Part shown: positions 1-64,000 of the stretch, in pieces
How the letters are laid out: every line of letters starts with the position of its first letter
How positions within the stretch are numbered: the first letter of the stretch is position 1
Source: Sipunculus nudus
Lineage: Eukaryota > Annelida > Sipuncula > Golfingiida > Sipunculidae
Length of the DNA stretch: 64,000 nt
Direction of reading: 5' to 3'
Assembly (NCBI GenBank): GCA_026874595.1
Contig: CM049313.1
Location: 56,129,159-56,193,158, forward strand
Notes under the pieces: model-generated
The model's input: the letters and a program-made list of their open reading frames with translations, nothing else
What the model was told of the DNA's origin: nothing
Databases searched by the model: none
Program-made: the position numbers and the translations under genes

Positions 1-84
1 TGAGCATGACCTTTTTGTTGCATCAGCAGTATTAACAATAATTCATCAATGAATATACCTCGCTAAAACCCTTATCAGAGACCC

Positions 85-1789
85 ATTTGTGTATTAGCTA
101 TTAGATCACTCATTAATAAAGTAAATATCAATAAGTGAAGCCCCCTTTTATGTGAATCATTTGTGTATAAGCTATTAGATCACTCATTAATAAAGCAAAT
201 ATCAATAAGTAAAGGCCCCTTTTATGTGAATCATTTGTGAATTAGCTATTACATCACTCATTAATAAAGTAAATATCAATAAGTAAAGCCTTCTTTTATG
301 TCAACCATTTGTGAATTAGCTATTAGATCACTCATTAATAAAGTAAATATCAATAGGTTAAGCCCCCTTTTATGTGAATCATTTGTGTATAAGCTAATTG
401 ATCACTCATTCATAAAGTAAATATCAATAAGTAAAGCCCCCTTTTATGTGAATCATTTGTGAATTAGCTATTAGATCACTCATTAATAAAGTAAATATTA
501 ATAAGTAAAGCCCCCTTTTATGTGAATCATTTGTGAAATAGCTATTAGATCACTCATTAATATAGTAAATATCAATAAATAAAGCCCCTTTTATGTGAAT
601 CATTTGTGTATAAACTATTAGATCACTCATTAATAAAGTAAATATCAATATGTGAAGCCCCCTTTTATGTGAATCATTTGTGTATAAGTTATAAGATGAC
701 TCATTAATAAAGTAAATATCAATAAGTAAAGCCCCCTTTTATGTGAATCATTTGTGAATTAGCTATTAGATCACTCATTAATAAAGTAAATATCAATAAG
801 TAAAGCCCCCTTTTAAGTGAATCATTTGTGAAATAGCTATTAGATCACTCATTAATATGGTAAATATCAATAAATAAAGCCTCTTTTATGTGAATCATTT
901 GTGTATAAGCTATTAGATCACTCATTAATAAAGTAAATATCAATATGTGAAGCCCCCTTTTATGTGAATCATTTGTGTATAAGTTATTAATCACTCATTA
1001 ATAAAGTAAATATCAATAAGTAAAGCTCCCTTTTATGTGAATCATTTGTGAATTAGCTATTAGATCACTCATTAATAAAGTAAATATCAATAAGTAAAGC
1101 CCCCTTTTAAGTGAATCATTTGTGAAATAGCTATTAGATCACTCATTAATATAGTAAATATCAATAAATAAAGCCTCTTTTATGTGAATCATTTGTGTAT
1201 AAGCTATTAGATCACTCATTAATAAAGTAAATATCAATATGTGAAGCCCCCTTTTATGTGAATCATTTGTGTATAAGTTATTAGATCACTCATTAATAAA
1301 GTAAATATCAATAAGTAAAGCCCCCTTTTATGTGAATCATTTGTGTATAAGCTATTAGATCACACATTAATAAAGTAAATATCAATAAGTAAAGCCCCCT
1401 TTTATGGGAATCATTTGTGTATAAGCTATTAGATCACTCATTAATAAAGTATATATCAATAAGTAAAGCCCCCTTTTATGTGAATCATTTGTGTATTAGC
1501 TATTAAATCACTCATTCATAAAGTAAATATCAATAAGTAAAGCCCCCTTTTTTGTGAATCATTTGTGTATTAGCTATTAGATCACTCATTAATAAAGTAA
1601 ATATCACTAAGTAAAGCCCCCTTTTATGTGAATCATTTGTGTATAAGCTATTAGATCACTCATTAATAAAGTAAATATCAATAAGTAAAGCCCCATTTTA
1701 TGTGAATCATTTGTGTATTAGCTATTAGATCACCCAATAATAAAGTAAATATCAATAAGTAAAGCCTCCTTTTATGTCAATCATTTGAT
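85..1789. repeat. 74-bp satellite array with four-unit higher-order period
   Basis: About 23 head-to-tail copies of a 74-bp AT-rich unit, each with the landmarks ATCATTTGTG, GCTATTAGATCACTCATTAA and AAAGCCCCCTTTTA. A diagnostic variant with GTGAAATAGC recurs at about 535, 830 and 1124, that is every 294-295 bp or four units. The units after it also recur in the same order (one with AATATGTGAAGC, one with GTATAAGTTAT). The array therefore evolved partly by amplification of a four-unit block. Both edges lie inside the window. It has no spacer structure and no coding sense. Confidence 0.95.
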
Positions 1790-2039
1790 GTCTCCTGCTT
1801 TTGTGTGGCAAACACAGAGATACCTTCAAATGCCCACAGTTTTCCTTTTTGTTGAATGTCGAAGCAGGAAGCCGAATTGTCGTCAGTACTGCACAAGTTG
1901 TATTAAATAAAACGTTGATTAAAAATTAGTTAACATAAATAATATTATTCTTGTCATTCCGATATAGTTTGTGTATTTTAAATAAGCCATGAGTCCTTTT
2001 TTCCTGGCGCACCCTCATTAATATATTGTTTATATTATC
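1790..2039. other. Spacer between two tandem arrays, no gene seen
   Basis: Short unique AT-rich stretch between the 74-bp and 33-bp arrays. No open frame of note, no RNA gene and no recognisable repeat. Confidence 0.6.
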
Positions 2040-2575
2040 CACCCACCTGCATCAATATTTGTTTATACTATATGCCCACCTGCATCAATATTTGTCTATA
2101 CTATCTGCCCACCTGCATTAATATTTGTTTATACTTTCTGCCCACTTGCATCAATATTTGTCTATACTATATGCCCACCTACATCTATACTGGTTTATAC
2201 TATCTGCCTACCTACATCAATATTTGTCTATACTATCTGAAACAATATTTGTTTAAAATATCTGCCCACCTGCATCGATATTTGTTTATACTATCTGCCT
2301 ACCTGCATCAATATTTGTTTATACTGTCTGCCCACTTGCATCGTGATTGGTTTATACTATCTGCCCACCTGCATCAATATTTGTTTATACTATCTGCCCA
2401 CCTGCATAAATATTTGTTTTACTCTCAGCAAATCTGCATCAATATTTGTTTGTGCTATCTGCCTACCTGCATCAATATCTTTTGTGCTATCTGCCCACCT
2501 GCATCAATATTTGTTTATACTACCTGCTCACCTGCATCAAGATTTTGACAGAACTATAAGCCCGCCAGCATCGAT
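2040..2575. repeat. 33-bp minisatellite that reads through as an 11-residue repeat
   Basis: About 16 degenerate copies of a 33-bp unit containing CTGCCCACCTGCATCAATAT and TTGTTTATAC. Because 33 is divisible by three, several frames stay open and give a false protein of repeated LPTCINICLYY-like units with no signal peptide, no splice context and no codon bias. I treat it as non-coding. Single-base indels at about 2240 and 2420 shift the frame, as expected for neutral repeats. Confidence 0.9.
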
Positions 2576-2609
2576 ATTTTGCCTAGAACTATTAATAGAA
2601 TCTTTATAA

Positions 2610-3627
2610 CATCGGCCCACGGGGTCAGTTACTGTTTTCCAAATAGCCAAGTTCACATTTAGAGGAAAGATATGTAGTCATGGTGTGGCGTTTCTTCACA
2701 TTCAACAAAGAAACCGTTTTGGAATATCTTGCGTTTGCGTTTTTCATTGTTTATAACTAGGTACAAAACCCGCATGAGAATGTATCTGATCTGTAAACTG
2801 GAGGTTATGTGTAGACAAACATTTTTGTTAGTTTAGCATCGAATTAAATCGAGTCATTCCCATAAAGCTGGTTATATATAATTAAGGTCCCGCTTGAAAA
2901 GTCCTTCCGTCACAACTTCCGTCATAGGGATTATTGTTGGCGCCAGCCCTATGGAATTACGCACCCACGGGAAATCTAGCATGGCGGCATGAAGACATTT
3001 TCTTTCTAACGTAGCATTTCAAAGAGAATATATTCGACCTTTCTCAAATTCATAACGTGGACTGGTGCCTACAAGGGCTCGAGCCCTATCGAATTACAGA
3101 CCTGCCTAACATCCAATGTGGTTAATTAAACTTGGGCTAAATGTATGAATGATAACTATAAAGTCTTGACAAGATTTAAGTAAACAGTGTAATATTTATT
3201 CATTTGCCTTATAATTTGTTCCACAATGTAAACTTTAATGAAGGAATTGACTAGAATGAAACATAAAACGAACCTGGCACACTCTTTCAGATGATATCTT
3301 AGAACATCTTTTGTAACATGAATGTCAATGCTTTAACTGAGAGCCAAGGTCATTGATAAAATGTGCTGATTGGGTTTAAACGTTATAAAAAAATCTTTAA
3401 AAAATACCAGAGTTATATTGACCATAAATGAAAGGTGCCATTTCACCTGACAAAAAGACATAGAGATATTAAAAACTACGAAATGTTGTCATCTCAGATT
3501 ACTTAAGACTGTCATTCATTTAAGTGCCATACTTTAATGTTTAAGTTCGCGTGACACTTGTGGTGGATTTAAATAAAGTGTATGTAAATGTCCTATATGA
3601 TATGAAATGTTATCTTTTCCTTCTGAG
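2610..3627. other. Intergenic, no gene recognised
   Basis: Unique-looking AT-rich DNA. A short motif resembling GCCCTATNGAATTAC occurs twice (near 2945-2965 and 3080-3097), which suggests a small old duplication. No ORF with coding character, no RNA gene and no transposon terminus could be supported. Confidence 0.5.
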
Positions 3628-3771
3628 TACAGTAAAACCTCGTAATTACGACCACCAATGGGAATTCGATAAAGTGGTCGTCCAAGTGAGGCTTATATGA
3701 AGAAACGGGACCGTGAACAAGTGTTCGTTATTTTGCAAAACCGAATGGCCCTTAGGCGAGGATTTACTGTA
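3628..3771. mobile_element. MITE with 15-bp TIR and TA target duplication
   Basis: Starts TACAGTAAAACCTCG and ends CGAGGATTTACTGTA, inverted copies of each other with one mismatch, including the TA that flanks each end. About 144 bp and non-coding. The interior has AATTACGACCACC and GTGGTCGTCC motifs shared with the MITE at 14,736-14,916. TA target plus a CAGT-start terminus is typical of Tc1/mariner/pogo-type MITEs. The family assignment is inference; the TIR is directly visible. Confidence 0.8.
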
Positions 3772-6430
3772 TATATACACCAGTTTCGCTGTCATAAATA
3801 ATTCCGAAGGTGCAGCTGCGCCTTGAGTGAATTTAAAGGCTTATGCTGCGCATGATAAAAGCACATGTTCTGTTACCGCCCCGTTTGCAATTGCCATTAA
3901 TTACAATATTTAAAATGACTGTTGTTCCCCGTCGACTTGGTAAGACGAGTTGGGCCTATGATGGCGCTGAAAACCAGTCAACAAAGAAGGAATTTACTCA
4001 ATTTCAATTTGTTCTCTCGACTGTGGTCCCCGACATTGATCCTTCATCCCCTACTCCTGGAACAAGTTTTTAAGACACCAATGTAATTAGTCGTCAGCTC
4101 CCTCAATAATGCAGTCTGACATTTTTATTACGACTTTCGGCTGTTATATTCTATTAACCGGGTTCATCACGCTTTCAGAAGAAAAGTATCTGGGTGATCA
4201 GGAAATTATTCTACACTTGTAAGGATTGCATCCAGCAATGAAATTAGGAACCAGATAATTTGTTAGTCAAATATTTTTATTAATCAACACAAAGCTTTAA
4301 TTAAGCTTGGGGTAGTTGTATCTTAGATGTATCTCACAGAAAGCAGCTAAGTCACTGTAATTGACTCGTTGTGTACGGTGTAAAAATCTGATCGATGGGC
4401 AGCTTAGAACACTGTCAGAGACAAAAATCTATCAAATCTGTCAGGTCCTCTACCGCCGGGGATAGTCTAGAGAGAAGTAATGACAAAAGTAGAATTCGAT
4501 TTTCAGCATTAATCATGTTGTTATTGGTAACACAAAGAAGCGGTACCATTTCGGTTTTAAAAGTTGCGTTCAATCAATAAACTGTCACATTTATTATCTT
4601 AATAAAACTGTCGCTTAAGGTTGTCCTGTCGTCCTTGGGATTGACAAGCTTTGGTTTAACGAGGTTGCGTCTGGGTCCGTTTACAACCTTATATGGCCCA
4701 TCAGTTTGTTATGTAAAAGCTGCAATATCGTCCTTGGGCCCTGACAAGTTCTGCCATAATGAAGTTCGGACTAATGAGTCGTTGGTTCTTGCCGTTTTAT
4801 TTGGATGTCCATTAGCGACTGAAGTATGAGAGGGTATGTGGTAGTTGAACCTTCAGCTCATCGTACTGTCAAGCAATATGTCAAGCCAATGTTAATTCAA
4901 CTGATATATACAAATTATCTGCCCTCCGAAATAGTGTGCTGTGCTTGACTTGGTTTTCACATTTTGAAAGCATTTTGGATCATACACAACAAATTGATCG
5001 ACTCTTACCTGTTCATGCTCTGGTAAAAAAATATACCTCTGTCAGAAGGTATTATATTTTGTCTTGGTTGGTTGGTTAGTCTGTTCGCAGCTTTACTCAT
5101 TGTGTTATGGACGGACTATTTTGTATAACGCTTGGGCAACATCGAAGTAACGAGGTAGTCAGAGGAGGTAATCTTGATAACAATATAATGTTTTTTCCCT
5201 TAAAATATTTCAATGAGGCCAGGTAGAGTGTTTGCTTATCTCCCCGATGGCTTGACCATTTTCAACCACCGGCGTTATTTGCCACAGTTGATCGGCTGAC
5301 AGAACTGATCTAAAATGCAAGCGAGCGAGTTCTGAACAGTCTGGATTCATTTTCCAGGCGCAGGAAGGAATAGGTGCTTCACAGAATAAGTATTATTTTG
5401 TAAGCATGCGCATGAATGTAAGCAGGTGTTTCCTTGAAATGTAACAAATTTGGATTTTGAAGTTTCAAGTAGTCCCATCCTCACAATGCCCAACTGGAAG
5501 AGATTCTTTTTTTTAAATAAATGACCTCTGATGGAAGGCACGTGAGACCAGTGGGTGATAATAATAGCATTTGTCCCTATTTAATGGAACGTCCTAGAAT
5601 TTCGGTACGTCCTGTTTTTCAAAAACATGCTGACTTTTTAACATGTCCTGAAGTTGACGTCCTGAAAAATTCCCTGCTTATTTTTTGCCCTGATGTAGCA
5701 CACATCAAAGTTAGATTAGGATACTGTCAAATTCTCCGATTGTTTCCTGTTTTCGAATAAGGCTTTATACTGGCTGAAGTTTAAGATGAAGTACAATATG
5801 TTTTTATTGATATATGGGTATTCATATTCATATTAATTTTGCAACAAACCTACAATGATATCAGAGCTAATTGGAACAGAGGCCTTTATCACACTAAAAC
5901 GAAATCCTGTCATGCTGTATGTATCATGAGGACAAAACAGGTATTGGAACTAAATTGTTTTCCCTGAGGCTGTACACCATTTTTTTTGTAATTTAAACAC
6001 CCTATTTCGTTAGACCGGATTATATGAAAATGTGTGTTGTATCGTAGCTGCATGATATCGACCTGAACAGGTGCCTAATATTGTAACTAGTTTCGCCAGG
6101 TTAGTGCACCGTGATTACCAGCTTCAGGTGCGGTTATTGAGCAGTGGTCCTGCTTTCTTCTCCGGCTCTCTGGATTAAGTTTTTCAAACAATGTAACTGT
6201 TAATGAAGTCTCGACTATGTTCTGAATAAAGGGCATTTCGTCCGGTATGTACATTAGAATTGCTGTGGCCTTTATGTAAAGGCAAATTAATGAAGAGCTG
6301 GAAGGACCTCATAGTTATCAACATTTCGGAGGAACTCATAAGGGAATCCTAGTGAAGAATATCTTTTTCTGTGGACTTCTCTGAGGTTACATCACTAAAT
6401 ACAAATAGCATAGTACTCGCCATGGCAACT
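3772..6430. other. Intergenic, no convincing gene
   Basis: AT-rich sequence with only short open frames (for example 3843-4073, 4395-4580, 5521-5760), none with a recognisable domain, signal peptide or clear splice context. It contains one copy of a dispersed repeat (5416-5525). I see no RNA gene. Confidence 0.5.
5416..5525. repeat. Dispersed repeat, copy 1 (copy 2 at 20,158-20,256)
   Basis: Shares a colinear run of similar words with 20,158-20,256: TTTCCTTGAA-TGT-ACA, TTTGGA(T)TTT-GAAGTTT, TCCCA and CAACTGGAAGAG, the last becoming TAACTGGAAGAG in copy 2. The two copies are clearly diverged but in the same order and orientation. The family is not recognised. It overlaps no supported gene. 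Confidence 0.5.
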
Positions 6431-6434
6431 TACG

Positions 6435-6560
6435 TGCTGTGCTAGCCAACTAGGTAACATGACCGCCTCACTATGACATCAAAGCAGGTTACATGACCGC
6501 CTGACCTTGGCAACCACCGAGGTGCAATGACCACCTTAATATGACAACCATCCGTAAGAC
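6435..6560. repeat. Short degenerate tandem repeat, about 34 bp
   Basis: Three to four imperfect copies of a unit with TNACATGACCGCCTNACTATGNCA followed by CAACCA/CATCAA. The neighbouring 6420-6450 sequence looks like a more diverged copy. No coding sense. Confidence 0.6.
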
Positions 6561-8690
6561 GAACAAACGGGTATCCCTAACCTGTTTGTTCTAGAGCCTG
6601 CTGGAAGTGAAAATTCATGCGAAACGCTGAAAAAGATACGAGTACTTGAAAAATCAATAACGGAGTAGAAACGCAGAGGTTACCGGGAGTTACCGTTGTT
6701 TTTTACTCTCATTTGGTATTTGACAGCGGTGTTGCTGGCCGCGGAGGTTTTATTGACTAACCCCACGCCAGCCAGCTATGCGGAGAGTTTGCATAAAAAA
6801 AGGTAGTAGTCGGCGGAGGAGGGTTAATAGTGAATAATGGATACTTCCGGAATAAGAAGTACCGGACTTACCAGAAAAGTGCGTTTACATTAACTCATTT
6901 AGTAGGCGCAACAATAAAACACTTCCCAAGTATTCTCTATCTTTTACAATTATTCTGTCAGTGTACTTTTTCCCCAGCGATTCAATAAAGGTTCCACTGC
7001 GACAAATAGTAATATACTGCAATATATTATTTATTTAATGTTGGGTAAACTTATTGAGCTTTTGTGTAAAAAAAACTCCGCCTTTAAAACTTTTTCTAGA
7101 AATGAGCTTGTATATTCTCCATGGGAACACATCTTTTGTAGACTTTCGCAAACACAAATGCTATCTATTGATTCTGAAGTTCTAAAGATTGCACCCTCAG
7201 ATAATACATTTTAGTTTAATCCGTTCCTATGCTCGCTTATTTTGCTCCTAGATTTGGACAATTTGATTGAATTCTTCAGGCTTATTCTCTTAAGAGTAAA
7301 GGCTTGAACCTGGACTAATTTTCTTTATATTTCTTTATTACATCGCGGTTAATCCATTACAACTTGATTTGTTGTGTTCTTATATACTTTATTTCGCAGT
7401 TTTTTCTTTTTCGAACATACTTCAACTGCATGTTATGATACTGAAGTTCCTGAAATACTTGTTTTAACGATTATGTTCATGTGATTAAATATTTAAATAG
7501 TTCATATATCGGGTGTAAATATATTTTGAGATAGCCCGGTAGAACGTCTATTCGATCAAGATGAAGGTATCCGTACGATAAAAAATATGTTATTGTTAAG
7601 TCTTCTGGATTTCAAATTTTATATGCATGGATAATCAGAACATCATAACCAATATACATCCTGATTTCAAATGAAATGCTAACAATCGTTCTAATAAAGA
7701 TATTAAGCCGCCGCTACAAACATTCTCTGTAATATGTAGATGATCTAAGAAATGTCGGTAACTCTGAAAAGTGAAACATCATAATTTCGAGACGGCTCTA
7801 CTGAAGCGCTGTCAATAAGAAAGAATGCCAACTTGTGAACTCTTACAAATAAAAAGCCCCTCCCGGACCAACCCGACCAAAGTTTGGCGGACATGTACAT
7901 TAAAAGAAAAAAATATGATTATTTCTCTATATGACTATAGTTGGCTAAAAATGATATATCACAAAAGAAAAGTATAACATAATTCAGATTACCACTATAC
8001 TTGAAACTGTATTTTACATAAGATAAGTAATGTTTCATTAGTCGAAGTGACTAATGCCATCAGCAGGAAATGAGAGACTCAACATCGGCTATAGTTGCCA
8101 TTTTGATTCTTGTTTCATGCATGGCAGGTCAGCTTAACTTCTCATCAGTATCAATCCACTGGACAGTTTCCAGTTTGATAACCATTATGGTCTATTAATT
8201 CTCTCACGGGAAGCCCTAGGAACCTAATAGGTACTCCATAAATACATGAAATGGAGAGCGCGGCTCGGTATGTTCTTGTAATGAAGCGTAAACAGAGTGA
8301 CATCAACTCGTGCAGGGTATCCAGGTGCGAGAACTTACCATAAACTACTCATATCCTACCTTTTAATGGTGTTTCATTTACTGCGGATCAAAGCTCTTCT
8401 CGTCGCTTTGCATATTAATTAGTCTCTATAGGGCGGTTCGTCGCTATTACATTGCGGAAACAACTATTCTCCCGGAAATGTAATGATGAATTGTTTATTA
8501 TTTAACTATCGACGATACCATTTGCTTGAAAGTGAAAAGATGGTTCCTTCATTATTAATAAATATGCTGCAATATTTTCTGTGTTGTTTCCAGTAAACCC
8601 CGAAAACCAGCACCCTCCTGACAAGATCGTCGAGTCAGACGTTCAATTACATGTTCGATTGAGGCTGAATATCTTTGTCTTCATGATGGG
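6561..8690. other. Intergenic, nothing recognised
   Basis: AT-rich unique-looking sequence. No ORF over about 60 codons, no recognisable transposon end, no tRNA-like B box and no tandem structure. Confidence 0.5.
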
Positions 8691-8697
8691 GCTGTTG

Positions 8698-8985
8698 TGT
8701 AACTAGAATGGTCGTCTTGGGGTTTTTACGGAATGGCCGTCAAAAAGGGTTATCATGTTACCGGGATAGTCGTCATAACGGGTTGATCTTTTTTATGGAT
8801 TGGCTTTCAAAGCGTAGTGGCCGTTTTACCGGGATGGTCTTCATGGCGGAATGGATGTATGATCTGGATTAGATGTTCGTCATAAAGAATTATCGGGATG
8901 ATCATCATGGCAAAGTTTTCATTTTACCATGATGGTTGTCGTTGCGGTGTTGGCCGTGTTACCAATATGATTTATTGTACCAATT
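8698..8985. repeat. Degenerate 30-40 bp tandem repeat
   Basis: Repeated phrases GGGATGGTCGTCAT, GGCCGT and TTTTACCGGGAT recur every 30-40 bp between 8,708 and 8,970 (GTCGTC near 8711, 8769 and 8938; TACCGGGAT near 8758 and 8835). The copies are strongly diverged and non-coding. Confidence 0.55.
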
Positions 8986-9860
8986 ATATGGAAACCACAT
9001 GTAAAGTTTACGCTCGGTGCTTTAGTAGTACATTATAGTATAGTAAAGTATAGTGGTTATTTCAAATCAATCAAATCAAATGAAGCAATTTAATATTTTA
9101 AAAAAGGTTTCTGTATGTTGTATATTTTCCTATGAGACAGAAAAGTTTACTTGCAAGGCGATGGATATCTTCGTGCATACACGCGCACCGTTGGCCTTCA
9201 AGAGTCCTCCATCCCTACTCTCTAACCCACCCCCTCGAAAGGAAGGGCGACATTCGGGTTTTGCATTCGGATTCCTGTGAACGTCTGTTGAAACCTAATG
9301 AAACTTTTCATCGTTTTCTTTGACGGTTTCGAACATTTTAAAATACTTTGCGAAAGATTATAAGATATTGCATTTATTAAAAACAAATATTGATTCAGAT
9401 AAGAATGTTTTCCTATACTGATGTTGAAATATTTTGTTTGAAAAACAAATAAAATCATCGATTATACATTTGACGTAATGTCCATGTGTGTTCTGTGCTG
9501 TTTAAGTCGTCAGAAATGTATATGGAGAAAACGAAAACTAATATTGATCGTTCGTTCCTGCTTCATCATGTTGTGTGCCGTATTTCTTTGATAAGAGGCC
9601 CGGGCGTTTATTTTTTTCCAACCCTGCTTTGACCCGGCGTCTAAACAAGGCCGGCTTCTATTTAAGGCCGGCGTTTATTAAAAAATTCATTATGGGTCTC
9701 CTCAGACAAACTAAAAAATAGAACACGCCGAAGAAATAAACCCGCCGGTCACTACTTAAGGACACAATTGAAAACATTGCCGATACACGAATTATGTTTA
9801 TGACATTTCCTTAGATGCGATAGGGATATGGGACACGCGCAATCTCCACAATCACGTTTA
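8986..9860. other. Intergenic with a small GC-rich repeat-like patch
   Basis: Short overlapping frames at 9053-9458 on both strands have no domain. Near 9,595-9,690 the words CCCGGGCGTTTATT, CCCGGCGTCTAAAC and GGCCGGCGTTTATT form a degenerate repeat around a GGCGTTTA core. No gene supported. Confidence 0.5.
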
Positions 9861-12800
9861 GGTCATGGGCTGGTGGTGGTCATAGTACACCCCCTTGTGA
9901 TTTAATTTAATGGGTTTTTTCATGAAGCCCTAGGCCTAACAAGTCAGAAAATTGATGTTGTCAGCAAAAAAACTTGGATGGAAGATAACCCCCATGCACT
10001 TTTAACCACCCCTACTCTTACAGCTTGAGGCAGATAATAAGGGGTATGGTAAATTCGAGAAGCCCTTAACCACTAAAAATGTTTGCCTTGTCAAGATCGA
10101 AAAGTTCATGCAAATGATATGCAAATTTATAATGTGAAAAGGTCACAGAGGTCAAAAGGTCACAAACTTTAACCTTTCCCTATAATTTCTCGCATTATCA
10201 GGGTTTATTTATCGCCAAGACCATATAAAGGTTTTTTCATTGAAAACTAATTAAAATGAAGGTTTACATGTGCTTTTTAATACCTAGAGTCAAAACTTTG
10301 AAAAGAAGAAGTGATTACCCCCAGATATTTCTGCACTTTTACATACTTTTAGTATTGCAGAATGTGTCGAATAAGAGTTAGGCAAAGTCCAACAAGTGGT
10401 ACTTTGAAATCTTTAATTGAATCTTTGCAAATTACCACAGAAGATGTTATTTGAGTTCTCCTATAATATAAAACATCAAATTATGTGAATATTTTCATTG
10501 AAGAGTTTATTAAAGTCAAAAGTAAACAAAGGTTGACCTAAGCAACACCATAGCTGTTTGTTACACATGGTCGTTATGAAGCGTGCCACGAAATTTAAAT
10601 ATTGAAACAAATTAATATTACTTTCTATCTCTCAATTAAGTGAATTAACACATTTCCAGTGAACATTCATCCTTATTTTACCAGGTGTATCTTATTTCAT
10701 GACAGTTATATACGTTCTCAGATACTTGTCACTGGTAACATTGATCCCTGTTAACAGCAAAACCTTATTTTAATTTGACTAGAAACAGCCAATGTATTAT
10801 TCTTTTTGCATAAATACGCTTATATCACATATATCCATTTCAGTCACTAGTATACAATATATTTTATTATAATTCATATAATAATTAATAATTAATTCTC
10901 TAATTAATTACATATAATGAATATCATATATCACCTCGATATATTACTGAGGTCGTCATAGTATAATAATTGTGATAATTGATTATAAATGACAATTTAA
11001 CAAATGAATCGATCTGTATATATTTTATACTTATCCTTTAATGTCCTGCTTCCGTGCATTTTGTCGTTCTTTGGCAGTTTAGTTTATTTTATATATGGAT
11101 TCTAACTGGTACACCTGTTTCTCATTTTGACTCTGATCCAATGATTGTCTCTCCTGCGGTACATTTTACTTTCTGATTGGGTAAATGTCTATCTGTCTGA
11201 CTAAATGCCTGACTGACAGGCAGTTTGTCTAATTAGTATTCCAGCAACTGCATAGTCCATAAAAATACAGAACCACTGCCATTCGGGTTGTCAGTCTGTC
11301 AGATTATCACAGATAGTAAATACAACAGTCAGCTATATCTCTGGGAGGATATTTGCCTGATAGTCAGATTAATGACTGTATAGCTCTAGGGGCGTTCAGT
11401 CTGTTTGATTAATTAGCTAACATTCTGCTAGTCCAGGAGCCTGATTGTCTTTCTACCAATGTATATCTGGTCGACAGGTGGTCAGTTATTTTCTGACTTC
11501 CAGACTGGTAATCCACAGATGGCGTCATCAATCTATCAGGTATGTATCCTCCCAGAAAACTAACTTACTAATCTGGCAAAGTGGCCTTCAGGGAACTCAG
11601 TCAGAAAGCCTGTCAAGTAGACAACAGACCAGATAAATAATAAATATGTCAAACAGGCTGGCTGTTAGAGAGCTGGTCAGTCAGAAAGACGATAGCCGAT
11701 GAACAGCTAGAGTCATAGCCAGGTGGTGGGAATGGTTTGCCCCCAGAGCTAGTCAGAATCAGATAAAACATTGCCTGACAAGTTTTGTGAAGGTCTATCT
11801 GTCTTATCTGACTACCTACTGACTATCTGTGGTAGCCTGACTGGCAACCTCACTGGCAGTGTTTCTGTATTTTTTATGGACTATGCAGTTGCTCGAATAC
11901 AAATTAGACAAACTGCCTGTCCAGTGAGTTAGACAGAGAGACATTTACTCAAACAGAAAGCAAGATGTACTGCAAGAGAGACAGTCATTTGATCAGAGAG
12001 TCAAAATAGGTTTCAGGTGTACTGCTTAGTGTACCGATAGTGAGCCAGTCTGTCAGGGAGTTTTTTCAGTCAAGAAGATGATAGGTAGACAGATAGTCAA
12101 ATATAACAGGCGAACGAATAGACTTACAGACAGTCATAAATAAAAAAGACTGCAGGTGTCCATAAATAAAATAGACCGCAAAAATGCACAGTGGCAGGCC
12201 AATAAAGGATGAATTATAAAAATGATAAAACGATCGCTTCATCAATGAAATTGCAATTTTTAATCAATTTTCACAATTATCATACTATGACGACATCAGT
12301 AATATATCCTGGAGAGAAATAAAATTAATAATATGTAACTATGTCTTCCGTCCCATGTGGGAGACATATAGTGTTTGGGTCTGTCGTTGTCTGTGTCATA
12401 TTTTGTGATCGTGATAACTTTTGAACTAATCAACAATTTTTCATGAAATTATAAATTTTAATTGTTTCTACCAAAATCTTGGAGGAGTTTGAAAACCGGT
12501 AACCTTGATCTCCATCATCAAGTTTAAATAGTCCTAAATAGATTGGTGAACCAAATAACTTTTGAAGTATTGCATATTCCTAAAAATTGAAACACATTGT
12601 TTAAATCAAGTTTTATTTAGCTCGAAAAACTGGTGACCTTGACCTGGATCTTCAAGGTTAAATTGGTCAGAAAACAAAGTATTTGTGAACATTATAACTT
12701 TGGACCCCGCATATATTTTATTGGAATTCGTCTTGTGAAATGTTTCTACCAAAATCTCGGACATGTTCGAAAACTGGGGACCTTCATCATTATGGTCAAA

Positions 12801-14500
12801 TAGGCCGAAACAATTATTTGTGAACCCCATAACTTTAAAAGTAGCGCATATTTTTACCCCAAATTTGAAACACAATTTTTTTTTTCAAATCCCTTGAGGA
12901 GCTCGATAACTGGTGACCTTGACCTGGATATCAAAGGTCAAATAACCAGGAATAGGAATTATTTTTTAACGCTATAACTTTTGAATCACTTTATATATTT
13001 TCATGAAATTCAACTTGTGAAACGTCTCTAACAATATCTAAAAAAATTAAATATCTGGTGATCTTGACCTTCAAGGTCAAATTGGATGAAATAAAAAAAT
13101 TTTGAATGCCACAACTTTTGAAGTATCACATATTTTCCTCAAATTTGAAACATTTTTGTTTTAATCGAGATTCTTGTGGAACTCGATAACTGGTGACCTT
13201 GACCTGGATTTTCGAGGTTAAATCACCCTGAATGAAATTTCAGATCAGTTCATAACTTTGTTAGCTTGATCATCATCATACAAGGTCAAATCTTTAGAAA
13301 TGGAGGATTAACTTAACACCAAACTGTTGAAGGGGTCCATTTTTCCCCTCAAATTTGGGAAAGTGAGGCCCGTAGTGAGGGGAGACATATAGTTGTTTCT
13401 GTGTCACTAAACAGCAATCCTCTTGATAGTTAGAGAAAAAATTATTAATTATAATATGAATTATAAGAACTAATATATTGTATACTAGTGATAGAAATGG
13501 ATAAACGTGATATAAGCGTATTTATGCAAAAAAAAATAAACATTGGCAGTTAAGGGTCAAATAAAAAATTAGGGCTTTGCGGTGAACAGAGATCAATGAA
13601 CCAGTGACAGCTATCTAAGAACATATATAACTGTCATGAAATAAGATAAAAACCGGAAATAATTTGGATGAATGTTCACTGGAAATGTGTTGAGAGATAG
13701 AAAGTAAGATAACATTGTTTCAATATTAAAATTTCATTGCACGCTTCATAACGACCATGTGTAACAAACAGCTATGGTGTTGTAAGGGCCAACCTTTGTT
13801 TACTTTTGACTTAACAAACTCTTCTATGAAAATGTTTACATTATTTGATGTTTCATGTTATAGGTGAACTCAAATATCATTTTTTGTGGTCATTTACGAA
13901 GATTCAATGAAAGATTTCAAAGTACCACCTGTTAGATTTTGCCTTACTCCTATTCGACTGATTCAGCACTACATACAAAAAGTATGTGAAAGTGCAGAAA
14001 TATCTGACACACCGCGGGGTAATCACTACTTCTTTTCAAACTTTTTGACACCAGGTGTCAAAAAGCACATGTAAACCTTCATTTTAATTAATTTTCAATA
14101 AAAAAACTTTATATGGTCTTGGTGATAAATAAACCCTGATAATGTAAGAAATTGTAGGTAGAGGTCAAAGTTTGTGACCTTTAGACCTCTTGTGACCTTT
14201 TCACAGAATAAATTTGCATATCATTTGCCTGGACTTTTCAATCTTGACAAGGCAAACATTTAAAGTGGTCATTTGAAATATTTTTGTAAAGAGTTGCAAA
14301 GTTAGGGCTTTTTGAATTTTCCATACCCCTAATTATCTGCCTACAGCTGTAAAAGTAAAAGTGCATGGGGGTATCTTCCATCCCAGTGTTTTTGCGGGCA
14401 ACATCAATTTTCTGATTTGTTAGAACTATTGCTACATGAAAATACCCATTAAAGTAAATCACAAGGGGGATGCACTATGACCCCTACTCGCCCGTGGCCT
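9861..14500. mobile_element. Giant fold-back element with arms of about 1.7 kb, TA-flanked
   Basis: The left arm (9861 to about 11,560) and right arm (about 11,561-12,335 plus 13,416-14,500) are inverted copies over nearly their whole length. Left terminus GGTCATGGGC faces GCCCGTGGCC on the right, each next to a TA. Matching inverted words run all the way inward: CATAGTACACCCCCTTGTGA with its right counterpart; GTTTGCCTTGTCAAGAT; CAAATGATATGCAAATTTAT; AATGAAGGTTTACATGTGCT; ACCATATAAAG; GCTGTTTGTTACACATGGTC; GGAAATGTGTT; CACTAGTATACAATATATT; TACTGAGGTCGTCATAGTAT; TTTTATGGACTATGCAGTTG. The centre is rich in CTGACTGTCTG-like short repeats. No transposase ORF is present, so the element looks non-autonomous. 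By eye the arms match at roughly four positions in five. The family is unknown; TA flanks and long inverted arms fit a foldback-type DNA transposon. Confidence 0.85.
12340..13412. mobile_element. Tandem-core element inserted in one arm of the fold-back element
   Basis: Absent from the matching place in the left arm (about 10,890-10,910), so it arrived after the arms formed or was lost from the other arm. It begins near the palindrome TCCCATGTGGGA followed by GACATATAGTGTTTGGGTCTG, and ends with GGGGAGACATATAGTTGTTTC. The core has six copies of a unit with CTGGTGACCTTGACCTGGAT, at about 12,498, 12,632, 12,776, 12,912, 13,057 and 13,192. Spacings alternate near 135 and 145 bp, so the true period is a dimer of about 280 bp. 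Non-coding. Confidence 0.75.
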
Positions 14501-14655
14501 AGTACCATAATAAGAATTAACGGGGAATCACAGCGAGAGACTGCAGTTGTTGACAAGAATCTGTCCGCGTGGGCCTCTTGAAACCAGTTACCCAGGTGTT
14601 TCATATGGCTGTTCTATTATTTTATACCGCGTGTTTTTGGTTACATTGTTTCCCT

Positions 14656-15026
14656 CTGAACACGGGTGGCTATTCCATGAACTGTTCTCCGCGTAAAACT
14701 GGTAACATTGGTTCCACCGAAATACGGGTCGTTGGTACAGTGGAACCCCGCCTTGCGACCACCCCGCAATTGCGACCACCCCCACAAATACGACCACTTT
14801 TCTTGGTCCCAAATATATGATCCAGGTAATTAAGAGTCACACAAATACGACCACCCCCAAATTACGACCACTTTGGTCAGTCCCAAAGGTGGTCGTAATT
14901 GTGGGGTTCCACTGTACTTCTAACGGCACTGTGTAATTCATTTTCATGACACCTTTCTCCCGTCAAATATTTAACTAAATCAGCTCGACACAGCGTATTC
15001 AAGCGTTTCTGACCTGGTTTATACTT
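14656..15026 (+). repeat. Duplicated segment, copy 1 (interrupted by a MITE)
   Basis: From CTGAACACGGGTGGCT to GCGTTTCTGACCTGGT this matches 16,563-16,742 in the same orientation. Shared words include TAACGGCACTG, TTTTCATGACAC, CGACACAGCGTATT and AAGCGTTTC. The only large difference is the MITE at 14,736-14,916. The two copies bracket about 1.5 kb of unrelated DNA. They lack TG...CA ends, so I do not call them LTRs. Confidence 0.8.
14736..14916. mobile_element. MITE with proven TA target (empty site at about 16,652)
   Basis: Perfect 14-bp inverted ends, TACAGTGGAACCCC and GGGGTTCCACTGTA, including the flanking TA. The interior is inverted-repeat rich (GCGACCACCCC, AATTACGACCACTTT, GGTGGTCGTAATT). 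The related segment at 16,563-16,742 reads straight through the same place (GGCTGGTACGTATAACGG) with a single TA. This shows insertion at TA with TA duplication. It is related in terminus and interior wording to the MITE at 3,628. Probable Tc1/mariner/pogo-type non-autonomous element. Confidence 0.92.
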
Positions 15027-15568
15027 ACGCTCCCGAGGCAGAGGAAATCTTACGCTTCTAAAGAAGCAATTGTTATGGGTTCATAACTGAAATGAGATTT
15101 CAGTTATGGGGATCCTCTTATGGAAAAGCGTAGCAGGGGTATATTGGGATATTTGTAAAATAAACAGAGAAAATTTAGCAAATTTCTTACCAATAATGGC
15201 TAACAAACTGTTCTGGAGTAAAAATAAATTATGTAGAAGTGCCCATATAAGGAAATTGTTAAGATTTCAACTCCTGTTGGTTTTTTTTAGCCTGCCATGC
15301 GGTCATGTTTATCTTTTGTCACATGACCCTGTCCTTGACCTTATTGATATCAGAAAAGTTGTCATCTGATTATTGTCCAAAATAAATTATAGTAAATATT
15401 GTTTCCATAACTTCCATAGGCAAATTTGTTAAAACCTTAAAAGATATAGCCATAAACTTATAAAGGACTTATTGTAGCCATATATTATCATTACTCATAA
15501 GTATTATTCATGAAATAAGATTTTTTTTTAAATAGATTTATAAGCAATAAATTACTCTGGTACACCAG
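15027..15568. other. Intergenic, no gene
   Basis: AT-rich unique sequence. A short frame at 15,106-15,369 has no domain or good context. Confidence 0.5.
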
Positions 15569-15600
15569 AGGTCAGGTCACAGGTCAGGTCATGGGTGACC
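15569..15600. promoter_or_regulatory. Cluster of five GGTCA/TGACC half-sites
   Basis: Within 32 bp the sequence reads AGGTCA, GGTCA, C, AGGTCA, GGTCA, TGGG, TGACC. This includes a DR1-type pair (GGTCA-C-AGGTCA) and an inverted pair spaced by four. GGTCA is the core half-site of many nuclear receptors. It may equally be a two-copy 12-mer duplication; no expressed gene is proven beside it. Confidence 0.35.
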
Positions 15601-15612
15601 AGATTTCATGCC

Positions 15613-16062
15613 TCAGCAACATGGCTGTGTCAGTGATGGTCTTCTGCTCTTCTCTTCATGATAAAATGCTGTTATATCATATATAACATAAACAGGAGAC
15701 TCCACATGTATGGAAACTGATATATAAAGGATATATAGGTAGAGTGAACATAGTTTAAGCTGCATTTTATTCTTAATTACTCTTTTATTCTTTCCTTCTG
15801 ATAAATCAGAAGGACCGCTACGATATTTCGTAAGAACATGTTCAAGGCTGAGTATGGAGCCCGGGTCACCTGGTGTGTAATTCTCAGCCTTGCACCAAGG
15901 CAAAAGAAGCAACTGATTTTCACGCTGCCAGCTTTGACCGTTTATGATATATTGAGACAGCAGATGTTCATTGTCAGCTGAAAAACACGTGCGTATGATG
16001 TGAAAAGCAGCCAACCAGATGCCAATAAACAAACACGCGACAGGCGTCCTGGCTCCGCCCAT
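15613..16062 (-). CDS. Hypothetical ORF, 149 codons, possible secreted product
   Basis: Longest non-repetitive frame in the window. It starts with an ATG at 16,062 four codons after an in-frame TGA, so the start is the first possible one. Residues 9-29 (CLFIGIWLAAFHIIRTCFSA) are hydrophobic and could be a signal peptide or membrane anchor. The remainder has no motif I recognise and loses coding character after about residue 80, so if real it may be a first exon joined to something downstream. Its upstream side (16,000-16,100) is locally GC/CpG-rich, but other frames on both strands are open there too. That weakens the case. It could be chance. Confidence 0.22.
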   Translation of the reverse strand: MGGARTPVACLFIGIWLAAFHIIRTCFSADNEHLLSQYIINGQSWQRENQLLLLPWCKAENYTPGDPGSILSLEHVLTKYRSGPSDLSEGKNKRVIKNKMQLKLCSLYLYILYISVSIHVESPVYVIYDITAFYHEEKSRRPSLTQPCC

Positions 16063-16069
16063 AGCTGCG

Positions 16070-16088
16070 CTTCAAACGCCGTTTGAAG
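16070..16088. promoter_or_regulatory. Perfect 19-bp palindrome
   Basis: CTTCAAACG, central C, CGTTTGAAG: perfect dyad symmetry just 5' of the ATG of the minus-strand ORF at 16,062. Such symmetry can be a dimer binding site, but no factor is assigned. Confidence 0.35.
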
Positions 16089-16498
16089 ACAAGTTTACGT
16101 TCGAATTTAAATTGCTACCTCTGCATTCTCGCATAAACGACCGAATCGATTCTGACAGTATGACTGTGTTAGCCATGTGTCTGGTGTCTGCAGAACTGAA
16201 ACCAGCCAGCGAGGTGTGCACGCAGCCTTTGTTGTTACGTTTCGTATGAATTACAGCTAACCGACCGGGCATCCTATGTGCCCAAGGCCCTAAATAAACC
16301 ACGTCTGCGGCAATTCTCTCTGAGCCTGTGGCCTGTTCATACGGTTACCGGGGCGATGAGCTGTCACTCAAAAAGGATGAACATGATTGGCTCCGTGTAT
16401 TCCTCGCTTGGCCGTGTCTTCCAGCACAAGGTCCATCTGATTGGACAAAAATACAGTGCTCCCTCTGGTGTAGCAATTCATGATACGAGGTCATAACA

Positions 16499-16543
16499 AA
16501 CAGCGCTTACCATATAGGAATATGCCTATAGTTAAAGCGCTGT
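16499..16543. repeat. Near-perfect hairpin, 19-20 bp stem, 6-base loop
   Basis: Left arm 16,499-16,518, AACAGCGCTTACCATATAGG; loop AATATG; right arm 16,525-16,543, CCTATAGTTAAAGCGCTGT. A clean stem-loop next to the second duplicated segment. It could be the remnant of a very short fold-back element or a structured RNA. No terminator role is implied in a eukaryote. Confidence 0.7.
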
Positions 16544-16562
16544 GTAAAGAGCGTAGTTTATA

Positions 16563-16742
16563 CTGAACACGGGTGGCTCCTCCATTAACTGTGCACCGTG
16601 GACAACTGGTAATACTGGTTCCATCGTAAAACGGGGGGCTGGTACGTATAACGGCACTGCCCAATTCGTTTTCATGACACTTTCCGTCCGACTGATTAAG
16701 CTTGACACAGCGTATTGAAGCGTTTCCGACCTGGTATATTAC
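16563..16742 (+). repeat. Duplicated segment, copy 2 (empty MITE site)
   Basis: Diverged direct copy of 14,656-15,026. It lacks the MITE and keeps the single TA at about 16,652-16,653. Confidence 0.8.
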
Positions 16743-17357
16743 TGGTATGTGACATTTACTGCCGAAAATATTTCTGAAAATATTATTGTCGACAAGAGTA
16801 AATACTATTTTTAACTTTAAAGTTTATCTCAGAAGCGTAGTTTTGGTTACAGTAGGGACGCCCATAAAAGCGCTTCAAAAATGAAAGCAAGGAGCGTACA
16901 ACCACAGTGGTCTAAAGGACAAATGCGTTCAAACGAAGAAACGGCGCAGATCCTACGTTCATCAGTAGACTAACAAAACAGAACTTAGCTTTCATTTTGT
17001 CAATATGACCTACAGCGAGAATCTGCCCTAATAGCCGACACAGGCCATTAATGTTTACTTTTGCAAGAGTATACTTTCTTTTACAACGTTTACAGTCAGA
17101 AACAACAACAACAAAAAACTCAATTTTGCATTTTTTCAAATCTGTATACATGTTCTCATAAAACCAATTGTATATGTTTTTTCCTGTCCCATAGCCATGC
17201 ATATAAAAAGTAGCGTATTTGATGTATTTGGCATTTGATGAAACAATTATATTTTATATATTTACATTTTCATGTTATTTGTGTGCCTGGTTTTCTAGCC
17301 TACGAACCTACTTGGCACTTCAGATCATGAACTAATTAATTCGTGTTTGCTTTCGTT
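16743..17357. other. Intergenic, no gene
   Basis: AT-rich. Frame 17,202-16,912 (-) has no recognisable domain. No RNA gene or transposon terminus seen. Confidence 0.5.
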
Positions 17358-17358
17358 T

Positions 17359-18507
17359 TTAGCTCAGCTGACTGAAAGTCATCAGAGCCATAGCGATCCC
17401 CCTTTGTCCGGCGTCCGTCTGTCCGTCCGTTCGTTAACCAGGCACAAATCGTAACTGCTTGACCTGGAATCTTTTTACTTGAAATCCTGGGAGGTCCATA
17501 AAAATCTCCTTGGCATCATGAAATAAGGTCTCTATTACCCATATTCTTTGAGCTATGGGGCTCCGAGGTACCCCCTCCCCAGAATAATGGAAAATTTGAT
17601 AAAAAAAAATGCTCAAGTATATGAACAACTTATGCATTGATCACAATGATTATTTGCATGGATATTGATCATGGAGTGTCTCATCAGTTTCTGCAGGCTG
17701 TTGGTGCTACCTGTATTTTTTCGATTTTTTACGATTTTTTTTTCTCTATTTTTTTACCTTAAAAGATGCGGTCATCTGTTAACAGGGCACAAATCTTAAC
17801 GACTGAACCTGAAATCTTCTAACTAGGATGCTTAGTAACCCCCCACCCCAGAATAATAAAAATTTGATACAAAAGCTCAAGTATATGAACAACTAAAGCA
17901 TTGAACACCAAAGTTCTTTGTATGCATATTGATCATGGAGTGTTTCATCAGTTTCTGCAGACTGGTGGCGCCATCTTGATTGTTTTCGAACCCTTAAGCA
18001 TATTTTTATACAATATTTTAAACCTTTAAAGATGCGGTCGTCTGTTAACAGGGCACAAATCAATACCAATATACCTTGAATCTTCTTATTCGACATCCTA
18101 GGAGGTCCATAAAGAATCTTCTCTGCTATCCATATTCTTTAAGCTATGGGGCTCAGAAGTACCCTCAGAATAATTAAAAGTTTGATTCAAAAACTCCAGT
18201 ATCTGAACAATTAATGCATTGATCGCCATGATATTTTGTATGCACATTGATCATGAAGTGTTTCATCAGTTCCTGTAGACTGGTGGCACAACCAAGAATT
18301 TTTCTGAATTTTTAGCATTTTGTCTCTATTTTGGAGACCTTTAAAGATGCAGTTGTTTGTTAGCAGGGCATAAATTGTTGCCACTGAGTCTTGATGAACT
18401 TGAGCTTATATGCATGAACTATGATGCCACCTACATAATCATAATTAGTTGACTGTGCGAGGACATACTGTCAACATGCCAGTACTGTAACCATGGGTCA
18501 CTTGTTT
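17359..18507 (+). mobile_element. HINE-like (Helentron-type non-autonomous) element, copy A
   Basis: 5' end: hairpin AGCTCAGCTGACT-GAA-AGTCATCAGAGCC at 17,361-17,389, then a GTCCGTCC-type run (17,406-17,431). The core is tandem units each beginning GTTAACCAGGCACAAAT or similar at 17,433, 17,778, 18,044 and 18,359 (the second is shortened by a deletion). Each unit holds AGCTATGGGGCTC, GATATTGATCATGGAGTGT and CTGCAGACTGGTGGCGCCA. The 3' end is CATGGGTCACTTGTT. This order (5' subterminal inverted repeat, microsatellite, tandem core, 3' hairpin) matches published Helentron/HINE architecture. No coding capacity. A minus-strand frame at 17,893-18,096 is a repeat artefact. Confidence 0.8.
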
Positions 18508-21500
18508 TTTTTTCAGTAACGTGTATTTTGGTTTAAATTGACTTAACTGTCCATTTTAGATTGGTTCAATGCGTTAATTGGATTAAGAGTGAGATAACAA
18601 CAAAAGAATGTTTCTCGTTATGGGACATTATTACAGATTACTGTTGAATGCGCTGAGAGAGGTTGTGCTGTGAAATATGGCTAGAATTATTAAAATGTAC
18701 AATAGATAATGAGGTGTCGCATAAATTATGGTGTTGACAACAGCTAATTGTAAATTTTGTATAATAAAATTTTGTTCCTAATGTACATCAAAACTATTTT
18801 AATTATATGTAAGACTCCGAAGGTGGATCGTTTTGTCGAAAGCGCATTGTGTTTGGCTTAGTGAGAGTACAGACGAGGTCTGTGAGACTGTGTGCGCCCC
18901 TCAAACCTCGTATCAACCATTAATTTCGGTCTGTTTTGTAAAGGATTACTGTTTAAGCTTTATATAAGCCCATAAGAATGGACTCCTCAATTGCTCTTTT
19001 TTTTAGTGACTGACGCGAAGTGGAGTCCATAGATTGCCCCTACAGTTAACTGTGATTATAACACTCCTTATACACCTGCGAAATTTAATATATATCAAAT
19101 GTTTAATGCTCAGTACTTCTATGTGTATTGTATATTTGACTACTAAAAAACATAACATCACTATTTTGCACTGAGGAGGTAAAATATGAACATAATAGTA
19201 CACAGGCCTCTGTACTGATTGATTTTGTACTTTATTGTACGCACTGAATAAACCCCGTTTGTTGCGTTTCAAATCAACATAGATGCAAGGAACATTATGA
19301 ATACACTGATAACGAAGCATCTAAATGAGCAAAAAGGGACTTTAAATATATTCAAAATAAATTATTTTTGAGTGATATGGGCGCAAAGTGTTGCAACATT
19401 AAGTGAATCAATGAGAAAAACCTTTTATTTCCTTTTAAAGTGGTCCAGGTAACTGGACGCGGCAGAGGCCACGTTTGCTAGACACATAATAAGTTAAGCG
19501 GTTTGAGGGATATGTCCGCGGACCTTTGCGTTTTTTTCATGCGATTTCACTTGCGATCTTTCACGTTTTTTTTTTGCGCAAAATAACCAATAATCGTACG
19601 TTATTGAACATTGTTTTGCTGTATTTTGTATGCGTTTCCTTACGTTTTAATTGGTATCTAAGCATTTTTGTCGCGTAACCTACAATTACACGAAATATTT
19701 TGAACATGTCAAAAATATTTCAACACATGCGTCTCTTTCAGCATTCTCACACGTTGTCTGCGTTCTCATGAGTTTGTGTGCGTTTGCATGTGTTATCATG
19801 CGATTTAGTCAGTCGTTTTTAAACAAGTCCATAACGCGCGAAGAAAATGCTTCAGTGTAAAGAACGAATCACTTAATACCTGTTCACTCTGCACCGAATC
19901 GTGCTCACAAGTATGACTCTGCTGTTTAGGGACTGTGGGTGAAGAAATCATTTTCCCACAATGCACTGGGGCTTCTTAATACACCAATGGTTAAGTTGAA
20001 GTGAAGAGGAGCTGCAAAAAAACGTTGTGCTTAAATTGTTTGAATTCAAATAACATGCACAAGAATGTATCATGAGAATGATATTAAGCAACAACAAGCA
20101 ATATGTGGTAAGCAGACGTATGATATACAGATATGTTAAGCCAAAGATATACAGAAAACGCTTCCTTGAATTGTGACAGACTTTGATTTGGAAGTTTGAC
20201 AGATGAAAAGAGCTGTCCCACAATCCTTAACTGGAAGAGTTTGTTTCGCATAGAAAAGACCTCAGGAAGTTCTAAAACCCTGTGATAATTGACGCAAGAG
20301 ATATGTCCATGCCGTTCCCAATAAGAGGGTGCGTTTCCTCATAGCATATAAACATGCATGATCAAATAAACCATTACCTTAAATTTATAAAAAAAAAAGG
20401 CTTAAAACACAGGGCTAGAGCCATGGTTCTCAGTTTTTCTCTTTAAAAAGAAAGCATCTTGCCGGAATGCTCATTAGTTCTACATTTTTCTAAATATGTA
20501 ATTCATGAACCATTTTTTTTTATTCATTAAAAAAAAACAAGAGAGTGGAATCATGGCATCTCAGTAAAGATAAGAGCAATCTTCTTATTTAAAATTAGCT
20601 TCCTTGGAGTGCTTTCATCTTTTAGGTTAACAGGAATCGCCAATGTATTTGCCAGCGTATTGGCATTAATGTTACACGCCTGGACAGGAAACGATTTGCT
20701 TATATATATGACGTTTTGTACAAGCAACTATCAGATGCTTCTGGATGACAAATAAAGAACACACAGAGGTGTTCTGATTCACCTTTTTTGCATCAGATGT
20801 TTAAAGTTCATAAAGAAAATCACGAAGTAACGCTTGAAAGTGAAAGGGACCTATCCCGATATATGGCGTCTGTTATCTAAAGATACTCTCTTGAACCTTT
20901 CATAAACTAAGCAAGGAAACGCCCCTACCATCGATCGTTAGATGTGTTCATATCCACGCGTTTATAATGTGGGGGACCCGCAAAAATAATCTAAACACAT
21001 TCAACAAGGACACCTGGCGGCAAGGCAGACGAACCAGAGTTTGTCTGAAGTTTTGGAACGAGTGACCTTTTTAGTCTCCGCATATATACAATCAGCCACC
21101 TTATTTTACGTGGTATTCGTGTTTACTAACATTAGCGCATGTACCGTGTTTACTAATAGCATGCAGATAAATATGCTCATACATCAGTGTTACGGAACCT
21201 ATAATATCAACAGATCACGTAGTCGTGACGAGCATAAATTTTGTTATGGAGATAAAAAAAATCAGACTCTGTAACACTAGGCAGCGTGAAAAGTCTAGGG
21301 GAAGGAATAAAGGAGTCGATGTTTTTTTTTTGTTGTTTTTTTTTGTTTTTGTTAACAAATAACTTTTTTTTAAAACAACCCTAACATTACAGTACACTAT
21401 ATCGATACAATTACACAGTATAACAACAGTATAACAGCAAATCAATACAATCACACAGCATAATAAACAAAGTGCACAGTACCTGGATACCACCACTGTC

Positions 21501-21789
21501 ACAGCGATAAGTCCTTTAAAATGTATAAGCCGGATGAACAGTTCACACAAATCTTTTCAGAAAATAACAGTCGAATGTTATCACAAAATCAATCTGCTGT
21601 AATCCAAAAGTGAAAATCCTTGCAGTGATCCAAAATGAAAAGTGAAGACTATATAAAGTCCGTCAAAAATTCCAAAGAAGACCTAAAACTGCTCCATGTA
21701 TCGGAAAAGATCCCACAATCTAATAAACACCCTTCCGTGCCCACTGGAATATTTTCTCACCTCCCCCGGCTCTAAAACACAACCCCTAT
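18508..21789. other. Long intergenic stretch, no supported gene
   Basis: AT-rich sequence. It includes a diverged dispersed-repeat copy (20,158-20,256), a region at 19,530-19,810 with loosely repeated TGCGTTT/CATGCG words that opens a meaningless 69-codon frame, and poly-T/poly-A runs near 19,565, 20,390, 20,515 and 21,320-21,370. Frames at 19,003-19,320 (-), 19,948-20,223 (-), 21,041-21,274 (+) and 21,215-21,550 (-) have no recognised domain. Confidence 0.5.
20158..20256. repeat. Dispersed repeat, copy 2
   Basis: Colinear with 5416-5525: CTTCCTTGAATTGTGACAGA, GATTTGGAAGTTT, GTCCCACAAT and CTTAACTGGAAGAG. Diverged, unknown family. Confidence 0.5.
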
Positions 21790-22083
21790 TCATAACCTTT
21801 CATCCGAAAACTCTAGAAAATTCCCTTTCACGAACAATCGAAAAGAACCTAACATGATACACAGTACACAAGCGTTACAGAAAATATCTAGAACAAGAAC
21901 GCTGTATGTGTACATGTCTGGGTTCATACGAGGGCCGGCCCGGCTAGGCCAGGTGAGAAAGCCCAGGCCAGCATGACCGCTGTTTACGCGTGTGACCCCG
22001 CGCGTGGGCCGGGCTATGCCGTCATAGCAACAGACAACGCTAGCGCTGAACAAACACACTGCTGCAAACAATAAAAGAGACAT
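21790..22083 (-). CDS. Candidate secreted-peptide ORF (possible first exon)
   Basis: ATG at 22,083 lies six bases after an in-frame TAA and has A at -3, so the start is well defined. Residues 1-19 form a textbook signal peptide (short N end, LLLFAAVCLF core, SASVVCC near the likely cleavage point). The next 35 residues are basic and glycine/proline-rich (GFLTWPSRAGPRM), which would suit a small secreted or propeptide product. From about residue 60 the frame is hydrophobic and AT-rich and may be intron read-through. GTAAAC after codon 32 and GTAACG after about codon 69 are possible donors. The DNA at 21,930-22,020 is much richer in GC and CpG than its surroundings. A TTATAAT box lies about 35-40 bases upstream. 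No family match is claimed. Confidence 0.35.
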   Translation of the reverse strand: MSLLLFAAVCLFSASVVCCYDGIARPTRGVTRVNSGHAGLGFLTWPSRAGPRMNPDMYTYSVLVLDIFCNACVLCIMLGSFRLFVKGNFLEFSDERL

Positions 22084-22089
22084 CCTTTA

Positions 22090-22974
22090 CATCAGTTACA
22101 GAGGGATTATAAGAGCTGAATAGGGATTGTCTACAGTTCTTTCATATACACGCAGAGTAAGCCAGTAATCTTAAAATTCTTCAGAAAAGTTGGGTGAATA
22201 GCTGACTTTAATATTAAACATGAAGAGTTATTTCTGCTGAACATTTCCCACCCAGTCACGTATAAATTTAATCAAATCTAAATCCTGTTATCAGTTTCAG
22301 TTTTCATCCTTTTGAATCTAAATTCTAACGTACCAAACACAAATAACTCGTAAACACATTTTCCGATATATATTCATACTTTTTGCTATTTGATATATAT
22401 ACCTATAAAGTTTCTTTGCAAATAAGCTTTCCATGCTTGTTTCTTTGTGAACAAATGCCTTTTTATTTGTTTTTAATATTTATACCCTAATCTGGTTTAA
22501 CTGGTATGTTATCTACTTTTTTATGATTGCGTCAAAGTGCACAAAAGGCTTCAAAATGCTTCCACCACTTCTGAACGCCAAAAAGATATGTTTTTAAGTT
22601 TCAAGGAAGCAGAAGACGGCGTTTTATCTGCCAGCGTTAGACAAAATCCACCGAGTGCCCTTGGAAGCTCACAGAACAACAGACAACGTTCTTACGTAGA
22701 AGGAAGTTCTCCCTTCAGGCGATCGTCTGTTGCTTTTATAAATTAGCCTGTAACGACACTGGGTGTTTGTTTACACGGTTTGGTGCGTGCTTGGAAATAG
22801 CAACTTCAGAATCCGTCTAATGACACCCTAAGGCTGTTTCTGGAAGCAATTTTCCAAGGGGCAATCAGAAAACGAACACTTCCAAAAGTCCGAATGCATC
22901 ATGGGAAAACTTAATTACATCTTACATGTTTATACAAGCAGCCAGCGGGAGGGGGACTTTATATGGTTTCGGTG
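22090..22974. other. Intergenic, one short unassigned frame
   Basis: Frame 22,537-22,746 (+) encodes 69 serine/arginine/asparagine-rich residues with no motif I recognise and no splice evidence. The rest is AT-rich and unique. Confidence 0.45.
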
Positions 22975-23925
22975 TAAGGATGGGTGCCTGTTTATCTTAT
23001 ACTTAACTTTATAAAGTGATGTACATTATAAAAATGGCTGTTTATCTTACTTAGCTTTAAAGTGTTTACAGTATGAGAACGGGTATTTATCTTACATATC
23101 TCTTCAGCATTACAGTGCTGTATGGCAAAAGAATCTGTTTATCTTACATATTTCTATAGCTTGAAAGTGTTGTACTTTACACAACTTGAAAGTGGCTGTA
23201 TAGCTTACATATCTCTGTAGCTGTTAAGTTTTGTCGCGCATAGGGATCAATGTTTATTTTAAATACCCATGTAGCTTGATATTGTTGTACAGCATACGGA
23301 TTTGTGTTCATTTTAAATTTCTTGATAGATTGAAAGTGTTGTACGGTGTTAGAATGTGGGTGTTGTTACGGGGTGACGTAAAAGCGGACCGAACTGTCTC
23401 GCTAGCGACGCTTGCTTTGCTAGCGAAGCGGTTGGTTCGGCGGACCAAACTGTCTCGCTAGTGAAGCTTGCTTTTCTGGCGACGCGATTGGAAGGCCGGA
23501 CTTGTACGCCACCGACCTGGGTTCGACTACGGGATCGGCCCAGGATTTCCCCCTCATTTCATTTGTCTTCGTAACAGTGTATATATTACATATGCCTGTA
23601 GCTTCAAAGAGTTGTACCGCATACGGCACGGTGTTTATTTTAAACGTGTACAGCTTGAGAGTGTTGTATGGCACACGGATTGGTGTTAATGTTAAATATC
23701 TTAATAGCTTGAAAGTGTTGTGCGGCTTAACGATTGGTGTTTATCTTAAATAGCTTGAAAGTGTTGTACTGCTAAGGGATCGTTGTTTATTGTATATACC
23801 TTAATAGCTTAAATAAAATGTTGTACGGTTTAAGAATTGGTGTTTATCTTCAATATCTTTATAGCTTTGGAGTGTTGTACGGCATAAGAATGAGTGCTTA
23901 CCCTTGACATCTTTACAGAATCTCT
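22975..23925. repeat. 54-bp degenerate minisatellite, split by a SINE
   Basis: About 14 imperfect copies of a unit around 54 bp with AGCTTGAAAGTGTTGTACGG, AGAATTGGTGTTTATCTT and AAATATCTTTAT. Copies run from 22,978 to 23,375 and resume at 23,577, with the tRNA-like SINE in between. Short open frames across it (23,231-23,753) are artefacts. Confidence 0.85.
23375..23576 (+). mobile_element. tRNA-derived SINE inside the minisatellite
   Basis: GC-rich island in an AT-rich array. Two tandem 56-bp copies begin CGGACCGAACTGTCTCGCTA (23,385) and CGGACCAAACTGTCTCGCTA (23,441). Box A-like words TAGCGAAGCGG (23,421-23,431) and TGGCGACGCGA (23,477-23,487) precede a B box, GGTTCGACTAC, at 23,520-23,530. 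The A-to-B spacing from the second copy is near 43 bp, as in tRNA-type pol III promoters. It has no poly-A tail; exact ends and target duplication are unclear. The tRNA of origin is not assigned. Confidence 0.65.
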
Positions 23926-25584
23926 TAATTCTGTCAGAAAGACAGGAACCAAAGGAACAACAACAATAAATCGTGGTCTTGAGCAGCTTACTGTAAACTT
24001 TCTCAACCGGCCGTAACCTTGACCTTTTAGCTCTTTACATTTCTCTGTTTTCACATGATATAATAAATACATGAAATAATTAATTAATAACTGACCATAC
24101 ACCGGTAACTTTTTATTTCAATCGTCAAACATGGTTTTATAAATATTCAAATAATAATCATACAACAGGTCGCCTATCTATTCACTGTTTAGTTCCATGG
24201 CTGCAATAAAAGTTCAGATAAACTTCACTTTAATGTTGAACACGTATGTGTGTGTATGTGTGTGTGTCTGTTGTTTAGTGTTGTATAGTTTAGCCCAATC
24301 TTGTCCTGAATAGCCTGGCCTCGTTTTTTATGTTATTTCTTGTTGTCCTTAGTTTTTTACTTATTGCCCATATGTAGTGTCCATTCTAACAGAATAAATG
24401 AGTTTACACTCTAGTTACAATCACTGCATTTACTCTAGCCAATGGGATCTTGCCAACTTTAAATGCCTTCGGATAGTCATGTTTTTTTTCCGGCTTATTC
24501 TCCCTACAACGGAATACTGTTTAACAAAGGCAACACTTTGGGTATTCTAGTTGAGAGATGAGTTGAACAACCAAACATACAAACGACTAAATAATCAGTA
24601 ATAGTAATGGCGGAAATCTACACATGGGCCCGCATGGGACATGGTGTTGGTAACATAATAACATAATGCAACAAAACGTAACACAGCAGTAAACTAATTC
24701 AGACGGCAACATCTGATGATTTCCCAATCTGCCAGGGATCATTTATTATATGATGTTACTTATTATTTGTTGACTTCCATTATCCCCGTTGAGTACGTAG
24801 AAGCTAAAGTCAGATATAATGTGGATTATTGGCACTGAAGGCTGACCATTTAACACTTAAAGACACTTTGCATTAAGATTTCATGGAGGCTAAAGCAGAT
24901 TTGCTTAATTAGATTTGTCTCCCACTATTATTATTGTATAAAAGCTCCCTAATTTCTGACATTTCAATATGTTTTCTGATTTGTGTATTTGTTTTATTAT
25001 ATTGCAATATAGTTTTTCATTCAATATGTCATTTCATTATACAATGACCTTTCAAACCGATATTTGTTTTATCGTTTGCATCAAATTCATTAACATTGAT
25101 TAGTATGTTATATTGACGTTTCATTGTTGGCATGTTTCTGGACTATTTATTCACAAGATAAGATGCATGAATATCACACTATGACTTTTTCCTTTATTTA
25201 TATATTGATAGATTAGATAGCTAGATTAGATAGTTAAATAAGATAGATTAGATAGATAGATAGACACGAAATAAAAATCTGCGTTTATTTTCGCGTGATA
25301 GTTTTCAGTATCGTATTATATAAAATTCGCGAGGAACAAAAAATGTAACTTTACATTTTAAAATATTGTTTGTGAAGGTTCTGTTTATGGTTATGACTAG
25401 ACAATGGCATGTATCGTTTTTTATTTCGTCAACACAGTACAGCTGTCGATTGAGTTTACTTAAACATGCATGGCCTGTGAAATATACACTGCTTTTGAGT
25501 AGCACAGGCCGCCGCTGTTTAACATATCCGTTCACTTATGGATGCTTAATTGGCAGTTTAGAAATTAGTTAAAGTACTAATGTT
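23926..25584. other. Intergenic with a GATA microsatellite
   Basis: AT-rich with no supported gene. TG-rich microsatellite near 24,246-24,272. Imperfect GATA/GATTA repeat at 25,207-25,263. Frames 25,305-25,535 (-) and 25,366-25,572 (+) overlap antiparallel and neither has a domain. Confidence 0.5.
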
Positions 25585-25698
25585 CAGGGGCGTCAATATA
25601 GGGGGCGATGGGGGGTAAATATCCCCCCCCCCACTTTTTGGCAAGGGGGGATGGTCAATGTATATATATTTGAAATGTGTTATACAGGTGCCATAAAG

Positions 25699-25753
<55 letters not shown>

Positions 25754-25820
25754 TATTGGAAATGTGATTAAGTATATATATATATATTTGAAATGTGTTA
25801 TACAGGTGCCAAAAAGGTAA

Positions 25821-25865
<45 letters not shown>

Positions 25866-25920
25866 GGTGTGTAGGTGAGTCATCCCCCCCCCCACCCTGG
25901 AAGGAAAATTGACGCCACTG
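25585..25920. mobile_element. Palindromic hAT-type MITE with near-perfect 8-bp TSD
   Basis: Starts CAGGGGCGTCAATA and ends AATTGACGCCACTG (inverted, one internal mismatch plus the end base). Flanks CTAATGTT and CTAAAGTT form an 8-bp target duplication with one mismatch. A CAG-start TIR plus 8-bp TSD is the hAT signature. The interior holds C/G runs, two copies of a GAAATGTGTTATACAGGTGCC segment and long TA microsatellites (25,701-25,748; 25,821-25,858), so it has seeded or expanded microsatellites. Non-coding. Confidence 0.8.
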
Positions 25921-26562
25921 CTAAAGTTGATATATTTAAAATATTTCACATATTCAAAATAGTTTTTAATGGTCCCGTATTAAGCCATGATTTGTAATTG
26001 TTCTACCTACGATCAAAATTCTGGGAAAGCTGCTGTGTGGTAGGCTTGTAGTTTCCCGTTACTAGGAGACCAGATGGGTGCTTTAAAGTCAGTTCAATCA
26101 AGGTACTTTGTATCCTTGAAGCTCTGTCGACGGAGTTAATCATCATTTTATACACTACATTATAACCCGAGTTTGTCACAAAAGGTGTCAGATGGACTTG
26201 AGGAATGCCTGTATAGGGATGCCTTCAATTACCTTGCATGTCACATCACGTGGTTCAATTAAGGTGGCATCCCTGGGAAAACTTCCTTCTGTCAGATTAA
26301 ACCAAAAGGTGGTTTAAATTAATCTTTTACCCCAAAAGTTTATTGTCCTATTTAAACCTTGATACAGTGTTATTTTATAGTATATGTATGGACGAAATAT
26401 TAATTCACTTTCGTGTTATTTTTATATAAACTAAAAATATGAAACTATTAACAAATGAGCTATTCTGACCACCCAGTTAGAGCACCCATTAAGAAGCTCC
26501 CAGGGATTATGTTTGCGGCTGATTTAGAATCTACTTTCGACACAATTTTATTTTGACAGTTT
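25921..26562. other. Intergenic, no gene
   Basis: AT-rich, unique-looking; no ORF or repeat recognised. Confidence 0.5.
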
Positions 26563-27446
26563 TTAGCTCGGCTGACTTTCAGTCATGCTGAGCTATAGCG
26601 ATCACTCTTTGTCCGTCGTCCGTCTGTCTGTCCGTCTGTCCGTCTGTCTGTCCGTTAACCAGGCACAAATCGTAAAGACTGGACCTAGAATCTTCATTCT
26701 TGACATTCTGAGAGGCCTATAAAAAGTCTCCATGGAAACCAGAAATTAGGTCTCTGTTACCCATATCCTTCGAGCTATGGGGCCCCAAAGTACCCCCCGC
26801 CCCGAATAGTGAAAATTCCATACAAAAACTTCAATATCTCATTACCTACATCACTGATGGTCGTGATTTTTGGCATACATATTGATCATGAGATGTTTCA
26901 TCAGTTTCTGCACACTGGGTGCGCCACCTCTATTTTTTCAAATTTTTACAAATTTTTTACTCTATTTTTGAGACCTGTAAAGATGTGGTTATCTGTCAAC
27001 AGGATACAAATTGTAACATCTGGACCTAGAATCTTCATTCTTGTCATGCAAGGAGGCCCATGAAAAGAGTCTGTGGAAACCTGAAATTAGGTCTCTGTTA
27101 CCCATATCCTCCAAGCTATAGGACTCCAAAGTATCCCTCAGAATAATGGAAAATTTGATACAAAAGCTGAAGTATCTGAACAACTAATCCAGACACCATG
27201 CTTCTTTGCATGGATATTGACCATTAAGTGTCTTTATTAGTTTCTGCAGACTGGTGGAGCCACCTGTATTTTTTTTTATTTTTTCTCTATTTTTTAGATA
27301 TATTAATACAGACACAATCTCAGCCTGTTGGTTAATCTGTTTGATGCTTCAGTTGAATGGGTATATACTACCATTCAGATGATAAAATTTCCTTTTGCAA
27401 AGATCTTCCCAGTCAGCTGAGCGTCATGACCTATGGGTCACTTGTT
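26563..27446 (+). mobile_element. HINE-like element, copy B
   Basis: 5' hairpin AGCTCGGCTGACT-TTC-AGTCATGCTGAGCT (26,565-26,594), then TTTGTCCGTCGTCCGTCTGT and further GTCC repeats to about 26,653. Two core units begin GTTAACCAGGCACAAAT (26,654) and GTCAACAGGATACAAAT (26,995), 341 bp apart. The 3' end has AGTCAGCTGAGC, the inverse of the 5' AGCTCAGCTGACT, then GACCTATGGGTC, a stem-loop, and ACTTGTT. This copy shows the full set of subterminal inverted repeats and the terminal hairpin most clearly. Confidence 0.85.
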
Positions 27447-27550
27447 AAAATACTTGGTTTCAAACATTCATTTCTTAGATGAGTGAAAATATTACTTACG
27501 ATATACAGAGTTCAGTTATGAATAACGGATTCACGACAGGTTATTATTAG

Positions 27551-28291
27551 TTAGAAAGAGAAACTAGACAGGGTGGCCCACTGGCTGCATATTTATTTAT
27601 AATTGTTGTTGAAATATTGACAGTGTTGTAACTATGAATGGTTTCAAGAAATTGAATAATTTAAATGCTTGAGATATATATATATATAAGACTTTGGTGG
27701 AGAAAATATTGGAAACTCCCACAGCTCAGAAAGTATGGGATAACAACCCCCCCCCCCCCCTCCAAAAAAAAATAGTATCGAGGTGAAATGGGAACATGTT
27801 TATAATGGAATATATAAAAGTACCTTAGACACTCATCTAAGAGAGTTTCAATACAAAATATTAAATAACTACATTCCTCCAAATGATCAGTTGTAAAAGT
27901 GGAATTTAAGGGAAACACCTCGATGTTCATTTTGTTTTGAGCATAGAGAAATGATATTATATACATTTCTGGGCTGTTTGGTTGCTAAAAACTATTACCT
28001 GAAAATAACTTCCTGGTTACAAAAGTATTATGTGAATTTACCACCAATAGCGCCATCTTTAATCATATATGGCATTAAAAGGTTGGTGAAGATAAAATGT
28101 TAATTAACAAAATTTTGCTGCTGTACAAATATGTCTTGTATAAAAAAAGATAGGGGTATCATTCTGCTTTGTTTGCTGTATTTAAAAGTATATCAATTGG
28201 TACTGAAAATGTTGGAAGATACATAGCTAATATAAAAGGAATTTTAAATATGCATTACCATAAATGGGGTGAATTGAACCAATATGAGTAA
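27551..28291 (+). pseudogene. Dead L1-like LINE fragment (RT motif and C-terminal knuckle)
   Basis: At 27,551-27,628 the frame reads RETRQGGPLAAYLFIIVVEI, the conserved RQG-PL-LF motif of non-LTR reverse transcriptases. From about 27,690 another stretch reads as the L1-type C-terminal region: KWEHVYNGIY, REFQYKILNNYIP, then a C-x2-C-x8-H-like zinc knuckle (RCSFCFEHREMILYTFLGC) and later HYHKWGELN. The catalytic part in between is deleted. A TAA interrupts at 27,894-27,896, a poly-C/poly-A expansion breaks the frame at 27,749-27,770, and further stops follow (28,101; about 28,151). Not functional. The LINE clade (L1/Tx1-like) is inferred from motif order. Confidence 0.82.
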
Positions 28292-30652
28292 AAACTGAAA
28301 ATTGTATACGAGTACAGTCATACTATGTATAGTCTGATCATTAGAAACATAACTTGAATCATACTTTACCTTCAACTATGTATAAGTATTTGTAATTGAT
28401 TGTTTGTTTGACATTAAAAAATCGCCTATGGTGAAATATCAAGTTAGCATTTAGTCATATTTTAATTATGTTTAATTGCGTGAAAGTGTCTCAAAAATTT
28501 GTATTTCTATCACTTCCTTATTCGTTTAAAAATACAAACTTTTCAAATATTACTGAAACAAAGTTTCAAATATCAATTGAAAGAAAGAAAGACACATAGT
28601 ACAGGTAAATAAAATGAATATTAAAATGCACCTTACAATTAAAAAGCTCCAGCTCATATCAGGAAACTATGCTACAATCGGTCAACCTACTGCATGCAGA
28701 ATTTGCCGTATACCCCCCCCCCCCCCCCCCCCCCCCATAAATCACATAGAAAAATAAGCAGTAAAATCAAATTAATTAAAGCAGTGATGAAAAATAAAAT
28801 GGTGATTGTGAAATTACAGTGTAAAAAGGCATTTTCGTATGAATCTAGGAAAAATGGAAGGTTTGAGGTTACTTAAAATATACATTTTCAATTATTCCCA
28901 CACATCAAGACTCATCTTGTTTTAAAAATAAAAAACGTATCCAGGTATGAAAATTCTTTAAACATGATAAAGTAATAATATTTATCTGAATTTTTTATTT
29001 TTTTTTATCCTTTTCATATCTAAGGGGTTAACTATTCTACTGTAAAATAAAATGCAACAAATGAGTGGATTCAATCCAAAGGGTTCTATAGTAAAAACTA
29101 AAACATATATACGGGCCATACCTATAATGACATGCATAGAGAAAAGGGTTATATGCACATACTAACACAAACGAGATCAGAGCTCAGTTTAGTTAAACCT
29201 AGAATATTTACATTTTGCAGTACATCCATACTTACAGCGACATATAGTCAGTTTTTGGCAAGATTGTGAAATGATAGGTTAACTTGTCCAGTTCGGCCGC
29301 TAGGGGTTCTCTACCCGCTGCCCTCCCTATAAGAGAACTTAATACCTCAGGGGTACTGCTAAGAACTGATAAACTCCTTAATTATGTGCTCAACCAATAA
29401 TGCATGAGAGGGAAGGGTTGAATCACATGATTCGTCTGCAATTTCTTCTTTTGCAACATGTTGGGGGTATATGAACATCGTAGAGCCTGCTTTTTACATT
29501 GGGAAAGAATGTTCAAATACGGTGTTACTTACTAGTGGTGTTACTTAGGAAAATGTCTCCTTGGTTAATGATTACTGGGTTAATTGGATGGAGACAAATA
29601 TCAGGCCAAAAATGAAACAATTTTTTATCCAGAAAAGCATGTGGCCTGACCCCGAACTTCTCCAACATCGTTTCTCGGACAAGTTTTCCTTTTGATAAAT
29701 ATCTAACAATATTGCGACTGCCAGGGGTATTTCATTAAATGAACGCAGTTCAAAACCCTTGCTTTTAAACATTTCAACCTCTTCAATGGGTGGCAGGAGC
29801 TAGTGGACTCTTTTGGGTTTGGTACAAGAAAAAATTCTTTTGGGTTTGGTGCAAGAAAATATCCTTGCAAGTCACACTCAGTAATAGCAAGAAATTAAAC
29901 AACAGGTAAAAAGAAGCTATCATCCTTTAATTTTTGTATTTTCTAAGGATTCAGATACCCTGCAAGTGAGCAAACCATCTGCTGATTAATAAAAATCTTT
30001 TTTTTATACGTCCTTGAATTTCTCTGGAGTTGCCATACATTCAAGAACGTCCTAAGTTATTCAGTTATTCCTACATGCGATGATGTTATTGCTTCAGAAA
30101 CATCATGATCAACAGTTCAATAACACATTAAGAACATCAGCTCACCTGAATCTTCGTCGAAAGGGTTAGCCATTCTTTCAATGACAATTTTTATCTTCTA
30201 TTTTTATGACAGATTTTTGGAAAGATCTAGATTGCTCATGATGTTCTTTTCCTGTCCTTCCATTTTGGGAACATCCATGCTCTAGCACGCACATTTCTGG
30301 ACTTGTTATGGTTGATCTTCCTAGTGCAGTTGGGGCTTCTGTCAGACCAGACCTATAGCACCTCTATATCTTTCACAATAGCACTGTCCTGCGCATGCGC
30401 ATGATCAATTGCAATAGCAGATAATAACCTCGAAATTTCGCATACTGCAAACTTCCCATTTTCGAATCCTAATAAGGATTTCTTTCAAGATAAGTCACGT
30501 TTTTGTAGTGGTCTGGAAGCCACCGAACGTAAATGGTGCAAAGATATAAGTAAGCAGCTCAAAAGGTATATCATAATGCCAGGCAAAGTTGGCCTCTTGT
30601 TCAGGTTTAACAAACATTAAAATTAGAAGCTCGAAACCAAATACCATATTCA
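28292..30652. other. Intergenic, probable LINE tail then unique DNA
   Basis: The first 150 bp may be the 3' tail of the LINE. A poly-C tract lies at 28,711-28,736. Two tandem copies of TTTTGGGTTTGGTNCAAGAA lie at about 29,811-29,861. Short frames (28,694-28,876; 29,572-29,772) lack motifs. No RNA gene seen. Confidence 0.5.
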
Positions 30653-31607
30653 AACATGTGACCCACGGGTCATGACGCTCAGCTGTTTAAGAAGACATTC
30701 GCAAAATTATTTTTATCATCTGGATGCCAAATTCTGTAGGTGGTATCCCATTAAAATGAAGCTAAGCTTGAAGGTTATTGGTAACAGAGACCTAATTTAA
30801 GGTTTCTTAGGAGATTTTTTAAGGACCTGCCTGGATGTCAAGTTAGAGAATCTAGGTGCAATGGTTACGATTTGTGGCCTGTTAATGGACACAAATATCT
30901 TTGAAGGTTTTTAAAGATTAAAAAACTGTATAATTTGAAAAAAAAAGTCCAGGTGGCGCCACCAGTCTGCAGGAACTGATGAAACCCTCCATGACAAATA
31001 TGCATGCAAAGAATCATGGTGACCAATGCATTAGTTGTTCAGATACTTGAGTTTTTGTAACAAATTTTTAATTAATCTGGGAGGGAGGGTTCATAGCCCA
31101 CAGGATATGGGTAACAGAGACGTAATTTCAGGTTTTCAAGAATTTTCAATGTTTTTCAAGATAGATGATTCTAGGTCCAATGGTTACGATTTGTGTCCTG
31201 TTAACAGACAACCACATCTTTGAAGATTTCAAAAATAAAGAAAAAAAAGGAAAAAAATTAAAAAACGCAGGTGGCGCCACCATTCTACAGGTAATGATGA
31301 AACATCAATGCATTAATACTTTAATAATATGAGCTTTTTATCAAATTTAAATTATTCTTGGGGGGGGGGGTACTTTAGAGTACTTTATCTCGGAAGATAT
31401 GGGTAACAGAGAACTAATTTCTGGTTTCCAAGGAGAATTTTCATGGATCAACTTAGATGTCGAGATAGAAGATGCCCTATTAATATACGGACGGACAAAC
31501 AGAAAGACAGACAGAAGCACAGGCAGACAGACGGATAGCTAGACAGACGGACGACGGACAAAGAGTAATCGCTATAGCTTAGATGACTTTCAGTCAGCTG
31601 AGCTAAA
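30653..31607 (-). mobile_element. HINE-like element, copy C (reverse orientation)
   Basis: Read on the minus strand: 5' hairpin AGCTCAGCTGACT-GAA-AGTCATCTAAGCT (31,604-31,576), then GTCCGTCGTCCGTCTGTCTA and more GTCC repeats, then two core units with CTGTTAACAGACAC-like starts (about 31,200 and 30,885, about 319 bp apart) containing GGTGGCGCCACC. It ends AGCTGAGCGTCATGACCCGTGGGTCACATGTT. Same family and layout as copies A and B, diverged. The plus-strand frame at 31,035-31,223 is an artefact. Confidence 0.83.
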
Positions 31608-33727
31608 ATATGAAACGAGGTTATTCCGTTTACCTCTTTGCACACAAGTCAACATAGGAAATGATCTCGTCATCATTTCCATTCGTATCTGCCACAATTA
31701 TTTGTAAATGACTTAACACGACTGATATACAGTACAAGCTGTCGTGTTTTCTTTGTCACATTAGATGAGCTAAGAAAGGACTCTATTGCACAGGAAGATG
31801 CTACCTCAGCCCTAGCAACAGACAATCCACTGTTTTTTTTTCTCAAAAATATCCTAGTATTTTAAATGTATATCGACGTCAATGTGAAGCCCACCAGATA
31901 AAATCAAATATTTGTTTTCTCCATAGACAGAGGGCCCTTGTCAATCAATTTGTCGACAATTACAAAAAGAGGTTGTCTGTGCTACTACGGGTATCTGTGG
32001 TGGATTTAGGGATGAAGTGCAATCCTTCATTTTATTCTCCGAGTGCTCCATGGTTGCCATCAGGTAAGAGTGACAGAAGAGAAGATGTACTCATCTCAAC
32101 ATTTGTCTTAAATCTTACACCCACCTGGTGTGCTGACCATTAACTGAACAGTTTATTTTTGTTCATCAAGATTATCTGAATTTAGTTGTTGGGGAAAAAG
32201 AAATGCAAGTCCCTTTAAAGGGTGATTTGGCTTTTGTTGCGTTTGTTTTGTAGTCTTTGTTGTCAATTGCTGCTACTTTAAATGTTCCTTTTCTAGGAAC
32301 AGACGGGCGAACTACTCACTCCCTTGAGATCCTGTTTACCACTGGTTTTCGAAGGTGCTGCGATATTTGCAGAACCCTGCCATAGGGCACAGTTATACCA
32401 TATTGGTAGAATGTCTGAATTACATAACGTTCTCTTGTCTTGGTAAAAGGGAGGAAACCGCCATAAACGGCGAGGGGCCTTCTATTTTTCAAGAATGCTC
32501 AATTGAATTAAATTCCTGTCGGTATGTAACCTGTAAAAGTTGTACCATGTCTGAGAGATTCCACACTTAAGTTTTGATTTAATATCAACACCATGCAGGA
32601 CCGGGTTAAAAAATTCGAGTAAATTTGGTGGCTACTTAATCTCTCGGGCAGTTATCTGTAAAACTTCCAATAAACTCATTCTCTTGCTCAAGCATCTGCT
32701 TGCGAATAACATTGCAGTGTATACTAGAATATCTGCTATATCACTTACTTCACTAGGCGCAGACAAGGCAGGGCTATTATCCTCTCTGGATGCAATGAAA
32801 ACATTTCAATAATGGTATGCCTCTGTCTCAGGTATGTTAGCCAGAAAATCTTTTGTCAGACTGGTTTTATTTATTGATGTTATATCTCAAACTGCTTACA
32901 TTGTTTCTTATACAATTCACAGAAGTCACCCATTTTAATTTTCATTATATGTTTCTGTTTCACTAAAATTTGTTTAAGTTCTTTAGAGACATGGGCAATC
33001 TTTTGCTAATTCTTTTTTCAGTTCCTGATCATATGTATCTGTTGATCTAAGAAATACTCTTTCTCTTTTATACAAGGCCATAGGAGATTGCGGATGATAC
33101 GTAACTTCTATAAAGTCCCCTGCACCGAGCTTTGCTAAAAGTTTATCCCCCAACAAAGTTGTAGTAAATAGTCTTAGCACACCTTATTTATTGTAACGTT
33201 GATGATTTATCAATATAAAAGCACTGTTTTATCTTAAAAGAATGTGTCCCCTATGGTTTTGCCTTAAAGCACTTATGTCTCCACATTTGAACGTGTGTAT
33301 CTGACCTTAGTTTCCACAACATCTGATATTATATAGATGTTCTTTCTTGAGCACATTCCGGTTTCATATTGTTAAACATAGAGCTGCAAGAATCATTTTA
33401 TTTTGCTTTATTCTTCCACAAAGTGTTTCCAGTTCCATTATCTCCATCAAGTCATTTTCGACCAAACATAAGAATGTATTTTAAGCAACAGTTGTGTATA
33501 TTGCTGTATGAAATGAAATGTCTCCTAGGCATTTGAACTTTTCTGTTTCCTTACTTTGACCAAGACAGCATTTGTCTCGGTTTGTTTGCCTAATGTTTGC
33601 TGTGGTGGAAAAGCATTGTTGCCGTGATTTCAAAAAATGTATTGTATAATACCAGTAAATGCTTCATGGACATCAGACGTATTGCATTTTCAATTTGATT
33701 TCTTATAGTCCAAGCGCATAAGATAAA
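31608..33727. other. Intergenic; two unassigned coding-like patches
   Basis: No certain gene. Frame 32,355-32,570 (+) overlaps a possible exon flanked by TTTGCAG and GGTAAAA, but shows no domain. A plus frame at about 32,627-32,812 (SRAVICKTSNKLILLLKHLL) is open but unrecognised. The best patch, 33,180-32,983 (-), is listed separately. Confidence 0.4.
32983..33180 (-). pseudogene. Unassigned coding-like fragment
   Basis: A 65-codon frame with globular-protein composition (LLAKLGAGDFIEVTYHPQSP, later YDQELKKELAKDCPCL then stop). It starts on a GTG rather than ATG and no in-frame ATG precedes it, so it would have to be an exon or a broken fragment, for example from a transposon ORF. Third-position use is AT-rich like its surroundings. 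Family not recognised. It could be chance, but the balanced amino-acid mix is better than for its neighbours. Confidence 0.25.
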
Positions 33728-35616
33728 CTAGATGTGTCGGTAAGACACGAATGCCCCCGCCTGGGGCAAATTAGAAACATTTGTTAAATTTTGTAAATTT
33801 TTTTTTAAGTTCAGGAGGTGTTGTATGGTCAAAAGTAGGTCAAGAAGGGCAAAATGCAAACTCGATCTGTAAAGGGTCATTATCAAGGAACACACCAAAA
33901 ATCAGGCCAGTATGCAGGCATTGGGAAAAAAAGTCCATACATAGGCATTTTTCATTAAAAATTTCTGTCTTTCATGAAATTTTCTATGTTCAGGACCTGT
34001 CATATGGTCAAAAATAGATTAACTGGGACGAAACGCGAACCCGACCTGTAAGTGGTCATTATGCGCCCACAGACCAAACATTGGGCCAGTATCTGTAAGC
34101 ATTGCATTGCGAAACTAGAATATTAGCAAAAGCTGGTAATCAGTTATAAATTTAAATTGAAGAGGTATGTACCATGTTTTATAACAATCCACCAAATGCT
34201 TCCTGAGAAATATCCCCCTAAGTTTTTTTTCTATACTAAGCTCTGTGACCTTGAAAAGTAGGTCAAGACCACCCATCTTTGAACCTGACCAAGATTTTGT
34301 AAATATGATGCAAAAGCACTGAAGTAATGAAGTTCCTTAGTTGAATACCTTTGGAGATATCCTGCACAAAGGCCAAAATTGAAAAATCCGATAAAATTTC
34401 ATTAAAAAATCAAAAATTGCAGGTGACGCCACCAAAATTGTGCAGCACGTACAGACCATCAGTCCCAATAATCATAGTAAGTTTTGTGAAAATCCACACA
34501 ATGGTTCCTGAGATATAAGCTCCTGAGTGTTTTATTATAATCAGCTCTAAAATGTAGAAAAAATGGGTCAAGGTCACCCATCTTCGAACTTAACCGAGAT
34601 TTTATCAATATACATCTTCACTGATGAAATAAAATTCCAACAGTGAATCCTTTTAGAGATATCCCGCTCACAAGGTAAAAGTTAACAGACGCGGAACGGA
34701 CGGACGGACGGACGGACACCTGACAGACAGATGGACGGATAGACGGACAGCTTGGGTGACAACAATAGCCCATCAGCCTATGAGCTGAGGGCTAAAAACG
34801 GCTGTACATGTACATTTGTCATGAATATTTATATTTTTCCTGAAATTTTCTATGTTTAGGAGCCGTAAAACAATCAAAAGTAGGTCAACCGGGACGAAAT
34901 GCGAACTCGATCTGTAACTGGTCATTATCTGCATACACACTAAAAATCAGGCCAATATCTGCAGGCATTGCGAAAAAAAGTCCGTACATGAGTATTTGTC
35001 ATGAAAATTTCTATTTTTCATGAAATTTTCTAAGTTAAGGAGCCGTAAATGGTCAAAAGTAGGTCAACCGAGACGAAATGCGAACTCGATCTGTAACTGG
35101 TCATTATCTGCCCACACACCAAAAATCAGGCCAATATCTGCAGGCATTGCGAAAAAAAGTCCGTACATGTGTATTTGTCATGAAAATTTCTATTTTTCAT
35201 GAAATTTTCGAAGTTAAGGAGCCGTAAAACGGTCAAAAGTAGGTCAACCGGGACGAAACGCAAACTCGATCTGTAACTCGTCATTATCTGCCCACACACC
35301 AAAAATCAGGCCAATATCTGCAGGCATTGCGAAAAAAAGTCCGTACATGTGTATATGTCATGAAAATTTCTATTTTTCATGAAATTTTCTAAGTTTAGGA
35401 GCTGTAAAACGGTCAAAAGTAGGTCAACCAGAACAAAACGCGAACTCGATCTGTAACTGGTCATTATCTGCCCACACACCAAAAATCAGGCCAATACCTG
35501 CAGGCATTGCGAAAAAAAAGTCCGTACAACTGTTTGATTTCGGAAGGAAGGAAGGACGGAATGACGGACATGGGTAAAACTATATGCCCCGGCCACTTTG
35601 TGGCGGGGGCATAAAA
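33728..35616 (+). mobile_element. Hairpin-ended tandem-core element, 182-bp unit
   Basis: 5' end: stem-loop GTGTCGGTAAGACAC (33,734-33,748), then ATGCCCCCGCC (33,751-33,761). The 3' end has GGCGGGGGCAT (35,602-35,612), the exact inverse, forming part of a terminal stem-loop with ATGCCCC at 35,584. The core is about six copies of a 182-bp unit with GTCAAAAGTAGGTCAACCGG, AACTCGATCTGTAACTGGTC, CACCAAAAATCAGGCCAATA and GGCATTGCGAAAAAAAGTCC. GGAAGGAAGGAAGGACGG precedes the 3' hairpin. The array is split by the nested element at 34,128-34,797. Same general plan as copies A-C but unrelated sequence. Confidence 0.83.
34128..34797 (-). mobile_element. Nested hairpin/GTCC element inside the 182-bp array
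   Basis: Interrupts the 182-bp units between GCATTGCGAAA (about 34,104-34,114) and TGTACATGTACATTTGTCAT (34,803). Read on the minus strand it starts AGCCCTCAGCTCATAGGCTG, a hairpin, then CCAAGCTGTCCGTCTATCCG and (GTCC)n, then a diverged tandem core holding GGTGACCTTGACC-like and AGGTGACGCCACC words. The 3' end is not sharply defined. It is similar in plan and word use to the HINE-like family but a distinct family. Confidence 0.65.
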
Positions 35617-35631
35617 ATACGTAAACAATGG

Positions 35632-35800
35632 TTGAACCTGTCTGAAAAACCACCTGTCTATTAAGAACACCCTTAAGTGAACCAAAAGCATCCACATTGG
35701 TTATAACCGAACTGTCTAAAAGGACCACCTGTAGATTAAGACCACCTTTGCATGGCCAGTCCCTGCATGGTTCTCTAATAAGAAAGAGATTCGAATTTGT
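35632..35800. mobile_element. Degenerate MITE-like sequence
   Basis: Contains GTTGAACCTGTCTGAAAAAC, CCACCTGTCTATTAAGA, CGAACTGTCTAAAAGGACCA and CCTGTAGATTAAGACCACC, direct and diverged repeats typical of old pogo/Tc1-type MITEs, similar in style to the ones at 3,628 and 14,736. Intact ends are not visible. Confidence 0.4.
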
Positions 35801-36650
35801 TGCCACCGGGTTATTATAATACATCAGATATATTTAAGTGCAAGTGTCTTCTCACTCTTTGTGATGGAGGTGCAGGTAGTATTGTGCCGATCCAGGATAA
35901 ACAGTGCATTCCATACATTCGAAAGATATGCAGTGGGGAGTGGCAGGTATCATTCCTTTTAGTCAGCATGGTTAAGTTCTCTTTGGTTTGCACACAGAAA
36001 ACCAAGAATTTATACACTGAAGAGTACTGCAGGCAATACCATTGAAAAAATAATTTTTTAAACTAGAGCAGAGCAGTCATCTTAGATTTTGACGGGTTCT
36101 ATCCTCACTTTTGAGAGAGACACCCTCGCCAAATTTTCGAATTAACATTCAGAGAAAAGAAATCGATGGAATGTTTTTACCATTAGAGCTCATTTTGGAT
36201 GTCGTGTGACTAGTCTGAGAGAAAATTACATTTTAACCAAAAAGTCTTCGGTCATCTTATATTTTAAAAGTAATCACAATTTTGACATCAAATATTGATT
36301 CCATGACCCCATAAACCCATAATTAATATAATGCCAAACCATTGAAAAAAAAATTTTAAATGGCGAATAGCAGCCATTTTGGATTTCTAGCTCTCACGGG
36401 TTCCGCCCACAGGGACACCGTCTCTAAATGTTTTCGTCAACCTCCATAGAAGACAAATCCACTGAGACATTAAACGTTCGCTCTCCACGGTCACGATAAT
36501 TGCTCCAGGTGACCCAACTAACGCTGTTTAAAAAAGAGTTACAAACACACCGACTGAGCAACAGTCGAGAACACGTCAATTTCAGAATGTGCAAACAACA
36601 GATCACTGGTCTTTCGCACACAATGGATTGCATTCAAACAAAATTACTTA
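35801..36650. other. Intergenic, no supported gene
   Basis: Overlapping antiparallel frames at 35,797-36,045 (+) and 35,814-36,017 (-) and one at 36,424-36,633 (-) have no recognisable domain. No repeat structure recognised. Confidence 0.45.
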
Positions 36651-36737
36651 CAGGGGCGTGTTAAGAGGTGTCGCAATAGGCGCGCGCAACACCAACCCCC
36701 CTCTCCCCCCCCCCCCCCCCCCCAAAAAAAAAAAAAA
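36651..36737. mobile_element. hAT-like terminus followed by poly-C/poly-A
   Basis: CAGGGGCGTGTTAAG at 36,651 resembles the CAGGGGCGTC terminus of the MITE at 25,585. It is followed by GCGCGCGCAAC and then a C18+/A14 tract. The partner end and target duplication were not found, so this may be a truncated element. Confidence 0.4.
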
Positions 36738-37129
36738 ATTAGTTCAACAAATCTGCACTCAATTTCGAAAATTGTCAGGGCGTGCCGAAACCAGTTGCTG
36801 CAAAATAAGCTCACAGAGTCGTATTTGTAAGGCCCACGCCCTAGTTAAATCTAGTTTTAACCTAAGTAACGGCACAGGATGACACCCTTAGGTGGTAATG
36901 ATGGACCAAACAAAATCCTCATTGGAAACTTCTGCTCACGCATGGGACATATCGTGTTATGCATGGAGCACGACAGTCATGACGGTTATAGCCAATAGAT
37001 ACCGGTTCCCATTTCTGTGATTGGTTCAGGTAACGTCAGTGTGTGATGTTCAGTCCCGCCGTGGTTTATTTAACTTAAAGCAGGCCTTATGAAAGGTGGG
37101 GTCAACAGGCACAAGGTACCGGAACCGAA
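36738..37129. other. Intergenic, no gene
   Basis: Unique-looking sequence between a poly-C tract and a degenerate array; nothing recognised. Confidence 0.45.
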
Positions 37130-38000
37130 CGGTAACACGGGGGCCCAAATCGACCAGCAATTTTCTATACACCAGGAAAATCTGTTTGGAAATGTTCAAG
37201 TCTCATATAGATTTTATTTAAGCTCATATGAATTTTAGTTAGGAGACCAAGCGAGGCTCCGGGTCGGTAAGGTGTGTCTTATATAGGACGAAAGGAATGC
37301 ACATCATATTTGCTATTTGAGAACCAAGTGTACTGAGATTTTACTCCATACTGAGGGGCCTATATTAAAGGACCCGTATCGGCCAGGAATTTCCTATAGG
37401 ACCCATTGAAATGTTTGAAAATGTAGAAGTCTCAGTAAGTGTTATTTTAACCTAGGAATTCACAATCAGGCATAAGATGTTTGAGGCACGTGTTTGACGA
37501 AATGTAAATATAGTTTCTAAGAGTGAGGGATCCAAAGGGGCCTGGGCCCGTCAGGAGTTTACAATGTGAAGAACACCAGAAATATTTGAAAATGAGAAAA
37601 TCTCTTCAGGGTTTTCTGTTAACTTTCATTTATTTAGCTGCCATCAGGACGTCTCAATCAGGCCCGGCTCGGGCTTTGTCTCTTTTAGGGCTCAGTTAAA
37701 CGCTTAATTGTTAATTCGGAACTTTGTGTTTTCTCTTTGGTTTTAGCTTATAGTTAAATCAGAAGTGATCAGAAGGGCCTATCGGACTCCGAGGCCCAGG
37801 AGTTCCCAAGGGCACAAGAACAGACTTAACGATTAAGTCTCATATTTAAGTCTCTCATTTGTCTTAAATATCATTAGCAAGTTTATATTAGTTTTAACCC
37901 GTTGGGTCCAAAGGGCTTTGATGGGCCATGAGTTCTTAAGGCCTATTAAAATGCATGGAAATCGTAATCTTTCGTTCCTGAAGTACATCCGGAAGTATTT
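37130..38000. repeat. Degenerate long-unit tandem array
   Basis: A motif of the form GGGGCC...GGNCAGGAATTNCC...AAATGTTTGAAAATG...AAGTCTCA recurs at about 37,152, 37,381, 37,548, 37,791 and 37,924. Spacings are irregular (130-245 bp), indicating an old array with indels. Non-coding. Confidence 0.6.
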
Positions 38001-38907
38001 TTTCCCATTTATTCATTTATTCTGTTTTAAGTATAGTTCAGGTATAAATGTAGGTTAGATGCTTTTGCTGAGTGTTCATGAATATAATTATTCAAGGAAC
38101 CAAATTTTATTATTGATTCAAGCTGAATATAAAACGATTTAGTGGAGAGGCCTCTTTCATTTTATTTATTTTTTTTTATTTATCTTTGTGCTTTTCTTTG
38201 TGTGCGCGTGGGTGGATGGGGGTTCACCTTTTTTTTGTTTATAAATCCTGTGCTCAGTATATCGTTTATAGATCCCGTGCTTAATATATTGTCAATTATC
38301 AACTAATCACGAACCAGTATAGCTTTCTATTATTGTGACAAACCAAGTACATGTATATGAATGCGTTTGAGATGCAAATATTAATTATTCCATTGATACC
38401 AGCAAATGTAGGTCTGGTCTTATTTATTACTTAGCGTTTTGATAATACACGGCGAATGTCCCCAGAAAGTGAAAATCCATCAATCTGTTCGGTGGAATAT
38501 GATGCAAGCTGATATATAAAAAATATGAGCTATTTTGTATTAAAAAAGAAAATGTAATCACAGAATCACAGTTTTTACCTAGTGTTTGTGCCTATGTACA
38601 GCTTGTATACATGTTTTGAATGAAAAGAACAAAATGTCCAATATAAATAATGTCAGGTATGGTGGACCAGAATCCAGGGGGGTATATAGATAATAGTGCG
38701 ACTGTCGACTGTCTCAGCCGAAGGGGTGTATGGGGGGGGGTACAATTTCAGAATATTTTCGGTCGTGAACCCCCTCCCCCTCCCCCCCGCTAAAATCCTG
38801 CGCACGCCCTTGACTTAAACATATATTTTATATGCACTGGTAAATTCTTTTTCAAGCGGTTATATTGTAATACGTTCTGTCGATCATTATATAAATATAT
38901 ATAGGTT
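38001..38907. other. Intergenic with one hAT-like end
   Basis: AT-rich. At 38,740-38,812, G/C runs lead into GCTAAAATCCTGCGCACGCCCTTG; the minus-strand reading CAAGGGCGTGCGCAGGATTT looks like a hAT-type terminus. No gene. Confidence 0.4.
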
Positions 38908-39981
38908 ACAGTAAAAGTGTGTAACTAGGGATTTTGTGAAATCCCTAAACTTTCAGGGAATTCGTGAATTTCACTTAGGGATTTCTTAAAATCACTAAAA
39001 ATTCAAGGGATTTCGTGAGATCCCTGAAATATTGCTCTAGTTATTTCGTGAAATCCCTGAATGTATTTTCATTGAAGGCCGATCCTTCACTATTTCTGCG
39101 ACTGGGCTTAATTATTGTTTATCATGTTACATATAGTGACACAATGAAAATTTATACAGATCAGTTAATTTCAAACACTTAATTCTGGACTGTACAGGAT
39201 ATGCACAGAGAGGGATAGATGGTGTGTATATAATCAAAGCCATGTACCACATGGTAAGTCTGCCATTCCTTAACAATAATGCTAATGAAAAAAAAATCAA
39301 TAAATAAATAAAAATAATAATATTGTTAACCCGTCACCTGATCCTCCTGCAGTTATCATAAAATATCAGGGAAGAATAGATTAATAAACGATTATTCATA
39401 ATGGATGTGTTCAGCACTTATTACTCTTAGCTGTCCTTTAACGATCCTTTAATCTTTGGTCTATCTGGCAAACTTGAACATTTCATTTTAGGCCTGTCAA
39501 ATAGTTTTTCTTACTTGAGTACAGCTGTTGGAACAAGTGTTAATGAAATTAGTATTTTTATTGTCATTTATGTAAAATCTAATATTTTTAAAAATTACGA
39601 CTCCGGGAAGAAGAAAAACGTAAAATTTTCATATTTCCCATCTGTTGATTTTGGTAGAATTTTACTTTGTCAAACTACATACCTTGCGAAAATGCATTGT
39701 GCTACCAGAAATTCTGTTTGCAATTTTTTTTTTTTACCTTATGTCTTTATTCTGGCTAAATCTCCTGGCCTATATAGCCTCTACAGTCTACATTAAGATG
39801 TCTAAATTTGTAATATAAAAATTATTCTCATAACCGAAAAATCAGTTTTAAGCAAGTAAAACAAAATATAGTGAAAATATTGATATTTGACAACAGAATC
39901 AGCGCAATATGCGATTCACCGTATATCGTGGTATACCAATATATCGATAATATCGCACAGCCCTAATAGTCACTGCTTATA

Positions 39982-40470
39982 TCATAGAAATGTTTTGTTC
40001 AAAGCGTAACATTGCCAATTCTTAATTTGACAAGTCAGACTGCTATGACACTTGCTAATACAAAGTCTCTTTGCTTTATGGCATGTGCACCGGTTTGTCT
40101 GACACTGTTTCTTGCCTTTGCGGCAGTCGCAGCGGAAGAACCCTTGTCCGCCAAAAGTCTTGAGGCCTTGGCGCATCGAAATGTTACATTTTCTGTTTAC
40201 ATCAGATTCACTCAAGAGTCCCTTGGGACAGATGTAAAATTGGTTCCTAGAATATTTAGTGCTCAGAGTTCCAGCCTACACTACAATTCTGCATGTACAT
40301 GTCATGTTCGTCCGATCTAGAATAACTCCTACACAAGTATGTTTCTGGGATCACCTCTACCCCTGTCACCAACTGGAATTGGAACAGCAACATTTTATCC
40401 CACTTCACCAGCAGTAAATGGCTGTCATTTGGAGCCAAACATTAAAGTACTCGGTGGACTGTGAACTATT
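39982..40470 (-). pseudogene. Broken integrase/CxC-domain transposon protein (KRBA2-like)
   Basis: Reading the minus strand from 40,470 down, pieces in three frames line up in the order expected for the C-terminal part of integrase-bearing (KRAB-A domain-containing protein 2-like) transposon proteins: SPPSTLMFG near 40,445; PVGDRGRGDPRNIL near 40,380; then TKYSRNQFYICPKGLLSESD; then GGQGFFRC and a cysteine-rich CxC domain with KQCQTNRCTCHKAKRLC and CHSSLTC (about residues 30-62 of the last open stretch). Zinc-binding spacing C-x-C-x6-C-x4-C-x-C is intact. Frameshifts and stops separate the pieces and the catalytic integrase core is absent. Non-functional relic. Family placement is from remembered motif order, not a search. 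Confidence 0.7.
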
Positions 40471-40629
40471 CAGTATGAAATGTTATGGATACCATAATCA
40501 GGATCAATATTATGCCTATTCTTTCACATTATCAGTTCAGTTTTGCTTAATACAAAGATTTCTCAGAAAAAAACCCATCCCATCACACAGTCTTATTTCC
40601 TCGAATACGGCTGTTTAACACCTTGTTAT

Positions 40630-40900
40630 GACTGTACGTGTTGGTAAACACAGTCAACGTGTGTCTGTTTACCATAAAAAGGCCGCGTGACCGGAGGTAC
40701 GATTAAGAGGGGCAACACGCGGTGTTTCAGCCAGCGGGAACATGTTTTACATTTTTTTGGCAAAGTCAGTCCGGGCATCTCATGATTGACACGTGTCGTG
40801 GCTCATCGCTGAAAACGGCCCCACGCACTGTGTTTATGTTGACACCTGCCATCGCGCCCGGTCCACTGTTTTCAACACTCATTTACAGGACTAAGCAAAC
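40630..40900. other. CpG-rich block with a hairpin
   Basis: Unusually GC- and CpG-rich for this window. Contains TGGTAAACACA...TGTGTCTGTTTACCA (40,651-40,676), an inverted repeat, and several GCGCCCGG/ACACGCGGTG words. Short frame 40,722-40,967 has no motif. It lies inside the 2.7-kb TIR element. Confidence 0.45.
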
Positions 40901-40961
40901 GGTTTCAAGGCAATATTTTGGCAAGTACATATTTATTTTTAAGGGAAAAAGCTATTTTTGG

Positions 40962-41003
40962 TGTTAACTCAACAAGCTTTATAGGTGATTGGGCCCCTTT
41001 AAG
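40962..41003. repeat. Dispersed repeat end shared with 59,057-59,080
   Basis: TATAGGTGATTGGGCCCCTT is present here and inverted (AAGGGGCCCAATCACCTATA) at about 59,057-59,076, with little similarity beyond. Probably the terminus of an unrecognised interspersed family. Confidence 0.5.
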
Positions 41004-41140
41004 AACTATATCTGTGAAACAGCAAACCATGACTTTAATCTCTTTGTAGTACCTAAAAAAAGAGTGAAATGATAAGAATATGGATATGATAATACTCCAT
41101 GATCATCAAGTCTTAAAATTTCATTGAAACCCATCCAGTT

Positions 41141-41400
41141 AGATTGTGTTAAATAAAAGAACTGAAATGTTATGAATATGGGTAGATTGTTTTAAATAAA
41201 GTTACTTAAATATTATTGATATGAGTAAGACTGTGTAAAATAAAATTACTAAAATGTTATGAATATGAGTAAGATTGTGTTAAAAAAAGGTAATGAAAAG
41301 TTATGAATATTAGTAAGATTGTGTTGAATAAAGGTACTGAAATGTTATTGATATGAGAAAGATTGTAAAATATATGTACTGAAATATTATGAATATGATA
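41141..41400. repeat. 44-bp minisatellite
   Basis: About six copies of a unit with GTAAGATTGTGTTAAATAAA, GTACTGAAATGTTATGAATA and TGA, period 43-45 bp. Lies within the 2.7-kb TIR element. Confidence 0.8.
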
Positions 41401-41620
41401 ATGATAACTCAGACTCTGACAAGATTTAATTACACAAATTCCCTGAAATCCATTCAGTAAGATTGTGTAAAATTAAGATACTATTTTCAGGAATTACATG
41501 AAATTCCTAGAATTTTTAGTGATTTCATTAAATCCCCTTAGTGAAACAAGGATTTCACGAATTCCCTGAAAGTTTGAGGGATTTCGCGATATCCTTAGTT
41601 ACACACTTTTACTGTCACAC

Positions 41621-41623
<3 letters not shown>

Positions 41624-41654
<31 letters not shown>

Positions 41655-41655
41655 T
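41624..41655. repeat. (AT)n(GT)n microsatellite
   Basis: Run of AT then GT dinucleotides directly outside the right end of the 2.7-kb TIR element. Confidence 0.9.
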
Positions 41656-42140
41656 TAATATAAAGATCTAGGCTCTATCTGAAATTTCTCATGTGTATTA
41701 AGTCAGATTAGAAGTACCTGTAAACATTTGTGTCATTTCTGTTATATTTTGCTTCACAGTATAGAAATTAGACAATTTTTATTGCGATCGCCATATTAAA
41801 AACTAAGGCGAAAATCGGTGTCAGTTTCTGGTACATATATTGTGAAGAGTCACCAAATTTAATGCTTGTATCACCACTTAAACTAGTATTTCCCTTCTTT
41901 CATAGCGACTTGTTTGTTGAGAAATGTTGAGCGATACCCTCTACAAAATGAGTACCCCGGAATAAATCCTGTCTTACACCCCAACCCCATCCCCCCAACT
42001 TTATGGCAGAGGGGACACCCCCCCCCCCCCCATAAAACATAATCTAAACTAACATGTATTTTTTACTTTTATAACGAATTTTTTTTTCTTATAGGAAGAT
42101 TTTGCAGGCTTTAAGGCCAATTTTATCCTATATAATGATA
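41656..42140. other. Intergenic, no gene
   Basis: AT-rich with a poly-C run at 42,019-42,031. Nothing else recognised. Confidence 0.45.
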
Positions 42141-42190
<50 letters not shown>

Positions 42191-42240
42191 GGACGGACGG
42201 ACGGACGGAAAGGGAGGGGGGAAATACAGGGAGGGACAGT
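42141..42240. repeat. (GA)n followed by (GGAC)n microsatellite
   Basis: AT steps, then about 20 GA units (42,152-42,189), then GACGGACGGACGGACGG. Confidence 0.9.
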
Positions 42241-42267
42241 TTGAAATTAATACAGACAACGTCTTAC

Positions 42268-42491
42268 CTTCCTGAACTTGATATTCCAGCTTCAGCCCAC
42301 CATACTGTACTGAACAGTTTACCTATACTTCGAGAAAGAAACAGTTGGGCAGCTGGCCGCCCACGGTAGTCCTGTGTGCTGGGACAGATGCTGGCGTTGT
42401 CGCTAATGTATCCGGCGTTCTGTGACAGCCTTGGTCCTTCCTGCCGGCATTGGACAGACAGGCGGATAGCAGACGTGGCACATATGATCTC
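42268..42491 (-). CDS. Candidate internal exon, 74 codons plus 2 bases
   Basis: On the minus strand, ATCAGTTCAG precedes 42,491 and GGAAG|GTAAGA follows at 42,268, a consensus donor. Between them one frame is fully open and reads like a globular or secreted protein (EIICATSAIRLSVQCRQEGP, then cysteine-containing NASICPSTQDYRGRPAAQ and FSTVWWAEAG). The acceptor's pyrimidine tract is weak. A second overlapping frame (42,694-42,323, 123 codons, from a GTG) is also open, so the GC-rich patch alone may explain the lack of stops. No family recognised. Confidence 0.25.
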
Positions 42492-42699
42492 CTGAACTGA
42501 TCACGCGCGCTCAGCGTCTCTGTTTGATGTCCCTCTTCCGGATTACCTTCTCCCAACAATAGTTGGGTAACGACGAAACAATGGCCAGGTATGAAATACT
42601 CGTTAAACAGAAGTCTGAGGTCCGACAGCCATATCCTCATACGACGCCGCTCAGTGAAATAAAACCAAATAATGTTATCAGACGGAATCCACAAAATCC

Positions 42700-43439
42700 T
42701 GCTAACTGAAAACTAAATTATCTCCGGACATGACCTGCCTATTACATGCTCGTTATTTCTAAATTTATATTCCTTCTAGGCTAAAGTCTGGGATACATAT
42801 GTCAATGAAGATTACTTTGCTTTTAGATAAGTGTCGCTAGTATCTCTTTTACGTAAAACTGAAACTGTAGTTTTAACCTCTGTTCTAAAGAATTCTATGA
42901 TTCAAAGTACTCTATTTGAAAGAAAGATTTAGAATCGCGGAAAATATGTTATTTACTTGTATGTTCCATGCTATCGCAGTGTTGCTTTGTGTTATTTCCA
43001 GGAAAAACACAAGCAGAGAATAAACTAAACTGCGAGTTTTAGCAATTTTTGTTGCCTTGAAACTTATAACAGTACAAAAAAAGCAAGTTTATAGTTGAGG
43101 CTTTAATAAAAATGTTCACAAAAGCGCCGCTTCTCTTTTCATAATCAATATTTTATCTTGAATTACCAAAAGGTCCATGGTATTTATGTTATTAATGATA
43201 ATTAATATACACTTGCCTCAAAATTATCAAAGGAGTTAAATTAAACTACAGTCGCTTGAATCCACATTTTATGGAAAATGGAAAGAAAGCTATACCGCAT
43301 AGAACAGATCGGTGTTTTGGGTACCTGTTTAATGATACACGCCATCTCCGTACGTCAGGCACGACTATATATACTCATTTGGTGCACAGTTCCTTCCATT
43401 TATCGATATAATTACGCCCACAAATAGGGATTCAATAAT
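42700..43439. other. Intergenic, no gene
   Basis: AT-rich unique sequence; no frame, repeat or RNA gene supported. Confidence 0.5.
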
Positions 43440-43702
43440 TTATATTTATATTAGTAGTAGTAGCAGAAGTAGTAGTTTATTAGTAGTAGAAGTTTATTAT
43501 TATATGACTAATACTAGTAGCAGTAGTAATACCAGTACATGTAGTGTATGTAGTTTTCCTTTTATTGTTATCATAAGTAGTAGTAGCAGTAATAGTAGAA
43601 GTATTAGTAGTTATTAATTTATTTATTATAATTATAATTATAATTAATTACTATTATTATTATCACTGTAATAATAATAATTATTATTATTATTATTATT
43701 AT
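43440..43702. repeat. Compound trinucleotide repeat (AGT/ATT)n
   Basis: Imperfect AGT/TAGTAG runs (43,452-43,612) pass into ATTATT/AATAATA runs (43,617-43,701). A minus-strand frame over it gives poly-Asn/Tyr, an artefact. Confidence 0.9.
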
Positions 43703-44634
43703 ATACAAGTATAAAACTAGCTCTTGTTGACGAAACTGGAAAGAAGGAACAGAAGGCCTTGATTGATATATGAAGTGTGGGTGGGTTGTTGGTGTGTGCA
43801 GCGATCATGACAAAGCAAATATGTTTCAACATTCATACCATTTCATAAACTTTATAAAGTTAGCATAGGTAAAAAGGTGTCAGTGACAATCACTTAATTA
43901 CATTTAATTATGTAACAAATTTACTCCGGTAATCATATTATCTGCTTCGACAGTGAATTAATTGTGAAAGTAGAAAACAGAGAAAAAGAAATGGACTTTG
44001 CAAGTAATTAGGAAATTTAGCTGGAAGACACCGTTAAATGATTAAATGACACAGAATATTCACATAGCGCGTAAGATAACTAATTAGATCTATCAGGCTG
44101 TCTAACACTTAAATGCATTTTTTATTATTTATTACCATGCAAAAAAATGTATCAGCTTTCTGTGTGGGAACCTGGAGTGGATTTAACCATAAAAAAAATT
44201 ACAGTAATCACATTTGCCCATAATAATATATTTTCTTTCTCCTGAACCACATGTATTCCTTTTCTCACCAATTGCTTCAAGTCTTCAGTGAACATTATTC
44301 GGAGATGGAAAAAAAAACTACTCTGTCTTTCTCATTGGCGTGTAGATAATGTGTACAATTTACTACCATGGCCCTGGGATGAGGGATGAAAAAAATTGTC
44401 TTAGGATCTGCTTGAGAACAGGGCTGAAGGACCCATGTATGTCATATCGGACCTGATAAGCTACCTTTACCTGGCGAGCGGTATGCGGATTTCGGCGACT
44501 AGGGTATTTGCTTCGAAACGATAAAAACACTGTGGTATGATGTCAAAACCTGCTAGATCCGATAAACCAGGTCCATTGGGCTCTAAACCATGCAGTTCTA
44601 TTTGTTTCGAAAAAAATTAATAAAGAATGTCCTG
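43703..44634. other. Intergenic, no gene
   Basis: AT-rich; nothing recognised apart from short A-runs. Confidence 0.5.
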
Positions 44635-44642
44635 GTATAGAT

Positions 44643-44715
<73 letters not shown>

Positions 44716-45126
44716 TTTGGTGGAGGTAACCGCCTCCATTTTTTAATGCTGACTTATCTTATTCTTAATCTAAGTATGTACACCTGCGTTTTGAGACTAC
44801 TTGACAGGGCGGTAGCACTCGCTTCCAATCATTTTAATTTTTGTGTCACCCAGGCCCGGTGTCTACCGTATCTGCGGGTCCTCGGTGTGTAATCATCCCA
44901 ATGGCTGGGTCATAACACCGAGGAACCCCCCAAAGACGCACTCGTATGTGGGTGAAACACGGCTGTTGGACACAGCCTTCCCATTAAGCCTGCTGAGCGC
45001 TCACCCTGGGTGGGGGCCGACCGTGAAAAACTTCACCGCCTCGGCTGAGATTCGAACGCATGATCTCCCGGCTTTGAGTCCTGCGCTCAACCCCTGAGAC
45101 ACAGAAGCCGGTTGTATAGATCTTAT
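44635..45126 (-). mobile_element. tRNA-derived SINE with perfect 13-bp target duplication
   Basis: Flanked by GTATAGATCTTAT at 44,635-44,647 and 45,114-45,126 (identical). Read on the minus strand the head is tRNA-like: box A region TGTCTCAGGGGTTGAGCGC (about 45,102-45,084), box B CGTTCGAATCTC (about 45,059-45,048), and GACTCAAAGCC in the anticodon position with an extended variable arm, which suggests a Leu/Ser-type tRNA ancestor (inference). The body contains CCACCCAGGGTGAGCGCTCA and ACACCGAGGACCCGC. The 3' tail is a (CA)n(TA)n microsatellite (44,708-44,648) instead of poly-A. Frames at 44,680-45,097 (+) are antisense artefacts. Confidence 0.88.
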
Positions 45127-46460
45127 CCATGATACGCTGCAAATAAAATTACACAGTTATTAATTTGATTTGAATAGGAGCGATTTCTTTATATTATGAT
45201 AATTGCGAGAATACGGAACAGAAGTAAGGGTAAAATTCGAACATCAAATCTTGTTATGAATTACTCCTTAGCAAATGTTAGGAGAGATACTGGGAAGCAA
45301 TCATCACTTCAAATAAAAAAACTGGTACACGTTTCATTAAATAAAACAACACAATATTTATATCGACCAATTAAAACTTTATTTTTGTTCACGCTGTGTA
45401 CAACTTAAACTTTTTGTTCTGATTGTTGAATATTTGTTGATTGGGAGGAAAAATTTATTTGAATACGTTTTTGCAATAACTCAAACTATAATTCATGAAA
45501 TATTTTTAAAGACATGTTTGATTGGTTAGATGATTTAATTTATACATAATAATTTAACATACCTTAAATATGTTTTCATATTTTACAGGGGAAATAAACG
45601 AACCTTTGGTTTATTGTGTCTGTTTCTTCTTAAATATATAAAAAAGTAAAGAAAAAAATTAAACTTCTTCAAAGTATTTGTACCCAAAGTGACCCTTTAG
45701 AATAGTATTGGCTAATGACAAGCCATCAAACTAACGAGATGTGTTGCTGGTTGAATTTTTTTTTCAGTCACAATCTGCTAATTAGCTGAAACTGAGACTA
45801 ATCAGGTCAAGGGAGTAAAGGGGTATTCTGACCGATGTGGCTTAAGGTTCAGGATGTTCAATGAGATCTAGACATGGCCAGAGCCTTGTTTCTTATAGCA
45901 ATCATCAACACATTATGCTGTGACCAAACAGGGATTTGACCAGCCAGTGGTCAATCTCATTTACAATTGGACAGCACATGGAGTTACAATTAGATAATGA
46001 GTCCATCTTAGGCTTTGTGCAGTTCCAGGTCAATTAAGTCACCTACAGAGCCAACTGTAGCTACACACTGTCTATTACAAGATCAAAGATAATCAAGCCC
46101 TTGCTTTACTCCCAGCCATATAATGTAATATATATGAGACCTGACACAATCACAGGGTTACAGTCCATATACAACATCAGGCCAGGTAACTTTATACAAA
46201 GTTATGACCAGCTCCCATTGCAAAGACAATTGTTTAAAGTCTAGATTTCAGATTAAGGAAGCATCATCTATTTTGTATAACAAATTGATGTTATACCTAG
46301 AAAAGGCATTTGCATAGTGTTGTTACAACTGTCAGTCAGTATAAGTGGTTAGCAGGAATAAATTATTTTTTTTTTTTCAAATTTACAACACCTGAAAACA
46401 TTTTATACAAAAAAAAACAGTTTCTTCAAATGATATTTTTTTCAGTATAATTTCATATTC
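45127..46460. other. Intergenic, no gene
   Basis: AT-rich unique-looking sequence. Frame 45,196-45,408 (+) has no domain. Nothing else recognised. Confidence 0.5.
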
Positions 46461-46841
46461 ATGTTTTTTTTAACTGCCAGATCATCAACCCGCAGCCCGC
46501 CCGCCCCGCACAGACGTCATTTCGGCCCGGCCCGCACTTTCTTAGATGTAGCCCGCCCCGCGTTCGCCCTATCTCAGAATGTCAAACTTGAATTTTTTGT
46601 TTACTTGGAATCCAGAAAGATGGAGTTACTATGCCATTTTAGAATAAACAAGTTCTATGCCTTATTTGAAAAGTCGCATGCATGGTCATTTTTGCAGGAC
46701 TCTTTGATGGAAGCAGATTTGAACGTACAGTTAGAACAAAGGAAAATACGCCGCATGTTAGATAACCCGGGGATGAAGGTTTCCGGTTCGAAAATTCTTA
46801 TCAAACATATTACATTTTTTACTCCCTACACGACATGCTGA
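46461..46841 (+). CDS. Unassigned 126-codon frame with GC-rich start
   Basis: Starts at an ATG. Residues 7-36 come from a GC-rich stretch with three CCCGCCCCGC-type repeats (46,496-46,562) and have no protein character. Residues 45-118 (VYLESRKMELLCHFRINK, MEADLNVQLEQRKIRRML) are balanced, charged and could be helical. No signal, domain or splice sites are convincing; GTACAG/TTGCAG words occur inside. It may be a chance frame or an exon of an unrecognised gene. Confidence 0.18.
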   Translation: MFFLTARSSTRSPPAPHRRHFGPARTFLDVARPAFALSQNVKLEFFVYLESRKMELLCHFRINKFYALFEKSHAWSFLQDSLMEADLNVQLEQRKIRRMLDNPGMKVSGSKILIKHITFFTPYTTC

Positions 46842-48033
46842 TATATGCCTTTGGTGTATTTAAAAGCCCTGGTCCTTTGTGGGCAAATATCCCTAAACAA
46901 CATGAGTACGATTTAGAACAGAGTGCACAGCATGGCCTAACTGTTAACTAACTAGATATGTCTTCGGTTTCTTAATTTTTTTACTAGCGTTAATAACCAC
47001 GCAGAACAAAGGGAATGTAGAATGTAACAAGGGAAATCTCCCGGGGATGTATTTAACGAGTGATGGAGCTGTAATGATTAGGGGAAGGGGGAGCGTCAAT
47101 GGCATTTAATTAAATTTGAAGTTGTTGAATATAACCTAAGACCCAGCGGATAGGACCTAATCCAGCCAATAGCTACATTTTTTTAGGATTAATGGTCCAG
47201 AATGACCTTATATTCGCAAGGTTTTATGAAGTAGCATGCTAGAAAATTAATTTAAGAGTGATGATTTAAAATTGGATAAAAGAAGCTTAGACATTATCAT
47301 ATTGGCGGTCATTTTCGATTTTAAGAACGTCATTTAATTTGAAATTTAAAACATCAGTCGAAGGCCGCATCTGATTGCTTAAATAATGTTACAACAATGA
47401 ATTAGGCCAAAGAAAAAAATGTATAGTTATCAGGCACTTATTCCAGAAATCACTGCGGGCGGGCGATATTTTCTTTTTTTTTTTTTTTTTTCTTTTTTGT
47501 ATGTTTCGATAAATTTGTCAAACGATCAGGGAAAAGCCTGATAACAACGAATTTAAAGCCTAAACAGGTAAAAGAACTACATAACAAGGAAATCTAATCA
47601 AACTTTCATTATTTAAACTTTTTGAAAGACGAAAATCAAAATGAAAAAGTTTTGATGCCTGGGGGGTGGGGGGGGGATGGGTGTTAAAATTGACGCGGGC
47701 GGTGTATGAGAACCATTCCATTTATTTTTACTTTTTTTTGGCCCTACATGGATTTTTTTTTTTTTGGGGGGGGGGCTAATTTTTTTTTTTTTTTTTTTTT
47801 TTTGTGGTGGAGGTTTTGATGTTTCATGATGCAGTCACTTTTATTTTGTTATGGTCCAAAATGTTTGAATGGACATTTAAGACGATATAAATAAATTTAT
47901 CTTTTATCTATTTATTTTTTAAGGGGGAGGGGAGAGAGTAATAATCTGATCCTTTATTCTATTTTCCTTCCTATACAAATGTCTGCTATTTTAGCAAGTT
48001 TATCTCTCTTCTGTTTTCGTTAAAGAAGACGAC
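46842..48033. other. Intergenic with long poly-T and poly-G tracts
   Basis: CTGCGGGCGGGCG at 47,454-47,466 and GACGCGGGCGG at 47,692-47,702 are inverse to the GC-rich repeats at 46,490-46,560. Poly-T runs at 47,470-47,492, 47,752-47,765 and 47,781-47,802; G-runs at 47,660-47,675 and 47,766-47,775. No gene. Confidence 0.45.
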
Positions 48034-48086
48034 TTTACGACACCAATAACTCTTCTGCCAGGTTAATCACGTGAAGGTGTCGTAAA
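48034..48086. promoter_or_regulatory. 11-bp inverted repeat around an E-box
   Basis: TTTACGACACC (48,034-48,044) and GGTGTCGTAAA (48,076-48,086) are exact inverses, with CACGTG (48,068-48,073) in the loop. It could be a small fold-back remnant or a binding site; no gene is shown next to it. Confidence 0.4.
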
Positions 48087-49078
48087 CAAAGGGTATAAGG
48101 TCCAGCCACGTAACAAAGAGAATGTAAAATTACACGGCTGGCCGGCCAGGATATCTTAGAGACGCAAAGCATCCATCACGACTGTCGTAATCCGGTCGTA
48201 AGATGACGCAATCATGGGTAGGTGTAACAGAAATTGCCCTCTTCCTGATAGATTGCGCCTTGGTGACTTTAAAAGTACCATAACTCTGTTGTGATAGGAC
48301 AAGTATTGTTTTAGCAAAGCCATTGAGTACTGTCCTTGACCGAGCCTTGTGAATATCATGTTTTACGGATTGAAATCCTACAAGCTACTGTTTATATGTA
48401 GGTACCAAAAAGGTTAGGTAAAACAATTAAATGGCCTTAGGTATTGAATTCAATTCCATTGATCACATTGACGCATTTTCATATAAACTATAATAAAAGC
48501 CTGTCCTCTGCCTTTTATGGATTTTGTGCCTTTTATTTGGTACACTTACGTTATTATCTGATATGATACCCAAGAGTTTTTCTTTTAGCTAATGAAATAA
48601 GTAGGATCCGAAATGCCACGCCATTTAAGTCTTATTTAAATTAAAAGGATCCAACCAACATTGCCTCTTTCTATCTAAGAATATGCTAAAAATACATGAA
48701 AACTTTCAAATTTTCAATTCAAACCCAATTAGACTTCACCAAACCATTTTTTCCGCGAGAGTATATTCATAGATCGGCTATAATTGCACAAAGTAGACTT
48801 GTAAATGAAGAAGTATGTTCAATTCTAAATATTCTAATTATTTTAAGTTATAGGCTACGACGAGAGCACGTTGAAAAGTGTTACCATGACTACAAGCTAC
48901 CTATATATTTCAACCAGTGAAATTCGCTTAAAAATACTGGTTGAGTCTGGAATGGTGTTCTCCACCAAGAGAGGTTACTTGTTATGGATAATGTTCCCGG
49001 CTCCATGTTATATAACTGTAGTTACATAGGAAGGCTATTTGTATAGATCGTGGCGATGTGACAGGAGGGACTAGGTGA
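48087..49078. other. Intergenic, no supported gene
   Basis: Frames 48,156-48,359 (-) and 48,696-48,920 (+) have no recognisable domain. No repeats recognised. Confidence 0.45.
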
Positions 49079-49678
49079 TTGGAGAAGCGAAGTCATAGAG
49101 CCCGCTGTGCACCAATAAAGGGGTTCCATTACAGCCAGATCAATGTGTGTCTTGTGAAAGATGCTATCCCCTGGATAAGTACAATAGGCCCAAGGCCGCA
49201 CGCCATCACCGTCGTTGCTACCGACAACACAGAGAGATTCATAAAGAAGCCCCCATCAAGTTACGCGTCTCATCTTTTCCTAAGTGCGAAACGGACAAAT
49301 CGACATTTCAATGTACGTGTAGCCTTCGGTGTCATGAGAAAGACGTCTCACAACCACATATCTCTCTGTGATTTAGAACAACACAGTATTTTGATTTTCA
49401 TTTTCAATTATACTTTTACGAATAGAAATTTTGCAGTATTAATAACAATGGCCTGGAAGCTCAAACAGCTAGTACCCTGCCAGGTGTAAAACTAGAATTG
49501 TATGCCAACACTGATACCACAATCTGTCGTAGCCTTTAGGATAACCAATTTTAAAATAAAATACATGAAAACTACTGGCTGGATTTATGCGAATTTAATT
49601 TCCAAGAAATATGCGAGTTTCTACTCGAAACGATTCTCTTCTGTTTGGGCACTGTTGGGCGGCCGGAACTACTTGTGT
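49079..49678. other. Unassigned open stretch, probably not coding
   Basis: Two overlapping plus frames (49,079-49,489 and 49,147-49,371) are open but start on TTG and GTG, not ATG, and disagree in frame. Neither shows a domain. A cysteine-rich reading (CERCYPLDKY, KCETDKSTFQCTCSLRC) is suggestive but unsupported. Could contain an exon. Confidence 0.3.
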
Positions 49679-49760
49679 CAGTGGCGGATCCAGACGGGGA
49701 GCTTTAGGGGCTGAGCCCCCCCCCCCCCCCACCCCCACCCCACCCCCCACCCCACCCCCA
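49679..49760. mobile_element. hAT-like SINE/MITE end with poly-C/CA-rich tail
   Basis: CAGTGGCGGATCCAGACGGG followed by GGGGCTGAG and C-rich repeats (49,716-49,759). The GGCGGATCCAG terminus recurs inverted at 51,630-51,646 and, weaker, at 54,571-54,585. No target duplication was found. Confidence 0.5.
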
Positions 49761-49874
49761 GACTGAAACATTTTTTTACATTATTTCCAGTTCCCGTAAT
49801 ACAAATATCACCCTTCCAACTGAAAAACAAAAGTTGAAAACCAAAAACTACTAAAATGGTCCGCGTCTGTCAGT

Positions 49875-49945
49875 CCCTCCGTCCTTTTGTCCGTCCGTCC
49901 GTCCGTCGGGCCGTCCGTCCGTCCTACAATCCGTCCGTCCGTCCC
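49875..49945. repeat. GTCC tetranucleotide repeat
   Basis: Imperfect GTCCGTCCGTCC runs like those in the hairpin-ended elements, but with no hairpin or tandem core detected around it. Possibly a remnant of such an element. Confidence 0.8.
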
Positions 49946-51534
<1,589 letters not shown>

Positions 51535-51581
<47 letters not shown>

Positions 51582-51648
51582 TATGCAAAGTATCTACTAG
51601 CCCCCCCCCCCCCCCCCCAACACTTGCAAAATCCTGGATCCGCCCATG
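51535..51648. mobile_element. (TA)n, poly-C and inverted hAT-like terminus
   Basis: TA repeat (51,535-51,578), poly-C (51,601-51,618), then AAATCCTGGATCCGCCCATG. The minus-strand reading CATGGGCGGATCCAGGATTT matches the end at 49,679. The other end of the element is not seen. Confidence 0.45.
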
Positions 51649-51989
51649 TGTGTTAACTGTTAAACTTCAACATAAAAAAAAATTTGTTACATTTCAAGGA
51701 CACACCCTCTGTTTACATTGCACATGTCCAAATCTCCACAGGTGTCGTGGTTGTTGTCAAGAAATATGCCTGTAATCTTTTATGCTAACAGTTCCAGTTG
51801 TTCCTGTGCTATTGTGTACAAGATTTATCATTAAGTATACAAACACCTTAAATCGTATACAAATATGATTCGTAACATTTGTATTTGTAAGAAGGTGGTA
51901 TTTGGAAAGTAAATCATTTAAGTCATTATCTTTTAATTTTCTTTACCCTAGGCTAAGGAACAAGATGTCATGGAATGAAAGCTATTTCT

Positions 51990-53562
51990 GACTAATACAT
52001 CAAGAAGAAAATGTCATTTCACTAGGGCACTACAGGTGGCGCAACTTGCAGGCAAAATACATGTACATCGCAGTCACTTGACTAATATATCTGCTATATT
52101 TTGGTAAAGCTTGTGTTCAGTTCATGAGACAAAACGTAACAAATTTTGAACATACATTGAAACATGTGAAATCATAAATTTTCGTGATCAACAAAGTTCA
52201 AAGTTCTGTGGAAACATTTGAAAAATAATATAGTGATCATTAAACTGTACCCGCCAAACCAGAGTTTTTTTGGGTTTTTTTTGTCAAACGTGGACTGTTT
52301 TGTTGTAGACCAGACTGGTAGTGCGACCTACCTTCCCTTTTTCATAGAATACATTGATGCCCTTTACTAATCAGTGTTTGCCACCTTGTTCACAAGTCTG
52401 GTGTACGTATCTAAGGAGTGGATGGATGCCTTAGCCTGAAGTTTGCTCATTCGTCCGTCTTGGATAGCTCTGTCGCAGAGCAGACAGATGGCGTGACCTA
52501 CCGTTCCGTTTTTGTAGACTACATAACATCGAGGCCCTTTTCTCAGGAGTGGTTTGGCGTATCGGCCTGAAATTTTGCATTTTCATCGGTTTTTGGTACA
52601 TTTCTCATACACGAGACTAGAGGCGCCACCTGCAATCATGTATTTGTGGAGAGCTTTGATCTATTTATTTCAAGAATGGTTTAATGTATCAGCCTGTAAG
52701 TTTACATGTCTATAGATCTTGGAATTATTTACCTCGTGTACAAGACTGGTAGCTCCACCTGCAATCAAATTCATCTGTTGCCATCTGTAGGTCTGTTTTC
52801 ACTGATAACCACATACCCCAGGAGTGACTTGGTGTATCGGCCTTAATATATCCTAATAGATAAACCTTAGATTTCTCGAACATAAAACTGGTGGCGCAAC
52901 TTACAATCACGTATTTGTAGAATACATTCAGGCATTTATCTCAGGAGTAGTTACATGATTCAGCCCGAAATTTTGCATATCCATCGATCTTAGCTAATTT
53001 TTTATCACATCTATGAGATATGCATTTATCTCATGAGTGGTTTGACTTGACAGCCATAAATTCAGGATGGCATTATCGTGTACGCATGACTGGTGGTGTC
53101 ACGTAAATTTTTCTTTAGTTTAATCCGTGCGTCTTGGAATACCTAGGCATCTCTGATGCCACAGATTTTGAGGGCTGTCACGTTAGGAGAGATTCCATGT
53201 CTCACTTTAACCATGCCTCTTTGATTTTGCGGATACCTGTAGTCGCTTGTCGACTGCCCATATTCTATTTATATTTGTTCTACGGAATTCTTATATATGA
53301 TTTAAGTTCTTATTTACTGGTTTGTCTGAAGGAAAGTGGAAAACATAATTTTTGATCATATAAAGTAGTTCAACAGAGGTGGCGCCACTAGAAGATTATA
53401 ATCACGTGTCAGTCATGACTTTGTCATTAAACTCTGGTAACATAGGGGTATAGACAAATTTGGTAAAAAGAAGGAAGCGGGAGGTACTGCCAGACGGAAG
53501 AACGGACGGACGTGGACTATTTTAGAGGTCCAGCCACCTCGGATGGGGGACTATAAATGACG
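51990..53562 (-). mobile_element. Tandem-core element with 130-150 bp units and GTCC run
   Basis: Core units carry CAGGAGTGGTTTGGCGTATC, GGCCTGAAATTTTGCAT and CTGGTGGCGCCACCTGCAAT; the first landmark recurs near 52,412, 52,541, 52,671, 52,820, 52,954 and 53,032. At the right end AGACGGAAGAACGGACGGACGT is followed by GAGGTCCAGCCACCTC (53,525-53,540), a hairpin. On the minus strand this gives 5' hairpin, GTCCGTCC, tandem core, the same plan as copies A-C. The left limit is approximate. Frames inside (52,725-52,910; 53,134-53,355) are artefacts. Confidence 0.65.
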
Positions 53563-55199
53563 ATTTTGTGAGGGGAAAAGTCAAGAATATCAGGAAGGAA
53601 GTTTAATATAGAAGACTCGATGTTCATTCACACAAAAAAAAATGTCTGTGAAAAATATGAGCAGAACAAGTGTTGGATGTGACCTTGGATATGTTTTGTC
53701 CTCTTTGGTATTATCTCTAATAACAATAAAAGATAAAACAGAAGAACCTTCAGGAATGAAGTTTGCATAGATCCAATCGGCTGCTTTGGCTGAAATTGGG
53801 ATGGAAATGAGAAATGGGAAAGAGCTTTTGCGGAAGATAATGCCATTTTCAGTGACAGTATGACAGTAAACAAACACCGAGGCGGAAAAGCAGTCAAGTT
53901 TATCAACCATTCAAAGTCATTTTGGTGGTCAGGGAAAAATACATTCCGTAAGGCAAACATCTCAAAAGAAGTCGTTGTGAGGTATCGTAGCTCTAATTTT
54001 TCACGGACGGACCAGTATACTAGTATTTTTTATTGAGCATCATGCCCGTGGTATTTATTCCTGGTGCAAATAGCTGAGCTTGCCACACTCCACTCAAAGA
54101 AATAATTACGTGTATTAATGTATAAAAATTTTAATCCCAAGGTACAAGTGAAAATGGAATAGACTTTGTGTTGTTCATATCATTACAATTACATTCATAC
54201 TAAAAATGGGAAAATATTCCGTACTTCGCTCGACCATAAATTTTATTTATTAAACATTCGCTGCAAATTTTTGCCCCAACATCCGTATTACAATTTTATG
54301 GCCTAAATAATTATCCAAATTACCCCTGCATGCAAAATTACTGTCCGCGTCTAAAGACTGATAACAACCAAAGGCTGATGTGACCATTTGGCCACTTGTA
54401 TCATAAAAACCAGTGAACAGTGTTTGAAAAGGTGTCACATATATGTGAAAGCCAGATAATATTCGAACAGGTCTGATTTATGACTGCCAAGCATTGTGTG
54501 TTAAGAAGCGCAAGAGTGTCAAGAAAGATTGAGAGTGCGTTTTGCGCTGGATGACTGATGATGAAGTTCTTCCATGGGTGGATCCTAGATTTTCGAAATG
54601 GGGGCGGGGGGTCAATCCCAGACGCCCATTGTAATCCTGTAAACGTCATGAATTTCCATGAAACTCGTTATAAATATTTATGAATCGAGTTTCTCTCCTG
54701 AATTAAATTCCCGGCAATAAGGTCAGCAGACATACTACGGGTGTATTATGCACCTTTGCGGTGTCCTTGTACGTAAATCCATTCTCATATCATATTTCTG
54801 TGTCTCTGTACTTGCTCGGTGATATTTTACACTTGTTGAGGTTCTAGTTCAGCATTCAAATAATTTACTTGATAGAGCAATTATGTGCATCATTCTATGC
54901 ACGTGGGCAGAGTGTAAAAAGTCATCAGAACTGCTGTGTAACAAATACAAACTACATGTATTTGAGAAACAGTTTATACCTCAAGAGAGTTTTGGATTGA
55001 AAGGATGTTTACGGACCGCATCAAATGCCCGCACTTGTTCTATTTTGCAACCTACGGAAAGTGTCGCCATCTGTTGGTCTCTTTAATAAACAAGTCCTGG
55101 CAGCCTCTTGGAAACCAACCTGTTTTGTGTGAGGAAAAAATTTTGAGGTTCAGCGGCATACAGGTATATAATATGCACTACATACAATTCTAACAGGTC
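53563..55199. other. Intergenic, no supported gene
   Basis: Overlapping minus frames at 53,590-53,960 and frames at 54,250-54,649 (-) and 54,883-55,193 (+) have no recognised domain. A hAT-like word CATGGGTGGATCCTAGATTT lies at 54,571 and GGACGCCCATTG-like at 54,620-54,631. Confidence 0.45.
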
Positions 55200-55203
55200 G
55201 TGA

Positions 55204-55740
55204 TAGCCCCCCCCCCCCCCCCCCCGATCTGTCGCGACTACCATCTTTAAAAATTTGAGCCAGTGCATTGCAGTGCCCATGCATGCTTCACTCGCTTGTA
55301 CTTTTCATTAAATATATTAAATGGCGTGTGTATAAATAAAGATGTTGTGTGTATTGATACATAAATTTACACATATACATTGGAGAGCTAATTCAAACAC
55401 AGGTATAGAACCGGTATTAAAAGAAATTAAAAAAAAAAAGAAATATCGCGTCGCAGTTATATTTCTCCATTCTTAGTACCAGAGAAAGCCGCAAATTTAA
55501 AAAAAAAATAATAACTTGATCCCCCCCCCCCCCCCCCGATCGAAGCCGCAAAAAATGGCCCGAAAACCTTGAGAAAGGTTGCGGAGACGGAAAAGGGGAG
55601 TGGTCCGGACCACCGAGACTTCCTGCCTCCCCCCGATCCAACCAGCAAAAAAATGGCCCGAAACCCTTGAAAAAAGGTTGCGGAGACGGAAAATGGGGGT
55701 GGTCCGGACCCCCATGACCCCCCCCCCCCCCCCCCCGATC
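55204..55740. repeat. Poly-C-punctuated duplication (about 100-bp unit)
   Basis: Three poly-C tracts each followed by CGATC (55,207-55,229; 55,521-55,540; 55,718-55,739). Between the second and third, two tandem copies share AAAATGGCCCGAAAACCTTG, AAGGTTGCGGAGACGGAAAA and GTGGTCCGGACC. The GGTCCGGACC palindrome recurs in each. Large minus-strand frames rich in Gly/Pro here (55,417-55,745) are artefacts. Confidence 0.75.
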
Positions 55741-56014
55741 CACATCTGTCTTTAGTGACGGATATAGATGAGAGGCTTCGCTTTATAAAGTTTGTTGAAT
55801 TCAGGATGGGGATTGCCGTTTAAATTAAATGACAGAAAGTATTTTATGCGTAAGGGATACCCTTTACATTATATATATGGAAAACACTTTTAAAAGTTTA
55901 CCGTAAAAATTTATGGGTTGCATCCTTGCGATCGCTCAGCCACTTATTATTACAAGTATATATGGTAATTGTAGATGTGAAAAAGTGGAAAATCTGTAAA
56001 AGACACTGCGACAC
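55741..56014. other. Intergenic, no gene
   Basis: AT-rich; nothing recognised. Confidence 0.45.

Positions 56015-56072
<58 letters not shown>
56015..56072. repeat. (AT)n microsatellite
   Basis: Nearly 30 AT units. Confidence 0.95.
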
Positions 56073-56074
<2 letters not shown>

Positions 56075-56449
56075 TTTATGCCTTATAGACTTGAATATTT
56101 CAATAAAATTTGTGTATATTCTATTAATCTGCTTTGATCAGGACGATTTATCATTCGGTATAGGTCTATAAAATGCTTAATCTAAAATTGTTTTTAAAAG
56201 AATGATTATCTCATGTACATGTACGCCGGCCTCTCCTGTCTTAATCACCCTTTATTGTTTTAATTATAGAGCTCTTATAGCTGAAACTCTATTGCCGCTG
56301 ATATTCAAATTTAGTTTGACAATAGAGAAACAAAGTGTATTTTTATACATTTTATGATAATTTTTTGTTCGAAGGAAATTTACAATGCATGTAAATTTAT
56401 CAAGAGCTTCAAAGGTAACATAGGCAGGGTTATAGCCACGCCGGTCGGC

Positions 56450-56520
56450 GCCGGTCGGTGGGTTGCCGTGACGGGCCGTTCGCCACAAAGTAAACATTTG
56501 TAACCCATGCACCGACCGGC
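56450..56520. repeat. 11-bp inverted repeat, GC-rich
   Basis: GCCGGTCGGTG (56,450-56,460) and CACCGACCGGC (56,510-56,520) are exact inverses around a CpG-rich loop; an extra CCGGTCGGCG lies just to the left. Possible short fold-back remnant. Confidence 0.6.
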
Positions 56521-56733
56521 ACTAAAGCTTAAAAAAATCGTCATAAAACCAGCTACCAGCACTGAAACTTTTTTAGTACCCTATAATGCATTGAATTTGT
56601 ACCTCATAAGTATATTTACAAACAAATGAATCAATCGAGCGCCGAAATAATAATTAATAAATAGTTATAACACATAGAACAACGCAAAGACAAATCTTAC
56701 ATGTTCCGAAATCGAGTGTGTGCACCTTTATTA

Positions 56734-56873
56734 AGTGTAAATACATGACATTATCATTATTTATGCGTGATGAAATGGGAAATACCCCGGATTTCACCTA
56801 TAAATAGTGTAAATTCCTGACATTATCATTATTTATGTGTGATGAAATGGGGAATACCCCGGAATACCATCCG
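56734..56873. repeat. 72-bp tandem duplication
   Basis: AGTGTAAATNCNTGACATTA...GTGATGAAATGGG...AATACCCCGGA occurs at 56,734 and again at 56,806 with few differences, so the duplication is fairly recent. Confidence 0.85.
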
Positions 56874-57664
56874 TGATTGGCTAATTTCGTAGTTAAGGTC
56901 ACAGTGCACATCCAGGAAATTCAAGTTTAACAGGTCTGCATGCATATCTGAAAGCCACTCTACACGGTGTGACTGGTAGCACGACATCAGGCCCATGCAC
57001 CTTACGGGAAATTGCCAACGAATATAATGATTGATCATGTTATGCTGTGATAATGTGACTGTCCATGGTCTGAAGAGGGTGCCATGTGTATTCAGCGGTC
57101 AACAGGAAACGCAGAAGAAGTGTTACTAGTCTAAAATACCCATGGCATGCCTTTTTTTTTCTTTATACAGCACTATATTATTTAAGAGCAACGAGACAAT
57201 TAAACTATTTCCTTAAGATATAATACATTTTTCCTCATACGCACATACATTGATAAATATAGGCCTAAAGTTACGAGGCAGAACAATGGTTGAATCCTTG
57301 AAGTGATGCTGAATGTATGTAGTTTATCATAGTTTTGCAGGACATGTTGCATAACATGTCGTTATGTGTATGGACTCTTCATGTTGAGCGTGTGACTTTT
57401 CGCGCGACTAGTCGCACCGTGCATGTACGGCGGGCTTAAAGGTTTGAGAGCCTTTAAGGCTCCGCGGAGAGCCGTAGAATCCACTTTATACAATTGATAG
57501 TTAAAAAAAAAACAAAAGTATCGCTTGAAAACTTGTGCCATTACTCTTAGCATGTTTTTCCACTGTTAAAGACCGTTATAAATATAAAGTTTATCTAAGA
57601 CCGTTGCAAAATTAGGTATATCTAAGAGCTAAATAAAAATGGACTCGTCACTCGAGTGTATAGT

Positions 57665-57710
<46 letters not shown>

Positions 57711-58319
57711 AGTGTTATAGTCCGCCCCTGGAACCCCCGCCGTGACCAATCCAATATTACTTCGCCATGCAATGTCCTTAAATTTAGCCGGTACTCAAAT
57801 GTGTCTAGCTGTAACCCCGAATATAGGCTTTAAATAATATAGGCCTTGGTCTTATATGACGCAATCAGTCTTTGTGTTTCCACATGGAGCAAAAAAAACT
57901 TTAAATTTATTAAATTATTACTGCCCTGTTAGCACAAAACTGCTATGAATTGCCCTCAATCGTTCTAGAAAATTTCCATATAGTTAATGGTTTAAAAGGT
58001 TTAAAACAACGTTAAACGGAATGTTTTAAATATATGTTTATTCTGTTACAATTCGGCATAGGTCCTATATATACAATTTAAAAACATTTTCTCATAACAT
58101 TCTATCAATATAATTGATATATATATTTTGTTCATACATTCATTTATCTGATAAAGTTTAAAATAATTATAATTAAAGTTAAAGATACTTTATAATTCAT
58201 ATTAATGCTTTTAACATTCGATTTATTACATTTATTAACATAATTTAAAGTTTTTTTTTTAATCTATTTCTTTATTTAACATTTCTGTAATAGGCCTAAT
58301 AATTGCATGCAGTATTTCG
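56874..58319. other. Intergenic upstream DNA with a TA microsatellite
   Basis: AT-rich with (TA)n at 57,666-57,706 and a small GC/CpG-rich patch at 57,398-57,480 (GGCTCCGCGGAGAGCC hairpin). No gene supported. Confidence 0.5.
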
Positions 58320-58554
58320 ATACCTCTGGTCCATCTGGTCTGTTAATGTAACGTGTCAACGCTAGAGGTCAGAGCCTCATGGGAATGAAGCCCATTTTTA
58401 AATCGATAGCAGTCGTCCGAATCAATGCGGTGGCGAAGCCTTGGTGATATTAGATATTTGCTGACGAACGTGGAATATAACGTCGCTACGAGGAAACAAT
58501 ATCGACTTTTATTATTTGGTGTAGGCGGGGTAATATGAATGGACGCGGCAAAAG

Positions 58555-58758
58555 CCAATCAGGTGAGCCGACACAAGTTATCCGGGATACTGGCCAATCA
58601 CAAGCCCTCTTACTGTAACCCTCAGTGCGTGAGTCAGCTGGCGGTGACGTCAACCCGTACAACTAACATCGAAAACGTGGTTACGTCGCTGACACCTGTT
58701 TGACGTTTGAGACTTTAGCAACCAGCTTTGGAGAAGTCATCATCTGACTTAGTCCAAG
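58555..58758 (+). promoter_or_regulatory. CpG-rich promoter with CCAAT, AP-1 and CRE sites
   Basis: CpG density rises sharply from about 58,330. Two CCAATCA boxes (58,555-58,561; 58,594-58,600), an AP-1 consensus TGAGTCA (58,630-58,636) and a full CRE palindrome TGACGTCA (58,645-58,652) lie 107-204 bp upstream of the ATG, followed by ACGTCGCTGACA and TGACGTTT. There is no TATA box. The arrangement fits a TATA-less, CREB/AP-1-responsive housekeeping-type promoter. A minus-strand frame (58,558-58,343) makes a bidirectional promoter possible but unproven. Site names are known consensus sequences; activity is inference. Confidence 0.7.
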
Positions 58759-58906
58759 ATGAGTGGAGTCCCAGGCGAAGCGGGTGACGTAAAGGAAGGG
58801 CTGTGTGAGGCCGAAAATAGGGTTGATCACGACAATATGGCGGCCCCCATCGTGCTACCTGTGGCCCCGGCCCTCCGCGTGGAGGAACTGAAGGATTACG
58901 AGCTTG
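58759..58906 (+). CDS. First coding exon of an unrecognised gene (49 codons + 1 base)
   Basis: ATG at 58,759 has A at -3 and lies two codons after an in-frame TAG, so it is the first possible start. A second in-frame ATG at residue 27 has a strong context (AATATGGCGG). The encoded N-terminus is acidic and probably disordered for 26 residues, then MAAPIVLPVAPALRVEELKD and YEL. The exon ends G|GTAAGT at 58,906/58,907 (phase 1), a consensus donor; reading on gives a stop at 58,948. No signal peptide or membrane segment. I cannot name the family; EELKDYEL could open a helical or kinase-like region, but the next exon lies beyond the window. Intron 1 is over 5 kb. Codon use is GC-richer than the surroundings, as expected near a CpG-rich promoter. 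Confidence 0.75.
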
Positions 58907-59948
58907 GTAAGTATAAAAATTTATATATATTCTATTTTATCGTTAAATGACACTCTAGACTAAATAAAACACGTCTCAGTCTGCTTGATGCTTCACACAG
59001 CTATACATATTGGCTGTTTCGTGACTCATTTGTACAATTGTAGCCTTCACTTGTTTGAAGGGGCCCAATCACCTATATGACCTTTAATATATTTTATTAT
59101 TATAAACTAAAGGTTATTCCATGGAGCTTTTATAAAAATAGACAAGAAAATGTGAATATCAATACACACAAGCTGCTTGTTTTGTTTGTATTAACATGTT
59201 TATAATATGTGGGGCCCATCAAAATAAATAAAAAAACCAAATTCACCAAGGCCTTCTGGTGGAATTAGTCAGATTAAATGCATTAAATGCGGGGTTATCC
59301 AGGACTCTGGATACCACAGCATAAAAAGCTTCAGAGTAAACTGGAGAACTTCAAACCCTTGTAAAAAAAAAAATTGTGTAAAATCAGATATTGCGTTTAT
59401 TACAAGGAAACTGTAAGTAATCTAAGGGAGATATAGTACTTTATTCGAATGACCAAGAAATTCAGCTAAATATTATGTTTTAGTATGTAAACAAGACTCA
59501 CTTTTAAAACTTTGCAACCATTGCGCTTGAAACTGTCTCAGAATTGGAAACAATGAACTGCGTGACCTTTGCTCGCTGAGCCAACACGGCCCGTTACCAC
59601 TGGTTACACAGGCGGCTGCCGGCCAGCTGTGGCTGGGGGAAACCCAGAGCACACATTGTTCCCCGTGTATCACCGTTTATTAGGATAATACATATTCTTC
59701 TAATCAACATTTCAAGTGGACAAACACTGTCTAAGTGGTATGTTATATGTGTATTTGATAAGAATACTTTATTTTACTAATGAAAACAACATTTTTAGAC
59801 GAAATATAAGAATTTAATTGTCATGTGGAATGTCTCCAGTTTCCTCAAATCATCTTCTAGGGCTCTCGCACAGCGTAGCGTAGTAAGAGAGCATAGGTGC
59901 AAGGGCTATAGTGAGATAAGCCTGAGTTTCGCAAATGGTGTTTTACTA

Positions 59949-60805
59949 CAGAGTTGGCAGTTTTATCCACAGTCGGTTTATTCAACTGGATAAATCCAGA
60001 TTAATCCAGATCGGATAAAACAGGTTTTTATCGAGTTTCATCCGAAGTTTGGGTGTATACTGTCAATGACAGGAGACATTTTATATAAGTTTTGCTTTCC
60101 ACTGTAAAAAAATACAGTTCTTACAAGGAAAATTTATGTCTAGTTAACTGAATTATTATGTCACCATATATTTAAACAAAAGTGCATTGTTTTTGTCACA
60201 GACCGTAATGCCATGATTTTAATAATAATTTTAAAACTTGAAATTATTTCTCTTATTTAGGGAGAGCAGTTAGAGCATGACTTATTAAAACATTATCACC
60301 TACATTGTATTTTGTACATTACACAATAAAAATGCTAAATAACTGCAGTTCACACATGTTGAGTTAAACTCCACAATCAGTGGTATTAAAGAATCTAATA
60401 CTATTCACAGATAAACATCTATTCTTACATCTGAGAGAGATTCACATAATCCAGTCGATTATTGCCTTAATTTCGTAAATTATATAATTACATTAGTCAC
60501 TATGTCAATAATTTTGGGGGGGTGACCTTTCAAGATAAAATAACTGAAAAGCTAGCTTGCCCAAGTAGGCTTCTCTGAATGTGGGGTTGTAGTGTGATTC
60601 CTTGACCCCATCGCCACTGGTAAGGTATGTATACACATGCAGCAACAGTGGGCTACCATTTGACAACCATCCAGTCATGACAGCCTGAGAGGAGATACCT
60701 TTATTGGATTAAAGTAATTCAGGATTCAGTAACTCAGTTTTATCCACTGTGTTTTATCCATTGTCCTGGATTAAACAAGATTTATCTGGATAAAAACCAA
60801 CCCTG
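59949..60805. mobile_element. hAT-type MITE with near-perfect 8-bp TSD
   Basis: Left end CAGAGTTGGCAGTTTTATCC; right end GGATAAAAACCAACCCTG (inverse CAGGGTTGGTTTTTATCC). Flanks TTTTACTA (59,941-59,948) and TTTTACAA (60,806-60,813) form an 8-bp target duplication with one mismatch. CAG-G termini and 8-bp TSD are the hAT signature. The interior repeats GGATAAA/TTTATCC words near both ends and has no transposase frame. About 857 bp. Confidence 0.8.
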
Positions 60806-61566
60806 TTTTACAACAAGTGACCGTTCCACCTAAGTTTCAATAAAGAACTTTTCATAAACAGAATTACACTTAGATCATTAATACACATAAAGGAAGCCAG
60901 AAATCACAAATTTTTTTTCAAATGGTAGATAAATTATGGGCATTAAACTAGTAAAGGCTTAGAGACAGTAAACTGGTTAAGTACCGTCCAAACAGCCTGT
61001 TACTATTTCAGTTTGCTACAGTCTGCAGGGCTGACATATTGTGAACAAATGTCAAGCGCTACAGCCTCTTGCGGGGAGAATTTATACTGTGCAAGTTTGC
61101 ACCGATCCATGCAAACCCTCAGACATGTATTTGTCTTGTGTAGCATGAAGAAACCAAACAAACCCCAACTATTACCATTGATACAGATGCTTAGACTCTG
61201 CTGGGACCATAACTGTTGCTGAATGATCAGTATGGACAAATTTGTGGACACTTTATCTAATTTGAAATCAGATATTGCTTCGTGTATGTCGGGCATATAT
61301 ACAACTCTCATATGGAATAATGGAAGGATTGCAATGAATGGGTCATTCAGAGTGAACACTATGGGTTGCTAGCTTCATTATACATTTCAGTATCTTGGCA
61401 GACTATCATTCACTTCCTCCACACTTTAGAAATTTTTCCTATATCCCCAGAAATTGGCAGAGAGAGTGGGGGAGACTGATGTGAACTTATGATCAGCACA
61501 GAAGGAAGCATAGGACAAAGAACTAAGACATCAAAAGGAACATGTTTGTGCTGACAGGCACTGGTA

Positions 61567-61886
61567 CAGGGTTCTGTTTATGATTTTAAATTAATGGGCC
61601 TTAAAAGGCCCACAAAACTTAAAACAGTGGGCCTTTTACCTGCATGAGGGGGTTCTGCTGAATACTCAGAAAGACCAAAGCCAAAACCAAATATCACCAA
61701 AATACAATCAAATATTTTTTTTTGCCTCTTGTTCAGAGTAATTTGCCATTGAACATAAGAACCACATGAATTTATATTCCTTTGCCAGGCTTGTGTTGGC
61801 CTTTGGACAAATCTGGCTACAGTAAAGTGTGACTTTCAGGAAAATGTTGGCTAAGGCCCAAGGGCCCACCAATAAAGGGAACCCTG
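61567..61886. mobile_element. Short TIR element (MITE) in intron 1
   Basis: CAGGGTTCTGTTTA at the left and AAAGGGAACCCTG at the right are imperfect inverses; both flanks begin with TA. Internal hairpin GGGCCTTAAAAGGCCC (61,599-61,614) and a GGGCCC near the right end. An 8-bp duplication is not visible, so TA-target versus hAT is undecided. Confidence 0.6.
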
Positions 61887-62056
61887 TATTATTATGTAAC
61901 AACTAGCAAGACGCACCTCATGCATGTGCACTAGCCTAGTCTTGTCCGCTCTGAGAATGGTGATTCCAAGTTACCATTTTGTTTGTAAAATTGAAAATGA
62001 AAGTGTTTAAAAGAGATATTACATGATAAATGGAAAAATTACTGCAAAGCCAATCA

Positions 62057-64000
62057 TTAGCTCAGCTGACTATAAGTCATCTGAGCTATAGTCGTGGTCC
62101 TTTGTCCGTCGTCCGGCCGGCCGGCCGTTAACAGGGCACGTTTTAAAACCGTTGGACCTACGAATTCTAAATTTTGCATACCATTACATGTTCCCAAAAT
62201 CTCCTACCATACCAAAAATTGGGTCATTAGGACTTGGTTCCTTCGAGATATTAATGAAAAACCTCCGTTTTCCATAAAAAAGCCATTGTTACACTTCAAG
62301 GCTGCCTAATATCAAAACCACTGATCTGTTCTTGGTCATATTTAGTATTAATATTCTTCCATACATTTTCTATGAACATACCAAAAATTAGGTCAGTATT
62401 GGGTATTATTTTGAAGTTATGGGCCCAAATATAATGCAGTTTTAAAAAAATCAGGAAATATGTTTACTCACCTCACATGAGAATTGCTGAAGCTGGAGAC
62501 TTTTTTTCAGGAATATAACTTTATTTAATCAAGATTCAATTATTTACCAAAAATTAGATCTGAATTTTGCAAATTTTTCAAGTTATTAGCATAAATAAAA
62601 AATTAATACCTTAAATTTTGTCCAACTTAGGGAATGGCACATTTTTTCTCTGTAAGCACTGTTGATTTAATTTTCACAGCATATATACATAAGGATTTAA
62701 TCTTTTAAAATCTGAAATTTCAAAGGAATTGATTGAAAAGAGTAGCTTTCATTCAAGTTTTCATACACCATGTCAAGTGTTATTTACATCTGGCCCACCT
62801 AGTAGAACAGCCATCACTTGCATTATGTAACCCACCCCAGGCAGCTTGCCTCAGGCTCAGCTTGGCCACTACTAGCAGGCTTCCCCTCTGCCCTGCACTC
62901 CCCCCCCCCCCCCAGATGGTGCATTAACTAGATGAATGTTATAATTTTCTGTATTTTATTTTATTCATGGGTATGCTACATTTTAGATTTTGTATTGTAC
63001 CACCAGGGTTACAGTGATTAAAGTGCACATTTAATAGTGTCCACAAAGTGGTGTATTGCTATGAAAGTGTGGATGTTCATGAGATAAGTAATTCCTTACT
63101 TCAGAAGAGTAAAAACTTAACCAGGAGTGAAATTGACTATTAATTCCAGTAATAAATTATAGCTGAGATTTTAATGAGCATAATGATATTATTTGTCCCT
63201 CATTCAAACAAAAGTGTGTATACTTTATTTGAAAAGATGTTTTTATTTTATCAAATTTACTGAATCTTTTATTTTATTTTGGTGAATAAAATTAAGCATG
63301 TACTGAAAACTCCAATGTGCAAAACTTTTTAATAGTGATTCAAGGAATAATCTTGTAGATGCCATGTTGTGGTATTATTTTCTTTTAAATTCAGTTTAAA
63401 CATTTGTGATTAAAAAATAATAAAATATATGTGTATGCATAATATGACCCAATATGAGCTACACTCTGGATATATAATAATTGCAACTTAGAATTCTAAT
63501 ATTTTAACTTATATTTTCAGTTGTTTTATTACAAATTTATAAAACTTGTAAATAAAAAAAAATGAATCAGATTTAAAACTATTAATGGGAAAAGTGGATA
63601 TGCTAAAAAAAAATAGGCTTATATATAAACTTAAATGCATTATTCCCTTGAAAGTGAAATAAATGTATTAGTCCATTCTGTCCACTTGCCTGTCCATCTG
63701 TAAATTTTTCATATGCATCACAGTATCTCAAAACTTTTACTGTTTCCTCAATATAGTTCCTATGTATGTGCCAGTAATTTAGTCAGTATTATACAATTTA
63801 AAAAAAGTTATAATTTAAAATATATTTTTTGAAAAAATTAAATTATACATCTGTGTTTCTATTTAATATCTATTTTCATACTTCAGGACTGCCGAATATC
63901 AAAACCACTCATCTGGTTTTCTTCATATTTAACATAAATATTCCTCTATATAACTTAAATTTTGCCCAAGTTTGACCATGGCATGTTTCTTTCTTGTAAG
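62057..64000 (+). mobile_element. HINE-like element, copy D (diverged, runs off the window)
   Basis: 5' hairpin AGCTCAGCTGACT-ATA-AGTCATCTGAGCT (62,059-62,087), then TTTGTCCGTCGTCCGGCCGG and GTTAACAGGGCACGTTTTAA (62,128). The core shares words between two distant units: CACTTCAAGGCTGCCTAATA (62,291) and ACTTCAGGACTGCCGAATAT (63,881), each followed by CAAAACCACTNATCTG. The 3' hairpin is not reached, so the span to the window end is an upper limit. The hairpin and GTCC start are the same as in copies A-C; the core is different or strongly diverged. Confidence 0.6.

Follow-up and report, generated by a model that had tools for sequence, protein, structure and literature searches.

A dispersed foldback transposon family in Sipunculus nudus and its same-ended, probably AcademX-type coding partner

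The 64-kb window analysed here (C8:56129159-56193158, in a 1.43-Gb Sipunculus nudus genome searched as 153 contigs) contains a foldback element of 4643 bp at 9859-14501, the TA at each end included. We consider it likely that this element belongs to a dispersed, non-autonomous foldback family mobilised in trans, through cut-and-paste, by an AcademX-type transposase, whose own element carries the same ends, with duplication of 3 bp of target DNA. Dispersed copies with common ends and target duplications support the view, put forward in an earlier sequence-only reading, of a large non-autonomous foldback transposon, and long inverted arms, a middle domain and the lack of a conserved coding frame are the features by which the window element belongs to the foldback class.

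Anatomy and target site

Self-comparison of the window sequence, a check of the dot-plot type, combined with an alignment of the arms, confirmed the giant fold-back and its inverted arms as well as a length of about 4.6 kb. The arms pair at 9859-10070 with 14501-14301 (82%, E 1e-42), 10069-10906 with 14269-13427 (85% over 861 columns), 10908-11062 with 12338-12181 (80%) and 11124-11296 with 12007-11839 (84%), a piecewise identity of 79-85%. Because good pairing stops at 11296/11839, the left arm measures about 1.44 kb rather than the 1.7 kb first proposed, and pairing almost to a centre near 11,560 did not hold, the central ~540 bp being poorly paired. The absence of coding capacity stands: no stop-free frame overlapping the foldback reaches 100 codons from stop to stop, the longest having 92. 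Protein pieces of the coding partner described below gave zero tblastn matches at E<=0.001 in the 64-kb window, and Rfam and tRNA scans of the same sequence were empty.

Table 1. Features of the foldback element, in window coordinates
Feature	Position	Strand	Basis
3-bp target duplication, left side, GTT	9856..9858		3-bp duplication outside TA...TA in 18/20 copies; GTT and GTA in the window copy
Left terminus, TAGGTCATGGGC...; family form TAGGCCATGGGCTAGTGGGGGTCATAGTGCACCCCC	9859..9894	+	199 genomic places with <=3 mismatches; ends of copies
Left arm	9859..11296	+	Inverted matches to right arm, 79-85%
Central part, ~540 bp, poorly paired	11297..11838		No significant inverted match in self-comparison; weak pairing in alignment
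Right arm, including asymmetric segment	11839..14501	-	Self-comparison and arm alignment
Asymmetric segment, 1.09 kb, right arm only, 280-bp subrepeats	12342..13426		Gap in arm alignment; tandem repeat; present in 18/20 loci L009-L028
Right terminus, ...GCCCGTGGCCTA	14466..14501	-	Arm alignment and ends of copies
3-bp target duplication, right side, GTA	14502..14504		One letter different from left GTT

The asymmetric interruption noticed at the outset in one arm is real but not private to this copy. Since it recurs in 18 of the 20 fetched loci (in L009 and L020 only partly within the best piece; L023 keeps a 70-bp remnant and L022 has none), it was inherited and is not a hit on the window copy. 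Both of its borders lie near ACTATRTCTYCC-like motifs. A genome-wide first look gave 3173 candidates for the segment, 40 of which were scored; with so many, it may derive from an independent, abundant type of repeat that was captured early.

Which bases are duplicated at the insertion site? We first assumed that TA was the target duplication, and the sequence-only reading had likewise placed TA flanks outside the element; agreement of the 3 bp outside TA...TA overturned this, and the TA belongs to the element. Duplication lengths of 1-8 were tested in 20 copies (the window element, the coding partner and 18 loci, leaving out L010 and L013, in which an end is missing or ragged), and the 3 bp to the left and right agree in 18 of them, the exceptions being the window copy (GTT/GTA) and L024 (TTT/TGT), each off by one letter. 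Shuffled pairings of the 3-bp flanks gave a mean of 2.0 agreements and a maximum of 9 in 10,000 trials. An empty paralogous site of L028, located in the DNA beside L012, continues uninterrupted across a single ATA (259/296 columns). From the 3-bp agreement and the empty site, we conclude that the element is 5'-TAGGCCATGGGC...GCCCATGGCCTA-3', inserted with a 3-bp duplication.

Several familiar assignments were rejected on these grounds. A Mariner/Tc1 element targeting TA does not fit an empty site that lacks an extra TA (ATA-TAGGCC...GGCCTA-ATA against a single ATA). AcademH, which duplicates 9 or 10 bp, and a Mutator-type foldback like Tetris, which duplicates 8-10 bp, do not fit a duplication of 3 bp, and matches of 8 bp at the ends occur in 0/20 copies.

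Other repeats of the window lie apart from the element. A satellite-like array with a 74-bp unit (23 copies, 92% matches) spans 84-1787 and is followed by an array of 33-bp units at 2016-2545; four 180-bp units (93% matches) occupy 34804-35528, with a related stretch at 33801-34105. One dispersed repeat type, unrelated to the foldback, appears at 17355-18375, 26559-27296 and 30762-31318, its copies 72-84% alike and in both orientations.

The family across the genome

The genome search for termini proposed by the sequence-only reading found the 36-bp terminus, at <=3 mismatches, at 199 genomic places (93 forward and 106 reverse), against 0 for a reversed-pattern control. The left arm of the window element, used as a query, gave at least 101 genomic matches, with 40 of 254 candidates scored. 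When 118 ends (100 of the 199 terminus places plus 18 from the left-arm search) were paired, at least 39 convergent pairs emerged, 2.4-6.3 kb long, with two right-hand ends used twice. Within this list, 42 of the 118 ends stayed unpaired, and 36 of these were probed 1.2-1.8 kb inward, the remaining six being doubled ends or already fetched. Thirty-one of the 36 match the foldback interior and five do not: L065 is the coding partner, L067 has a right end like the partner's, and L069, L066 and L068 are the rest. A separate search for ends that diverge after 15 bases returned 2 genomic places.

Two loci show further features at their ends. The end at L069 adjoins frames that, by eye, resemble Gypsy pol. 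At L009:5380-5900, the right end and neighbouring host DNA stand in tandem triplicate, in units of ~182 bp, and this triplication probably arose after insertion.

The coding partner and the origin of the arms

The coding partner, at C10:18004370-18011262 (6893 bp, loci L070 and L065), carries the 36-bp foldback terminus at both ends, with 1 and 0 mismatches, has inverted repeats of 94.2% identity over 584 columns, and is flanked by ACT/ACT. Its coding stretch of ~4.4 kb is broken into frames of 804, 135, 288 and 153 codons, with two in-frame stops and a frame change, and the first part of its nuclease domain appears by eye to be absent, the C-terminal motifs being present; it is a dead copy. 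The 288-aa C-terminal piece, as a query, gave at least 136 genomic matches (135 of 319 candidates scored), and among the matches scored those above 50% identity, self excluded, are fragments or stop-bearing. Three more distant matches lie in stop-free frames of more than 1000 aa, at L079 (843-4529, 1229 aa), L080 (1416 aa) and L081 (1019 aa), and are probably intact, putative Academ-like transposases. The partner is dead, its close matches are broken, and the foldback arms share only about 80-85% with it; the enzyme behind the young copies was thus not seen, which weighs against the mobilisation proposed here.

Where did two kilobase arms come from? We compared 32 arms of 16 elements with the partner. 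In all 32, the match to its left end runs on to 665-739 bp, but the match to its right end stops at 521-586 bp, a distance close to the length of the inverted repeat that the partner itself carries. Because every arm follows the partner's left end past that repeat, both arms come from one end type, and an inverted duplication of this left end was probably the start of the palindrome. A second, inverted copy of the left end would have been made, with template switching while a gap was being repaired as one possible route; loss of the gene would then have left a non-coding foldback, conversion between the arms would keep them alike, and the enzyme of the partner, supplied by an intact copy, would act on the foldback ends in trans. 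A somewhat unlikely alternative dispenses with the inverted duplication and starts from an ancestral element with long inverted repeats at both ends, the right end of the partner having later been replaced or shortened. It gains from the fact that the right end is known from one partner and the right end of L067 only, the two agreeing at 94% over 768 columns, and it is countered by the arms, which in 32/32 cases continue beyond the part shared with the right end of the partner and there resemble its left end. The earlier suggestion of a hairpin-mediated duplication is plausible for the origin or homogenisation of the arms in the family, but not as an event at the window locus.

Arm-to-arm conversion can be seen directly in one copy. 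Left and right arms can be told apart at 44 columns in eight core copies; these fall within columns 376-1131, the first 375 holding none. The left arm of L012 is left-type at the first 17 of the separating sites and right-type at the last 27, and over the stretch 756-1051 bp inward of the terminus it agrees with the right arm of the same copy at 295/295 positions, a comparison that gives 79-84% in the other eight core copies; this tract is an arm-to-arm conversion. Against ends that are always alike, the arms of the window copy differ more in the terminal columns than those of the core copies do; they are 0.746 alike there, gaps counted, and like ends therefore hold for the core copies only. 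A tree of arms that left out L010, L024, L025, L027 and L028 and was rooted at its midpoint groups the four arms of the window copy and L009 together (99/98); inside this group the two left arms pair with each other, and so do the two right arms, a pattern like that left by an older homogenisation.

Composite copies add another stage. In L025 and L027, each 5.3 kb long, a complete 4.5-kb element is joined to an outer piece of arm (arm positions 1-779). The inner junction is identical in the two loci and the same as the right flank of L024, a copy in which the 3-bp flanks do not agree. The outer 3-bp duplications of both composites are exact, and they appear to have moved as units with the ends of two copies, so that ends seem to suffice for movement. 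Four end pairs of 5331-5361 bp, on C1, C5, C11 and C14, occur among the 118 listed ends.

Superfamily placement and comparison with known foldbacks

To which superfamily does the partner belong? The sequence-only reading knew of no named family with these ends; the partner, through its same ends, 3-bp duplication and AcademX-like protein, gives a probable placement. Its protein family carries, at the level of motifs, an XPG-type nuclease domain: among the members covering each motif, DG and the second D occur in 8/8, EE in 9/10, and the D after EE, DxD, (C/S)D and GK each in 10/10. The Xni model matches two of ten scanned proteins, which are close relatives of each other (E 1.5e-4 and 5.1e-5). 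A nuclease profile searched against PDB sequences ranked apolipoprotein A-I (E 0.19) ahead of Exonuclease 1 (E 1.4), neither significant; phmmer and a smaller profile gave no useful match in the PDB, and a structure model of the nuclease (alignment A2, 6 sequences) reached pLDDT 41 and returned only noise from Foldseek. An acidic triad can be read in the core, which is predicted to be DDE. The core model had no Foldseek match at E<=0.001, and in a VIA search its first six rows were transposases, with other proteins, RNase-H-like or unrelated (Prp8, SPT6, UvrC and glucokinase), close below, which lends weak support to a candidate DDE transposase core of RNase-H fold.

Elements of Academ, a superfamily that has received little study, differ in what they duplicate, AcademX making 3 or 4 bp and AcademH 9 or 10, a length that seems tied to the encoded nuclease in the former and helicase in the latter (PMC10045372). 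The 3 bp found here, exact in 18/20 copies with the partner included, falls in the AcademX range, and the XPG/FEN-like nuclease domain of the partner's protein family adds to the likeness, as a DDE core would. The partner is probably a member of the AcademX branch of Academ, and the window element its non-autonomous foldback. Among the molluscs studied, Academ is almost exclusive to bivalves, in which 100 curated elements average 5565 bp and have consensus sequences described as autonomous (PMC10294476); the partner, at 6.9 kb, compares with that mean of 5.6 kb. The window element differs from such autonomous elements in being non-coding, 4.6 kb long and folded back, with arms of kilobase size. 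We found no description of an Academ foldback in the literature searched, which comprised sources other than Repbase and subscription journals, and the word foldback does not occur in the passages of PMC10294476 consulted.

Two alternatives concern the enzyme. The partner might instead represent an undescribed, Academ-like superfamily that combines a DDE transposase, an XPG-type nuclease and a 3-bp duplication without descent from Academ, the foldback being just the same; Pfam scans, in which none of the scanned proteins reaches a cut-off and DUF6589 appears sub-threshold in 4/5 relatives, leave room for this. We regard it as unlikely, as the nuclease-type domain and the 3-bp duplication fit the published AcademX (PMC10045372). 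It is likewise improbable, and slightly more so, that the foldback was moved by some other relative of the superfamily, with the C10 element a fellow passenger or a dead cousin. The divergence of the arms from the partner, the partner's own death and the relatives with long frames at three places speak for such cross-mobilisation, and the exact or near-exact 36-bp termini at both partner ends, together with the equal duplication length, speak against it, as does the intact relative L079, whose element ends were not found within the 6 kb fetched. An assembly inversion, which the hazard of large palindromes makes worth naming, or a single event that duplicated host DNA in inverted form at the window locus, is practically ruled out: dozens of copies dispersed over the genome share this anatomy, lie in different flanks and have 3-bp duplications.

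We return to a foldback mobilised in trans by the AcademX-type partner. One may speculate, and we hold this to be doubtful, that the XPG/FEN-type nuclease of AcademX transposases enables them to produce, tolerate or resolve donors that are giant palindromes. If so, kilobase foldbacks would be a natural product of the superfamily, and the homogenisation of arms a by-product of hairpin or cruciform processing.

Foldbacks with coding relatives have a precedent in Tc4 of Caenorhabditis elegans, a long-armed foldback that also occurs, less often, as a coding variant with the same ends. Tc4 is a pogo/Tc1-type element with a TNA target; the coding variant with the same ends is common to both families, whereas the element described here has three variable bases outside TA...TA. 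Tetris and Galileo of Drosophila resemble the window element in their long inverted arms, middle domain, lack of a conserved frame and non-autonomy (PMC4079207). Tetris differs in making 8-10 bp duplications, in its assignment to Mutator and in having no known coding partner, and Galileo belongs to P (PMC4079207); the window foldback, in contrast, has a 3-bp duplication and a partner with the same ends. The family is ordinary as a defective DNA transposon and unusual in its size, its probable superfamily and its recognisable partner.

In conclusion, our analysis describes a large foldback family tied to a same-ended coding partner, probably within a superfamily known for its nuclease domain. 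Its copies record stages in the history of a palindrome: the source end, an arm converted by its twin, and composites with the ends of two copies. With these ends and the relatives that retain long frames, the origin and upkeep of foldbacks become testable.
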